A stretch of DNA of 64,000 bases, taken from Medakamo hakoo. Its lineage: Eukaryota; Chlorophyta; Trebouxiophyceae; Coccomyxaceae. This document shows positions 1 through 64,000 of the stretch, in pieces. A program made the translations under genes and the position numbers. Numbering within the stretch: the first letter of the stretch is position 1; each line of letters starts with the position of its first letter. The notes beneath the pieces were generated by a model that made no database searches, had not been told where the DNA came from, and saw only the letters and a program-made list of their open reading frames with translations. The stretch is taken from assembly GCA_026636295.1 (NCBI GenBank), contig CP089459.1:744001-808000 (forward strand). Reading direction: 5' to 3'.

Positions 1-437
1 GCCGGACGACGCTGGCCGTCGCCCTCCAGTCCCGCGTCTCGGAAGTCCTGCACGTCGACATCCACCCGGCCGCCGTCCTGGGGCGCGGCCTGCTCGTCGA
101 CCACGCCACCGGCGTCGTCATCGGCGAGACGGCCGTCGTCGGCGACTGCGTGTCCCTGCTGCACCACGTCACCCTGGGCGGGTCGGGCACGGGCCGGGGC
201 GTCCGCCACCCGCGCATCGGGGATGGCGTGTTGCTGGGTGCGGGCGTGTGCGTGCTGGGCCCCGTGACGGTCGGCGCCGGGTCCAAGGTCGGCGCGGGGA
301 GCGTGGTGGTCACGGACCTGCCCGCGCACTGCGTCGCGGTCGGCGTCCCCGCCCGCATCGTGCGCACGGACGTGGTGGCCCTGCCGGCGGGCGACATGAA
401 CTTGGTGGACGATTTCATTGAGGACTACCAAATCTAA
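1..437 (+). CDS. SAT: Serine O-acetyltransferase, C-terminal part (5' end outside window)
   Basis: Serine acetyltransferase makes O-acetylserine from serine and acetyl-CoA, the committed step of cysteine synthesis. The reading frame is open from base 3, so the gene starts before the window. The visible 144 residues contain the family signature block DIHPAA, DHATGVVIGETAVVGD and LLHHVTLGG, followed by left-handed beta-helix hexapeptide repeats (IGDGVLLGAG, VGAGSKVGAGSVV). The protein ends DDFIEDYQI; a C-terminal isoleucine is what the SAT tail uses to dock into O-acetylserine(thiol)lyase, so the cysteine synthase complex should form. No intron is seen in this part. The compartment cannot be told without the N-terminus. 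Identification is firm. Confidence 0.95.
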   Translation, partial: RTTLAVALQSRVSEVLHVDIHPAAVLGRGLLVDHATGVVIGETAVVGDCVSLLHHVTLGGSGTGRGVRHPRIGDGVLLGAGVCVLGPVTVGAGSKVGAGSVVVTDLPAHCVAVGVPARIVRTDVVALPAGDMNLVDDFIEDYQI

Positions 438-556
438 GCGCAGGGAGAGAGAGAGAGATGGGGGGAGAGAGGGGATGGCGGATGATGAAGACGGGGTGGA
501 CCTCCCTGAAAATGGGGTGTTGTTGTTGTGTCCGGGTCTGCGGAAGCACACAGAAA

Positions 557-564
557 TATAAATA
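557..564 (+). promoter_or_regulatory. TATA-box candidate of NTRC
   Basis: TATAAATA lies about 55 bases before the NTRC start codon in an otherwise GC-rich 180-bp spacer. It is one of very few AT-rich octamers upstream of a gene in this window. Position fits a core promoter with a short 5' leader. It is inference from sequence only. Confidence 0.45.
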
Positions 565-617
565 ACAGCCGGCTAGCGGCTGCCTCACAGGAAAGGACGC
601 ACTCCTCCCCTCTCCCC

Positions 618-2737
618 ATGCGTGCATCCGCGCCGCGGGCCAGTGCGTCCAGCGCACCGGCCGCCGCGCTGGCCGGCGCGCGCGGTCGGCCTGGGCCCAT
701 GTCCGCGCCGGCTGCGGCGCGCGTCACGCCGCCGCGCTCGCCGCTGTCTCGCCTTGTGCCGCGCACGCAGCTCCACCAACGCTCGGCATCCATTGTCGTA
801 CACGCCCAGGATGAAGGTACGGGGCCTGGGGCATTGAAAGGGCGGGTCAGGCATGCGTGCCAGCGTGCGGGTCGCCCGGCCGACGCGGGCTGTGATTCGC
901 GGCGCCGCGCGCGGCCACACCGCCCATTGCGGTGCGCCGGCCGGCCCGCCCAATGCTGGAGGTTTCCCGCCCTGCAACTACGCCCAGCATTGAGCTGTGC
1001 GGTCCAGCATGGACCTAGTGTCGGCAAACTGTGGTTGCCTGACCGTCCCGCCGTCGCACGGCGTGCGTGTTTTTCTTCCGCTCTATCCTCCAACGCTTGC
1101 CCAACCCCCCCTAAAAATGCCACCCTAAAAAAAAACAAACAACAGCCGGCCGCGACACCCGCCCCGGCACCGAGTCCGTCATCATCGTCGGCTCGGGCCC
1201 GGCGGGCTACACGGCCGCCATCTACGCGGCCCGCGCAGGGCTGAAACCCCTCGTCTTCGAGGGCCTGACCGCCGGCGGCGTGCGCGGCGGCCAGCTCATG
1301 ACGACGACCGAAGTCGAAAACTTCCCGGGCTTCCCGGAGGGCATCGCGGGCCCGGACCTCATGGACCGCATGCGCGCCCAGGCGGAGCGGTGGGGTGCCG
1401 TCCTCCTGACGGAAGACGTGGAGGGCGCGGACATCGGCGGCGGCCCGCCCTTTGTCGTGCGCGGCACGGAAACGGTCGCGCGGTCCCACGCGCTCATCAT
1501 CGCGACGGGCGCGACGGCCAAGCGGCTGGGCCTGCCCTCGGAGCACCGGTTCTGGTCGTCCGGCATTTCCGCCTGCGCCATCTGCGACGGCGCGTCCCCG
1601 CTGTTCAAGGGCGCGGCGGTCGCCGTCGTGGGCGGCGGCGACACGGCTGTGGAAGAAGCCCTGTACCTGACAAAGTACGCGTCGTCCGTCCACCTCCTCG
1701 TCCGGTCGGGCGTCCTGCGCGCCTCGGCAGCCCTGGCCGCCCGTGCCAAGGCCCACCCGCGCGTGACCATCCACTTCCACACGGCGGTGGAGGACGCGGA
1801 GCCGGACGCGCGGGGCGCCGCGATGGGCGGCCTGCGCCTCGTCGACACCCGCTCCGGCGAGCTCCGCCGCCTGCCCGTCCGCGGCCTGTTTTACGGCATC
1901 GGCCACACGCCCAACACGGCCTGGTTGGGCGGGGCGGTGCCCCTGGGCGAGGGCGGGTACGTGGCCACGCTGGAGGGCGGGCCCGCGACCGCGGTCCCCG
2001 GCGTGTTCGCGGCGGGCGACGTCCACGACGCCGAGTGGCGCCAGGCCATCACCGCCGCCGGCGCGGGCTGCAAAGCCGCGTTGGCGGTCGAACGCTACCT
2101 GGCAGGTAAAAACCTGCTGCCGGAGGATGACGGGTCCAGCAGCGTGAGCGAGGGCGAGGAAGAGGAGGAGGGGATGGCGGTCGACGCGCCGGCGACGCCC
2201 GAGCCCGAAGAAGCGGCGGTGGTGGCCGCGTCGGCCGCGCCCTCCGTGTCCGCCTCTCCCGCCGCGGGGCGCACCCGCACCCCTGCCCGCAAGGGCGAAC
2301 CGTCCCGCACGGCGGCAGGCTCCGCGTCCACGCCGTCCACCTCCGCCCCCGCCGCCGCCGCCAACGGGGCCGACGTCGACCTGGACGCGCTGATGCACAA
2401 GGGCCAGATCGCGCTCCGCCGCCTGTACCACGACTCGCCCCGGCCGCTGGTCGTCCTGTACACGGCGCCCACGTGTGGGCCCTGCCGTGCGCTGAAGCCC
2501 ATCCTCGCGGGCGTCGCCCGCGAGTTCGAGCGGGAGATCCACCTCGTCGAAATCGACATCGCGGCCGACCCGGACATCGCGAAAGCGGCGGGCGTCACGG
2601 GCACGCCGACCGTCCAGGTGTTCAAAGACAAGGCCCGCCTGCACTCCGTGCCGGGCGTGAAAGCGAAGAGGGAGTACAGGGCGCTGGTGGAAGGCGTGTT
2701 GAGCGGGGCGGAGGCCCAGCCCGCGGGCAGCGCGTGA
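618..2737 (+). CDS. NTRC: NADPH-dependent thioredoxin reductase C (NTR-Trx fusion), chloroplast
   Basis: Exons 618-816 and 1146-2737 give about 596 residues. NTRC passes NADPH electrons to 2-Cys peroxiredoxins and other stromal targets. Exon 1 is an Arg/Ser/Ala-rich transit peptide ([14 protein letters not shown]...). Exon 2 opens with the FAD motif GSGPAG, then [16 protein letters not shown], the reductase active site CAIC, the NADPH motif [10 protein letters not shown], and the second FAD motif. After an acidic and Ala/Pro-rich linker of about 85 residues comes a thioredoxin domain with active site CGPC, preceded by Thr rather than Trp as usual for NTRC. The protein is longer than the roughly 530-residue Arabidopsis form mainly because of that linker. 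The splice joins in phase 1 (G + CC, Ala). The 329-nt intron contains two perfect small hairpins. The fusion marks an oxygenic phototroph. Confidence 0.95.
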
Positions 2738-3065
2738 GGGGTGTGTTGGGGGGAGAGCGGTGGGGTGGGGGAGCGTCGTGAGAGCGTTGAGGGGGGCGTG
2801 CGGGGAGGGAAAGAGGGGGCGAGAGAGAGAGAGAGAGAGAGATGCGTGACCGTGACTTTAACTCAAAAAACCAACCGAAGCGGTGAAGAGGCCATGAAAA
2901 ACGGGAGAACTGGGTCGAGGAGGGAGAGGGGGCGCCGCGAGGAGGGCGCGCCTCCCCCCTCCCTACACGCACAAACGCAAAAAGAAAAAAGAAAGAGAGA
3001 GAGAAGCGCGCGCGTGCGCCCTCCTTTCTCTTCCTGCACCAGGCGGACCAGCGCACGCTCCAAGC
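2738..3065. other. Intergenic spacer NTRC to RPT5
   Basis: Tandem spacer of 328 bp. It holds a GA dinucleotide run (about 2820-2841) and G/A-rich sequence but no TATA-like motif or further gene that I can support. It must include the NTRC 3' end and the RPT5 promoter. Confidence 0.6.
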
Positions 3066-4797
3066 ATGGACATCGAGGCCGAAGTCTTTGGCGGCGGCGC
3101 GGCGGCGGCTGCCGACGGCGCTGCCCCCTCCACGACCGCGCCTGCGGACGACGGCCTCCCGCCCGAGTTTGCGGCCATGTCCGCCGACGACATCGCCCGC
3201 CGCACCCGGCTGCTGGACACGGAGGTCCGCGTCCTGCGGGATGAGGCGACGCGCCTGGGCCTGGAGCAGGCCAACCTGGTGGAGCGGGTGCGTTTTTTTT
3301 TTTTGGTTGGGCATTCGTTTTCGCGGCGGCGCGCAATGGGAAAGGGCCTGCGCGTTGTGGTGGGTCTCGGCACCGCATTCAGGCACCCGCGCCCCTCGTT
3401 CTCGTCTACACGCGCACGAAGACCGCGTCCTGCTCGCCCCACAGGAGGCGCGGGAAGCGAGATGGAGGAGGGGAAGAACGCCCGGCGTCGCGTCCTTGTC
3501 GCAGGGCGTTTCTGTGCGCCGTGGTGTCCCTCTCGCTCACACGCTCGCCCCGCTCCCGCACCACCCTTTCGCCCACCCAGGTCAAGGAGAACAAGGAGAA
3601 GATCAAGCTGAACAACCAACTGCCGTACCTGGTGGGCAACATCGTCGAGGTGCGTTGTTGCGCCGGCGGAGACGGACCGATCGCTCGCCTCACTCCCGAC
3701 CCGACCATCATCACCCCTCCATTCCCATCCCCGTCCTCTCCCACACACACGAACACGTGCAGGTCCTGGACCTGGGCCCGGACGACGACGAGGAAGACGG
3801 CGCGGCCGCCGACGCGGACGCCCAACGGTCCGGCAAAGCCGTCGTCCTGAAAACATCGACGCGCCAGACCGTCTTCCTGCCCGTCCCGGGCCTCGTCGAC
3901 GTCGCGACGCTCAAGCCCGGCGACCTGGTCGGCTGCAACAAGGACTCCTACCTCGTCCTGGACACCCTGCCCGCCGAGTACGACGCCCGTGTCAAAGCCA
4001 TGGAAGTCGACGAGAAACCGACGGAAGACTACTCCGACGTCGGCGGCCTGGACAAGCAGATTCAGGAGCTGGTGGAGGCGGTCGTGTTGCCGGTGACCCA
4101 CCGCGACCGCTTCAAAAACCTGGGCATCAAGCCGCCCAAGGGCGTCCTGCTGTACGGCCCGCCGGGGACGGGCAAAACGCTCATCGCCCGCGCCTGCGCC
4201 GCCCAAACCGACGCCACCTTCCTGAAGCTGGCGGGTCCGCAGCTCGTCCAAATGTTCATCGGCGACGGCGCCAAGCTCGTGCGCGACGCCTTCGCCCTGG
4301 CCAAGGAAAAGGCGCCGTGCATCATTTTCATCGACGAGATTGACGCCATCGGCACCAAGCGCTTCGACTCCGAGCTGTCGGGCGACCGGGAGGTGCAGCG
4401 CACCATGCTGGAACTGCTCAACCAGCTCGACGGCTTCGCGTCGGACGACCGCGTCAAGGTCATCGCCGCGACCAACCGCCCCGACACGCTGGACCCGGCC
4501 CTGATGCGGTCCGGCCGGCTGGACCGCAAGATCGAGTTCCCGCACCCGGACGAGGCCGCGCGCGCCAAGATCCTGGCCATCCACGCCCGGCGCATGTCCC
4601 TGGCGGGCGACATCAACTTCGACGAGCTGGCGCGCTGCACCGACGACTTCAACGCGGCCCAGCTGAAGGCGGTGTGCGTGGAGGCGGGCATGCTGGCCCT
4701 GCGCCGGGACGGGTTGACGGTCAGCCACGAAGACTTTGCGGAGGGCGTGGTCGCGGTCCAGGCCAAGAAAAAGGCCAACCTGAATTACTACGCCTGA
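3066..4797 (+). CDS. RPT5: 26S proteasome regulatory AAA-ATPase subunit RPT5 (6A)
   Basis: Exons 3066-3287, 3581-3649 and 3763-4797 give 441 residues, close to the family length of about 430-440. RPT5 is one of six ATPases in the ring that unfolds ubiquitinated proteins into the 20S core. Order seen: N-terminal coiled coil, OB region ([17 protein letters not shown]), Walker A GPPGTGKT, Walker [15 protein letters not shown]/arginine-finger block [12 protein letters not shown], and C-terminal LNYYA. The last three residues satisfy the HbYX motif that opens the 20S gate. Both introns start GTGCGT, the first followed at once by a T-run; both joins are phase 0 and match the conserved sequence exactly (VKENKEKIK...NIVE). 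Start chosen at the first ATG of exon 1, just upstream of a conserved acidic N-terminus. Confidence 0.97.
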
Positions 4798-5025
4798 CTG
4801 GGGGTGGAGCATGGATGGAGAGCAAAGAAAAAAACACAGATTTCCCCCGGCTTTTGAGGCACACCGGCGTTTTCTTCTCCTCGACCCTTGGGATTCTGTC
4901 TCACACACGCACCCTCCAAAAAAGAAAAAAAAACGCTCACTCTCCGTCCCGCCCACGCCTGAGAAAAAAACCATGCAACGCGCTCTCTCTTCTCCACCCC
5001 CTCTCCCCCCTCCCCGCGCTTGTCT

Positions 5026-7329
5026 TCAATCCTCTTCATCCCCGGCCGGCTCCACGCGGATCAGGTCGTCGATGCGCAGGATCGTGATCGCCGCCTCCGT
5101 CGCAAACCGCAAAATCGCCACCTTGGCCGCGGACGGCTCCAGGACGCCGGCGGCGACGTTGTCGCGCACGCCCGCACCCGGCCCGCTCCCCGGCCGCGCG
5201 CCCGGGTCGGACAGGTCCAGGCCGGTGCGCGCCCGGCCCGCCGCGCCCTTTGACGTGGACGCGTCTTCACCATCCGCCGCCGCGGCCTGCGCCGCGTAGT
5301 GGTGCGCGCGCAGCTTGGCGACCGCGTCGGCCGCGTCGCGCGCCGCGTTGACGGCCAGCGCCTTGGGCACTGCCAGCACCGCGTCCGCAAACTCGGCGAT
5401 GGCCAGCTGTTCGCGGGAGCCCAGCGTGGCGGCGTACCCCTCCAGGGCCACGGACACGGCGGCTTCGGCCGCGCCGCCGCCCGGGACGACGGACCCCGAC
5501 TCCAGCACCCGGCGCACCGCGCACAGCGCGTCGTGCACGGCGCGCTCCATTTCGTCGAGGAGGAAGTCGTTGGCGCCGCGCAGGAGGATGGTCGCGCCGC
5601 CGGACGGGGTGGGGCCGGTGGAGGTGGCCAGGCTGGCGGCGTCGGCCGTGGAGGCGGCGTCGCCGTCGGCGGGCGGGGCGGCAGCGCCACCGCCGGGCGC
5701 GGCGCCGGCGCCGGCGCCCCCACCCCCGCCACCACCGCGCACGACCAGCACGTCGTCGCCCGCAATGCACTCCTCCACGACTTCGACCGCGGTCCCCAAA
5801 CACGCCGCGTCAAAGCCTTCGCCCGCCTCCTCATCCGCCAGGGACGTCACCAGCGTCGCGCCCGTCGCCCGGGCCACGCGCCGCAAGTCGTCTTTGGGCA
5901 CGCGGCGGACGGCCACGGCGCCGGCCTCGACAAAGTACTTGAGGCACAGGTCGTCGATGCCCTTGGTCGTCAGGACGACGTTGGCGCCGGCGTCCAGAAT
6001 GGCTTGGACGCGTTCGCGGGCGATGTCGGCTTCCCGCGCGCGGATGGCGGCGAGCTCCGCCGGGTCGGAGACGAGGACCTGGACGCCCAGGTGCAGGCGC
6101 GCTTTCTGCAGGTTGAAGTCGATGCACGCCACCCGCGCGGGCGACACGCGCGTCGGCATGCCCGCCGCCGCTTTGCCCATGTTGAGCGCGACGCCACGGA
6201 TCAAACGGGAGTCGGCCATGGAGCCGCCGGGCGCCTTCAAGATGGCGACGCCCTTGATGGGGTAGCGCGCGGGCGCGCCCGGCACCAGGCCGGGCTGCTT
6301 GACGGCCAGGACCGCGTCCACGACCAGGCGCGCGAAGTGGTCCGGGTCGGAGCCGATGACTTTGGAGGCCATGGACGTGCGGGCGACGGCGGCGAGCGTG
6401 TCCGGGCCCAGCTCCGAGACGGGGATGGCGAGGCGGTCGGTGATGAAGCGGGTGGCCTGGGGTGGGGGTGGTTGGAGTGTTTTTTTTTGGGGGGGGGGGG
6501 GGGGGGGGGGTCGTCAGGAAGCAGAGCGTGTGAAGGTGCGGCACCAAGTGCCACACGGTTGTGCGTGCACTCCTGCCCCTGGCAAGCAAAACAAAAAAAA
6601 GAGAGAGAACACCACCGCGCACCTCCCGCATGGCCAGCCGGTACCCGGCAATGACGCTCGTGGGGTGGACCTTGTGCCGCACCAGCTCCGCCGCCCGGCG
6701 CAGCAGCTCGGCCGCCACGATGACGACGGACGTGGTGCCGTCGCCGACTTCCTCGTCCTGGAGTTCGGCCAGGTCGACCAGGATCTGTTGCGTGGGGGTT
6801 GAGTGTGCGCGCCGTGAGTGACATGGGACGGGAGCAGGGGGAGAGGGGAGGTCGGGCGGGCGCGCACCCGTTGCTCTTCCGCCGCACGAATGGCGCCGCG
6901 CACCTTGGCCGCCGGGTGCTCCACCTCCAGCAGCTTCAGGATGGTGGCCCCATCGTTGGTGATGGTCACGTCCCCGATATCGTCGACGAGCATCTGATGC
7001 GTGGGTGAACGAGGCGGTTTTGTGAGCGCGGCGGGCGGGAGAAGGAGGAGACGCAAGCAGGGCCGATCGCTAGGCGAAAACTCCAATGCCTGGACGAAAG
7101 AAGACGCCCCGCCGCGGAGGAGAAAAAGGCGGCCGCCCGCGCTCCCGTCATCCCTGGCCCAACCCTGAGCGTGGCCGCCTCCCAGGCAACGCCTCACCTT
7201 GTCCAGGCCGACGGGCCCCAGACTCGATTTCACGATGTTTGCGAGCGCGGCCACGGCCGTCACGTTTTGGGTGCGGACGTCCGCGCCCGTGGTGCGCTCG
7301 CCCTGGACCAGGGACTGGAGGGCGGCCAT
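5026..7329 (-). CDS. CCT1: TCP-1/CCT chaperonin subunit alpha
   Basis: Exons, in gene order: 7329-7198, 6993-6904, 6784-6623 and 6456-5026, about 604 residues (family about 545). CCT1 is one of eight subunits of the cytosolic chaperonin that folds actin, tubulin and other proteins. Seen: SLGPVGLDK, the nucleotide loop NDGATILKLL, GDGTTS, the alpha-specific stretch HPTSVIAGYRLAMRE, GGTTILLRGAND-like hinge sequence (ILLRGANDF), and ATEAAITILRIDDLI at the end. All joins are phase 0. Extra length is mostly a Gly/Ala-rich insert of about 50 residues just before the conserved ILLRGAND strand. Intron 3 (6457-6622) contains a 22-base C-run on the coding strand. Shares a 313-bp divergent promoter with the flippase gene; its 3' end converges on RPT5. 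Confidence 0.95.
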
Positions 7330-7642
7330 TGTGTTGGGGATGTGCGTGTGTGGGCCGTGTTTCAGCAAGCCCGCTCTCTCAGCCTCTCCACCACGTCCGG
7401 ACGACAGAGAAAAGGGGAGTGAGAGTGGGGGGTGAGCGCGAGCGCGCTCACCCCCCACTCTTCCCTCTCTCGCTCGCTCGCGGCGCGCGCGGCGCGCCAT
7501 CAACAAAACAAAGCCGCGGGACCGCCGCGGGCGGTCTCCCTTTCGCCGGCAGGCAGGCGCTCCTGTCCCCCGTCCATCCTCTGCTCGCAAGGGATCAAAG
7601 ACACAGCCTGGGCGCCGACCCCGTGTTTCTGGTTTTGCAAAG
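7330..7642. promoter_or_regulatory. Divergent promoter region CCT1 / P4-ATPase
   Basis: The 313 bp between two outward-facing start codons must hold both promoters. No TATA box was seen. It contains a perfect 19-bp inverted repeat with a 2-nt spacer (separate entry) and G/C homopolymer-rich sequence. Confidence 0.6.
7422..7461. repeat. Perfect 19-bp inverted repeat in the divergent promoter
   Basis: Left arm 7422-7440 and right arm 7443-7461 are exact reverse complements separated by AG. The arms read from AGAGTGGGGGG at the base to GCGCG at the tip. As RNA or single-stranded DNA this would be a very stable hairpin. Confidence 0.9.
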
Positions 7643-10600
7643 ATGGGCGGTGGCGACGAAACCGCACCATCGGCGTCGTCTCCCTCGCCGGGACGGCCCC
7701 CCCTCCGGCCGGGAGAGCCTGACCCATCCTCGTCCAGTACCCCACGCCGTGCCCGCCCCGACTGGGCAACGCCCGGCCGGTCGCCCGGTTCGGACAGCGG
7801 GTCGCGCAACACTGGAGCGGCGGCGCGCTCGTCGCGCTCGGGCCGCGGCGCCGCGGGCGCGTCGCCCACCTCCTCCTCCGCCACGTCCGCGTCGGTCATG
7901 GACCGGGTGTCGGAGCAGTGGCGCAAAGCGACTGCCACCCTGGTGAGTGAGGCGTGCATGGAGTGGGGAGAGGCCTTTCCTTTTTTCATTGCTCGCGGCG
8001 CGGCGCGGCGCTCCCCCCCCCTCCCCCGTCTCGGCGCTGCTCCCCTCGTGCCTGGATGGGGACGGGACGGCCGAAGCTCACGCCCCCCTCCCACGCCCTC
8101 AACACACCAGGCCGCCACCCCCGCCGCCCTGCGCAAGTCGGCCAGCGACCTCAAAGCCCTGGTCGCGGGGCCGGGCGACGCGTCGGCCTCCGGGCGGCGG
8201 GACGCCAACCCCATCGCGCTCGCCGCGGCCGCGGCCGCCCGGATGCGGCGCCAGACGCTGACGGCGGAGGAGGTGGAAGCCATCATGGGCGTGGCGGGTG
8301 GGGGCGGTGGCGGTGGAGACGGCGGCGGTGGCGGGGCTGGTGGGCCGCCGCCGCCGCCCGCGCCGGGGAAAAAGCTGCGCCGGCGGCCGCGCGGCGGGTC
8401 GGGCCGCGCCGGCCACGGCCACGGCCCGCCGCCCTCGCGCGTCGTCCTCCTCGGCCCGGGCGCCCGGCTGCCGCCCGCCGTCTCCAACGCGGTGCGAACG
8501 GCCAAGTACAACCCCGTCACCTTCCTGCCCCGCTTCCTGTTCGAGATGTTCTCCCGGGCGGCGTACCTGTACTTCCTGCTCCAGGCCATCCTGTCCTGGA
8601 TCTCCGTCGTGTCGCCATTTGGCGGGACGGGGTCGACGCTCGCGCTGGCCTTCGTCCTGGCCGTCGCCGCGGTCAAGGCCCTGGTCGAAGACGCCAAGCG
8701 CCACGCCCAGGACCGGGCCACCAACGCGTCCGTGGCGCACTTGGTCGAACCGGACGGCAGCGTGCGCGACATCCCGTGGCGGGACGTGCGGGTCGGACAG
8801 GTGAGGGTGGCGCGGCGGGACTGGGGGGTGGGGGGCGGGGGTGGGTGGTGCGGGTGTGGGGGGCCGCCGCCTTGCCCGCCTGTCCCCGCCTGTCTCTCAG
8901 AGCGCCACGCCCCACCTCCCAACCGCAGATCCTGCGCGTCAACGACGACGAGCTCTTCCCCGCCGACCTGGCCTGCCTCTATTCCGGCCTGCACGACAAC
9001 GTGTGCTTCATCAAGACCACCAACCTGGATGGAGAGAACAACCTCAAAATCCGGCGCCCGGTCGACTTGCGGGACGACGCGCCCGCGTCCGAAGCGGAGG
9101 CGCTGGGCCTGGCCGGCGTCCTGACGTACGAGGCGCCGTGCGCCAACCTGCACCACTTCAAGGGGCGCCTGCGCCTGGACGGCACGCTGGCCGCGCCGCC
9201 CCCACCACCTCCGCGACTGGCCGGCTCGCCCGGCGGCGCGTCGGCCGCCGACGACGCCCTGTCCGCCTCCATCCCGGCCACGCCCGCCGCGGCCGCTGCC
9301 GCCGCCGCCGCCGCGCCGACGCCCGCCTCCCGCACCGTGCCCGTGACGATCAACGAGGTCCTGTTGCGCGGGTGCCTGCTGAAAAACACGGGCCACATTT
9401 TGGGTGTCGTCCTCTACACCGGCCCCGAAACGCGCATCCAGCAAAACGCGGCCGCGACGCCCAGCAAGATGGGTTCCTTCGACGCCTTCCTCAACTTCCA
9501 GATCGCCTTTGTCATGGCGCTCCAGCTGGCCATGTGCGTGGGCTGTGCGGCCGCGGGCGCGGCGTGGCGGTCCACGCGCGGCGCGGCGCGCCCGCACCTG
9601 GCGTTTGGCTCGCCCACGGAAGGCAACCCGGCCTCCCCGCTCGCGTACTTCGGCATCCTCCTCGTCACCTACTGGATCCTGTACTCGTACCTGGTGCCCA
9701 TCTCCCTCTTCGTCACCCTGGAAATCGTCAAGTTCTGGCAAGGGTTCCTGTACATCAACTGGGATGAGGAGATGGTCGACCCGGGCACGGGCGACGGCGC
9801 GCTCGCGCGCAACACGGGCTTGAACGAGGACCTGGGCAAGGTCGAGTACGTGTTTTCGGACAAGACCGGCACGCTGACGGCCAATGAGATGGCGGTGCGG
9901 TGCGTGGCGGCGGGCGGGCGCACGTACGGCGACCCGGCGTTCCGCATCGAGGACTGGGGCGAGGCGGCGGCGACAGTAGGCGGCGGCGATGGGGGCGAGG
10001 GTGAAGGCGTGCCCCACGCCCCGCGCTCGCCCGCCACCCTGCCCGACCCGGCCGCCTGCGCCAGGGCCTGGGACGCGGGCGCGGCTGCTGGCATCGCTGC
10101 CCTGACGGCCCGGCGCGACGAGTGGGCGGCCCTGGTCCGCGGCGGCGGGTCCAAAGCGCCCGGCGGTGGTGGCGGCGGCGGCGGCGGCGGGCGCGGGCCA
10201 CGCTCGCCGCGCCCGTCGTCGCGCGACGGCGGCGGCAGCGGCCCGTCTTCCGCCTCCGACCCGGTCGCTGTCGGCACGGCCCTGGCCGACCTGTGGGTTG
10301 CTGTGTGCGTGTGCCACTCCCTGATCGTGGAACACCCGGAGGACGGCGACGACGAGGGTGTGGGCGGTGGCAAGGGCGCGAGCGCGCCCACCACGCCCGC
10401 GCGCGCCGCCCCTGCCACCCCTCGCTCCCCGCCGCGCTCGCCCCGCTCCCCGCGTTCCCTGCCACCCCTCCCCACTACACCGGGCGTCTACCAGGGCCCC
10501 TCCCCCGACGAAGTCGCCCTGGTGGAAGCCGCGCGCGCGCTGGGCTATGAATTCGTCGGCCGGTGCGCGGGTGGCGTCCGGCTCAACCTGCAGGGCGTCG

Positions 10601-12624
10601 ACGCGCTGTACGAGGTCCTCAACGTCATCGAGTACACGTCGGCGCGCGCGCGCATGTCCGTGGTGGCGCGGGCGCCGGACGGCAGCGTGCGCCTGTACTG
10701 CAAAGGGTCGGACACGACCGTGCTCGCGTCTCTGCGCCCAGACACCGACCCCGGCCTGTTGGAGGCGACCCACGCCGCCCTGCACGCCTTTGCCCGCCGC
10801 GGCCTGCGCACGCTCGCTGTCGCCACCCGCACCCTGTCTCCCGACGAGTGGGCGGCCTGGGATGCGCGGTACGCGGACGCCGCGTCCCGCCTGGAAGGGC
10901 GGGAGGAGGCGCTGGCGGCCGTGGCGGCGGAGGTGGAGGGCGGGCTGACGCTCGTGGGCGTGACCGCGATCGAGGACAAGCTCCAGGACGGCGTGCCCGA
11001 GGCCGTCGCCACGCTGCTGGACGCGGGCATCAAGGTCTGGGTCATCACGGGCGACAAACAGGAGACGGCCATCAACATCGCCGTCTCCTGCCGCCTGGTC
11101 CGGGACGCGGAGCGGTGCCTGATCCTGAACGCCGACTCGCCCGCGGCCGCGGCCGCGCGCGTGAAGGAACTGTCGGCCGAACTGGACGCCCGCGAACGCG
11201 GCGCGCCCGGGGTCCAGGCCGCGTCCCCGCTCCCGCTCCCCACCGTCGCCGACGGCCCCGCCCTGTCCAACCTGCACGTCGGCGAACTGGTCATCGACGG
11301 CGGCACGCTCACCCACATCCTGGGTGACCGGTCCGCGGAAGCCGCGCTCGCGGCCCTGGGCGCCCGCTGCTCCGCCGTCGTCATCTGCCGGGCCTCCCCC
11401 TCCCAGAAAGCCGGCATCGTCAACATGATGCGGGAGCACGAAGCGTCCAAAGCCGTGGGGCGGGCCCGCGGGCTGCTGGCCTGGTACCGGCGGTCCATGC
11501 GCACGCAGGCAGGGCGCATGCTTTCCGTCGGGGACGGCGCCAACGACGTCGCCATGATCCAGGCCGCGGACGTCGGCGTCGGCATCATCGGCAAGGAGGG
11601 CCGCCAAGCCGTCAACAACTCCGACTTCGCGGTCGGCCAGTTCCGGTTCCTCGTCCGCCTCCTGCTCGTCCACGGCTCGCTGTCCGCGTACCGCCTGGGC
11701 CGCCTCATCAAGTACTCCTTCTACAAGAACGTCGCGTTCGGCATGCTGCTCTTCCTGTACCAGCCGTACGCGGGCTGGTCGGGCCAGGCCCTGGTCGACG
11801 ACATCTCCGCCGCCGCCTACAACGTCCTGTTCACGGCCCTGCCCATCATGGCCTTTGCCGTCGCCGACCGGCCCGTGCGCTCGCTGGCCACGCTCGTCCG
11901 CTTCCCGCAGACCTACCACCCGCGCGGCTCGCTGACCACGCGCGCCTTTTGGAAGAATGGCGTGCTCATGGCCTCCATCGACGCCGCCATCTGCTTTTTT
12001 GTGCCGTACTACGCCCGCGTCGCGGGCGGCAGCGGCGTCGGGTCGGGCGGCCGTGGGTTCGCGGGCCACGCCGCGGCCGGGGGCGTCGACGTCTACGCCC
12101 TGGGCAAGACCGCGTTCGTCGCGATCCTGGGCGTCGTCTCCCTGGAAGTGGGCCTGGTCTCCCGCTTCTGGACCCTGCCCTTTGCGCTGGCGCTCATCTT
12201 ATCCTACGGCGCCGTCTTCCCGTTCCAGGCGCTCTACCCGGCCGCTCTGGAGGCTGTCGGCACGCACGACGTCGCGCAGATGGGCGTCGCCCTCCGCCTC
12301 TTTGCGTCCCCACGCTTCTGGCTGGTCTGCATCCTCTGTGCTGTCGCAGCTTTCGGCCACCGCCTGGCCGAGCGCGGCGCGGTCTGGCTGTTCCGGCCCG
12401 CGGACCTGATGATTCTGGAGGAGATCGAGTCCGAGGAAGCGGCGGCGGCCGCGAAACTCGCGCGGGGTGGCGGCGGAAAAGCGGCGGATGAGGCCGGGCG
12501 GGAAGCGGGATGGCAAGCCGAGAGGCGGCTGTCCGCCCTGTCGTCCCGGTCCCGGGGGATCGGGACGACAGGGCGGTCGAATGGCAGTGGGCGCGTCGCC
12601 GCCGTGGCGACGGCGGCGGGGTGA
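7643..12624 (+). CDS. ALA: P4-type ATPase, aminophospholipid flippase (ALA/Drs2 class)
   Basis: Exons 7643-7942, 8111-8800 and 8929-12624 give about 1561 residues. P4-ATPases move phospholipids from the outer to the cytosolic leaflet at plasma or endomembranes. Seen: N-terminal block AVSNAVRTAKYNPVTFLPRF, the P4 signature KTTNLDGENNLKIR, phosphorylation site DKTGTLTANE, nucleotide-domain block YQGPSPDEVALVEAA, hinge motif GDGANDVAMIQAADVGVG, and hydrophobic segments flanking them in the usual 2+2+6 order. Both joins are phase 0. The protein is longer than typical (1100-1350) because of a roughly 270-residue low-complexity N-terminus and Gly/Ser/Pro-rich inserts in the nucleotide-binding domain. 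A CDC50-type partner would be expected elsewhere. Which lipid it moves cannot be read from sequence. Confidence 0.95.
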
Positions 12625-12812
12625 GGAGAGAGGGGTGGGGACGGGGAGAGGGGGGCGCGAGTAGATAGGCGTGGGTTGGGTGTGTTGGAGCGCGATTTTT
12701 TTTTTCGCTTTTCCCTGCGTCATCTTTCGTCCCGTTTCTACAAAAAAACAAAAACCAAAGCGAGCGCACAGCACTCGTGCGTGTGTGTGTGTGTGACTCT
12801 CTCCCCATGTCT

Positions 12813-15123
12813 CTACGCGGGCGGCGGCGGTGGCGGCGACGTCCCGTCGGCGGCCGCGCGCGCGGCCGCGGCCGCCGCGCCGCCGCGGGTCAAGCGGCCG
12901 CGGGCCGTCATGCCTACTGGCGGCGGCGGCGGCGCGCCGCCCATCAGCCCGCCTCCATTGGCTGGCCCGGGCGGTGAGATGCCCGCCGTGAAGAGCAGCG
13001 TGCCGGGCGAGGGCCCAGGCGGCGGCGGCGCGGGCGGGGTGGGGAGGCCGCCGCCAGGCCGACCACCACCAAAACCACTCCCACCACCGCTCCCGCCGCC
13101 CGCGCGAGGGCTGGCCGGGTGCCGCGTCGGGTGGGCGTGCGGGTGGTGGGGCCCGCCCTGTGGGTGGTGAAGCGGTGACATGGCGGGCGACACCGGCGGC
13201 GAGGACGGCGGCCAGGCGGCGGCGGCGGCGGCGGCGCCGGCCGCCCCTTCACCTGTGGCCCACCCCGCCACGCGCCGCCGGGTCGCGGGCCGCGAATCGG
13301 CGTCGTCGCCCAACTCCACGGCCGCCGCGGCGGCGTGGGCGGCCGCAGCAGCCGCGCCGCTGACCGTGCCAGCGAACGAGCCGCTGCGCACGCGCTCCAC
13401 GCCGCCGCCGTCGAGGAGGGAGCAGCCGCCGCCGGTGGACACGCCCCCCCCGCCCGCGCTGCCCACCCCCCACTCATCGTCCGAGCCCGCGGCGCCAAAG
13501 CCCGGCGGCACGTCCTCGTCGGAGTCGGGCGCGTCATCCAGTTCGTAGTAGGGGGCCGGCCGCGCCGGGCGCGGCGCCGCCGCGTACTGGACAAAGGCCG
13601 GGTCGGCCCAGGAGGGCGACGACAGGACGGCGACGGCGCCCAGGTTCGCGTACCGCGGCTCGGCCGCGGGCGCGAACATGGGGTAGTCGGGCGCAGAGAA
13701 CACGGTGGCCAGCCGCCCGGCCGGGCCGTCGTGGTCGATGGCGTACCCGCCCAGCACGCCGGCCATGCCGTCCGCTGCCCGCCCGTCCCGGGCGTCCGGG
13801 CCTTCGTGCGAGCGCAGGATGAGGCGCAGGCCGGAGGCGGCCAGGAATTGGTCGGTGACGTCCGGGCCAAAGGTGAGGCCGACGCCCCGCCCCTCATTCG
13901 GCGCCAGCCCGGGTTCGGCCGCCGGGTCGGACCACAGCACGTCGGCGGCCAAGGCGGACGTGCCGCGCCCGCTGGGGTCGACGCCGCCCTTGGACGCGGC
14001 GCGCAGGTGGGCGAGCGAGCCCAACGACACGGGGCCTGCCCCGGGCGCGCGGCGGGCGGGGCCCTTGCGCCGCCGTTTCGCGCCTCCCGGCCCCAGCCCG
14101 GGCGGCGGCGGCAGCGGCGACGGCGGCGCCCGCCACAGGCCGCCGTGACAGACGAGCGTGGCACGCCCGACGACGGCGGCGAGGGGCAGGCCCGCAAAGG
14201 CGCGGGTGCAGGCCCGCCACACGGCCCGCCCGCCCGCGGGCCCGTACTTGGCCAGCAGCTCGCCCAGGAAGCCGTACACAGTCGTGCACGCCACGGACTC
14301 GTGGTTGCCGCGCAGGAGGACCACGTGGTCCGGCGCGGCCAGCCGCCAGGCGGTGAGCAGGAGGAGCGTCTCCAGGCCCCAGGCGCCCCGGTCCACAAAG
14401 TCGCCGTTGAAAACGTACACGTTGCGCGGCCCCGGCGGGCCCATGATGCGCAGCATGTGCGCGACGTCCTGGACGTGGCCGTGCGTGTCGCCGACGACGA
14501 CGACCCGGGCGCGGGGGTGGGGGTCGACCTGTGTTTTTTTTTTTGTGCGTGTGTGTGCGGGTCGTCATGCGTGTGCCGAGTGAAAAAACGCCCCCCTCCT
14601 CATGAGGGCCGCCCACACGCAAAAAAAAACCAAAAGCCACCGCATCCCCAAAACGCACGTCCACGACCGTCGGCTGGGCCTTGACGGCGTCGCCTAGGGC
14701 ATCAACCATGGCCATGGCCACAGACGAAGGCACGATGGACGGCAGCGCCTCCGGATCCAGCCAGGACGCGGCTTCCAGCGACGCGGCGGTCGCGGCCGCC
14801 CAGGCGCGCGTGGCCGTGACGCGGGCGGGCAGGCCAGACGTGAAGGCGACGGGCGGCGGGAGCGGCGGGCCGGTCGCCGGCTGCGATGGAGGCTGGGGAG
14901 CGGGCGCGGTGCCTCCGCCTCCGCCGGTGGCAGGGCCCGATTTACCCCCACCACCTCCGCCGCCGGTTTTGGCGGACGCCCGAGGGGAGGCGGGCGTGGC
15001 GGCCGGCGGGCCGGCGCCGGCGGCGAGTGCCGCGAATGGAGGCGACGCGGGCGCGGCGGACGCGCCGCCGGACGCGGCGGCCGCGGCGGCGGCCCGGCCG
15101 CGTGGGGACCGGGGGCCAGTCAT
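12813..15123 (-). CDS. PP7: PPP-family Ser/Thr phosphatase, plant PP7 type
   Basis: Exons 15123-14641 and 14528-12813 give about 732 residues. PPP metal ligands are all present: GDTHG, GDFVDRG, GNHE, and the later histidines (CHGGL, RSHEG). The stretch GDFVDRGAWGLETLLLL is characteristic of PP7, a plant nuclear phosphatase linked to light and stress signalling, rather than PP1/PP2A/PP5. The catalytic part is interrupted by low-complexity inserts, and about 250 Gly/Ala/Pro-rich residues follow it, so the protein is much longer than the roughly 413-residue Arabidopsis PP7. The intron (14529-14640) begins GTGGCT and is full of T and A runs on the coding strand. The start ATG is the first in an open stretch and lies in a divergent spacer with TOM7. 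Confidence 0.85.
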
Positions 15124-15308
15124 CCCCGCGGCTGAGGCGCAGGCGTGGTGTTGTGCTGTGGCGCGGCGCCCGCTGGTTGTTGTCCCTCCCCTCCGCCGAA
15201 ATATTGTTTTTGTGTGTCGAGGCGGTCCGCGTCGCGGGCTCCCAGCTTCCTCACTCGCTGTTTTTTCTTTTTTCTCTTCTTCGCGCGCCAATCCCTTTTC
15301 TCCCAGCC

Positions 15309-15607
15309 ATGCCAAGCTCGGACGACCTGCGCGCCCGCCTCGAAAAGGCCGTGGACGTCATCTGCGAGTACGGCAAGGTAACAAAAAGCACGCACACACC
15401 GCAAGCGCGCCGCAAAAAAGTTTTCGCTGCCGCGCTGTTCCGCGCCCCCCCCCCCCCTTTAAGCAAAAACCTGCTCTCCCATCATCATCATCAAAAAAAC
15501 ACGCCCAGCCCATCCTGCACGTCGGCTTCATCCCGGCCATCCTGGTCCTGGGCATGGTGTACACTGAGCCGCGGCCGTCGCTGCTCCAACTGCTGGCGCC
15601 AATGTAA
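15309..15607 (+). CDS. TOM7: Mitochondrial outer-membrane translocase subunit TOM7
   Basis: Exons 15309-15377 and 15509-15607 give a 55-residue protein, near the size of animal and fungal TOM7. TOM7 is a small tail-type subunit that tunes assembly of the TOM import pore. Exon 1 is an acidic/basic helix (MPSSDDLRARLEKAVDVICEY). Exon 2 is the family signature: HVGFIPAILVLGM, one membrane span, then EPRPSLLQLLAPM, matching the conserved HYGFIP...GM..EP.PSL.QLL.P pattern. The phase 0 splice between GK and PILH uses GTAACA...CAG. It is easily missed because neither exon is long. Its start is 185 bp from that of PP7 on the other strand, and its end is 85 bp from the myosin stop codon. Confidence 0.9.
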
Positions 15608-15692
15608 AAAACCACGGTGTTGCTTTCGTTTTTACCCACCACCCGCCCACACTGCTCTTCTTCTCCCCTCCCCGTCCCCCACCTCATCTCAA

Positions 15693-18600
15693 TCATTCCG
15701 CGAGTGCGGGCAGCCCGCCCGGCGGCGGCGGCCGTGGCGCGGCCGCGGACGTCCACCCAGGAGGCGGAGGCGCACCGCTCCCACCATTGCCTGCCCTAGG
15801 GCCCGCCGCCGCGCCCGCCAAGCGCAAGTCCCGCCGCAAAAACTCAAAGCTCGCACCAGGCGGCGGCGGCGTCGCGCCGTCCGCGCCGCCACTCCCACCG
15901 CCATTCGGTGGCGGGCCCAGCAGGGCCGGCGGAATGGGCAGCTCCCCGTACAGGCCCGCATCGTCCATCGACCCGGCCACGTCCGCAGCCGTGAAGGGGA
16001 TGGACGAGTCGTCGTCGAGCAGGAAGGAGTGCGAGCCCGCGCCCGCGCCGCCGGGCGCGAGGCCGCCGCCGCTCCCACCGCCGCCGGCCGCGGCCGCGGC
16101 CACCATCGCCGCCTTCATCTCCGCCAGCACGCCCGGCGCGACCGTCTCCGTGTGGTACCGGTCGTCCCAGTACATGGTGGCCAGCCGGTACAGCTGCTGG
16201 ACGGACAGGGACGGGCACAGGTCGGCCGACAGGTCGGCCAACGACTTGCGCGGCTTGGCATGGAGGACGAGGAACGTGACGGCCTGGCGGATGTGGGCCA
16301 GTTCGGCCGTCGCGCTGCCGACCCACTCGTCGCCCGCGTCCGCGGCCCAGGCTTCGACTTCGGCCAAGCCCGCGCGCACGTACTCCCCATTCGCAAAGGA
16401 GCAGCACTCCCGCCGCAGGAGGAGCTGGTTGAACAGCTGGACGTCGACGAACGCCCACAGTTGGCGGAAGAGCGCGCGGACGAGGAAGGGCGGGACGTGG
16501 GCGGCCCGCAGCGTGGTCAGCAGGCCGTCGAAGGCGGCCAGGACAGCAGCCCAGTGCGGGGAGAGGGTGGACGGCGTTGTGGGCGTGGCGGCCGCGGCGG
16601 CGGCGGCAGCGGGCGAACCCGGCCCGCTGCCTCCTGCCGCGGCGGCGGCTGCGACAGCTCGGCGCGCCGCGCCGCGTGGCCCGGCCCCACCCCCGCGCGG
16701 CGCGTGGATGCACGCCGCCAGTTGGGGCGCGACCGCCTTCTTGACGTTGTCCCGCAGCATGGGGAAGATCTTTTGGACGAACGCGTCCAGCTGCTGCTTG
16801 AACAGCAGGGCGGGGTACTTTGCTTCGACGGCCCGGAACCCGCCCGCGCCGCCGCCGTGGATGGACGCCTCGCCCGTCAGGGCGGGGGAGGCGGGAGCAC
16901 CACCGGACGGGGGCGAGGCAGGGCCGGCGGTGCCGGACGCGACAGCCGCCGCCCGGGAGAAGAAGGCGGTGAAGGACCCGCCCCGCCCGCCGAAAAAGCC
17001 GCGGGACGACGCGGGTTCCGCGCCGGGGGCGCCGCCGCCGACCCCGCCCCCCGCGCGCAGGCGGGCCGAATACGCCCCGCCCGCCGCGGGTTTGATGTTG
17101 CGCTGCAGCAGGAACAGCAGCGTGACCGTGACGGACAGCCAGTAGGCCAGGCACGCGTCGTCGTCCTGGCGGGCTTCGATGGCGCCGCCCATGGCGTTGA
17201 TGAGCCGGTCAAAGAGCGACGTGCGGTCGGCCGAAAAGGCTTTCCACTGCAGGCAGCACCGGAAGGCGAGCAGGGCGGCCAGCGGCCGGCCCGCGGGCGT
17301 GAAGCCCAGGGACTCGTCCGCGATGGCGGCCAGCAGGCGGTCCTGGTCGGCGGACCGCTGTTCGCGGAGGAGGAGCTGCTGGCGGGTGTACAGCTCGCGC
17401 TGGCGGCGGTCGACGTCGGAGAGCGGGGCGGACGCCGCGCCGCCGTCGGCGGGGGGGAGGGCGGCGCCGCCCGGTCCGCCCGCCCCGCTCACCCGCCGTG
17501 CCGCGGCCAGCGCGCCCGCCGCCGCCGCGCCCGCGCCCGCGCCCGTGCCGACGGCGGCGGCGAGGGCGGCTTGGGCGGCGGCGACTTCCTCGGCCAGGCG
17601 CCCGGCCCGGTCGCCCGACGCCAGCGCTTCCTCGCGCGCCGCGTCGCGCTGGGCCAGCGCGTTGTCCAGGCGCGCGCGCAGGTCGTCCAGGGCGGCCGCC
17701 GCCGCCGCTTCCGCTTCGGCCCGGGCCTTGTCCGCGGCGGCGCGGGCGGCGGACGCGGTGATGCCTTCGGCCGCGGCGGCGGCGCGCGCGGCTTCGGCCG
17801 CCGTCGCGGCGGACGCGGCGTCGGCTTTGGCGGCCGCGAGCGCTTGGTCTGCGGCCGCGGCCGCGGCCGCAGCGTCCGCCCGCACGGCCTCCACTGCCTT
17901 GTCCGCCTCCGCGACCGCCGCGTCGCGCGCGGCCTCCGCGGCGGCCAGGGCCGCCACCGCAGCCTCCCGCCCCGCCCGCTCGTCCTTCCACTGCTGGCGC
18001 AGCTCGTCCCGCTGGGACGTGACGGTGGCCAGGCGGGACTCCAGGTCCTTGACCGCCGCCTCCAGCGAGGCTTTGTCCGCGCGCAGCTTGGTCGCGTCGC
18101 CCGCCGCCCGGCGCCGGGACCGCAGCTCGCGGCGGGCGGCTTTGCACCGCCACGCGCACTGGACGGCGATGACGGCCGACCGGAAGCGGTTGGCGGAGGA
18201 CCGGGCCGAGTACCCGCGCCAGGCCGCCTGGATGGCCGTCGCCGCGTTGGTGCGCGCCACGTCGGCGGCAGCCAGGCGGGCCGCCCGCCCGCGCCAGGCG
18301 GCCTGGATGGTGCTGGCCGCCGCCCGCTTTTGCAGGAAGGCCGACCGGGCGACGTGCGTGCGCCAGGCCGCCTGGATGGCGGTGGCCGCCTTGTTGCCGC
18401 GCAGGCGGCGCGCGCGCGCGCGGGCGAGGCCGCCCCGCCACCCGGCCTGCAGGATGAGCACAGCCCGCATGACCCGGCGGAAGCGCAGGCGGGCCAGCCA
18501 CCCGCGGGCGTGGCGCTGGATGGTCGTGGCCGCCGTGTTCAGCAGGTCGGTGCGTTCGCGGTCGAGCGTCGCCATGTGGCCCGCCCGCAAAAACAGCTTT

Positions 18601-21582
18601 GTCTTGCCCGCCTGGTGGCCTGACAGCCCTGCCTTGGCCGCGATGGCCCGCGCCGCCGCCGCGTCGTCTTCGCCCGCCGCGACGACCGCGTCGGGCGCGA
18701 GCGGCCAGAACGCGTCCACGAAATCAGGGTACGGGATCTTGGCGGGGAAGCCCGCGCATGAAATGCGGACGGCTTCCATCACACCCCCGCACTTCAGCTG
18801 GTGGAGGACGGAGCCGGGTTCAAACAGCGACGGCGCGTTGCTGCCGTTGGGCTTGATGCACCGGATGTAGTGCGGCTCCATGGCGCCCAGGGCGGCCATC
18901 AGGTCGGCCAGCTGGGCTTTGAAGCGCGAACCCACGGAGGAGAATTTGTAGGCCGACCCACCACCACCGCCGCCACCGCCACCACCACCACCCTCGTCTT
19001 CAGGTGGCGGGAAGAGCGCGGCCACAAACCCGTCGTCCGAGCCGGCCACCAGGGCCGCGTGCTCCGCCACCACGAAGTCCCGGTTTTTGGCCAAGAAAGC
19101 GTCGACGCCGTACGTGACGTCGCCCGCATAGTGAGACACCGTGAACGCGTTGGGCTGGCGTTTCGGCAGGGCGAAGCGCGCGGACTGTGTGATGGCCGGC
19201 GTCGAGGCCAGCTTGTTCGCAAAGTCCGCGGGCGTCGCGCGCGGGAACCGGCACGCCTCATCCAGGCAGTCCAGGATGCCCAGCGGCTTGCGTTCCAACA
19301 AGTCCAGGACGTCCTGGTTGTCGACAAACTCGATGTACGCCCAGTCGATGGCCTCGGCCGCGTACTCGGCCTGTTCCCGCTTGAAGACGTGCGCGTTGAA
19401 GTGCTGCTGCAGCTTTTCGTTGGCCAGGTTGATGCACAGCTGCTCGAAATCGTTGGAGGCGAAGCACTCAAAGCCATAGATGTCCAGGACGCCGATGGCG
19501 CCGGCGGGGGACGGGTCCTGGCCCACGGCGCCGTTGATGCGCGAGACGAGCCAGTCGAACAAGCGGGCGTAGAGCGTCTTGGCGAGGGCGTCCCGGTTGT
19601 CCGCGGCGGCGGCGGCGTCCAGGGGGGACGTGATCGGCCCCTCGGGCGTGGACCGGGTGCGGGTGGTCAGGGCGCGCACCAGGGCGGGCGGCTGGACGGC
19701 CAGGCACGCGGCCGCGGCCGCGACCGCGGCGTCGGACGAGGGCTTGACTTTGCAGCCGTCGCCGCCCGCGCTGGACGGGTCGGCTTCAAAGGCAATGTTG
19801 CCCAGGTGCAGCACGGCCGCGACCACGCGCATGGCCGCGTCCGCGTCGGCCGCGTCGATGCCGACGCCGGCCATGGCCGCACGGGTGCGGGCGTACTCGG
19901 CGCCGTCGTCCACGCCCGGGAGGGACAGGCAGCTCGACCGCGCCAGGTACGCGAACGAGCCCGCGGAGGTGGACGCGTCCGGAGGGAGGTGCAACGCGTC
20001 CCGTTCCTCAGGGCTGGCGCCCGCCGCCAGCTGGTAGAAAATGTGGTAGGACCGCTCCGGGTCGGTCAGCCCCACGACGCGGGACCGCTCCAGCAAGTAC
20101 GTGCGCACGGCCGCGCCCGAAATGCGGCCGGCGCCGTTGAACTGGACTTCCACGAACTTGCCAAAGCGGGAGGAGTTGTCGTTGCGCACGGTCTTGGCGT
20201 TGCCAAAGGCTTCGAGCAGGGGGTTGGAGTCCAGGACGCGCGCTTCGACGCCCGCGCCGGCCGTGGCGGGGGACGGGGCGGGGCCGCCGTCGACGGGCGC
20301 GGCGCTCCCGCCGTCCACCCCGGCCGCCATCCGCGCGCCGACCCAGGCCAGGTACTGCATCAGCAGCTTGGCGGTCTCGGTCTTGCCCGCGCCCGACTCG
20401 CCCGACACGAGGATGGCCTGGTTGGTCGGCGCGCCCGCGGCGCGCGGCGGGCCACCCAGCCCCGCCTGCCCGCCCGCCCGCATCGCCCGGTACGCCGCGT
20501 CCGCGACGGCGTAGACGTGCGGGGCCAGGGCGCCGCCCGACACGCCCAGCGCGGCCGACCCCGCGTACTGGGCCATCATGTCGGCGCCGTACAGGTGCGG
20601 GAGCGGGGCAAACGGGTTGACGGCGATGAGGATGGAGCCGGTGTACGTGTAGATGGCGTCGTGGGCGTGGCGGGTGCGCAGGTTCCACAGGACGCCCGGC
20701 TCGTTGAGGTGGGGCAAGGTCGTCATGTCCTGGGGGGTGGGAGGGGGGGGGGGTGGATGGGTGGGACGGGCGTTTTTTGTGAGGTTGGGGGCGAGGGGGT
20801 GGTGGTCGGTCGATGGAGCGCCCGCGCCCTCTGTTGCTCTCTGTTCGCCCCGCTCTCCCAGGTCGGCCCGTCGCTTCAGCCTTCCGTGCCTCCCATCGGG
20901 CGCTCCGGCCCGTCGCCAACATTCGTGGCGACGCGCGGGGCATCCGGCAGCGGGCGTGCGCGCGGCCCCGGGCTTGACAGAGCCGGAGGCACGCTCTCGC
21001 CTCAACAGCACCAGCTTCCGCTTCGGGCCGTCGGACGACAGAGCCACCGGTTCCACCCCCTCTCCAGCCGTAGGCCAAGTCACAGGGTACAGGCTCCCGC
21101 ACGACGCGGGAGACACGGAAGGCCAGGCCTTGGCAGGGTCTGGCCGGGTGCCGAAAAACAGACGAGCGGTGCTCGAAACGGCCTGCGCGCAACCGGTCGC
21201 GTCTTTTCGCCCGTCCCGCGGGCAGAGGCATGGTCGACTCCCGCCGCCTGAGCGACCGCCGGTGGGGTGCGCCGAGACCCACTCAACCGCGCGAGCCATT
21301 GAAAGCGCATCGACCGGCACACCTCTTTCCCACCCCTGCCCAGCCCCCCTCCATTGACAGACGCACCTCGACGCCCATCCGCGCGGCCGGGTTTTGGAGC
21401 GGGCAGGCGACCGCCTCCACCTCGGCTTCCCGCCCGTCCTCATCCCGGATGGTGGCGCTAGACCCGGACACGCGCAGAACCTCGGCTTTCAGCCAGGCCC
21501 GGTCGCCGCCGTCGCCGGCAGGGGCGGGGACCCAGACTTGGGAGCCGGTCGTCAGTGCAGCAGCGGCCGCGGCGTCCGCCAT
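15693..21582 (-). CDS. Unconventional myosin, plant class XI/VIII-like
   Basis: Exons 21582-21367 and 20729-15693 give about 1750 residues. Domains in order: SH3-like N-terminus (GSQVWVPAP...), motor with P-loop GESGAGKT near residue 182, switch I NSSRFGKF, switch II DIYGFECF and the actin-binding HYIRCIKPN block; then six IQ motifs (residues roughly 860-1000); an Ala-rich coiled coil; and a C-terminal globular region with dilute-domain features (FFGGRGG...YPALLFKQQLDAFV, LLLRRECCSFANGEYVRAGL). This is the class XI layout that moves organelles along actin; class XI is the better fit because of the globular tail. The phase 0 splice is at ...RMGVE/DMTTLPHL. The 637-nt intron is the longest of the protein-gene introns here. 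Shares a 289-bp divergent promoter with CAP-H2. Confidence 0.92.
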
Positions 21583-21871
21583 GTCGGCCGCCGCCGCCGC
21601 TGCTCGGCCGCCGCCACCCAGAGTTGGTTGTTTGGTGGGGAGAGCGCGCGCGCTGTGTGGAGCGGCGCGCCCTGCAAACGGGTGTCCGTGTGTGTTTTGT
21701 ATGAAGAGAGAAAGCACAAGTGAGGGCGGAGTGCGCGAACGCGACCGCCCTCCCCACTTCTTTTTTTTTTGACGTCCGGGGTTGGCGCTGGACCATCCCT
21801 CCGTCCGACAGCGCAGCAGGGCATCATCCACAAAGCTCTTCACAAACCTCAGCGCTCCACCAGAAAAAAAA

Positions 21872-24550
21872 ATGCGCGCTCCTCCGCCCACGCCCGGCAC
21901 CAAGGCTGGCGGCGCGGCGACAGCGACCGGCGCACCTGCGGCCGCCGACGCGCCGTCTCGGTTTGCCCACCTGCTCCAGCCCATTCGCGACTTGGCGGCC
22001 AACTGGGACGTCGACCTGGCGTCAGAGCTGGAAGAGTACCTGGTGCGTGGAGAGAAGCGCGGACGTGTGTGTTCTCCGACGAGCGCGCGACGCGACGACG
22101 CATGGCTGTCTCTGTCCGCCGCGAGCACTCACCCACTCCATCTCCTTCCATCCTCACCCCCGACAGGAAGCCCTGGAGCATGTGACCTTTTCGTTCGGCG
22201 GGGATGGGCCCCAACTCAACTTCGCGGAAGGCGTGTTTTGCTTCTCGTGGGGCGTTTCTTGGACGCCGCGACCGAAAACGGAGGCCGACGTTTTTTTTCC
22301 GCTCACCACCCTCCGCCCCACGCCACTCACACAACAGCCGCCCTGCTCATTCAGGGGTCCACCTGCGTGTACGGTCGCAAAGTCGAGTACCTGCACGCCC
22401 TGGTTCACCGGGCTCTGGCGCACGTGGCGGACCCCAAAGCGGCGGCGGCGGGGGGTGGTGAGGGCGGTGGTGGACCGCGAGAAGGTGGCCGCCGCGCCGC
22501 GGGCGCGGCTGCCGCGGCGGCGGCGGCGCTCATCGCCGCCGCAGACGATGACGCCGCATTCCTGGCCCTGGACGCCGCGCTCGAGGAAGCGGGAGCGGGC
22601 GTGACGGATTTAGAGGGCGGCGGCGGCGGTCCGGCCCTGTCCTCCACGTCCCGCGTGTCGGCCCGCCCTCCCGCCGTCCTCCTCGCCCTCGACGACGTGT
22701 CCGCCGAAGACGCGGCGGCGGGGGGAGGCAGCGCGCAGTCCGCTGCTGTGTCTGCCGCCGGCCCCAACGCCGCGGGCGCCGGGTCCGTCACCCTCCGCAT
22801 CGCGCAGTTGGCGGTCCACGCCCCGTCTGGCGCGCTCCTCCTCGACCCGCGCGACGGCGACGGGCTGGGGGAGGGCCTGGAAGCGGCGGGCGGGCCGGGC
22901 CGGGCCACGCCCACTGGCGTGTTGGGCGATGGCGCGGCCCTGCTGGAAGCGGTGGCGGCCCAGGCCGGGCGCCTGCCGGTGCCGCTGCTGGCGAGCCAGG
23001 CCGCGGCTGCGCAGCCCGCACTCTCCGCTGGCGGCTTCAACGACGGCGGCGCCTGGGGCGGCGGCGGCGGGGACGACAGCGACGACGACCTCGGTCCCTG
23101 CCCTGACCCACCGGCGCCCGCCGCGTTCGGACCGGCGTCGGAGTCGCACCCGCCAGCGTCGCTGTTCACAGACGGCGGGGAGGTCGGCCCGCGCGGCGCG
23201 GCACCCACCGCGACCGTGGGCGGCCCTCCACCGCCTCTGCCGCCCGCCGACGCCGACCCGTACGCCCACCTGGACCCGACGGAGGCCGGGCCTTTACCCG
23301 TCAAGCCGTACCGCCGCCTGGCCCGGCCGCCGCCGCGCCGGGCCCGCCGCGCCGACGCGCGCGCGCTGGCCGGCTCGGCCCTCACCGCGGCCTCGGTCTG
23401 GGCGCCGTCCTGGGCCGCCAGCGCTGAAGCGCACCCGTCCTTCCTACCGCCGCCACCTGCTCGACCCGATGCGCTGACGCTAGCCGAACTGGCTGTGTAC
23501 GGCGCCCTGCTCGGGCGTGGCGGTGGCGGCGGTGGGAGTGGCGGCGGCCGGCGGCGGCGCGCCCGGCGGGCAACGCGGGGTGCAGCTCCGGACGATGACC
23601 ACGAGCCCGCAGCCGCCCTGCTCACCCCGGCCGCCGCGCCCTTGGCAGCAGGTGGCGCGTCTGATGACTCCGACTCCGACGCGGACGGCGAGGGTGCGGG
23701 CCTGGACTTAATCGACGGCGGTGGGGACGACAGCGACGACGACGTCGGTGCCGGCCTGCTGCCCGAACCCCTCCAAGACCACGGCGCCGACGCGGGCGGC
23801 TGGCTGGACGGCGGCTGGGGCAGGGACGGAGCGCCTTCTACTGCTGAAGACGACGGTCTGTCGTACGAGGCCTTGGTCCGCGCGCACGTCGAAGCGTTGG
23901 TGGCCGCGGCCGCCGCGGCGGGCACGCGCACAGCGCTCGCCTCGCGCGTCGCGGCCTGGCGCGACGCCGTCGGGCCCGCCCTGGAAGCGGGCGAAGCCCA
24001 CGGCCACTTTGACATGCGAGCAGAAGGTCAGGCTGTGCTGGAGGGCGTGCGGGCGGCCGCGGCCGTGGGGGACGCGGACGGCGGCGCGGACGGCTCGGAG
24101 GATGAGGGCGTGGCCGCGGCGCCTCTTGCGGCCGCGTTGGGCTCGCACACCCACCCGCGCTGGCGGGTCGCCCGCCTGTTTGCGGCTTCACTCCAATTGG
24201 CCAACGCCCGGGCGCTGGCCATTGTGCGTGGGCCCGAGCCGGGTGGGCAGCCCGTGCGTGTGCGGCCGTTGAAGGGCAAGGGCGGCGGGCGCGAGGGCAG
24301 CGGGGGTCGCGCGCTGGCAGCCCGCGACGCCAACAACGCGGAGGAGGGAGCGGCCGTCGCCGGCCCATCCACCACGGGCAAGCAGCAGCGGCGCCGGGCG
24401 CCCACCCGGCCGCGTGGCTCGCCCGGCGGCTCGCCGCCCTCCTCCGGTAACGCGGCGCCCAAGAAAAAACAGCGCCGGCCGACGGCGGGTGTGACGCCCG
24501 GCGCGAAAGGGCGGGCGTCCAGGGGGCGCCACTCCACGGCCGCGGCATGA
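21872..24550 (+). CDS. NCAPH2: Condensin II non-SMC subunit H2
   Basis: Exons 21872-22042, 22167-22230 and 22338-24550 give about 815 residues. CAP-H2 is the kleisin that links the SMC2/SMC4 heads in condensin II during chromosome condensation. The N-terminal signature is clear: RFAHLLQPIRDLAANWDVDL, LEHVTFSF, NFAEAALLIQGSTC and YGRKVEYLHALVHRAL. The C-terminal half shows YEALVRAHVEAL and RVAAWRDAVGPALE, as expected for the winged-helix end, in an acidic low-complexity context. Joining exons 2 and 3 requires a GC donor (GAAG/GCGTGT) and a phase 1 splice (G + CC); this is the only join that yields the conserved NFAEAALLIQG. Longer than plant homologues because of disordered Gly/Pro-rich stretches and a basic tail. 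Confidence 0.9.
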   Translation: MRAPPPTPGTKAGGAATATGAPAAADAPSRFAHLLQPIRDLAANWDVDLASELEEYLVRGEKRGRVCSPTSARRDDAWLSLSAASTHPLHLLPSSPPTGSPGACDLFVRRGWAPTQLRGRRVLLLVGRFLDAATENGGRRFFSAHHPPPHATHTTAALLIQGSTCVYGRKVEYLHALVHRALAHVADPKAAAAGGGEGGGGPREGGRRAAGAAAAAAAALIAAADDDAAFLALDAALEEAGAGVTDLEGGGGGPALSSTSRVSARPPAVLLALDDVSAEDAAAGGGSAQSAAVSAAGPNAAGAGSVTLRIAQLAVHAPSGALLLDPRDGDGLGEGLEAAGGPGRATPTGVLGDGAALLEAVAAQAGRLPVPLLASQAAAAQPALSAGGFNDGGAWGGGGGDDSDDDLGPCPDPPAPAAFGPASESHPPASLFTDGGEVGPRGAAPTATVGGPPPPLPPADADPYAHLDPTEAGPLPVKPYRRLARPPPRRARRADARALAGSALTAASVWAPSWAASAEAHPSFLPPPPARPDALTLAELAVYGALLGRGGGGGGSGGGRRRRARRATRGAAPDDDHEPAAALLTPAAAPLAAGGASDDSDSDADGEGAGLDLIDGGGDDSDDDVGAGLLPEPLQDHGADAGGWLDGGWGRDGAPSTAEDDGLSYEALVRAHVEALVAAAAAAGTRTALASRVAAWRDAVGPALEAGEAHGHFDMRAEGQAVLEGVRAAAAVGDADGGADGSEDEGVAAAPLAAALGSHTHPRWRVARLFAASLQLANARALAIVRGPEPGGQPVRVRPLKGKGGGREGSGGRALAARDANNAEEGAAVAGPSTTGKQQRRRAPTRPRGSPGGSPPSSGNAAPKKKQRRPTAGVTPGAKGRASRGRHSTAAA

Positions 24551-24664
24551 AAGGAAAAAGGACAGAAATCTCTCATTTACACACGCACCCCCGCACACAC
24601 GCACGCCTGTCGTGTCCCCCCCTCTGCACGGGAAGGAAAGGGGGGAGAAGGACACAAAAGGCCA

Positions 24665-26006
24665 TCAGGCCAGTTCCACCCCGTCCCCAGCCACAACCTC
24701 GCCGACCACCACGGCGCCCGGCCCGCCCGCCGCCACGGCCGCGTCCGCTTGGGCAGCAGGCACGATGACGATCATGCCCAGTCCCATGTTGAACGTCCGG
24801 AACATCTCAAACCGTTCCACGCCGCCCGCCTCTTGCAACCATTTGAAGAGGGGGGGGACAGCCCACGCGCCCGTGTTGATTTTCACGCCCGTGCCCTTTG
24901 GCAGGATGCGCGGCACGTTTTCGGGGAGGCCCCCGCCCGTGACGTGGACCAGGCCTTTCACATCACACGCGTCCTGCAAGCGGGCCAGGTCGTCGACGTA
25001 GATGCGCGTGGGCGCGAGGAGGGCGGCGCCCAGTGAGAGACCAGGCGCCGCGCCGGCCCAGGGCGCCGCGTCCGTCAGGGCCGCGCCGGCCCGTTTCAAG
25101 GCGGCACGCGCCAGGGAAAAGCCGTTGGAGTGGACGCCGGAGGAGGGCAGGGCGACGACGGCGTCGCCGGGGCTGATGCGGGACCCGTCAATGACGGCCT
25201 CTTTCTTCACCGCGCCCACAGCAAAGCCGGCGACGTCGTACTCGCCCTCGGCGTAAAACCCGGGCATTTCCGCGGTTTCGCCGCCCAGGAGCACGCAGCC
25301 CGATTGGCGGCACCCTTCCACGATGCCTTTGACGACGGCTTCCGCGACGTCGACGTCCAGCCGCCCCGTCGCGTAGTAATCTAAAAAGAACAGGGGTTTG
25401 GCGCCGGACGTGATGATGTCATTGACGGACATGGCGACAAGGTCGATGCCGATGGTGTCGTGGATGCCCAAGTCGAAGGCCAGCTTGAGCTTGGTGCCGA
25501 CGCCGTCGGTGCCCGCGACGAGGAAGGAGTCGCCTGGTGATGCATGGAGAGAGGGAGAGAGAGCGGTTGAGGGTGGTCGAGTGGGGCATGCGCGCACTTT
25601 GAACAAGAACTCTCTCGTCAGCGCGGCCGCAGAGCCGCGGGGAGGGCGGTCCACCGCCGTCCTTACTCCTCGGCAGGTCCATCCAGAGTGCCTGTCATCG
25701 GGCTGACGCTCGGATGACGCCCCCCCCCCCCCCCCCCCTGCACGCCCCTTGCATCTCCCACTCACCAAACGGCACCATCCCAGAGAAGCCGCCGATGGAC
25801 GGGTTGAGCTGCCGGATGCGGCGGACCAGCTCGTTGCCCGCGTCGATGTCCACGCCCGCGTCCTTGTAGGACAGGCCACCATTGCCAGCGGCGGGTGGGG
25901 AACGGGTGGCGGCCCGGCGGCGCGGGTGCGGAGGGCGGAACGCGGGCGCAGCGGCGGCCGGGCGCGCCGTTGCACCGCCGGCGCGGCGCAGGCCGGCGGC
26001 GCGCAT
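24665..26006 (-). CDS. PUR5: Phosphoribosylformylglycinamidine cyclo-ligase (AIR synthase), plastid
   Basis: Exons 26006-25766 and 25533-24665 give about 369 residues. The enzyme closes the imidazole ring of AIR in de novo purine synthesis; in plants and algae it is organellar. A transit-like N-terminus rich in Arg/Ala/Pro ([20 protein letters not shown]) precedes the mature start [20 protein letters not shown]. Further motifs are [22 protein letters not shown], the substrate/ATP loop [46 protein letters not shown] and [16 protein letters not shown]. The splice is phase 1 (G + GC, Gly) between MVPFG and [10 protein letters not shown]. The intron contains a 19-base run of C on the plus strand. 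It is divergent with the isopropylmalate isomerase gene (246 bp). Confidence 0.95.
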
Positions 26007-26252
26007 GCTTCTTTACAATGCTCGTTCGGGTGGTCCGGGAGCGGGCGCGTGCGGGTGTGTGAGGAATTCGCGTGGGTCGCCTCGGTCCTCCGTGTGCGCC
26101 TCCTCGGCTCCCTCGACGAAAAAAAACAGAGCAGTGCGCGCACAGCCCTGTCAAGCCTTCTCGCTCACAGTCGCAAGCAGAGAGGAGCGGACCTCTCTTT
26201 TTCGCGGCACGCCCACCAGTCCTCCGTCAGACCGCGCACGCCTCACCCAGAC

Positions 26253-28254
26253 ATGGCCATGCCCCTGCCCGGAGGTGCGCTGAACGGAAGGGAGGGAGGC
26301 AGGTCCTCACTTTTCGGCGCCAATGCGTCGCCTCGTCGCCCCGACCGCGGCCGGCTGGCCAGCGCGGCGCCGCGGCTTTGCGCGCCTCGCCGCGCACGCA
26401 CAAGCCATTCCCTCCACAATACCGCCACTTCTACGGCATGCCCGCTGTCTGGTCTAGACGCAGCCGCACGGACGAGGGCTTCGCATACCATTCACCGCCT
26501 CTTGCACCCTTCTTTCCACGAGCCGATCCCTCTCACCCACAAACAACCCTCTCCGACTCTCCAGGCGCCGCGCCGGCCTCTACCACCCGCGCCCGTGGCC
26601 CGGCCCCGGCGCGGGCGACGCCTACCGCGCCCGCGCCCGCGTCCCGCAGCCCGGCGTCGACCGGGTCGGTGCGTTCATGGCGGGGTGTTGTTTTTTTTTC
26701 TTCCCCCGACGCGCAGCAACTTCTCGCTCGGTGCGGGCCGATTCCTTCTCCTCACGCCGACGCCCCTCCCACACCCAACAACAGGTCAAGCGCCTCATGA
26801 CTCTGACTGAGAAGATCCTGGCCAACCACTCCGGCGGGGCGGCCGTCACGCCGGGCCAGGTGAGAGAAAGGGCGGAGGAAAAACAAGGGGACGGCTTGTC
26901 GCTTGCGGCCCGACCGCCACACCCCTTCATCTCACCCGCCCGCCCCCGTCCCCCCCCATTCCCCGCATCAACCACACAGAACATCTGGACGTCCGTCGAC
27001 AAGCTCATGACCCACGACGTCTGCGGGCCCGGCACCTTTGGCATCTTCCAAAAGGAGTTTGGCGAGGCCGCCAAGGTGTGGGACCCGGAGGCCGTCATCA
27101 TCATCCCCGACCACTACATCTTCACGTCTGACGCGCGCGCCAACCGCAACGTCGACATCCTCCGCGAAATGGCGGCCCAGTACGGCATCAAGTACTTCTA
27201 CGACATCACGGACCGGGCGGACTTCAAGGCCAACCCCAAGTACAAGGGCGTGTGCCACGTCGCCCTGGCCCAGGAGGGCCACTGCAAGCCGGGCGAGGTC
27301 CTGTTCGGGACGGACAGCCACACGTGCAACGCGGGCGCGTTTGGCCAGTTTGCGTCGGGCGTGGGCAACACGGACGCGGGCTTCATCCTGGGCACGGGCA
27401 AGCTGCTCATCAAGGTGCCGCCCACCCTGCGCTTTGTGCTGGAGGGGGAAATGCCGCCGTACCTGATGGCGAAAGACCTCATCCTGCAGATCATCGGCGA
27501 GATCGGCGTGGCGGGCGCGACGTACAAGGCCATGGAATTCTGCGGGCCGGCCGTGGAGGCCATGTCCATGGAGGAGCGCATGACCATCTGCAACATGGTC
27601 GTCGAAGCCGGCGGCAAAAACGGGGTGATCGCCCCCGACGAGACGACGTTCCGGTACGTCGACGCCCGGTCCCGCCCGGGCGAGGCGTACGAGCCGTGCT
27701 ACGCCGACGGCGGCGCGACCTACGCGGAGACGTTTGTGATCGACGTCTCCAAGCTGGAACCGCTGGTCGCGGCGCCCCACTCCCCCGACAACCGCAAGAC
27801 CGTGCCGTCCGTCGCGGGCACGGCCATCGACCGCGTGTACATCGGGTCCTGCACGGGCGGCAAGACGGAGGACTTCCACGCGGCCGCGCGCCTGCTGCAC
27901 GCGGCGCGCGGCCGCCAGGTGGCGGTCCCCACGTACCTGGTCCCGGCCACGCAGCAGGTGTGGGCGGACGTGTACGGCCTGCCCGTCCCGGGCTGCGACG
28001 GCCGGACGGCCGCCGACATTTTCGCGGAGGCGGGGTGCGTGCCGCCCGCCCCGCCGTCGTGCGCGGCCTGCCTGGGCGGGCCGCGCGACACGTTTGCGCG
28101 CATGAACGAGCCGGAGGTGTGCGTGTCCACCACCAACCGCAACTTCCCGGGGCGCATGGGCCACAAGGAAGGGCAGGTGTACCTGGCCAGCCCGCTGACG
28201 GCGGCGGCGAGTGCGCTGGCCGGCAAGATTGCCGACCCCCGGGACTACTTGTGA
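26253..28254 (+). CDS. IIL1: 3-isopropylmalate dehydratase (isomerase) large subunit, chloroplast
   Basis: Exons 26253-26274, 26565-26668, 26785-26859 and 26980-28254 give about 491 residues. The enzyme isomerises 2- to 3-isopropylmalate in leucine synthesis, pairing with a small subunit not seen here. Eukaryotic LeuC features: MTLTEKILANHSG, LMTHDVCGPGTFGIF, HVALAQEGHCKPGEVLFG, GTDSHTCNAGAFGQFASG, GSCTGGKTEDF, and the second iron-sulfur site CAACLGGPRDTFARMNEP (usually CGAC). Cysteines for a 4Fe-4S cluster are present. The first exon is only 22 nt (MAMPLPG plus one base); phases 1, 0 and 0 follow. Together exons 1 and 2 form a 42-residue Ala/Pro/Ser/Arg-rich transit peptide. Exon 1 is inferred from phase and start codon, so slightly less certain than the rest. 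Confidence 0.93.
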
Positions 28255-28429
28255 GGCGGGGTGGAGGGAAGGCACAAGGGGAGGGAGGGGTCTTGAGGGA
28301 GGGGTGGTCTGAGGCAGGGGCGCGGTCGAGTGGGGAGGAGGCGGGTGTGTGGGGGGGACGGCGCAGGCGTGTTGTGTGCTCTTTTGGGCGCTGTCTTCTT
28401 TTGCATTCACCTTCTACACTCTACGCACG

Positions 28430-28464
<35 letters not shown>

Positions 28465-28554
28465 TGCCGCCCGTGAAAAAAAAAGCTGCTGGAAGGCTGT
28501 GGGTCGGGACAAGAGGGCGGAGGAGAGCGCTCCTCCGCCCCACCCACTCTCCCC
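28255..28554. other. Convergent 3' spacer with a 35-base poly-C run
   Basis: This 300-bp stretch separates the stop codons of isopropylmalate isomerase and MED21. It holds an uninterrupted run of C at 28430-28464, followed by a short A-run. No gene is supported in it. Confidence 0.7.
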
Positions 28555-29085
28555 TCACCCACCGCCCGCTTTCCCCACGGCCCTCTCTACGGCGTCGGCC
28601 AGCCTCCTCAGCTCATCGTCAGCCAATACCCCGTGCAACGCCGTCGCGGCCGCCAGCCTCCGTCTCCCAGCCCCTACCGCCGCTGCCAAGCGCGCGTGCG
28701 CGGCCGCGCGTTCAGCTGCGGCGGCCGCCAGGTCCGCGCCCGCCGCGTCTTCCGCCGGCCTGCAAGCCACGTCGTCCACGCCAGGCAAGCGTGAAACCGC
28801 TGCCAGCGCGTCCTGGATGGACGCGACGAGGGTGGCGGCCATGCCGGGCGCTTGGTCGGCCGACGGCGGCGCGCCTGGCGCAGCACTGGCGGCGGGTGGA
28901 GGTCTGGGCTCGCCCGGCACCACCGCCACGGGCGCGGCGTCGCGCTGGATGATGCCTAAGAAATTAAACATGTGGCCGACCGCGGCCATTAAAGAGGCTT
29001 GCGCGGCGGTGATGGCGTCGTCGACGGGCGGGGGTGGGGGTGGGGGTGGAGGTTGGGGCACGCCCGCGGGCGGCGGGTCAGCCAT
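28555..29085 (-). CDS. MED21: Mediator complex subunit 21
   Basis: A single exon of 176 residues. MED21 (Srb7) is a middle-module subunit that bridges transcription factors and RNA polymerase II; it pairs with MED7 through a long coiled coil. The signature is DDAITAAQASLMAAVGHMFN followed by FLGIIQRDAAPV, matching the conserved D.I..LQ..........FN..G.LQRDAPPV pattern. The C-terminal half is Ala-rich helix with heptad spacing. The start ATG is the last in a longer open frame and begins MADPPPAGVPQ; a Pro-rich leader and inserted Pro/Ala stretch make it longer than the 140-residue plant form. It is identified by pattern rather than strong length match. Confidence 0.8.
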   Translation of the reverse strand: MADPPPAGVPQPPPPPPPPPVDDAITAAQASLMAAVGHMFNFLGIIQRDAAPVAVVPGEPRPPPAASAAPGAPPSADQAPGMAATLVASIQDALAAVSRLPGVDDVACRPAEDAAGADLAAAAAERAAAHARLAAAVGAGRRRLAAATALHGVLADDELRRLADAVERAVGKAGGG

Positions 29086-29303
29086 TGCGCCCTTTACCGC
29101 CCCGTGTGCGCGCGCGCGGCGAGCAAGCAGACAGAGCCACGCTGTAGGCCAATGCTGCGGGCACACGCCGCGCTCCTGGAAGATGCGCGTCCGGGACCGT
29201 GCTGCCGCGCGCGGGAAAGGGAGAAAAGAAGAATGAAGAAGCGAGAGTTTTTTTTTTCTTTGCATCGCTTTTCACAAAGACAAACAACTCTCCCACGCCC
29301 TCC

Positions 29304-31739
29304 ATGCCGGCCGAACTGGAGCTGGCGCCCGCTGGGCGGGGCCCGCTGGACACCAGGCCGTCCTCGCTGGGCGCGTCGCGTTCCAGCGCGGACCCGCTCG
29401 TGGGCGGGCCGCCGGGCGACGGTGGCGAGGGCGGCGGCGGCGGAGCAGGAGAGCCGACCCTCTCCTACGAAGACTTCCTGGCCGCCCGGGCTTCGTCGCG
29501 GTGGTCGTGGGCGCCTGTGTCGGCCTGGCTGGCGTCACGACCGCACCCGCTGTGCAACGTGCCGTCGCTGGTGCTGGGGGTGGCTTGCCTCGGCCTGGTC
29601 TTGGCCCTGGCCGGGCGGGGTGGCGGTGGTCGCGTGGCCACGACCACGGCGCCGCACCTCCCGCCTCCCCCCTCCTCCGACGCGTCCCTCTCACCAGAGG
29701 GCCGCCTGGCAGCGTCAGCAGGCGTGGCCACCGACTACCGCGGCCGTCCGCGGTCCCTGCTCGCGTCCCGCGGCGCGGTCGCGACCGACCACGGCCGCTG
29801 TTCGGAGGTGGGCGCGTCCATCCTCAAGAAAGGCGGCAACGCCGCCGACGCCGCCGTCGCGGCTGCTTTGTGCTTGGGCGTCCACAACCCCATGGCGTCC
29901 GGCATCGGTGGCGGGGCCCTCATCATCGTCCGCGAGCCAGACGGCAGAGTGGCGGCATTTGATGCGAGGGAAGCCGCGCCGGCTGCCGCGTCACAAGACA
30001 TGTACGGCGACAACGCGACGGCCAGCTTGGACGGCGGCGCGGCGGTGGGCGTGCCCGGCGAGCTGTGGGGCCTGCACGCCCTTTTCACGGCGCACGGTTC
30101 GGGCGCCGTCGGGTGGGCGGAACTGGTGGAGCCCGCGGCGGCCGCCGCGCGCACAGGGTTCCCGGCCCACCCATATCTCGTGGCCGCGCTCTCGTCGCCG
30201 CGCAGCCTGGCCCGCCTGTCCTCCCGCCGCGAACTGGCCGAAGCGTTCCTCATCAAGGCAGGCGGCGACGGCGACGGCGGCGGTGAAAAGTGGAGGGCGC
30301 CGCGCGTCAATGAGACCTGCTGCGCCCGCCCCGCGCTGGCGGACACGCTGGACGCGGTCGCCCGGGGCGGGCCGGCCGCTTTGTACACGGGTCCGCGCGC
30401 CGCGTCGCTGGCTGCTGACGTCCGGGCTGCAGGCGGCATCCTCACAGAAGCCGACTTGGGCGCCGCGGCCGCCCGGGCCGTCGCCCCACTGAAAGCCCGG
30501 GCGTGGGGCCTGGAGTTTTTCGTGCCGCCGCCACCATCCGCGGGCGGAGCGCTGCTGGCCGCCCTGGCCATTGCCGCCGGCTGGGAGGCGCCGCTGCCCT
30601 TCGAACGCGGCTTGGGTGCCCACAGGCTCGTAGAAGCCATGAAGCACGGCATGGCGCTGCGGGCCGGGATGGGCGACCCGGGCGGCGGGTGCGTGGCCGC
30701 GGCCGGGCCGGGCGAAGGGAAGGGCGCCGGGCCAGTGAGCGCGCCGCCTCCGTCCCAGCCACCACGCCGGTCCCTCCTGGCCGCTGCCGGCGACGGACCG
30801 TGCTTGCGCCGGTCCCTCCTGGCCGCTGCCGGCGACGGACCGTGCTTGCGCCGGTCCCTCCTGGCCGCTGCCGGCGACGGACCGTGCTTTCCGGGCACCT
30901 CCCACGTCCGCGCCCTGCTCGCCGACGCCGTCACCCCGGCCTTTGCCGACGCGCTCAGAGCTTCCATCGCCGACAACGCGACCCAACCCCCGCTCTCCTA
31001 CGGCGGGCGGTGGGGCGTCGGCGCCACGGGCGTCGACCTGCCACCGGAAGACCACGGCACGTCCCACCTGTCGGTCGTGGACGGCGAGCGGCGGGCGGTG
31101 TCGCTCACGACGACCATAAACACGGCCTTCGGCTCGGGCGTCCTCTCGGAAAGAACGGGCATTCTGCTCAACAACCAGATGGACGACTTTTCGCGGCCGG
31201 GGCGGCCCAACGGGTACGGCCTGCCGCCCGGCCCCGCCAACTTCATCGCCCCCGGCAAGAAGCCGCTGTCGTCCATGGTGCCCCTCATCGCGGCCGACCC
31301 CGGCGGTGGCGGCGGCCTGCGGCTGGTGCTGGGCGGGTCGGGCGGGCCGCGCATCCTGACGGCCGTGCTGCAAGCGTCCGTGCGCCTGGTCGCCTTTGGC
31401 GAGGCGCCGCTCGCCGCCGTGGCCGCGCCGCGCCTGCACCACCAAATCTTGCCCAACGCGGTTTTCGCAGAGGACTGGGCGGCGCCCGGTGGTGGAGGGC
31501 TCGTCGAGAAAGTCGACCCGGCCGTGCTCGCGTCCCTCCGCGCGAGGGGGCATGACGTCAAGCCGGCCGAGTGGGGTGGCGTCGTCCAGGCCATCGTCGT
31601 CCCCCCTCCAGGCGAGCCGGGCGGCGGCGGCGGGGCCGGCGGTGGCGCGAGTGGCGGTGGGAGTGGTGGAGGGCCGCTCGCGCCGGTCGAGGCGGCGTCC
31701 GACCCGCGCAAGGACGGCGCGCCCGCGGGCGTGGATTAG
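29304..31739 (+). CDS. GGT: Gamma-glutamyltransferase, membrane-anchored
   Basis: A single exon of 811 residues. GGT cleaves gamma-glutamyl bonds of glutathione and its conjugates, on the cell surface or in the vacuole. An N-terminal cytosolic segment is followed by one hydrophobic span (about residues 84-105), a type II anchor. Then come GAVATDHGRCSEVGASILKK, GGNAADAAVAAALCLGV, HNPMASGIGGGALI and GVPGELWGL of the large subunit. The autoprocessing/catalytic threonine lies in HGTSHLSVVD, followed by TTTINTAFGSGVLSERTGILL and NNQMDDFSRPG. Ahead of the Thr are three tandem 14-residue repeats. Family length is about 570-640, so the repeats, Gly-rich linkers and N-terminus explain the excess. It would be translated as one chain and self-cleaved. 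Confidence 0.93.
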   Translation: MPAELELAPAGRGPLDTRPSSLGASRSSADPLVGGPPGDGGEGGGGGAGEPTLSYEDFLAARASSRWSWAPVSAWLASRPHPLCNVPSLVLGVACLGLVLALAGRGGGGRVATTTAPHLPPPPSSDASLSPEGRLAASAGVATDYRGRPRSLLASRGAVATDHGRCSEVGASILKKGGNAADAAVAAALCLGVHNPMASGIGGGALIIVREPDGRVAAFDAREAAPAAASQDMYGDNATASLDGGAAVGVPGELWGLHALFTAHGSGAVGWAELVEPAAAAARTGFPAHPYLVAALSSPRSLARLSSRRELAEAFLIKAGGDGDGGGEKWRAPRVNETCCARPALADTLDAVARGGPAALYTGPRAASLAADVRAAGGILTEADLGAAAARAVAPLKARAWGLEFFVPPPPSAGGALLAALAIAAGWEAPLPFERGLGAHRLVEAMKHGMALRAGMGDPGGGCVAAAGPGEGKGAGPVSAPPPSQPPRRSLLAAAGDGPCLRRSLLAAAGDGPCLRRSLLAAAGDGPCFPGTSHVRALLADAVTPAFADALRASIADNATQPPLSYGGRWGVGATGVDLPPEDHGTSHLSVVDGERRAVSLTTTINTAFGSGVLSERTGILLNNQMDDFSRPGRPNGYGLPPGPANFIAPGKKPLSSMVPLIAADPGGGGGLRLVLGGSGGPRILTAVLQASVRLVAFGEAPLAAVAAPRLHHQILPNAVFAEDWAAPGGGGLVEKVDPAVLASLRARGHDVKPAEWGGVVQAIVVPPPGEPGGGGGAGGGASGGGSGGGPLAPVEAASDPRKDGAPAGVD
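30765..30890 (+). repeat. Three tandem copies of a 42-bp unit inside GGT
   Basis: Units at 30765-30806, 30807-30848 and 30849-30890 are identical apart from the last base of the third. Each encodes RRSLLAAAGDGPCL in frame. Lack of divergence means recent expansion or gene conversion. Confidence 0.97.
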
Positions 31740-31839
31740 AAGGGGGCAGGGAGAGTAGGTGTGGGCGTCCGGGAAGAATGAAAACCGAGTCCTGCGGGAC
31801 AGCCACAACCCCACCACACACGCCCGCCCGAAAATTCCG

Positions 31840-33641
31840 TCAGTCGATCGTCGCGGTGCGCCCGCCCGGGCCCGTGGGCTGCGGCTTGCGCCGGCCGCCG
31901 CCACCACCGCCGCCACCACCCCCACCACCGCCGCCATCCCCTCCACCCGCCCCGTACCCGCCCCCAAACGGCCCGCCACCCCGCCCCGCGGGCGTCAGCA
32001 GCGCGGGGTAGGCTTCGCCCACGTGCGTCTCCACGTCGCGCAGGAACGCGCCGTACGCGACGGCTTCCAGCACCGCCCGGCGCTGCGTGCCCGCCGTCAG
32101 GGCGACGGTTTCAACCGTCCCATCCGCGACAGCCTTTTGCACGCGGGCCATGAGGTCTTCCATGGAGGCCGCGTCGTCGCCCACGGCTTCCGCCATCTGA
32201 CGCTGGAGCGCGCCCAGGTCTCCAAACAGGGCGGTGACCTGGGACTCCACGAGCGCGCCGCCCTCCGCGGACACGACGCGCGTCATCTCCATCATCGTCG
32301 CCTGGTCAAAGGCTTCGATGTAGTCTTTGAGCGCGGCGCCCGGGCGGCGGGCCGGGACGGAGGCAGAGGAGGAGGGCGAGGACGCAGAGGTGGACGGGTT
32401 GCCCGCCGCCCGCCCGGCCGCGGCTGCCGCCTCCGCGGCTTTCACCGCGCCGTCCGACACCGCGCCCGGGTCGTCCACGGCTTCAGGGCTGTCCGCGGCG
32501 GCGAACAGGGCTTCCAGGCGCGCGACGGCGTCCGCGCCCGGCGGCAGCACGCCCGCCGCCCGCTCCAGCTGGAAGCGGGAGTCCACGCGGCGCAGGAAGT
32601 AACCAAACAGGACGGAGGCGGCGTACACCTGCGCGGCCTGGAGGCGGGACATGCGGAGGACCGCATTGGAAAACGCGGTGGCGGCCGGGCCCAGCGTGCC
32701 GCGCAGGTGGTCTTTCACCAGGGCCAACGCGTCGGCGGTGTGGACGCCGTCGGTCAGGGCGGCCAGGTCGGCCGGCGCTTCGGTGACCGGGTCGGTCAGC
32801 CGGGGCAGCATCGGGACGCCCAGGCCCAAAAACTTCTCCAGCACGGACGCGTACATGAGGTCTTCCACGGACAGGCGCTGTTCGGCGGCGCGGACTTCGT
32901 CCATGCGGCGGTAGAGCACCAAGGACGCCGTGTCGGGCGGGCCCTTTTCCTTCACTTCCCTCTCCAGTTCGGCCGCGCGCTTGGCGGCGGCCGCCCGCTC
33001 GTCGGCCAGGCGCTCGTACTCGGCGTCGACAGCCGCCGCAAACAGGTGGGGTTCCATTTGCAGGTAGTACGCCAGCTGCTGGCCGACGGCGGTCTGTGGG
33101 GCGACGGGCGCCTGTGTGTGTGTGAAGGGTGGGGTGGTCGACGGGTGAGGTGGTCGTGTGCGCGTGCGCGGGTGTCCGGAAGGGAGGGTTTGGCAGCCGC
33201 GCGCGCAGGTTTGCTCCGGCGCGATGGAGGCTCTGCCCACCCCACAGGTATGTGTGGTCATTGAACTATCGACTGCCAAGGTCGGCAGCTTCGTCCAGGG
33301 CGCGGAAGCCGTGTGGCGGCGCCCCAACAGGAAGACACGGCGCCACGCCGGGCGCGCGTGCTGGCCAGCTCCCTTGTCTTTTCGGCACAGCAGCCGCCCG
33401 CAACAGTTCGCTCTCCCACAGCACACTCCCACAGCCACGAACGCAGCCAACAACGCACCAGCTTCTTGCCTCCCGGGCCGGAGGGCGAGGGCGAGGCGCC
33501 CGTCCCGGCTTCAGCGGCCACGACAAGCACGCCTGTCCGGCGTGCCGAATGCCGCGGCGCAAACAGAGGGCGTGGGGGCATGCGGCGCACAGGCCGCGCG
33601 GAGGTGGGCCCGCCCAGCGCGCGGACGGCTACGACTGGCAT
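31840..33641 (-). CDS. DUF760 chloroplast protein (UV-B-induced At3g17800-like)
   Basis: Exons 33641-33459 and 33111-31840 give about 484 residues. The biochemical role of DUF760 proteins is not established; plant members are plastid-targeted and one was named for UV-B induction. Exon 1 is a transit peptide (MPVVAVRALGGPTSARPVRR...GVLVVAAEAG). Exon 2 starts APVAPQTAVGQQLAYYLQ and shows the family blocks MEPHLFAAAVDAEYERL, SLVLYRRMDEVRAAE, SRLQAAQVYAASVLFGYFLR, RVDSRFQLE and, in the second DUF760 copy, LKDYIEAFDQATMMEMTRVV with ALFGDLG. It ends in a Gly-run and basic tail. The splice is phase 0 at GGKKL/APVAP; exon 1 is inferred from frame, donor GTGCGT and transit-peptide character. Confidence 0.82.
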
Positions 33642-33836
33642 TTTGCGTGTTGCGTGTAAGTGGACGCGAGGGAAGGGCGGCTGTGCGCGGGGGAGAGAGA
33701 GTCCGTGTGTTGTTCTCCCTCGCCGAGGAAAAATGGTCTGAAGGCCCCAGCACGCTTCTCCATCCATTTCCACAAGAGTGTGTGTTCCCTCCCTCCATTT
33801 TCGACGTAATTCATCTCTTTGAAGAGTGTTTACATT

Positions 33837-34679
33837 CTACTCCCGCACGTACACAAACAGGGACCCTTCTGCCTCCACGCGCGCCACCCGTATCACGTCA
33901 TCGCAGTAAGAGATCTTGAGCCGGACGGCCGGCGCCTGCCCGCCCGCCACGCGGCCAAACACCTCACCGACCGGGACTGCCACGCGCCCGACCAGGGCCG
34001 GCAGGACGCTCGACCGTTCCACGCGCGTGTCGATGGGCAACACGTCCAAGTCGGTGCCAGACCACCCACCATCCCCGTCAGGCACGCGGCGCACCTCCGC
34101 CCGGGTGACGACGGAGCCGGTGAGGAGCGTGGCGACGGTCAGCGCGACGTCCGAGGTCAGGGTGCCGCCCGCGCCGTCCAAGTCGATGACCTGGCGCGCC
34201 ACGCCCACCTCCGCGCCCGGAATGGCGTCCGTGAACCTGAAGATGGCGGAGGAGAGAGACACACCCGCCGCGGACGCAAACCCCCAGAAAAAGGGCGAGG
34301 AACGAAAGGCCTCGACGGACGCGTAGGCCAGGCGCCAGGCGCCGGGCGCGGACGCGAGGGGCGGAGCGCCGCCGTCGCCGCCGGCCGGGAGGGCTTCCAG
34401 CGCCGCGACGGCCCGCTCCACAGCTGCACGCTCAGCAGGGCTGGCGCCGGCCCCTCTGCCCAGGCCGGCCGCGGCCTTGAAAAACGCGGCCCGGGCAGAC
34501 TCGGCAGAGCGTGCAGGAGGGGGGGTGGTCGACGGCGGGGACGGCGCGCTCGCGCCCGGCGCTGGCGCGTCGACTAGCGAAGCAGGCACGCGCCGCACGG
34601 ACGCAGGACTACGTCGAGGGCGCGTCCCAGACGGCCGCGGTGCCAGCGGGCGGGCCAGGCTGGCAGAGGGAGGCGCCAT
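33837..34679 (-). CDS. Plastid-lipid-associated protein / fibrillin family
   Basis: A single exon of 280 residues. Fibrillins are plastoglobule or thylakoid proteins that bind small lipophilic molecules. About 60 residues of Arg/Ser/Pro/Ala-rich transit peptide come first (start MAPPSASLARPLAPRPSG). The PAP domain follows: PGAWRLAYASVEAFRSSPFF, FTDAIPGAEVGVARQVIDLD, GTLTSDVALTV and the C-terminal VRLKISYCDDVIRVARVE with SLFVYVRE. The blocks SSPFF and VARQVIDLD suit the branch whose plant members carry the FRSSPFFW motif; the exact fibrillin number is not assignable by eye. It is divergent with MRL1 (162 bp). The stop lies 195 bp from the DUF760 start on the same strand. Confidence 0.82.
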   Translation of the reverse strand: MAPPSASLARPLAPRPSGTRPRRSPASVRRVPASLVDAPAPGASAPSPPSTTPPPARSAESARAAFFKAAAGLGRGAGASPAERAAVERAVAALEALPAGGDGGAPPLASAPGAWRLAYASVEAFRSSPFFWGFASAAGVSLSSAIFRFTDAIPGAEVGVARQVIDLDGAGGTLTSDVALTVATLLTGSVVTRAEVRRVPDGDGGWSGTDLDVLPIDTRVERSSVLPALVGRVAVPVGEVFGRVAGGQAPAVRLKISYCDDVIRVARVEAEGSLFVYVRE

Positions 34680-34841
34680 CAGAGAGGGACGCGGCGTGGG
34701 GCAACTGTTTTTTTTTGTGTGAAGAGAGTGGGCGTGGCTAGCCCGCATTCACCAAACACTCTGTTCTTTTTTTTCTCGGGGGAGTGGGGGAACGTCGCGC
34801 GTTTCCCCTCTGAACGGAATCCCCATCTAAGCATACGCGCG

Positions 34842-37800
34842 ATGCCTCTGCTCAGGCCAGCGCCCGTGGGCGGCAGGTGCGTGTGCCTTGTGTCGGGCGC
34901 GGAAACAGAAAAAGAGCGCCGAGCGCCACAAGTTGTTGGTGACTTTGGTTCTCGGGCGGGGGCGCGTGCCGCCGTCCTGCCCGCTCACCAGTCGGGCATT
35001 TGCTTGCGATGAGTGCACTTGAACCTTGGCCACCCATCGAGGTGGCTGTGGTGGCAACGATGTCGCTGCCCACACCGTGGCGCGGCTGCGCATGCGGCGT
35101 GGGTGAAAAGGGCCGCCGACGCTGGAAAAATTGCGGCGCCGCCTCCCGAAACGGAGACACGCGCCGGCCGGCCCCGTCCTGCGGCCTGCCACCCGGCCGT
35201 ACGCACGCTGGACAGCCTACGTTCTCAATCCCCAGCGCTGTGGGTCTGGTTTTCTGCATGTCGCCCTCACATTCCTCACCCCCCCCCAAAAACAGCGCGG
35301 CCGCCGCGTGCGGCCGGCCCTCGACCTCGGCCTCGCTGCTCCGGCCGCGGTCCGTCGCCGCGGCGGCGGCCGCCCCCGGCTCCGGCTCCTCGCCCGGCCG
35401 GCGGCGCAAGGCCGCCGTGACGACGACGACGACGGCCCCGCCGCCCGATAACGCGCCGCCCGCCGAAAAAGACGACGGCTCGCCCTCCTGGGTCGCGGCG
35501 GGCCCGCCCGCGGGCTTGGACGGCCGCCTCTCCGCCCACCACGCGCCCCGGGCCCAGCGCACGGCCGCCGCCCTGCGCGCTCCACCGACAGGCGGTGTGC
35601 CGACCGCGCCTGCCGGGCGGGCGGGCCTCGTCCCGCCCGACGCGCCCGGGCGGCCCGCCGTGGTGCAGGGCGGGCGGGGCGTGGTCCTCCCGCCCGCCGC
35701 CGCGGGCGACGCGGCCGCGTCCGCCCGGCGCCGCAAGCGCATGGGCCCCGGTGGGCGTGGAGCCGGCAGCCGGTCCCGGTCGCCCAACAGCCGGCCGGCC
35801 GGCCGCCAGGCGGGCGGCGGGGCGCTGGCCACCGCCGCGCTGGCGGCCGCGGCGGCAGACACGCTCGCGTCCCCATCTTACAACCTGGCCTCCGCGCCCG
35901 GGGACGACCTGCTGCGCATGTTTTCAGACCTGTGTGCGGGCGGCCTGCTGCGCGATGCGCTCTGTGCGTTTTTCAGTATGGAGGGGAGGCCGGGGGGAAA
36001 AGAAAGACGCGCACACTCCTCCTCGCCTCTCGCCTCACACAAAACCACCCCCCCCCGTCCCCACCTCGGAACAAAAACACAGCCCTGGTCGAGCGCGCGG
36101 CCGACGCCCGCCGGGCCGACGTCCTGCGCCGCCTGCGCCACAAGCACTTCCTGGGTGCCGCCAAAGCCGCGGCCTCGCCCGAAGCCGCGGCCCTGGCCCT
36201 GCGGTTCGTGGAAGCCCTGCCCCGCGGCGCGGCCGACCAGCGGACGTTCACGCTCGCGGCGGCCGCGGCGGGCGCGGCGCGCTGCGCGACCTCGGCCGAA
36301 GCCGCGCGCGCGGCCGTCACGGCCGCCGGCATCACGCCCGACGCTTTTCTCTACACGGCCCTGGTGGCAGCCTACGCTGCGGCGGGCGCGGTCGACGACG
36401 CGTTCGAGGTGTACGCCGAAATGCGGGCGGCGGGCGTGCGGCCCGACGGGCGCGTCCACAGCGCGCTCGTCGCCGCGTGCTCGCGTGCGATGGCAGCCCT
36501 GCCGCCCGGCCCCGCGTCCCGCCGCACGGGGCTGGTCCTGCTCGAACGCGCCGCGGGCGTCCTGGACGACATGGAGGCCGCCCGCCTGAGGCCCGACGCC
36601 CCCGTCTGGAACGCGCTCATCGGCGCGGCGGGCCGGGCGGGCGTCCTGCAGCGCGCGTTTGCCGCGCTGGAAAGCATGAAAGCGGCGGGCGAGCGCCCGG
36701 GCGAGCGCACGTATGCCGCGCTCATCGACGGCTGCGCGCGCGCCGGGCGCAAAGACCTGGCGGTGCGGGTGTACCACACTGCTTTGCGTGCGGGGCAGGG
36801 CACGTCACCGCTCGTGTACACGTGCGCCGTCGCCGCGTGCAAGGGCGGGAGCGGCGGCCTGGCGGTCGGCGGCGGCGGCGGTGGGAGCGGCGGCGGCAGC
36901 AGCGGCGCTGGCCCCTGGGCCGACGGCCACGCCGGCTCGGCCGGCGGCGCCTCCTCCTCCGCCGACGATGCGGGGAAGCCCGACCTGCCGACGGCCCTGG
37001 AAATCTACGGGGACGCCACGCGCAACGGCGTGCCGCCCGACCCCGTGCTGTATGCGGCCCTCATTTCCGTGGCGGGCGCGGCGCGCGCGCGCTCTGTGTT
37101 AGTCGCCCTGGCCGCCGACGCCGAAGCCGACGGCCACGGCGCGTCGCCCGAGGTGACGTCCGCCGCTGTCGCCGCAGCTGTGGAAGCGGGTGACCTAGAG
37201 GCGGCGCGCGCGGCTCTGGCGGCGGCGGTGCGGGGCGAGAGCGTGGCAGCCGCGCTCGCTGGGGGGCAGGGCGGCCATGGTGGCGGTGGCGGGGCCGCCG
37301 CCGCCGCTGCGCCGCCGGCGGCCCCGGCGCCGGCGGCGGCGCCGACCACGGCCACCACCCCGTCCCCGCGCCCGCCCGCCGCCCGGGCTTTCAACGCCGT
37401 CATCAACGCGTGCGGCGTCGCCCACCGCCTGGCCGACGCCGTGGAGACGGCGGCCATGATGGCGGCGGCGGGCGTGCCCCCCGACGCGTACACGTTCGCC
37501 GCCCTGCTCAACGGCCTGCAGCGGGCGGGGGCGGCGCACACCGCCTTTGACGTGTACCGCCTCATGCGCGCGCGCGGCGGGCCCGTCGACGAAGCGCTCT
37601 GCTTCATCCTCGTGCGCCTGTGCTACAACGGCGCCCGGGCGTCCTGGTTCCCGGGCGGCTACCCGCCGGGGAAGGGCGGGCCGGGCGGGGCCGCCCTGGG
37701 CGGCGGCGGCGGCGTGGACGACGACCCGCGCCTGCGCGCCGCGCTGCTGGCCGCGCTGGGCGTACCGCCGTCCCCTGCAGGGAGCCGCAGCTCCTCGGCC

Positions 37801-38973
37801 GCCTTCCAGGCGTCGGCGGCGCCGGCGGCCGGGGGCGAACCGGATTGGGCCGCGCGCGCGGTCGGCGTGTACCGAGACGCGCTGGCCTGCGGCGTCCGCC
37901 CGTCCCTGCGCCTCCTGGACCGCGTCCTGGCCTGCTTGCGCCTGCCCCAGGACCTGCACGGCGGCGAGGCCGGGGCGGGCGCACCGCGCACCCGCGGCCC
38001 CGGCCGCCGCGTGTTCGACCCGCGCGCGCTGCCCATCTTGGACGACGCGATCGCGTCGGGCGTCCTCCCGCCCGTCTCCCTGCCGGCGCCCGCCCCGCGC
38101 GTCGACTTGCGTGGCTTTCCGCCCGCCGTGGCGGAGGTGTACGTCCTCGCCATCGTGTCCGCCCTCCAACGCGCGGCGGACGGCCCGCGCGCGCTGCCGG
38201 ACGTCACGCTCGTCGTGCCACGCTACGACCCGGCCGACGTTTTCTATCCGTCGTACGCGGGCCCGCGAGAAGAAGACACAGCCGACGACACGGCTCCGGA
38301 CGGGAGCCCGAGCCCTGCGTCGGCTCGTCGCGCTGCCGCCGCCGCCACGTCCGCGGCGGCCGTCATCATCGCGTCGGGCCCGGCGTCGACGTGGGCGCCG
38401 CCGCTGAAAGGCGTCGCGGGCTCGACCTCGACGGGCGCGGCCGCGGCCGCTGCTGCCGCCGCCGCTGCCGCCAAGCACACGGGCTTGGGCGTGGCGGCCA
38501 TGCTGCGCCGTATCGGGCTGTGGGCGGTGGAGTCGCCCGCGGAGGGCGTCATCCGGCTGCAAAGCCGGGAGGTCGCGCGGTGGGTGCGGGCGGCCTCGGC
38601 CGCCGCGGCCGCGGCCTCGGCCGGCGGCGGGAGTGGCGGCGGCGGCGCGTCCGCCAAGGCGGACGCGGAGTCGCCCATCGGCTTCAACCCCGGCCGGCTG
38701 GGCCCGGGCGGCACCTTAGGCACCGGCGGCTTTGGCGTGCCCGCCATGGGCGGCCGCCTGGCGGCCCAGGCCAAACAGATCCGGGCGGCGGGGCTGGGTG
38801 GCGGTGGGGGTGGTGGGGTGGGAGGGGGCGGCGGCGTGAGCGGAGGGCGTGGCGGGGGAGCACTGAGCGGCGGCCCCGGCAACGGCCCGCCGCCGCCGCC
38901 GCGCACAGCGCCCGGCGGTGGAGGCGGCGGCCCGGGCGCGCCCCCGCCCGCGTGGTGGGAGGACCTCGTCTGA
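34842..38973 (+). CDS. MRL1: Pentatricopeptide-repeat protein MRL1 (rbcL mRNA maturation), chloroplast
   Basis: Exons 34842-34876, 35296-35963 and 36083-38973 give about 1197 residues. MRL1 stabilises the processed 5' end of the plastid rbcL mRNA, so it is needed for Rubisco large-subunit synthesis in algae. The start micro-exon encodes MPLLRPAPVGG and joins in phase 2 to a transit-like stretch (AAAACGRPSTSASLLRPRS). PPR units follow, for example TPDAFLYTALVAAYAAAGAV, RPDAPVWNALIGAAGRAGVL and RPGERTYAALIDGCARAGRK. Beyond the repeats are MRL1-type blocks: DRVLACLRLPQDLHGGE, FDPRALPILDDAIASGVLPP and FPPAVAEVYVLAIVSALQRA. It has long Gly/Ala inserts and a disordered tail. Exon 1 is inferred from donor, phase and start codon; an alternative start is the ATG at 35258 with no first intron. 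Confidence 0.85.
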
Positions 38974-39815
38974 GAGTGAGAGTGGGAGAGGGGGTCGGAC
39001 GGGGGAGAGAGACACACACACACGCCCCTGGAGAGATGGTTTCCTGCAGTTGTCCGGACGGAAGGAAGATGAGACGTGGCTCCCACGTGATATATTTTTT
39101 CTTCAGTGATGATTGATTTGACAGAGCTCTCTTCTCCGGAAAAGGGGGGAGTGTGGTGAACGCGTGTGGCGCGGCGTGCGCGCGTGGGCGGAAACCCCGC
39201 GCGCCGCGCGCCTTCACCCGTCACCTCTCCCCACGCTCCCCCTGGGTCTTTCTTCTCTCTCTCTCTCTCAGCGCATCTCTCATCCCTTTTGGGAGGGGCT
39301 TCACGCGTCCAAAAACAAGGAGGCGCGAGCGCACACCATGGCAGCACACTGCTCCCGCGAGATTTTGGGGAGGAGGCAAACACAAGGGCGCGGCACGCGC
39401 TAAAAAATTAAATGGTGTGAGAAAAGAGAGCGCGCCCGAAAGCAAGCTCCCTCCTCCACTTTTTGGCGTCGTGTGTTTGGGGACCCATGCCGCCCCCTTT
39501 GCGTGGGGCGGCGCGTGCGCGTTGGTGCGCGGGCCATGAAACAAAAGGGGAAGAGCAAGGCAAGGGGGAGGGAAGAACAAAGAAAGGCGGGGGAAGAAGT
39601 GGTTGAAAAGAGGGCGAGGCGCTGGCGGAGGTGGAGGGGGAGAGGCGGGCGGGCGGCGCCAAAGGAAAAAAAAAACGGCGCCCACCCCACCCGCACACAT
39701 CCCTCCGCTTCCCGCGCCGGGTTGCTGTTTTTTTGTCACGGCTTTTTTTTTTCTCATTCTGGGGTGGAAAAAAGGAGAAAGGAAAGGGAAAAAGCGCGCA
39801 CACCACACCACACTC
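38974..39815. other. Long convergent spacer with no recognisable gene
   Basis: These 842 bp lie between the MRL1 and cyclin B stop codons. They contain CA, CT and GA tracts, an AT-rich patch (about 39089-39115, including GATATATT and a C-box-like TGATGA), and several short A/T runs. No frame resembles a protein and no tRNA or snRNA fold was recognised. A small non-coding RNA is possible but unsupported. Confidence 0.6.
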
Positions 39816-41898
39816 TCACAGCGCGGCCAGGTGGTCGGCCGGCGGCGGCGGCAGCCGCGCGACCTCGCCAAACTTGGGGGAGCTGTACTTTTTGTGGACG
39901 GCGTGCAGCGCGGCGCCGGGGGCTTTGGCGGCCAGGCCGGCCAGGGCGACGGCCGCGGCGGCCGCCTCGGCCCGGGAGACGCCGGCGTGGGTGGCCAGGG
40001 CCGCCGGCCACCGCCCGCCCGCGTCGCGGCCGAGCGCGGCGCGCGCCGCGACCACAGCCCCGGCCGCCACGGCGCGCGGCGAGTGGGCCAGCATGGCGTA
40101 CTCCGGCAGGGCCAGCTCCGCCAGGTAGTGCGCGTAGTGCGACAGGGCCGGGTCGGCGGGCGGCGGCGGGGCGGCGCACGTGGTGGCGGGCGGGGCCGGG
40201 CCCGGCGCCGCGCCGACCGCCTTCAGGCAGCGGCCGACCCACGCGTGCGCGGTCGGCAGCGTCAGCGCAAAGCCGAGCGTGTTGAGCATGAGCTTCTCCA
40301 TGGCCAGGATCTGGTCGCGGGAGTAGGCCCGGTCGGAGATGTACACAAAGTCCCGCACCTCCGGCGCCCAGATCTCCTCGTACTTGGCCGCGACGAGCAT
40401 GGCCGTCACGCCGACGAGCTGCAAGTTTTTGCGGGAGACCTCGCGCCGCTCCAGGAAGCGGTCGATCAGCACGGCCGTCAGGTGCAGCGTCTCCGGCAGC
40501 AGCTTGAACTTGAGGTGCACCTCCACCAGCCAGTCCAGCAGGATGGCCCGCATCTTGGCGTTGATGTCGGCCTGGCGGGCCATGTAATCGGCGCCCACGC
40601 GGAAGGCCGGCTCCACGCGCGTGTAGTACGCGAAAATGTCGGCGGCGTAGATGGCGCCGGACAGCGGGTCGGCCGCGTCGCGGGCGTCGATGTCAGTCAA
40701 GGGGCGCGGCGCCGGGCGGTGGGAGGAAAAGGCCTTGGTGAAGGACGGCGCGGCAGACGGCGCGGTCGTCGTCGCGGCGCCGGCCGACCGCGCGGCCAGC
40801 AGGGCGGACATGGACCGACCGGCGGGGGCCGCGTTTTCGGCGTCATCACCCGCGGCGTGCGTCGCCGGTTTTTTAGCGGCGCGGCCGGAGGAGCGGGTGG
40901 GTTTGGAGTCGGCCCACTGGCCGAGGACCTGGCGGGTGGGGGGAGGGGGGGGGAGTGTTTTTTTTGAGAGTGGTTGGGCGGGGAGGCGCGCGCGCGCGCG
41001 CGCACGACATTGGTCGGCGGGCCGCGAGCGTGGCCCGCGCTGCTCCGCCGGGCCAGTTCGCCCCGCCAAACAACCTAGCAGGCGCACGGCTTTCGCCTGG
41101 TGGGCGGCTGGCCTTTGGCCGCGCCACCTCCACTCCCCACGGAGCAGCCGGGCGTTCGATTTTGGCTCGCGACAGCCGCGACTCTGCGAGGGGGGCCGGG
41201 CCCCCTCCCTCCCCTGCCCCGCCTCCCTCCACCTCACCTTGGGGTCGATGACCACGCCAGCCGCGGCCGCGGTCCGGCGCGTGACGACTCCTCCCTGCTT
41301 GAGGAGCTGTTGGGTGGGAGGGGGTGGGGGTGGCGCGGGCCGCAGGAGGTGGTGAGACAAAAAATTTTCCGTCGGTTGAGCGCGGAATTGCAAAGCGCGC
41401 GGCGGGGAGGGAGGGCCGCCGCGCCAGGAAACTCACCTGGGCCGCGCGCTCGCGCTCCGCCGCGCTCACGTTGCAGCGCGTATTGAAGGGACCGACCAGG
41501 TTGCCGATGTCGCCCAGGGCCCTGGGAGGGGAGGTGCGGGGGTGGGGGCGTGAGTTTTTTGCTCCCAGGTTTCGCGTCGACTTTTTTTCGCGCGAGAGCG
41601 ACGCAGGCCAAGATTGGGCCGCACCCGGGCGGCGGGCGCCCTCGTCCCCCCCTCCCTCACGCCCTGCAGGGGCTCGACGGCTGGCTGCGTCCAGCCAGCG
41701 GGCAAGCGGCCGGCCGGCCGCAGAGGGTGAGGGAGTGGGGAGGGGGCGCAGGGGCGGTCGCTCCATGTGGCCCGGAGCTGTTTTTTTTTTCGTTCGCGCG
41801 CCCAACCAAAAAACGCACCGCCGGCCGCCGGCCTTGGCCGCGCCCGCGCCCGCGCCGGCCGCGTTCTCGTCTGCCACCAGCTGTGGCGGCAGGGGCAT
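39816..41898 (-). CDS. CYCB: Mitotic cyclin, B type
   Basis: Exons 41898-41819, 41521-41437, 41306-41238 and 40928-39816 give about 448 residues. B cyclins activate CDK1/CDKB at mitosis and are destroyed through the APC. Joining exons 1 and 2 (phase 2, CG + G) creates a textbook destruction box, RRALGDIGN. The cyclin box has YMARQADINAKMRAILLDWL, VEVHLKFKLLPETLHL, LQLVGVTAMLVAAKYEEIWA and DFVYISDRAYSRDQILAME; the C-terminal cyclin fold follows with a Pro/Ala insert. Length is normal for plant and algal B cyclins. Four small exons at the 5' end (80, 85, 69 nt and the main exon) contrast with its intronless neighbours. The 230-bp divergent spacer is shared with ATP11. Confidence 0.93.
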
Positions 41899-42128
41899 TA
41901 TGAAGGAAGGCGGAAGGGTCTCTCTCTCTCTCTCTCCCTCTCCTGGTGCGTGCAGCGCTGAGGCCGGTGCCTCTCTGCGCGAATAGAGCGAGTGACGAGC
42001 CGGGCAGCCACTCCACTCTGCACAAGGCGGGAGCTAGGCTTGTGTGAGAACGGCGCGCCCTCAGTCACACCTCAGGCCTGTGGCGGCGCGCCTGGCGCGC
42101 CTCTCTCCCCAGCGCGGTGCGCAACGCC

Positions 42129-42875
42129 ATGCTCGCCCACCTCGCCCGCCGGGCCCGGTCGGGCGTCCCGGGCCTCTCCTCGTCTCTCCGCCCTCCTCTC
42201 CCGTGCTTGCTCGCAAACCAATTCTCGTCCACCGCCGGCACGGCCGCCCCCTCCCCACGCCGCCTGGGCGACATCCTGCGCCTGGACTTGTTGAAAGACA
42301 AGACAGGGCCCGAGATCGAAGCAATTTGGCGACAATTTCACGACGCGGCCCAAAACAAGGACGCGACCCACCGCTTCCGCCTGGGCACTGTCTTACCTGC
42401 TGCGGATTACAAAACTTTCGCGGCCCGGGCCGCCGCGTCCCCGCTCTTTGTCCTGCCGGTAGCTAAGCAGACACAGGCGGCTGCCGAGGGCGGGGAGGCC
42501 TCGCGCGGTCTGCTCACCCTCGTCACCCAGGCCCAGTTGCCGCACGTCCTGGTCGGCACGCTCGAAGAGTACAAAGGCGCCAGCGGCCCTGGCGCCGCGC
42601 CCGCGCACGCGGTCATCACGCATTACGACGAGCTAGCCGAGGACAAGGGCGTCGTGCTCGTGCGGACGGACCTCATCTCGCCGCACGTGCTGAGTGTGGA
42701 GGAAGGGCGCGCCGCGGTGGCAGCGCTGCACTCGCTGTACTTGGGAGAGGAAGGGCACGCCCTGGTGAAGGCCTTCAACCACGCGCCGGCCAGCTTTCAA
42801 TGGGAGGCGCTGCTGGAGCACCTGGGCTTGAGCGGGGTGGGCGGGAGTGGTGGGGAGGGTGGTGGTGGCGGGTGA
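42129..42875 (+). CDS. ATP11: Mitochondrial F1-ATPase assembly factor ATP11
   Basis: A single exon of 248 residues. ATP11 chaperones the F1 beta subunit during assembly of mitochondrial ATP synthase. The start MLAHLARRARSGVPGLSSSL is an Arg/Ser amphipathic presequence. The domain shows LGDILRLDLLKDKTGPEIEA, IWRQFH, FRLGTVLPAADYKTFAARAA, FVLPV, FTTL-equivalent HVLVGTLEEYKG, HYDELAEDKGVVLVRTDLI and AFNHAPASFQWEALLEHLGL, in family order. It ends in a Gly/Ser tail. The start is the first ATG; an in-frame GTG four codons earlier is ignored. Confidence 0.93.
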   Translation: MLAHLARRARSGVPGLSSSLRPPLPCLLANQFSSTAGTAAPSPRRLGDILRLDLLKDKTGPEIEAIWRQFHDAAQNKDATHRFRLGTVLPAADYKTFAARAAASPLFVLPVAKQTQAAAEGGEASRGLLTLVTQAQLPHVLVGTLEEYKGASGPGAAPAHAVITHYDELAEDKGVVLVRTDLISPHVLSVEEGRAAVAALHSLYLGEEGHALVKAFNHAPASFQWEALLEHLGLSGVGGSGGEGGGGG

Positions 42876-43121
42876 GGGGAGGAGGGGGAGAGCCCCCCCC
42901 CCCCCCCCCCCCCCCCAACCCCCAGGCAGCTTTGTATCCTCTGGTCTGTTAGAAGCAGCATTCCGCGCCAATCTTTCTTGGTTTTTATTTCTCTCGGGTC
43001 CTGACGCCTGTGGGGCGCGAGGCCGCACACACGCACACGTGAAAAAAGAATCGTTTCAACGCTAGTGTTTTTTTTTTTTGCACGGGGCCCACGCCGCCAT
43101 CATCCATTCCATCAAAACCCA

Positions 43122-44478
43122 TCAAGCGGCGACCGCCACCTTTTCACCGACCGCCGCCAGGATGGCGTCGTCCGCCGAGAAGTCGATGTCCTTTTTGTCG
43201 CGGCCGGACGCCTTGTAGGCTTTCACCAGCTCCGCGGCGTCGTCCCCAAACTTGTGCGCGGGCGCCCAGTTCAAGACGCGCTTCGTCTTGTCGGCGTTGG
43301 CGAAAAAGTGGCCCGGGCGGAACGGGTAGCCCGACTTTTTGGCGTCCACGGCCTTGGGGTCGTAGTACACGATCTTGGCTTCAACGCCCGCGGCTTTGGC
43401 CAGGGCGTTGACGACGCCCGTGTGCGTGATCGCCCGGTCCGCGCACAGGTTGAGGTACTGCTTTTTCGCGGCCTCATTCCCCGGGACGGCCGCCAACGCC
43501 GCGGCCAAGTCTTCGACGTGCGAGAGCGTGACCAGCTGCGCACCGGGCGCCGGGATGGGCACGGGCCGCCCGCGCATGATGCGGTCCAAGAACCACTGCT
43601 CGCAGTCCTTCGCGGTGTGCGGGCCGTAAATGTACAGCGGCTGGAAGACGGTGAACGGCAGGCCGGCGTCCTCCAGGGCCGCCTCCACGGCGACGTGGCC
43701 CGCGGTCGCCTTGCGCGCGTCGCCCTCCCAGTGTCCCGGCTCGATGGGCGAGGGCGTGTACGCGCCCGCCGACGACACAAAGACGTAGTGCTTGACCTTG
43801 CCTTTGAACGCGTCGATCAGGGGCTGGCACGCGTCGGTGTCCTTGCCATTGTTGTCGTAGACGGCGTCGAAGGGGCCCGCGGGGATCGCCGCCGGGTCGG
43901 CCGGGTTGCCCCAGACCACTTTGACGCCCTTGGATTCCAGGTCGGCGTACTCGGAGAAGGGGGCTTTGGCCCGCTGCTTGGACTGCGGTTGAGAGAGAGG
44001 GGTGGGTTGATGGGAAGGGGGTTGCGCGCGTGAGAAGGGCGCTGCTGCCGCCTGGCCGTTTGGCTGCCGTGGTGCGACAATCGGGGGGTCTCATACCCTG
44101 CCATTGCTTTCCATGGGACGTGTGGTCGCTCAAGGCCCAGCGCGGCGCGTCAAGCAGCCCAGGAAAGGCACCCACGCGGCGTGGGAGGCGTGGTAGACTC
44201 GCATGAGGGACAAAAAACACTCGACACGCATGCGCGCCCGACCCGCCCCTCCCTCCACCACCCCTCACCTCCTCGCCATCGTTCAGGATGGTGACAGAGT
44301 GCCCGTCCGCCACCAGCTTGCGGGCCAGGTGCAAGCCCAAGAAGGCGTGGCCGCCGCCCTTGGTGTTGGCGATGAGGACAGAGTCGGCGCGGCACAGGAG
44401 CGGAGAACCGCGAGCCGGGCGGGCCGTGGCGCGGACGGCCGGGCGGGAGGCTAGGGGGGCACGAGCGAGGGCAGGCAT
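43122..44478 (-). CDS. CSP41B: Chloroplast stem-loop RNA-binding protein CSP41b (SDR/epimerase family)
   Basis: Exons 44478-44269 and 43982-43122 give about 356 residues. CSP41b binds plastid mRNAs and stabilises transcripts, with a role in translation and plastid morphology. Transit peptide MPALARAPLASRPAVRATAR is followed by VLIANTKGGGHAFLGLHLAR, an altered Rossmann start as in CSP41b (the usual dinucleotide motif is degenerate), then VKVVWGNPAD, DAVYDNNGKDTDACQPLIDA, YVFVSSAGAY, EGDARKATAGHVAVE, QPLYIYGPHTAKDCEQWFLD and RIMRGRPVPIPAPG. The mature end GRDKKDIDFSADDAIL...VAVAA matches plant CSP41b closely. Phase 0 splice at NDGEE/SKQRAKAP. Confidence 0.93.
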
Positions 44479-44650
44479 TGTGTGTGCGTTGCTTGTGTGC
44501 GCTGGGTCAGCGGGCGGATCGTGTGGGAACGACGGAATGAAGTGTGCCCCCTGGAGAAAAAAAAAAACCTCTCATCCATCCATCCACAACAATCTAGCCG
44601 CCCGCCTTGTCGGCCGCCGTCGGTCCGCCTTGTCCGCCCGCCGTGTCTGC

Positions 44651-45412
44651 CTACTCAACTTCCACACACCCGGCCGGCACCGGCCCGGACAAGCACCGGG
44701 CCCAGTGACGCATGACAGCTCGAACTTCGGCCTCATCCCGGCCCAGCATGCCGCCGGCCGCGCCAGGGACGGTGTGCAGGCTCGCGTCCGGGCAACCCAG
44801 CCGCGTTTTGAGCGCGGTCAGGCTCGCGGCCGCCAGTGGGGCGGGGAGGTCGCTGTCCGCTTCGCCGCGCGTCATCAGGACCGGGGTTGTCGAACCTGGC
44901 GGTGGCGCCCCGCCCGCCGGGCCCCCTCGAAAGTCGGCCGGCACCAGCGCGGCGACAGGCAGCGCGCCGCCGACCGTGACCACGCTGCCAAACCGCCGCC
45001 CGCCGGCGTGGCTGCCGTCCGGGCCGGGGCCGAGTGCGCCCGCCGCGGCTGCCACAGTCAGGTCTAACGCCGCCATGCCGCCGTCGCCGTAGCCGAAGAG
45101 GTGGACGCGGTGGCGCGGCCAGCCGGTGCCATCCAGCGCGGCTGCCAGCGCCGGGCGCCGGGCGGCCAAAGACGCGGCTTCGGCTGCGTCGTCGTCGCCG
45201 TCCTCACACCAGGCATGGCCCGGGCCCAGCGGGACGGGGCCTCGCAGGGCCAGGCCGGCCGTGTTAGGCAAGGCGAGCTTGGCCGCCAGGCGGGCAAAGG
45301 GGGCGGGCCCGTCGCCGCGCCCGTGGAACAGGACGAGGAGGTTGGGCGGGCGCGTGCCGCCGGGCGCTGGCACCCACACCGCTCCCGGCGGGAGGGAGGG
45401 TTGTCCGGCCAT
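44651..45412 (-). CDS. Carboxylesterase/acyl-thioesterase-like alpha/beta-hydrolase with altered nucleophile site
   Basis: A single exon of 253 residues. The fold resembles the phospholipase/carboxylesterase family (PF02230 type): LLVLFHGRGDGPAPFARLAA near residue 25, LALRGPVPLGPGHAWCEDGD, the nucleophile elbow region HRVHLFGYGDGGMAALDL, GGALPVAALVP, and TPVLMTRGEADSDLP with the acid residue. The elbow normally reads G-x-S-x-G; here it is GYGDG, so the serine is a glycine. The usual C-terminal His lies in HTVPGA. It may be a pseudoenzyme or a binding protein. No transit peptide is obvious. It is divergent with the CPBP protease across only 111 bp. Confidence 0.7.
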   Translation of the reverse strand: MAGQPSLPPGAVWVPAPGGTRPPNLLVLFHGRGDGPAPFARLAAKLALPNTAGLALRGPVPLGPGHAWCEDGDDDAAEAASLAARRPALAAALDGTGWPRHRVHLFGYGDGGMAALDLTVAAAAGALGPGPDGSHAGGRRFGSVVTVGGALPVAALVPADFRGGPAGGAPPPGSTTPVLMTRGEADSDLPAPLAAASLTALKTRLGCPDASLHTVPGAAGGMLGRDEAEVRAVMRHWARCLSGPVPAGCVEVE

Positions 45413-45523
45413 CCTTAAAAATGTGTGGAGGAGACCGGCGGACGGCCGCGCGCGGCCCAATTGCCGGGCGCCGGGAGTGTGGCTGTTGTGACGCGCGCCG
45501 CCGCGCCTAGCCAAACCGTAAAA

Positions 45524-46384
45524 ATGGAGGCGAGGACGCGCCACGCTGCCTTTCGGGCGCCAGCCCGGCCGGCGTGGGACAGGGCGCCGCCTGCCCGCCC
45601 ACCCAGGCCATGCTGGATTGCCAGGGCATCGTTGAGCAGGGGCAGAAGGCCGCCATCAGTGGCAGCGGCGCCAGAGAATGGCGCGGAAGGCACCGCCACA
45701 ACACCCGCTCCGCCCGCCGCACCCGCCCCACCACCCCCCGCCACCGCCGCTGCCGTCGCGTCCGCGTCCGCCACGGCCGCCGGCATCATGCTGGCCACAG
45801 CCCTCGCCATCCGCGCGGCCGCCCTACCCATCGCGTCCGCTTTCAACCACGACACCGCGGCCGTCGTCGCTCTCACAGACTGGGCCCGCCTGCCGCCCTC
45901 GCCTGCGACGGCCGGTGGCGCCGCGCTCGCCACCGCCGCGGCCGTCACGGCCGCCCGTGCGGCTGTGTCTGCGGCCGTTCCTGCGTTCGCGGCCGACTCG
46001 TCCCGGTCCAACGGCGTGGTGCTGCCCAACCTCAGCGCCGCAGAAGCCGCGGTGTGGACGGCGGCCGTGCCCGCCCTGGCAGAGGAGCTGCTCTTCCGCG
46101 GCGCGCTGCTGCCTGCGGCCGCGCCCGATTTTCGCGGCGCCGCCATCGCAGCCGCTGTGTTTGGCAGCTTACACATCGGCGGTGGCCGCGGGCCCGTGTT
46201 TGCGGCGTGGGCGAGCGGCGTGGGCCTGGCGTACGGCGGCCTGGCGCTCGCGACCGGATCAGTCTGGCCGGCGGTCGGCGCGCACGCCCTCGCCAACGGC
46301 GCGGCCGCCGCGCTGTGGTGGAGCAAGCAACAACAACAACAACAGCCGGATAGGGATGATAGCGGAGCACCGCCAGAGTCATGA
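45524..46384 (+). CDS. CPBP-family (Abi/CAAX-like) intramembrane protease, plastid-type
   Basis: A single exon of 286 residues. The CPBP family are multi-pass glutamyl intramembrane proteases or scaffolds; plant members sit in chloroplast membranes. An Arg/Ala/Pro-rich N-terminus (MEARTRHAAFRAPARPAW) looks like a transit peptide. Motif 1 is AEELLFRGALLP (EExxxR), motif 2 is FGSLHIGGGRGP (FxxxH), and the third is AVGAHALANGAAAALWW (HxxxN). Several Ala-rich hydrophobic segments span the middle. It ends with a poly-Gln stretch encoded by CAA repeats. The start is 111 bp from that of the esterase-like gene on the opposite strand. Confidence 0.85.
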   Translation: MEARTRHAAFRAPARPAWDRAPPARPPRPCWIARASLSRGRRPPSVAAAPENGAEGTATTPAPPAAPAPPPPATAAAVASASATAAGIMLATALAIRAAALPIASAFNHDTAAVVALTDWARLPPSPATAGGAALATAAAVTAARAAVSAAVPAFAADSSRSNGVVLPNLSAAEAAVWTAAVPALAEELLFRGALLPAAAPDFRGAAIAAAVFGSLHIGGGRGPVFAAWASGVGLAYGGLALATGSVWPAVGAHALANGAAAALWWSKQQQQQQPDRDDSGAPPES

Positions 46385-46492
46385 TTTTGCAGACGAAAAA
46401 AAACACACACACACGGAAAGAGCGTGAGAAAACACACAGTCGCCTCCCGCCCCCGTCTCTCTCTCTCTCTCTCTCTCCATCCCAGGCGCGCC

Positions 46493-49306
46493 TCACCTCC
46501 CGCGCACGCCCTTGGTCGCGACCGACTCTTTGAGCGTGACTGTCCGGTTGAGGACCAGGCCGCGCTCCGCGCTGGTGTCCGGGTCCACCGCAAAGTAGCC
46601 CACCCGCTCGACCTGGTAGACGGCGTCCGGGCCGGCCCCGCCCAACGGCCGCGCGGCCAGGGCGCCCGCCACGGTCCGCGCGCTGTCCGGGTCGAGGTCG
46701 TCCAACCAGGCGGGGCCCAGGGCGCCCGGGTCGGCCGACTTGAAGAGCAGGCCGTACAGGCGGGCTTCAAAGGTGCAGGGCGGGGACCCGGGCGACGCCT
46801 CGCCCACCCAGGACAGGACGCCCTTGGGCGGCCGCGCGCCCGGGGCGAGGGGCTCGTACGTCGCCTGGACCTCCGCCACGCCGCCCCCGCCCGGCCGCGG
46901 CGTGAAGCCCGTGCAGGTGACGACGCCCGCGTACTTGAGGAGGGCAGACTTGCCCGGCGCCAGGCCGTAGTAGCCCTTCTCGTCGACCGGCCGGAAGTCG
47001 GCCGCTTCAATGTAGACGACGCGCGACAGGGGCGCGTCGTACGTGTCGGACGACCCGGGGCGGTTGGGCCACAGCCGGCACGGCACGGACTCGACCTTCC
47101 CCTCCGGCCAGTTGGTCAGCACCAACCGCACCGGGTCAAGCACGGCCAGGACGCGCGGCGCCCGGTCGTCCAACACCGCCCGGACGTGGGCGTCCAGCAG
47201 CGCGGGCCCGACCGCCGCGTCGGACCGCGTGATGCCTACCTCCCGGCAAAAGGCGTTGATCGCGTCGCGCGGCACGCCCCGCCGCCGCAGGCCCGCCAGC
47301 GTCAGCAGGCGGGGGTCGTCCCACCCGGCCACGTGGCCCTTGGCCACCAGCTCCGTCAGCTTGCGCTTGGACAGGACGTTGTGGTGCAGGGCCAGCCGGC
47401 CATACTCCCACACGACCGGCTTGTACAGGCCCGCCACCTCCAGCAGCCAGTAGTACGACGCCCGGCGCGGCTCAAACTCCAGGGTGCACAGCGAGTGCGT
47501 CACGTTTTCCAGGGCGTCGACGATGCAGTGCGTGAAGTCGTACGACGGGTAGACGCACCAGGCGGCGCCCGTGTGCGGGTGGGGCACGAACTTCACGCGG
47601 TACGCGATCAGGTCAAACATGTTGAAATTGTCGTTGCCCGGGTCCATGCGCAGGCGCAGCGTCGCGGCGCCCTCGGCCACGGCGCCGCGCGTCATGTCGG
47701 CAAACCCGCGCAGCGATTCTTCGATCGGGCGGTCCCGCCAGGGCGACCCCTGCCGCGCGTCGCGGGACGCCTTCACCTCGGCCGGCGTCTGGTGGCACAC
47801 AAACGCAAACCCGTCCTCGATGAGCTTGACGGCGATCGCATGCAGTTGGGGGAAGTAGTCCGACGAGTGCGTGACGGCGGACGGCGCCCACCCCAGCCAG
47901 CCCACAATCTCCTTGATGTGCTCGATGAACTCAGTCTTTTCGGCGGCCGGGTTGGTGTCGTCAAAGCGGAGGTAGCAGCGCCCGGCCCGCGCGGCCGCGA
48001 GGCCAAAGTCGATGAAGCACGCCTTGGCGTGGCCCAGGTGGAGGTAGCCGTTGGGCTCCGGCGGGAAGCGGGTGACGACGCCGCCGCCCGTGGCGGCCAG
48101 GTGCCCAGCCAGCTGGGCGGGCGTGTTGGCGATGCGCAACGGCTCGCCGCCCGTGGAGAGCGGGACGGTCGTGTGGACCTTGTTGTTGGCCGCCGGGTCG
48201 GGGAAGAAGGCGAAGGGGTCGGCGGGCGGCTCGCCCCCGGCGTCGCCGTCCCCCACAGCCGCCGCGGCTTTGTTGGGCGGTGGCGCCGGTTTTTTGGCCG
48301 GCGGCCGCGCCCCGCCCGCGTCCGACGCCGTCTTCGGGCCCAGGAGGGACGCCATCGCACCGTCGCACGCGTCCTTCACCGCCCGGTTGTCCGCCCACGG
48401 CAGGGCGGCGCCGACGGCCCGGATCAGGTTGCCGACGGGGAAGCGGTACCGCTGTTCGACCAGGGCGTCCCGGTGGGCCTCCACCGCGGCCGCGACGGCG
48501 GCGCTGACGTCTTCGGGCGTGACGACCACGCCGACGCCCGCGGCCGCGTCGAGCGCACTCCCATCCAGGGGCGCGTCCCCGCCCAGGTCCGACAGGAAGG
48601 CCATGGCCGCCGTCAACTGTTTAGGGGTGGCGATGCGGCCGTCAACGATGCGGCTCAAAAGGGCCGGGCGGTGGGGCAGGGCGTTGGGCGGGAACTGTTG
48701 TTGGAGAGGGCGGGTTGTTTTTTTGGGGGGTGGGGTGGGGGTGGGGTGTGGGGTCAGGGGACCCCAGAGAGGACGCGACGCGCGGCGCGAGAGGCAACAA
48801 AAAACGCGTGCAACAGGGGCATGTGCGCCCGTCCCTCGATGCCAGGCCCTCGCCCAGCGTACACAGGACGGTCGTGCCGTCATGCCTCAGGGAAGGCAGG
48901 GCGGCAGCAGCCCTCACAGCCGTGCGAAACGCACGCCTGCATGCCTTCCAACCTTCGCCCCCGCCCTCCATCCAGCCCCTCCCAAACCACTCGCCTTGCT
49001 CGCCGTCGTGTACAGCAGCATGCCCACGCCTTTCGCGCACCCGCCCGCCACGTCCGCCGCCGTGATGACATCCATGAGCGCGGCCCGGAACTTCTTGTTG
49101 GTCAGGGATTCCCTGTTGGATGTGCGGCCGTGTTTTGATTTGTCATGAGTCGCGAAAAAGCAATCGCCGCGCCTCTCCTCCTTTTCGGCCGCCTCCCGCG
49201 CGCCACGCCGCCCTCCAACTCCAACTCACTCGACCGTGGCGGGCGCCAGGCCAATGGCGGCGAACGCCACGCGGGCGACCGCCTCCTGTTCTTCGCGGGT
49301 GGCCAT
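46493..49306 (-). CDS. GLNRS: Glutaminyl-tRNA synthetase, eukaryotic type
   Basis: Exons 49306-49230, 49112-48995 and 48694-46493 give about 798 residues. It charges tRNA-Gln in the cytosol. The eukaryotic N-terminal domain is present: LTNKKFRAALMDVI, GVGMLLYTTASK and FPPNALPHRPALLSRIV. The class I core has HIGH as PPEPNGYLHLGHAKACFIDF, DDTNP, SSDYFPQLH, and KMSKS as VLSKRKL. The anticodon-binding barrels end RTVTLKES. Exon 1 joins in phase 2 (GA + G). The second intron needs a GC donor (AGCAAG/GCGAGT), which alone preserves frame and the conserved TASK/FPPNALPHR junction. An Ala/Pro-rich insert links the N-terminal domain and the core. Confidence 0.95.
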
Positions 49307-49445
49307 CCTTTTCTTTTTGCGAGCGTTGTTCGGGCCGTCGCGAGAGACGCGACGGAACGTATTGTGACAATAAAGACCTGCCTCTCTTCCTGCGTCCTGG
49401 CGTCTTGCTTTCTCTCTCTACACGGACACGACCACATCGCCCTCC

Positions 49446-50086
49446 CTACCTCTTCCCGCCCGCGCTTTTAGGCCGCCCGGACTCTACGACCGCGTCCAGG
49501 CTGAGCAACAAAGCCTCCCTTCCGGTGATTTCGCTCCCACTCCCAACCGGCCCAGTCCGCGCGGTCGCCCGCCCGCGCCCGTCCAACAACACAAACGCGG
49601 GCGCCGCGTCAATGCCGTAGTGCATGACTTCAGGCGCCCAGGCGGGCGCGTCGGACGCGTCGAGGGGGACGACGTCCAGCCAGTCGGCTTCGTCAGCGGC
49701 GATCTGTCGTGTGTGTGTGTGTGTGACCGTGTCGTTTTTTTTCTCTCATGAGGTTGTGGGGCGGATGGAATGGTGATGGAAAAAAGGTGGGGGCACGTCG
49801 CCCTCGTCATCCTCACCTCCCGCACGTCGGCTCCAATGCTGCGGCACACGCTGCAGTCGGGCGCGTAAAAAGCCAGGAGCGTGGACCGGGCCGGGTCGGC
49901 GAGCGAGCGGGCGAGGCGGGCGCGCTCGCCCGCGGCCCGCGCGGCCGACAGGGCGACCGCGGCCGCGGCCGCCTTTGTGCGAGAACGGATGGTGCGTCCG
50001 GCCAGGATGGAGCCCGTTGTGAGCGCGGCGGCCGCCGCACCAGCCAGGGCGGGCCAGGGCGGCGTGGGGCGCGGGGCGGGCGTCAT
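49446..50086 (-). CDS. Thioredoxin-like membrane protein, HCF164-like
   Basis: Exons 50086-49817 and 49703-49446 give about 175 residues. The closest pattern is HCF164, a thylakoid-anchored thioredoxin-like protein that passes reducing power to the lumen for cytochrome b6f assembly. The N-terminus has a hydrophobic Ala-rich segment (about residues 13-30). The thioredoxin part reads STLLAFYAPDCSVCRSIGAD, then DWLDVVPLDASDAPAWAPEV, and YGIDAAPAFVLLDGRG with the cis-proline before the beta strand. The active site is CSVC with Asp before the first Cys where HCF164 has Trp (WCEVC). The protein is shorter than plant HCF164. The splice is phase 0 at DVRE/IAADEAD. Confidence 0.72.
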
Positions 50087-50249
50087 GTTTTTTTGTGAGA
50101 GGCGGAACGAGTGAATGCCTGCGCCCACGGCTCGCGCGTCAATGACACAGCAGCTATCCAGGCACGGCAGGGAGGGCGTAGCGCGAAGAAAATACAAATC
50201 ACGGAAAACGATGGCCGCGCCTTGAGACCCACCCTTCCCTGGCACGCAC

Positions 50250-52198
50250 ATGGCGACGACGACCATGATTACGTCGGACTACTACAAGGTGGGGCGGGGT
50301 GGCGCGCCACCCTCTCGTCGAAGAAGAAACGCAATCTCCAATTTTCCCACGGCTTGGTTTTTCGCTCACGCGCTCTCCCGTCCCCAACAAAAAACGCGCA
50401 GTCCCTCCAAGCCGCCCTCAACACGGCGCGTCGCAACGCCCTGTTCGACCAAGTGGAGCCCGAGCTGGGCCAGGCGCGAGGTGAAATCGGGCTGGAGCGG
50501 GACGCGGTCCTGGCCGCGGCGCGGCTGTTGGACGAGGCGCGGGCCGACAATGCGGCGGGCAGGGCACGCCCGGCTGGCGCGCGCGGCGGCGGCGGCGATG
50601 GCGGCGGCGACACGCCCGTTGCCGTTTCGGACGCTGAGCATGAGTACGACAATGGTGGCGGCGGCGACGCAGGTCCAAGCCGGCGCCCGTCGAGGACGAT
50701 GCGACGGCGGCAAGGCGCGACCGCCGCGGCCCCTCCACCCCCGCACACCGGCCCCGCCCCGCCTCAACTGGGGGCCAAGACGCGGGCCGCGTCGGCTGCG
50801 GCCGCTGCCCCTGGTGCGGCCGCTGCTGCTGAGGCAGCAGATGAACGCGGCGGCGCCGACGACAGGGGCTGGCCGCCTTACCGGTCGTTTGGCGGCGGCG
50901 GCGGCGTCGGCGCGACCACCGCCGCCGACGGCCCTGGGACGGCCCGCCCGAGCCCGCGCTCCGCCCGCCGCCCGGTGGCGACTGCCACCGCCACGACCAA
51001 GCCGACCGACTGGGACAAAGTCGCGGCCCGGGCCCGCCGCCGGGAGGAGCGCGGCCAGCGCCCGCTCGCGTCGGCGGCCGCCCCGCCGGGGTCGCCCCGC
51101 CGCGGGCGCAAGGTGCGGCGGTGGGAAGCCGACAAGGCGGCCGACCAGCAGCGGTGGAACCCGGCGGCCGACTGGTTTGCGGAGACGGCGGCGCCGCTGG
51201 GTGCGCCCTTTGCTGCCGCGGCGGCGGCGGAGGCGGCCGCGGCGAAGCGGCGGCGATCGGGGACGGCGGCGGCTGTGCCTCCCCCGCCGCCGCCGCCGCC
51301 TCCACCACCGCGCGCACCGCCGGTCGCGGCCGACCTGGCCGCCGCCGCCGCCGCGACGGCGATGACTGCGTCCCGCCCACGGCCGTCCACACGGCCGTGT
51401 CCCACGCCGGCGAAGAGGCCGACCAGGGCGTGGCAGTCCCTGGCGGTACCGGCGGACGGTGGAGAGGCAGAGGAGGAGGACGAAGATGAAGGACCTCCGC
51501 CTCCCTCGCCGCCGCTGCCGACGCCGACGCCGGCGGACGACGACGTCATCATCGTCCTCAGCGATGACAGCAGCCCCACCTCTTCCAGCTCCTCCAGATA
51601 CAGTTCTGAGGTGGAGGAGGAAGAGGACGGCGGCGGCCGTGGCGGCCGTGGCGGCCGCGTCAAGGCACAGCGCCCTCCCCCATCCTCCCCACCTCCGCCG
51701 CCACCGCCCACAACTTACGCCGGCGCGGGCGGCCGTCTGCACCCGGCCGTGGAAGCGGGCGAGTGGGCAGCCCGCCAGACGGAACTGGCCCGCCACCGCA
51801 AAGAGGTGGCCGCGGCGCGGGCGGCGGCGCGCGCGCGGCGCGCAGCGGGCACGACGGCCGACGCGCGCGCGGCCGCCCGCTTGGCTGCGCACCGGGCGGC
51901 GGGCGCGGCGGCTGACGAAGCCGCGGCGGCGCGGGAAGCCGCCCGCCACGGTGCGGCCGCACGCGTGTCCGCGGCCCTGGCCGGCGTCTGGAACAAGTCC
52001 GACGGCCGGGCCGTCCTCGCCGCCCTCGGCCTGGAGGTGCCGCCCTTGCCACCGCCCGGCACGGTCGGTGACGCGCCCTTGACCCGTGCCTTGCGCCGGG
52101 CCCGGGCCCAGTTCCACCCGGACAGGTACGTGAACGCAGAAGCGGAACAGCAAGCTTTAGCGGAAGAGGCATTTAAAGCTTTGGCGGGGTTGGGGTGA
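50250..52198 (+). CDS. J-domain-like protein with a long disordered middle
   Basis: Exons 50250-50288 and 50402-52198 give about 611 residues. The N-terminus (MATTTMITSDYYKSLQAALN...) is a short helical region with Asp-Glu-Ala heptads. Residues about 70-480 are Ala/Gly/Pro/Ser-rich and basic, with acidic patches. The C-terminus carries a partial J-like domain: LTRALRRARAQFHPDRYVNA followed by LAEEAFKAL, so helices II and III with the HPD motif are present as in auxilin- and GAK-type C-terminal J domains. A coiled Ala/Arg helix precedes it. Plant proteins with this C-terminal arrangement occur, but no family name can be assigned. The 39-nt first exon is inferred from ATG, donor GTGGGG and phase 0. 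Confidence 0.6.
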
Positions 52199-52415
52199 GG
52201 AGAAGAGAGAGAGGGGGAGAGCGCGTGCGTCTGTTTCTTTTTTGGTAGAGAGCGAGTTTTTTTTTTTTCGTGCAGGGAAGAGGTGGAGAGGGCGGCGGCC
52301 CCCAGCTCCACTCAACAAAAAAAAACGCGGGGCGCGCGTCGTTCGAGTCGCGCCCGCTCACCTCCTGTTTTTCAGTGCGGACGCGCCTACACGCGCACTC
52401 ACGCCCCCTGAACCG

Positions 52416-54839
52416 ATGCGGGCGGCCGGTCGGACGCCGGGGCGAGGCAGCGGGTGCGTCACTTTTCCTCGCCATCATTTTTTTTTGCGTGGCCAGCGGG
52501 TCCTAGTGGCGGGCGGCACGGCGCTGGCACGCACTCCGCCACCTTGCTGCCTGCCGTGCGGGCCAGCGGATTGTCGCAGCTACCCGGAGATGCGTTGACT
52601 TGCATCCGACCACGCCGCCATCGGCGATTGCTGCGCCAGCAAGCAAGGGCGGCCGCCGGCTTTGCGGTCGCGAATTCTCTGCTGTCTCTCTCTCTCACGA
52701 CAAAACCCCGCCTCCCTCCTCTCCACTCACAACCAGCAGCCTCCCGCCCGTCGCGGCTCGGTCAGCACGCGCACGCGCACCCACAGGCGTGCCAGGTGCG
52801 TTTGGGAGAATTGGCGCACGGCCAAAATCGAAAGGAGAGGAGGCCGGCCCGCACGCCACAAACCTCGTCGGACAGCCGGACCCCTCTCAACCTCGACCAT
52901 CCCACCCACACCACAAAACACAGGCCGCCCGCCCGCCCCAGCCAAGAAAGGCGGCAAGGCTGGCAAGGGCAGCAAGGCCGCCGGCGGGGCCGACCCTGCC
53001 CCCCCACCACCCCAGCAGCAGCAGCCGTTTGCCGGCGCCGCCCCGCCGCTCCAGGTGCCGGCGCCGCCGCGCGCGCGCGGGCCCTTTGCGCCCGCCCCGC
53101 CGCCCCGCCCGTCCGCCGTCCTCGCACCCGCCGACGACGACGACGCCTTCCTGCCCGTCCGCGGCAGTCCCGAACCGTCCTCGCCGTCGTCGTCGTCGTC
53201 CTCGTCCCGTTACCTGGCGGACGAGGAGGACGACGAGGAGGTGGCGGCCGCGGCCGCGGCGGCGGGCCTGCCCCCCGACTCGGCGCCGTTCATGGACGCC
53301 GTCGTCAAGGTGTTTTGCGTGCACACGGAGCCCAACTTTTCCATGCCCTGGCAGCGCAAGCGCCAGTTCGCGTCCACGAGCACCGGCTTCATGGTCGCCG
53401 GCCCGGACGGCGAGCGGTGGCTGCTCACCAACGCGCACAGCGTCGAGTATGGCACGCAGATCAAGGTCAAGCGCCGGGGGGACGACGCCAAGTTTCTGGC
53501 GACCGTGCTGGCGTCGGGGACGGAGTGCGACATCGCGCTGCTGGCCGTCGACGACCCGGGCTTCTGGGAGGGGGCGGCGCCCCTGCACCTGGCGGCGGCC
53601 CTGCCCCGCCTCCAGGACCCGGTCGCCGTGGTCGGCTACCCCATCGGCGGCGACACCATCTCCGTCACGTCCGGCGTCGTCTCCCGCATCGAGGTCACGT
53701 CCTACGTGCACGGCTCGTCCGAGCTGCTGGGCATCCAGACGTCCGCCGCCATCAACTCCGGCAACTCGGGCGGCCCCGCCTTCAACGCGGGCGGGCAGTG
53801 CATAGGCATCGCCTTCCAGTCCATGGCCGGGTCGGACGCGGAGGGCATCGGCTACGTCATCCCCGTCCCCATCATCCGCCACTTCCTGTCCGACTACGTG
53901 CGGCACGGCACGGTGACGGGCTTCCCCGTCCTGGGCATCAAGTGGCAGCGCCTGGAGTCGGCGGCCCTGCGGTCCGCGTACGGGCTGGGCCCGCGCGACA
54001 AGGGCGTGCTCGTCCGGTCGGTCGCGCCCACCGCGGCGGCGGCGGGCGTGCTGCAGGCCGACGACGTCATCACCGCCTTTGACGGCGTGCCCGTCGCCAA
54101 CGACGGCACCGTCCTCTTCCGCACGGGCGAGCGCATCGCGTTTGGCCACCTCATCTCCCAAAAGTTCACGGGCGAGCGCGCGGCCGTGACGGTCGTGCGC
54201 GGCGGCGCGCCGCCGGCCGTCCTGGACGTCACGCTCTCGCCGCCCGCCCCCCTCGTCCCCGCCCACCTGGCGGGCGCGGACCCGGAGTACCTGGTCGTCG
54301 CGGGCGCCGTCTTCACGCCCGCGTCCGAGCCGTACCTGGCGTCCGAGTACGGCGGCGACTACCTGTCCGACTCGCCCGTCAAGCTGTTGGACAAGCTGCT
54401 GCACGGGTGGCGGGCGACGCCGGGCGAGGAGGTCGTCGTCCTGTCCCAAGTCCTGGCGTGCGATGAAGCCCTGGGCTATGAAGACCTGTGCAACGTCCAG
54501 GTCCTGCGGTGCAACGGGACGCCCGTCCACAACCTGGCCCACCTGGCGGCCCTGGTCGCGGGCGCCGACGCGGCCGCGGGCGCGTTCCTGCGCTTCGACC
54601 TGGAGTACGATGAAGTCGTCGTCCTGGACGCGGCGCGGGCGCGGGCCGCCACGGCGTCCATCCTGGCGCAGCACTCCATTCCGGCGGCCGTGTCGTCAGG
54701 GCTGGCGGCGGCGCTGCGGGAGGCGGGGGCGCCGGTCTGGCCAGACGGGCCTGGTGGTGGAAGGAGTGAGGGCGGCGGGGACGACGCGCCCGCGTCGGCG
54801 GCCGTCCCCATCTCCTCCCCGACCGCGACGCCAGCGTGA
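52416..54839 (+). CDS. DEG2: DEG2-type serine protease, chloroplast
   Basis: Exons 52416-52453, 52740-52795 and 52924-54839 give about 669 residues. DEG2 is an ATP-independent stromal HtrA protease implicated in turnover of photodamaged photosystem proteins. The protease domain starts AVVKVFCVHTEPNFSMPWQR; the catalytic triad is His in LLTNAHSVE, Asp in GTECDIALLAVDD and Ser in NSGNSGGPAFN. GYPIGGDTISVTSGVVSRIE and YVHGSSELLGIQ are DEG2-like. Two PDZ-type regions follow (GVLQADDVITAFDGVPVAND; VVVLSQVLACDEALGYEDLC). The two small 5' exons (38 and 56 nt) join in phases 2 and 1 and give the transit peptide MRAAGRTPGRGSG-LPPVAARSA. Those exons are inferred by phase, splice sites and start codon. 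Confidence 0.92.
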
Positions 54840-54912
54840 GAGCGGTGCAGGGGGGGGGGGGAGGGTGGGCGGTGGTGCGTGAAAAGAGAACAGCACGGAA
54901 GCCACAAGTTTT

Positions 54913-55908
54913 CTACTCACTCCTCTCCCGTCCGCGGTCTACGCCCCCAGCGCACGCCTCTGTCCGCCCGCTCGCCCGCCGGCGGTGAACCGTCGTCGTC
55001 GCACCGCCAGACGGCCGGACTGCTGGACTCGCCGGTCCGTCGGGCATGATGAGCGTGGGTGGCGGCGGCGGCGGCGGCCCACCGCCCTCCTCCTCCTCCT
55101 GCCACTCGCCCGGCACGCCCGCCTCGCGCAGCGCTGCGCGCAACCGCGCGTTTTCAGACACCAGCGCGTCGGCCGCCGCCCGGGCGGCCGCCGCGTCCGC
55201 GCGCGCCGCCGCCAGGCCGGCTGTCAGGGACGGGTTGTCGCCGACTGTTGCGGCGGCAAGGGCGTCTAAAGCCGGGCCTAAGGCGGCGCCCAGCGCGCGG
55301 GCGGCCGTGCCGGCCGCAGCGGCCGCGGCGCCAGGCGGCGTCGCGGTCGGGCCGACCCGCGGCGCGAGGTCGCGGCGCTGCTGGCCCTGCTGCCGCTGCT
55401 GCTGCGCCGCCTGCTGCTGGTGTTGTGCCCGCGCCGCCGCGGCCGCCGCCTTGGTCTCCGGATCATATTTCGCCAGCAGCTCGGCCGTGCGCGCGTACCT
55501 GGTCGCGTCCTTCAGGTCCGCCACCGCCCGGGCCAGGCGGGCGCGCGCGGTGCCCAGCGCGGCCGCGTCACGGGCCGCGACCGCGGACCCGACCCGCCTG
55601 CCCGCCGCCAGGACGGCCGCCGCTAGGATGGGCACGCCAAACACGGGCGCGACACATGCCGCGTGTGCCCGTGCGGACAGCGACTCCGGCGGCAAGCGCA
55701 GAGCCCAGCCGGCGAGCACGGCCGCCGCTGCCCAGGCGGACAGAGCGTACAGCCTCGCCGCCGCGCCCAGGGCCGCGCCGCGTGCGGCCCGGCGTGCGGC
55801 CCTGCTTTCTAAGGCGCGGATGTCGGCGTCCAGAGCGGCCAGCGCGCGTTCGGAGGTGGTGTAGATGTCCAAGCGCCGGCCCGGGAGGCGTGAGAGGGCG
55901 GCGCCCAT
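54913..55908 (-). CDS. LNP: Lunapark-like ER membrane protein without recognisable zinc finger
   Basis: A single exon of 331 residues. Lunapark stabilises three-way junctions of tubular ER. The N-terminus MGAALSRLPGR could be myristoylated, as in animal Lunapark. A coiled segment (ERALAALDADIRALESRAAR) precedes two membrane segments, roughly residues 50-72 (ARLYALSAWAAAAVLAGWAL) and 85-107 (VAPVFGVPILAAAVLAAG). Then comes the family block RLARAVADLKDATRYARTAE plus LLAKYDPE. After this the usual protein has a C-x-x-C zinc ribbon; here it is replaced by a Gln-rich, Ala-rich coiled coil and Pro-rich tail with no Cys pair. Assignment rests on the DLKDAT..TAELLAKYDPE block and layout. Confidence 0.7.
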   Translation of the reverse strand: MGAALSRLPGRRLDIYTTSERALAALDADIRALESRAARRAARGAALGAAARLYALSAWAAAAVLAGWALRLPPESLSARAHAACVAPVFGVPILAAAVLAAGRRVGSAVAARDAAALGTARARLARAVADLKDATRYARTAELLAKYDPETKAAAAAARAQHQQQAAQQQRQQGQQRRDLAPRVGPTATPPGAAAAAAGTAARALGAALGPALDALAAATVGDNPSLTAGLAAARADAAAARAAADALVSENARLRAALREAGVPGEWQEEEEGGGPPPPPPPTLIMPDGPASPAVRPSGGATTTVHRRRASGRTEACAGGVDRGRERSE

Positions 55909-56249
55909 GGCGCGACGGCCAGTACTGGACCGTGCTCGAGGTGAGGGTCTGGGGCGGGAGGCTGTGTGCGTGCCGAATGCGGTGCGCGGTGTTTGGGTTG
56001 TGTGCTCCGCGCGAGGGGGGAGCGGCCCTCAGAACCGCGCGCCGTCCAGCCCGGCACAGAGCGTGGCGTTCACTCGTTCCCAGAGCGGACCAGGAGCGGG
56101 ACGGAAGAGGCCGGCGTGGGAGGCCCGCGCGGCCGCTCGCGTGTGCGGGGGCGCGCGTGCGCTCGCGCAACCCAGCGCGAATGAGGGGACTGGGAGAGGC
56201 GCCCCCCCAGGCGAATGAGGGGGGGGACACTGCTGGAGCAACGTCAACA
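55909..56249. other. Spacer between Lunapark-like start and LYAR-like stop
   Basis: 341 bp with mixed GC-rich sequence and a G/C-homopolymer-rich end near the LYAR-like 3' end. It must hold the Lunapark-like promoter. I see no further gene, TATA box or repeat in it. Confidence 0.6.
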
Positions 56250-57244
56250 TCACGCCAGCCCAACTTTCCCGCCCTCCACCACAAACTTCGAGGACCCGGC
56301 CCACGCTTTTAGCGCTGCAGCTGCCGCGCCCGCATCCCCGGCCTCCAAGCCCGCAGCCGCCAACACAGCAGCCTGGAGTTTTGACACCTTGATCCGTTTT
56401 TTCGGCGCGGCCGCCGCCAGCGCGGCCAGCCCCAGCTTCTTCCATTTCGGCGCCTTCTTCTTCTTTTCCTGGGCGGCAGCGGGCGCAGCGGGAGGTGCTG
56501 GCGTCGCAGGCGGCGACGGCGCAGGCGCAGCGGCGGCAGCGGCCGCCTCAGGCTTTTCCTCCTCCTTCCCTCCGCCACCGCCGGCCGCGGCCGCTTTGGC
56601 CGCCGCGTTGGCGCGTCGCCTGTGCTTGACACCCGACGCGTGGCCCAGCAGCGTCTCCCGCGACGTGCAGGTGACGTTGCAGGCCGAACAGGCCCAGGGC
56701 GGGCGGGTGGCCAAGAATTCCAGGCCGACGGGCGTGGCGTCAGCCCGGGGGGCGGACGCCGCCGCGGACGCTGTCCCGCTTTCGCCGTCGCCGTAAAAGC
56801 CTTTGGCAGCAAAGCCGCCCGGTTTGGTGGCGCCTTTGGCGTACTTGTCATGCTCCGTCACGCACGAGTTGTGAGACTGTTTTGGTGGGCGGGGTTGCGT
56901 GGGAGGTGTGGGAGCGCGGTGTGCGGACGGATGGATGGGCGGGGAGCGGATGGAAAAGGGAGCGAGAGGAACAAAAGCGCACGCCGCGCACCTTGACCGA
57001 CACCGCGTCAAAGTGGCGGCCACAGTCGACGCAGTCGTAGCCCGACGAGTGGCAGGAGTAACCATGGGCCTGGAGCTTGGGCTGTTGGGACGGGGCGTGG
57101 AGGGGCGCAGGGAGGGAAGGGGTGAGGGGTGAGGAGGAGGGAGGCTAGGCGTTGCGGCGGCCGTCGGCTGCGGGCAAATGCGAGCACAGAAAAACGCACT
57201 TTTTTGATTGTGTCACCACATGTCTGGCACACAAACCACGGCAT
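56250..57244 (-). CDS. LYAR: LYAR-type zinc-finger nucleolar protein
   Basis: Exons 57244-57200, 57081-56992 and 56876-56250 give about 253 residues. LYAR-family proteins are nucleolar nucleic-acid-binding factors in ribosome biogenesis. The N-terminal fingers run across all three exons: MPWFVCQTCGDTIKK, PKLQAHGYSCHSSGYDCVDC and SHNSCVTEHDKYAKG. A U1-type C2H2 finger follows (WACSACNVTCTSRETLLGHA with a downstream His). The tail has Lys-rich patches (KKKKAPKWKKLG, KKRIKVSKLQ) and a SSKFVVEGGKV end, close to plant proteins of this group. All splices are phase 0. It is divergent with p23 (215 bp). Confidence 0.88.
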
Positions 57245-57459
57245 GGGGTCCAGTCCACGGCCAGGCGGGCCCGGTAGTCAGGGAAGGAAGAGGAGACGAG
57301 TGCGGGCTGGGGTGTGGACAGCCCCCACGGCGTTTTTTTTTTTTTTTGCTCGAGTGAGAGCGAGTGGAGCGACCCGCCCTCCCGCCCGCACACACTGTCA
57401 TTTCCAGAAGCAAAGCAAAGAAGAAGGAACACGCCCGCGGCACCGCCCCATCAAAAACC

Positions 57460-58667
57460 ATGGTCACCCGCCACCCCAACGTCCTGTGGGCCCAGCGCCG
57501 GGACCACGTCTACCTGACGATCGACTTGCAGGTGCGTTGGGCCTCCGCGGACAGGCTCTGCCGCGGGAGAGAGAGGTTCCGCCTGCGGAAGCGCACGCTC
57601 CGATCCTTGTGAGCGCGGCGGCGGCGACGTTTGTGGGGTGACGGAGGCTGCACGCGCGCCCACGGGCAGCCTACACCCATCCTGTGCCTGGCACAAGCGA
57701 CGGGTGGGTCAGGAAAGGGATGGCCTGTCCCGGCGGTGGCGCACAAGCCGCAGACCTTGCGCGCCTTCCATTGGCATCAGCGCAGCCGCGCGCCACGGCC
57801 CCCGCGCCCGTCCTGCAGGCCGAACCGGGGCACTCCACGCCCGCCACCCTGGGCGTCCGTGCCAGGAGCACTCGCCAGGCATGGCACAGACCTTGGATCC
57901 GGCTTGCTTCGAGCGACAGGTTGCCGACTCGGCCGACTCGGCTCGCCCACCGGCGGGCCAGCAACCCGAACACCCCACCCACACCGCCTCCCGCCCCCCC
58001 CACCCCCCACACGCCCCCCCAACAACAACGACAGGACGTCTCCAACCCGGACATCAAGCTGGGCGTCGACGGCGACGGCCACGGCACGGTCGCCTTCCGC
58101 GCCAAGGGCGAGGGCGCCGACCCGGAAGCGCACGAATACGGCTTCGACCTGACCCTGTACGGCGGCATTGACGCGGACGACGCCAAGATCGCGACGACGG
58201 CCCGCCACATCGTGCTGGCCCTGCCCAAGAAGGAGGCCGAGGGCGACGACAAGGGCAAGGCGGCCGAGGACGCCCCGAAAAAGGGCGGCGGCGAGGAGGA
58301 AGGCGGCTACTGGCCGCGCCTGCTGGCCGCGAGCGGCAAGGCGCCCGCGTTTGTGAAGGTGGACTGGGACAAGTGGGTGGACGAGGACGACGAAGCGGCG
58401 GGCGGCGGCCTGTCCGACTCGTTCGACTTTTCCTCGCTGGGCGGCATGGGCGGCGGCATGATGGGCGGCGGCGGCGGGGGCGGGTTTGACCTGGCCAGCC
58501 TGATGGGCGGCGCGGGCGGCGGCGGCGGCGCGTTCGACATGGGGTCCTTTGGCGGGGAGGAGGAGGGCGAGGAAGGCGAGGAGGGCGACGGCGACGACGA
58601 CGTGCCCGCGCCCGTGGACGCGCCCGCGGTGGCGGCGACGGCCCCCGCGGAAGAGATCACGGCCTGA
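57460..58667 (+). CDS. P23: p23 HSP90 co-chaperone (CS domain)
   Basis: Exons 57460-57531 and 58035-58667 give about 234 residues. p23 binds the ATP-bound HSP90 dimer and slows ATP hydrolysis. Exon 1 holds MVTRHPNVLWAQRRDHVYLT with the conserved LWAQR block. Exon 2 continues the CS beta sandwich (DVSNPDIKLGVDGDG, FDLTLYGGIDADDAKI, YWPRLL) and ends with KVDWDKWVDEDDE, the p23 signature. A Gly/Met-rich tail (GGMGGGMMGGGGGGGFDLAS) and an acidic stretch follow, as in plant p23-2-like forms. The phase 0 splice is at DLQ/DVSN. The 503-nt intron is long for this genome. Confidence 0.93.
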
Positions 58668-58808
58668 GGGAGGGAGGCGGGGAGGAAGGAGGTGGGTGTG
58701 CAGTGGTGTGCAATCCCACATGGCCGCTGGGCTTTTTTTTGTCTGGTGTCATCATGCACACACGCACACGGATGGGTGATCAGAAAAACACAGAGGCCTC
58801 TACACGCA

Positions 58809-60691
58809 TCAAGCCCTGCCGCCGTCCCCGCCCCCACCACCACCACCACCGGCCGCCGCCGCCGCGGCCACCTCCCGCGCCGCCTCGTCGTCGTCCGACC
58901 CGACAAACACGTGGTCCAGCGTCCTCCAGTCCAGCGCCGCCTTCCAGTAGAAGGCGTCGTCCTCCTTGCCGGGCGGGGGCAGGCACGAGTGCGGGTGAGG
59001 CGGGGGCTTGGGCTCCTCGAGCGCGGGCGGGGCGGCGGGCGTCGCGCCGCCGCCGCCGCCGCCGCCTCCATCCTCGTCGTCGCTGGCGGCCGGGCCGACC
59101 CCCGGCGGCAGGCCGCCACGGAACAGCCAGCACTCGTGCTCCACGTTTTGCAGGCGGCAGTGCACGCGCCCGGCCTTCATGAACAGCTCGGCCTCGCCCG
59201 CCCGGCTGGACAGGCGGCCGGCCGTCGCGGCGCCGCCGATGCGGCCGTCCTTGCGGGCGGCCCGCCCGGCCGCCGCCAGGTCGTCCGCGTCGACAAAGAC
59301 GCGCGTCTCCGCCCAGGCCGTCCCGCCGCGCGGGCGCGGGCCGCCGTCGCTGCCGGCCCTCTTACCGCCGGCTTTGGTCGGCGGTTCCGCGCTGCCGCGC
59401 CGGGAGCCGCCCCTGCTGCCGCCGCCGTCCTCGCCTCCACCACCACCACCACCACCACCAAGCCCGTCGGGCAGCCAGTAAATCGCCAGGATGCGGGCCC
59501 ACGACAGGAGGGGCGACCCGTCCGCGCCCAGGGCGCCCGTGTGGAAGCAGGCGCCATGTTCCCGCTCGTCGCCCGGCGTGAAAGTCCAGGCGACGGCCGG
59601 GTCGTCCCGGTCGGTGACGGTGGCCGAGGGGTAGAAGACGGCCGCGGCCGCGGCGTCGGGCCCGTGCGCGGCCGCGAGGGACAGGGCCGGGCCGGGCGGC
59701 GGGCCGTCCAGGGGCGGGCCGTGCAAGGTCACGCGAGCTTCAGCATCGGGCGAAAAAGGCGCGGCCGTGTCGACGGAGACGGGCCCCGCGCCCGGCGGGC
59801 GCCGGCGCGGCGGGTGCTTGAGCGGCTTGGGCGGGCGGGGCGCCAGGCGCCGCGCCTCGGGCGCCGGCCCCAACACGCCGCCGCACGCCGGCCGGGCAGC
59901 GTTGGTGGACCCGCCCCGCCGCCACCCGGGCCCGCCCGCCCAGGCGTCCGCGCCGCCGCCCTCCTCGGCGAGCGCCAGCAGCCGCCGGACGTGGCCGCCG
60001 GACCGGGCGCCGACCGCGGTGGCAATCTCGCCCCACCCCCGCCGCGCGGCGCGCGCGGCGCGGACGAACTCCAGCTCGGCGTCCGTCAACCCGCCCCCGA
60101 ATGGAGGGGGTGGCGGGTACGACAGGACGTCCGGGCGGGGCAGGGGCGGGGGCGGGCCCGCCGCGGGCGGCGGCGGGGGCGGGTGGTGACTCACACAGGG
60201 TGGAGCGGGCACGGCGCCCGCGCTGCCCGCCGCTTCTGCCGCTTCCGCCGCGGCCGCGGCCTTGCCGCGCCGGGCCGCCGCGCTGCCCTGGGCAAACGCT
60301 TCGGGCGGCGGCGGCAGGTTCAGGCCGGCGAGGGTGGCCGGGTCGCCGCGCGTGGCTGGGGTGGTGTGGGGGGCGGGTGTGGGGCGGGGGGGTGAGTGCT
60401 GCTGCGTGGGAACAGGCAGGCACGCCTGATGTTTCCGCCCCCCCCCCCTCCCGACCTCCTGTCCTCACCCAGGAACCGGGCCGCGTGCAGCAAGTGCCCG
60501 CACACCAGGCTGCGCGGCGGCCGCGCGGCCGGCGGCAGGGGCGCGGACCCGAACCAGGCGGCGCCGGCGTCGGCCGCCGCGTTGAACGGGCCGAGGAGCG
60601 ACGCGGGCGCGTGCAAGGCGGGCGGCCAGGCCGACGCGGTCGTCGGCGAGGCGGCGGACGCGCCGCCGCGGCGGGCGCGTTTGCGGCCCAT
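58809..60691 (-). CDS. Unrecognised protein, possibly nuclear, with a SANT-like segment
   Basis: Exons 60691-60469 and 60355-58809 give about 589 residues. I do not recognise the family. The start MGRKRARRGGASAASPTTAS looks like a nuclear signal. Exon 2 begins with a Pro/Ala-rich stretch, then LTDAELEFVRAARAARRGWG followed by EIATAVGARSGGHVRRLL, which resembles a SANT/Myb helix-turn-helix. Midway come SATVTDRDDPAVAWTFTPGD, GSPLLSWARILAIYWLPDG, AETRVFVDADDLAAAGRAAR and VHCRLQNVEHECWLFRGGLP, beta-rich blocks that could be a divergent BAH-like or similar chromatin domain. DDAFYWKAALDWRTLDHVFVG stands near the end. The splice is phase 1 (G + CC). The conserved-looking aromatic blocks and clean intron argue that it is real. 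Confidence 0.6.
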
Positions 60692-60993
60692 CCTCCCTGG
60701 CGGGGTGGGGGGAAGAGCCTCGGCCGCTCGGCCCCTGTGGGCGGCCGGGCGCGAGTGTGCGTGCGTGGCCCCGGGCGGGCCGCTTTTGCGCGAGCGTGCC
60801 GCCAAAGAAGGAATGGTCTCTGTGTGCGGCCTGCACCACCCACACCCCCTCCCTGTCACACGCTGCGAACACACACAAGACAAAAAACACACAACAACCA
60901 GGGGCGACAGACCTGCTGCTCTGTCGGCACAAAGCACACGCCACCCCCTTCTGCACGCGCACCCACACCCACACCTGCACACGCTCAGCAGCC
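60692..60993. promoter_or_regulatory. Divergent promoter region, unrecognised gene / TOM20
   Basis: 302 bp between outward-facing starts, with CA-rich tracts close to the TOM20 start (about 60838-60900). No TATA box was seen and no other gene is supported. Confidence 0.55.
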
Positions 60994-62526
60994 ATGGAGG
61001 GCCTGAGCCGGGAGGAGATTGAACGGTGCGCGCGTGTTGTGTGTGGGGGGCGCGGACAGGCAGGCGCGAGGGTGGTGAGGCCGTGCGCACGACGTCCCAC
61101 GGCCCCCTCCTGCGCCTGCCGCCCATCTGTCCTGGGTCTCTGGGATGCCGCGGACGGTCCGCGATTGGGCTGGGCGCCGTGAGGCGCCGTTTGCCGTGCG
61201 TCAGCAGCGGCCGTGGCAGGGCGGGCACCGATGCCGCGGGCCCCAAGGAGCGAGAAACGCCGCCGCCGGCCGCGCTTGCCATGGCCGGCACTGCTGTTTT
61301 TCTTGTGCGCGTGCTGCTTTGAGCCACGCCCGTTCCGCTGGCATGGAGCGGACGAATGCGCGCGCGGTCCCAGGGGTCGCGGCCGCCGAGGGCGAGAGGT
61401 GGCGATGGGAAAACACCGCGGTGCTCTTTTTTTGCTTGCACGCGCAGGAAGACAAGGGAACGCCTGCGCCCGCGGCCATCCACTCACACAGCCGATGGGA
61501 GTGGCGTCCGTCTCGCCCAGCGGGCGTGGCGGCTTGGCGCGTTTAGGGTTGTACGGTGGATGGAAACGATTGGGCAGCAGTCTCCACTCGGCCTCCACTC
61601 CACTCACTCCCCACCCGTTCCGCCCCCCCACACACCACTCACAGGCTCATGTTTTTCGAGCAGGCCCGCGAGCACGCGGAGCGGGACTGCGAGAAAAACC
61701 CGCAGGACACGCAGGTAGGCTTCAAGAGGGAGGCGGGTGGTGGGTTGGGCGTTGGGCTTTCCGTGCCCGCCCTCACCCCTCACCCATCCATCCACTCGCA
61801 CACTCGCCCTCACGCCCGCCCTCCCCACTCCCCACCTCCACACACCACCCCGCCCGCGCGCAGGCCCTGACCCGGTGGGGCGGCGCCCTGTTGGAGCTGG
61901 CCCACTTTTGCCAGGGTGGCGAGGCGTATGAGAAGATCCAGGACGTGCGTGACGACGATTATTGATTGGAGAGAGAGGAGGGGGTGAGGGTGTGGTGGCC
62001 GCGCGCGGCGCTCACGGCTCACCTCCCCCCCCACACCCACACACCCCGCACACACCCCCAGGCCATCTCCAAGTTTGACGCCGCCCTGGCCATCGACCCC
62101 GCCAAGCACGACGCCCTGTGGTGCTTGGGCAACGCCTACACCTCGCAAGGCTTCCTGACGGCGGACGGCGACGCGGCGGGCGCCCTCTTTGCGCGCGCGG
62201 CGGGCTGCTTCGAGCGGGCGGTGGAGGCCGACCCCACGAGCGAGGTGTACAAGAAAGCCCTGGAAATGACGGCCAAGGCGCCGGCCCTGCACGCCGAGCT
62301 GCAGAAGCAGCTGGCCGCGTCCGCGGCGGCGGGCGGCGGGGGGATGATGGGCGGCGGCGGCGGCGGCGGCGGCGGCGGCCCGCGCGGTGGCGGCGGCGGC
62401 GGCGGCCGCGGCGGCGGCGGCCAGGCCGACGCGTCGTCCGAGTTTTGGTTTGACGTGGCGGGCTGGGTCGTCCTGGCGGCCGTCGTGGCGGGGATTGCGT
62501 TTGCCGCGCACAAAGGGGCAAAGTGA
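60994..62526 (+). CDS. TOM20: Mitochondrial import receptor TOM20, plant type
   Basis: Exons 60994-61025, 61645-61714, 61864-61944 and 62062-62526 give about 215 residues. Plant TOM20 is a tail-anchored presequence receptor unrelated by topology to animal TOM20. Blocks: LMFFEQAREHAERDCEKNPQ, ALTRWGGALLELAHFCQG, AISKFDAALAIDPAKHDALW, CLGNAYTSQGFLT and the TPR-like FERAVEADPTSEVYKKALEM with TAKAPALHAELQKQ. The C-terminus after a Gly-run has the anchor FWFDVAGWVVLAAVVAGIAF followed by a short Lys tail. The three introns join in phases 2, 0 and 0 at positions that reproduce plant TOM20. Intron 1 is 619 nt and contains a perfect small hairpin (CGCGGAC/GTCCGCG). The presence of this receptor supports Viridiplantae origin. 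Confidence 0.94.
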
Positions 62527-63031
62527 AGGGAGGGAAGGGGGTGGGGTGGGGTGGGGGGTCGGCCCTGCGCGCTCTGTCAAAACCACAAACTTTTTCGAGT
62601 GGGGGGTAGCACCATGCTGCTCGTCTGTCCTTGTCTGGTCTGGGTGTGGCGTGCTGGCGGCCGCCGGGGGAAATGGCATGGACGCTGCGCTGGAGGGGCA
62701 GGGGAGGGAGGGAGGGAGGGGGGTAGTGTGGGGGGATGTGATGGCTTTTTCGCGCGCGCGCGAAAAAGCCATCACATCCAGCCTCGGGCCGCCATTCAAC
62801 GACCTCCCTTGTCTCCCTGCTCCATGCGCCATCCTTGGCACGTATCTTCGGCACCCATTGAGGTGGCGGGCGGACGGCAAGGGCCACTGGCCAGCCCGGC
62901 CGCCGCCCACAACCGCCGTCGGTTTGGACACTGACCCGGGCAGGCTGCTTGATATGTTCCCTGAAATACATGTTTCATCAACAAGCAAAGCAATTCGAAT
63001 CGAGAAATCGTTAGAAGCGAACGCTTCAAGC
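62527..63031. other. Spacer TOM20 to tRNA-Gly
   Basis: 505 bp with no protein frame I can support. It contains GGGA-rich sequence, the 46-bp palindrome (separate entry), and from about 62951 an unusually AT-rich 80-bp segment directly 5' of the tRNA with CAACAAGCAAAGCAA, like the CAA start motifs of plant tRNA genes, and a small perfect hairpin at 63014-63027. Confidence 0.65.
62734..62779. repeat. Perfect 46-bp palindrome with a (CG)6 centre
   Basis: Arms 62734-62750 (GGATGTGATGGCTTTTT) and 62763-62779 are exact reverse complements; the 12 bases between them are alternating CG and self-complementary. There is no spacer, so the whole element is one perfect palindrome. It lies in non-coding DNA 253 bp before the tRNA. 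Confidence 0.97.
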
Positions 63032-63272
63032 GGGCAATTGGTATAGTGGTAGCACAGGGCCTTGCCATCTTCTGGACGGAAGGAAGAGAGGCGAGGGTCG
63101 TGAAAGTTGGTCCAAGTTGTGGTGGTGGCAGGTTCAATCCCAGCCAAAACCCCTCCCAAACCTTCTCCCACTTCCCCCGCCTCACGCCCACCCGTCCGAA
63201 ATAGCGAGAACGCGCTCTATCAATCGATAGCGCAAGCCGGCCCAGACCCGGGTTCGATTCCCGGATTGCTCA
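63032..63272 (+). tRNA. tRNA-Gly (GCC anticodon) with a 170-nt intron
   Basis: The 5' half is 63032-63067 and the 3' half 63238-63272. The acceptor stem GGGCAAT pairs with ATTGCTC (one G-U), the discriminator is A, and the T arm CCGGG-TTCGATT-CCCGG is perfect with the usual AGAC variable loop. The anticodon stem GGGCC pairs with GGCCC, giving loop TT-GCC-A-C and anticodon 63064-63066. The intron starts right after position 37, the standard nuclear site. The A box is TGGTATAGTGG, the B box GGTTCGATTCC. A T5 run (63281-63285) eight bases downstream is a good Pol III terminator. The intron is far longer than usual and contains a second B-box-like GGTTCAATCCC (63131-63141). An alternative 3' half around that internal T arm fails to pair with the acceptor. 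Confidence 0.8.
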
Positions 63273-63575
63273 CGAGCTTCTTTTTGGACGTTTCGGCGTT
63301 TTTGTTTTGGTGGCGGCGTCGGACGGCGGCGCGACCGCGGCGGCGGGGAGGGCGTGGCAGCGGGCGGCGGCCGCTCGGCCGCCCCCTCCCCCTCCCTCCG
63401 CCTCTCCCCTCGCGTCCGGACCCGCGCTGGATTGAGGGGCATGTTTTGCTCGATTGTCATGGTTTCTGAGGCATGAGACAGCGGGCGCCGCCGCCCCTGC
63501 CGCCCTCCCGCCCGCTGCCCGCCCCTCCTCCTCATCTGACATGTTCCAACGGAGGCAAGGCAGGACATTATTTTT
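63273..63575. other. Convergent spacer between tRNA-Gly and ERA
   Basis: 303 bp of GC-rich sequence after the T-run, running to the ERA stop codon. No gene or repeat is supported. Confidence 0.6.
63281..63285 (+). terminator. Pol III T-run terminator of tRNA-Gly
   Basis: TTTTT follows the discriminator base by eight nucleotides, the normal spacing for Pol III release. Confidence 0.7.
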
Positions 63576-64000
63576 TCAGTACCCCCACGCCTCCAACGCC
63601 TGCGCACTCCGCCTCCACCCGGGCGCCACCTTGACCGACACGTCCAGGTACACCGGCCGCCCGAGGAACAGCTCCACGTCCGCGCGCGCGGCCGCGCCCA
63701 GCCGCTTCAGCGCCGCCCCGCCCGACCCCAGCAGGATGGCGCGCTGCCGCGGGCGTTCGACCGCGATGGTGACGGCCACGTAATCCTTGGCGGGCGGGTC
63801 GCGCTCCGTGTACTCCGTCACCGCCACCGTCGCCGCGTACGGGACCTCGTCCCGGTACAGGGCCATGACCTTTTCCCGCACAATCTCCGCGACGAAGAAG
63901 CGGGTCGGCGCGCTCGACAGCAGGTGGCGCGGGTACAGGGACGGCCCCTCGGGCAGGTGGTCGGCCGCCCAGCCGGCGGCGGCGGCCACGCCCCGGCCGT
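63576..64000 (-). CDS. ERA: ERA-type GTPase, C-terminal KH domain (5' end outside window)
   Basis: The visible 141 residues are the C-terminal RNA-binding domain of Era, which binds the 3' end of small-subunit rRNA during ribosome maturation. Seen: ADHLPEGPSLYPRHLLSS, the strongly conserved RFFVAEIVREKVMALYRDEV, PYAATVAVTEYTER, AVERPRQRAILLGSGGAALK (KH GxxG loop), LGAAARADVELFLGRPVYLD and VKVAPGWRRS ending in LEAWGY. The GTPase domain lies beyond the window edge, so plastid versus mitochondrial form cannot be decided. Confidence 0.95.
   Translation of the reverse strand, partial: GRGVAAAAGWAADHLPEGPSLYPRHLLSSAPTRFFVAEIVREKVMALYRDEVPYAATVAVTEYTERDPPAKDYVAVTIAVERPRQRAILLGSGGAALKRLGAAARADVELFLGRPVYLDVSVKVAPGWRRSAQALEAWGY

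What the first reader, a model, noticed from the sequence alone, without database searches (positions are those of the whole stretch)
63032..63272. tRNA-Gly(GCC) with a 170-nt intron that contains a second T-arm/B-box-like sequence
All tRNA stems, the anticodon loop, position-37 intron site, A and B boxes and a T-run terminator are present, but the intron is an order of magnitude longer than typical nuclear tRNA introns and pushes the two promoter boxes over 200 bp apart. Inside it, GGTTCAATCCC with partly paired flanks mimics a B box at a near-normal distance from the A box, and GGTCC before it could pair with the 5' anticodon stem. It may be a decoy that lets TFIIIC bind, a decayed second tRNA 3' half, or part of a nested gene. 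Directly 5' lie an AT-rich leader with CAA motifs and a perfect 6-bp hairpin.
Basis: partly seen in the sequence, partly recalled or inferred. Interest (0 to 1): 0.72.

Follow-up and report, generated by a model that had tools for sequence, protein, structure and literature searches.

The report
Long tRNA introns carrying promoter boxes
In the tiny green alga that this sequence appears to come from, a glycine tRNA gene and other tRNA genes are split by unusually long introns, and many of the long introns contain a spare copy of the promoter element that such introns push out of reach, which suggests how these genes stay switched on.

Summary
Its length is no local oddity: 27 of 35 nuclear tRNA genes that I compiled (an incomplete set) have introns, median 89 nt, longest 188. 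The embedded GGTTCAATCCC is a full B-box match and part of a pattern. Of 15 introns of 80 nt or more, 9 carry a strong sense-strand B box (0.29 expected from window background; combined shuffle p 4e-7; 1 antisense site; 0 of 12 shorter introns). Eight of the nine lie 48-80 bp from the A box, inside yeast's 31-93 range; the same genes' true B boxes lie 121-200 bp away. T-stem pairing is not kept there, so they look like DNA promoter elements, not tRNA relics. Best explanation: surrogate B boxes giving TFIIIC normal spacing. This is inferred: I had no RNA or binding data, and six of the 15 long introns lack a strong box. Two tRNA-Pro genes have D-loop introns with GT...AG ends.

The parts
62948..62969 (+). 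upstream promoter-like element (TATA-like plus GAAAT), here starting at -84
   Evidence: Motif search over 32 upstream regions: 27 of 32 score 10 bits or more, 22 of those 27 start at -35 to -60; Gly(GCC) scores 13.8. The motif was learned from the same regions and has no shuffled control.
63032..63067 (+). 5' exon of tRNA-Gly(GCC), anticodon 63064-63066
   Evidence: ARAGORN with introns; exon table
63039..63049 (+). A box TGGTATAGTGG
   Evidence: sequence; matches TRGYnnARBGG as quoted in PMC7279448
63068..63237 (+). 170-nt intron after position 37
   Evidence: precursor fold z = -2.97 with acceptor, anticodon and T stems kept
63131..63141 (+). intronic (surrogate) B box GGTTCAATCCC
   Evidence: score 17.1, p = 0.001 against dinucleotide shuffles; matches GGTTCRAnYCY as quoted in PMC7279448 at all 11 positions
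63062..63065 (+). TTGC of the anticodon loop, exon side of the 4-bp helix of the splice motif
   Evidence: pairs 4 of 4 with the intron's GCAA
63232..63238 (+). GCAA plus GC|C bulge at the 3' splice site
   Evidence: hBH motif
63238..63272 (+). 3' exon of tRNA-Gly(GCC)
63251..63261 (+). true (exonic) B box GGTTCGATTCC
   Evidence: 200 bp beyond the A box by the convention
63281..63285 (+). TTTTT, Pol III terminator-like
   Evidence: sequence

Best explanation
This is a genuine, apparently single-copy nuclear tRNA-Gly(GCC) gene. It is transcribed by RNA polymerase III and its 170-nt intron is removed by the ordinary tRNA splicing endonuclease and ligase route. The intron pushes the real B box 200 bp from the A box. 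A second B box inside the intron, 80 bp from the A box, lets TFIIIC contact A and B boxes at a normal distance, so the gene is still read efficiently; the exonic B box is kept because it encodes the T arm. The same arrangement recurs in other long tRNA introns of this alga. Shown here: the gene structure, the splice motif, and the enrichment, strand and position of the intronic boxes. Inferred: transcription, splicing, that TFIIIC binds the intronic boxes, and that they matter for expression.
For: Gene: stems, A and B boxes, terminator; one copy by DNA search and one Gly(GCC)-type 5' half by pattern, the only other hit being Gly(CCC). Splicing: positions 32-35 pair with intron -6 to -3 at 4 of 4 positions in Gly(GCC); over 25 genes with 37/38 introns the mean score is 2.74, against 1.16-1.44 in shifted registers and 1.87 (maximum 2.42 in 2000) with introns swapped between genes. 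Two tRNA_int_endo loci and one B-block TFIIIC match in a 1579-aa open frame. Intronic boxes: 9 of 15 introns of 80 nt or more score at least 7.5 on the sense strand, 1 site antisense, 0.29 expected from the window's rate; combined shuffle p 4.0e-7 sense, 0.43 antisense, 0.81 for the 12 short introns, 7.4e-5 for all 27; 1.4e-5 without Gly(GCC), n = 14. Position: 8 of 9 at a gap of 31-93 bp, the natural range in yeast (PMC4937561, passage); spread tighter than random placement, p = 0.0067. All 9 are among the 20 genes with an exonic gap over 93 bp, none among the 7 others. The two Pro introns lie in the D loop, not at 37/38, yet have the box at 57 and 63 bp. The T stem is not kept at the boxes.
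Against: Six of 15 long introns have no strong box, among them Ile(TAT) (188 nt) and Leu(TAA) (156 nt), so an internal box is not essential. The Asp site lies 111 bp out. Counting positions, the preference for the 31-93 window is marginal (8 hits in 1246 positions, 1 in 1000 outside, p = 0.049). Genes with and without an intronic box do not differ in exonic B-box strength (p = 0.24). 27 of 32 upstream regions have a TATA-like motif, which may make internal boxes less needed. PMC4090602 (passages) reports both early work in which introns changed expression and work showing that TFIIIC tolerates varied distance, and concludes that altered distance may have only minor effects in general. The 80-nt cut-off and the hypothesis came after I had read some of the introns. 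The 32/-3 pair forms in 23 of 25 genes but also in 18.2 on average when introns are swapped (maximum 22), so it is a weak sign by itself. The PF04182 search also rings in 8 of 14 prokaryote controls, 4 over cut-off. One genome, no relatives, no RNA or binding data.
Confidence: 0.6

Rival explanations
1. Ordinary long tRNA intron; the internal GGTTCAATCCC is a chance match without function, and TFIIIC simply spans the long distance, helped by the upstream TATA-like element.
For: 6 of 15 long introns lack a strong box; upstream motifs are general (27 of 32); TFIIIC tolerates variable spacing (PMC4090602 passages).
Against: Chance is a poor account of 9 of 15 introns with sense-strand sites against 0.29 expected and 1 antisense.
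Confidence: 0.2
2. The introns, or some of them, descend from Pol III-transcribed mobile elements (SINE-like) or tRNA-derived insertions, and the box is inherited from that ancestor, possibly then retained.
For: Glu(CTC) and Pro(CGG) introns share 74% over 47 nt spanning the box (E = 0.006); introns occur at two different tRNA positions.
Against: That match is marginal for an all-against-all comparison of the 24 introns of 30 nt or more, and the other matches there are weaker (E 0.04 to 0.32); matches of these introns to the 35 mature tRNAs are 10-16 nt long.
Confidence: 0.1
3. The intronic element acts in RNA: it mimics a T arm, for example for folding, modification or export of the precursor.
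For: In Gly(GCC) 4 of 5 T-stem pairs form (6 of 7 in a longer stem, by eye) and the predicted fold places the box in an apical hairpin.
Against: Pairing at the nine internal sites is 1-4 of 5, against 5 of 5 at the exonic boxes of the same genes.
Confidence: 0.06
4. Decayed second tRNA 3' half or nested non-coding gene.
For: Two low Rfam tRNA hits, 24.4 and 20.8 bits, in the Trp and Val(CAC) genes end at the intronic box, as if it were the T arm (extents).
Against: The Gly intron matches the 35 mature tRNAs over 11 nt only (E up to 0.3); no Rfam family reaches its cut-off in the window; in 20 loci searched directly the 5 hits over cut-off were all whole tRNAs; one run of four T in all 27 introns, in Ile(TAT).
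Confidence: 0.04

Closest known systems
Nuclear intron-containing tRNA genes with 37/38 introns (yeast, plants; splicing-endonuclease substrates)
   Same: Intron position, hBH-type splice motif, type 2 Pol III promoter, T-run terminator
   Different: 27 of 35 compiled genes have introns, median 89 nt, up to 188. In yeast about 25% of pre-tRNAs have introns (PMC4937561, passage); in flowering plants introns are mainly in Met and Tyr genes, with a 172-bp outlier in Miscanthus sinensis (PMC11700998, passages)
Additional functional B box in SINE B1 (Koval, Veniaminova and Kramerov 2011; seen only as a title in the reference list of PMC7279448)
   Same: By its title, a Pol III promoter with an extra B box
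   Different: Here the extra box lies inside a tRNA intron and recurs across several tRNA genes
Disrupted tRNA genes of small algae: permuted genes in Ostreococcus and Micromonas, atypical introns in Cyanidioschyzon (PMC3978253, passages)
   Same: Small algal genomes with rearranged or interrupted tRNA genes; the two Pro genes here have atypically placed introns
   Different: The Gly gene is not permuted; that review says green algae have almost no atypical introns, and the passages I saw mention no intronic B boxes

Membership tests
Nuclear intron-containing tRNA gene | complete cloverleaf after removal of one intron between 37 and 38 | tested here: met
Nuclear intron-containing tRNA gene | hBH splice motif | tested here: met
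   4 of 4 pairs in Gly(GCC)
Nuclear intron-containing tRNA gene | A box, B box and T-run terminator | tested here: met
Nuclear intron-containing tRNA gene | mature spliced tRNA present in the cell | not testable with these tools
   no RNA data held
Type 2 Pol III promoter with surrogate B box | B-box consensus match at a TFIIIC-compatible distance from the A box | tested here: met
   80 bp gap; all 11 positions of the consensus quoted in PMC7279448
Type 2 Pol III promoter with surrogate B box | TFIIIC binding and effect on transcription | not testable with these tools
   no binding or expression data
Permuted tRNA gene | 3' half encoded upstream of the 5' half | tested here: not met
   halves are in normal order
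Decayed tRNA in the intron | tRNA similarity beyond the B box | tested here: not met
   11-nt match only
Decayed tRNA in the intron | full T stem around the box | tested here: not met
   4 of 5 pairs in Gly(GCC), 1-4 of 5 over nine sites

The most novel reading that the evidence does not exclude
A nuclear tRNA gene set in which introns have grown so long that over half of the long ones carry their own B box, giving introns a promoter role, together with tRNA-Pro genes whose D-loop introns have GT...AG ends and may be removed by the spliceosome from Pol III transcripts.
Probability: 0.25. Interest if true: 0.85.

Novelty: new variant of a known kind. Interest (0 to 1): 0.63.

Why it matters
How far TFIIIC can stretch between A and B boxes, and what limits tRNA intron length, are old questions that I recall being studied mostly with engineered yeast genes. 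Here is a natural genome in which 20 of 27 compiled intron-bearing tRNA genes exceed the yeast A-B range, with an apparent evolved answer in 9 of them and not in the others, so the question becomes directly testable. It also shows how such genes are overlooked: the Rfam tRNA search of the genome put 14 of the 35 genes over cut-off (its first look is capped), and given 20 of the loci directly Rfam found 5.

Tried and rejected
The tRNA tool without introns and Rfam found nothing in the window. ARAGORN with long introns also called Leu, Arg and Ala genes in the window (5192-5397, 8733-9148, 14045-14227); I rejected them as GC-rich sequence with mismatched stems. Fetched candidates without a gene: L089, L090, L091, L094, L095, L098, and the pattern loci among L020-L080 for which ARAGORN printed no gene. 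The list was cut (139 matches counted, about 100 listed, loci for the first 30), and listed places without a locus were fetched only where I thought them tRNA-like. ARAGORN calls at L003 (Val gac) and L074 (Asp gtc) were dropped as implausible. For eight genes its anticodon was wrong and I reassigned it by hand from the stems (Val CAC at L017, Asp GTC L043, Glu CTC L061, Pro CGG L066, Arg ACG L081, Ser TGA L083, Gly TCC L085, Ser AGA L097); Pro AGG (L096) was not called and was read by hand.

My first Gly pattern was off by one base and would have missed canonical genes; one search is the corrected one. The 5' splice-site hexamer count in the window showed no clear excess of GTAAGT (2, expected 1.4) or GTGAGT (16, expected 12.4), so it does not help to decide how the Pro introns are removed. 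Genes with weak exonic B boxes are not the ones with intronic boxes. A possible second A box in the Gly intron (TGGTCCAAGTTG) was seen by eye and not pursued. The upstream motif search left out three of 35 genes whose fetched upstream DNA was too short (Ser AGA, Arg TCT, Asn GTT). Not found in my inventory: His, initiator Met, Lys(TTT), Gln(TTG), Leu(CAG), Glu(TTC), Val(TAC) and others, which does not mean that they are absent.

Full report
Where it is. The window is G000:C6:744001-808000 of a 15.64-Mb, 16-contig assembly. The longest contig seen (C1, 1,473,234 bp) and C6 (1,246,908 bp) equal the maximum and N50 given for Medakamo hakoo, a trebouxiophyte green alga with 16 non-organellar contigs and 72.7% GC (PMC9871001, passages). 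That paper says only that tRNAs for all 20 amino acids were found (Supplementary Table 2, not seen); its main text has no hit for 'intron', 'splicing' or 'tRNAscan'.

The gene. ARAGORN with introns allowed gives tRNA-Gly(gcc) with a 170-nt intron. Exons are 63032-63067 and 63238-63272. Its neighbours are a TOM20-like ORF ending at 62526 (+) and a KH-domain ORF at 63576-63998 (-). A whole-gene DNA search finds one copy. A corrected 5'-half pattern with up to 3 mismatches finds this gene (0 mismatches) and the separate Gly(CCC) gene (2 mismatches) and nothing else. Within that sensitivity it is single copy. Upstream lies the TATA-like plus AAAAAT motif that scores 10 bits or more in 27 of 32 tRNA upstream regions; it starts at -35 to -60 in 22 of those 27 and at -84 here. 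The motif was learned from the same regions, without a shuffled control.

Splicing. In the precursor fold the acceptor, anticodon and T stems form and the intron makes a long hairpin (-94.8 kcal/mol, z = -2.97, 0 of 200 shuffles as low). The hBH motif is complete: TTGC of positions 32-35 pairs with GCAA, followed by a GC|C bulge; only Ala(TGC) also reaches 4 of 4. Over 25 genes with 37/38 introns the mean score is 2.74 (17 of 25 at 3 or more), against 1.16-1.44 in four shifted registers and 1.87 (maximum 2.42) in 2000 swaps of introns between genes. The 32/-3 pair alone forms in 23 of 25, but in 18.2 on average after swapping (maximum 22), so it says less. The genome has two tRNA_int_endo loci and one B-block TFIIIC locus; the latter family also rings in 8 of 14 prokaryote controls, so the 1579-aa open frame is the better sign.

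The genome-wide picture. From Rfam, T-arm and A-box patterns and fetched stretches with ARAGORN and hand reading I compiled 35 tRNA genes; 27 have introns of 11 to 188 nt, median 89. The genes were found, or found again, through exon features, so intron content did not decide inclusion; the T-arm patterns do favour genes with consensus exonic B boxes. Two (Trp, Val CAC) were first seen as weak Rfam hits ending at the intronic box, but also by exonic patterns. The set is incomplete.

Intronic B boxes. A weight matrix from the 35 exonic B boxes was run over the 27 introns and over 1000 dinucleotide shuffles of each. Introns of 80 nt or more: p at most 0.05 in 8 of 15 on the sense strand and 0 of 15 antisense; Fisher 4.0e-7 and 0.43. 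Shorter introns: 0 of 12 sense, Fisher 0.81 (1 of 12 antisense, 0.48). All 27: 7.4e-5 sense, 0.46 antisense. Without Gly(GCC): 1.4e-5, n = 14. The nine introns with a site of at least 7.5 are Lys(CTT), Trp(CCA), Val(CAC), Asp(GTC), Glu(CTC), Gly(TCC), Gly(GCC), Pro(CGG) and Pro(AGG); Gly(TCC) has shuffle p = 0.053. At that threshold the window's own rate predicts 0.29, and the antisense strand of the same introns has 1. The window is more GC-rich than the introns, so the shuffles and the antisense strand are the fairer controls. The 80-nt cut was chosen after reading some introns.

Position and structure. The gap is counted from nt 8 of the tRNA to the first base of the 11-nt box, minus 12. 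Eight of the nine lie at 48-80, Asp at 111; the exonic boxes of the same nine genes lie at 121-200. Natural yeast A-B spacing is 31-93 (PMC4937561, passage). The spread is tighter than random placement in the introns (p = 0.0067), although counting positions inside and outside 31-93 gives only p = 0.049. None of the nine sites has a full T stem (1-4 of 5 pairs); the exonic sites of the 15 long-intron genes all have 5 of 5. Matches of the 24 introns of 30 nt or more to mature tRNAs are 10-16 nt long; for Gly(GCC) it is the 11-nt box alone.

Reading. The simplest account is a second B box kept or gained inside long introns so that TFIIIC sees a normal A-B distance. The strongest argument against necessity is that Leu(TAA), Ile(TAT), Ala(TGC), Val(AAC), Tyr(GTA) and Arg(TCT) lack a strong one. 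Upstream elements, or a TFIIIC that spans far, may serve those; Leu(TAA) has no clear upstream motif either.

Novelty. Searches of the paper library for intronic or second B boxes in tRNA genes and for long tRNA introns, and for tRNA introns in green algae and M. hakoo, listed no paper whose title, abstract start or passages that I saw describe this arrangement. One search returned nothing; one search listed one paper (PMC9858662), which I did not open. Most subscription papers are not in that library. A long single outlier is known in plants (172 bp, PMC11700998, passages).

Noticed in passing
L096 (G000:C5:850500-850900) and L066 (C5 near 861.7 kb): tRNA-Pro(AGG) and tRNA-Pro(CGG) have 129- and 155-nt introns in the D loop with GTAAGT...GCAG and GTGAGT...GCAG ends, each with a strong B box; possibly spliceosomal introns in Pol III genes. 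The exact junction is ambiguous by one base. No third Pro gene was found with up to 3 mismatches.
   Followed up: partly
L088 (G000:C11:51000-52200): tRNA-Leu(AAG) is followed by two partial tandem copies of its own 3' end, the first with its flank.
   Followed up: no
window 62734-62779: A perfect 46-bp palindrome (23-nt arms, no spacer) between the TOM20-like ORF and the tRNA gene.
   Followed up: partly
upstream of 32 tRNA genes: A common element, about TTTATATACCGCCAAAAATTC, at 10 bits or more in 27 of 32 regions.
   Followed up: partly
L061 and L066 introns: Glu(CTC) and Pro(CGG) introns share 74% over 47 nt including the box (E = 0.006), a hint of common origin.
   Followed up: no
all 27 introns: One run of four or more T on the sense strand (in Ile(TAT)) against six runs of A, in line with Pol III having to read through them.
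   Followed up: no
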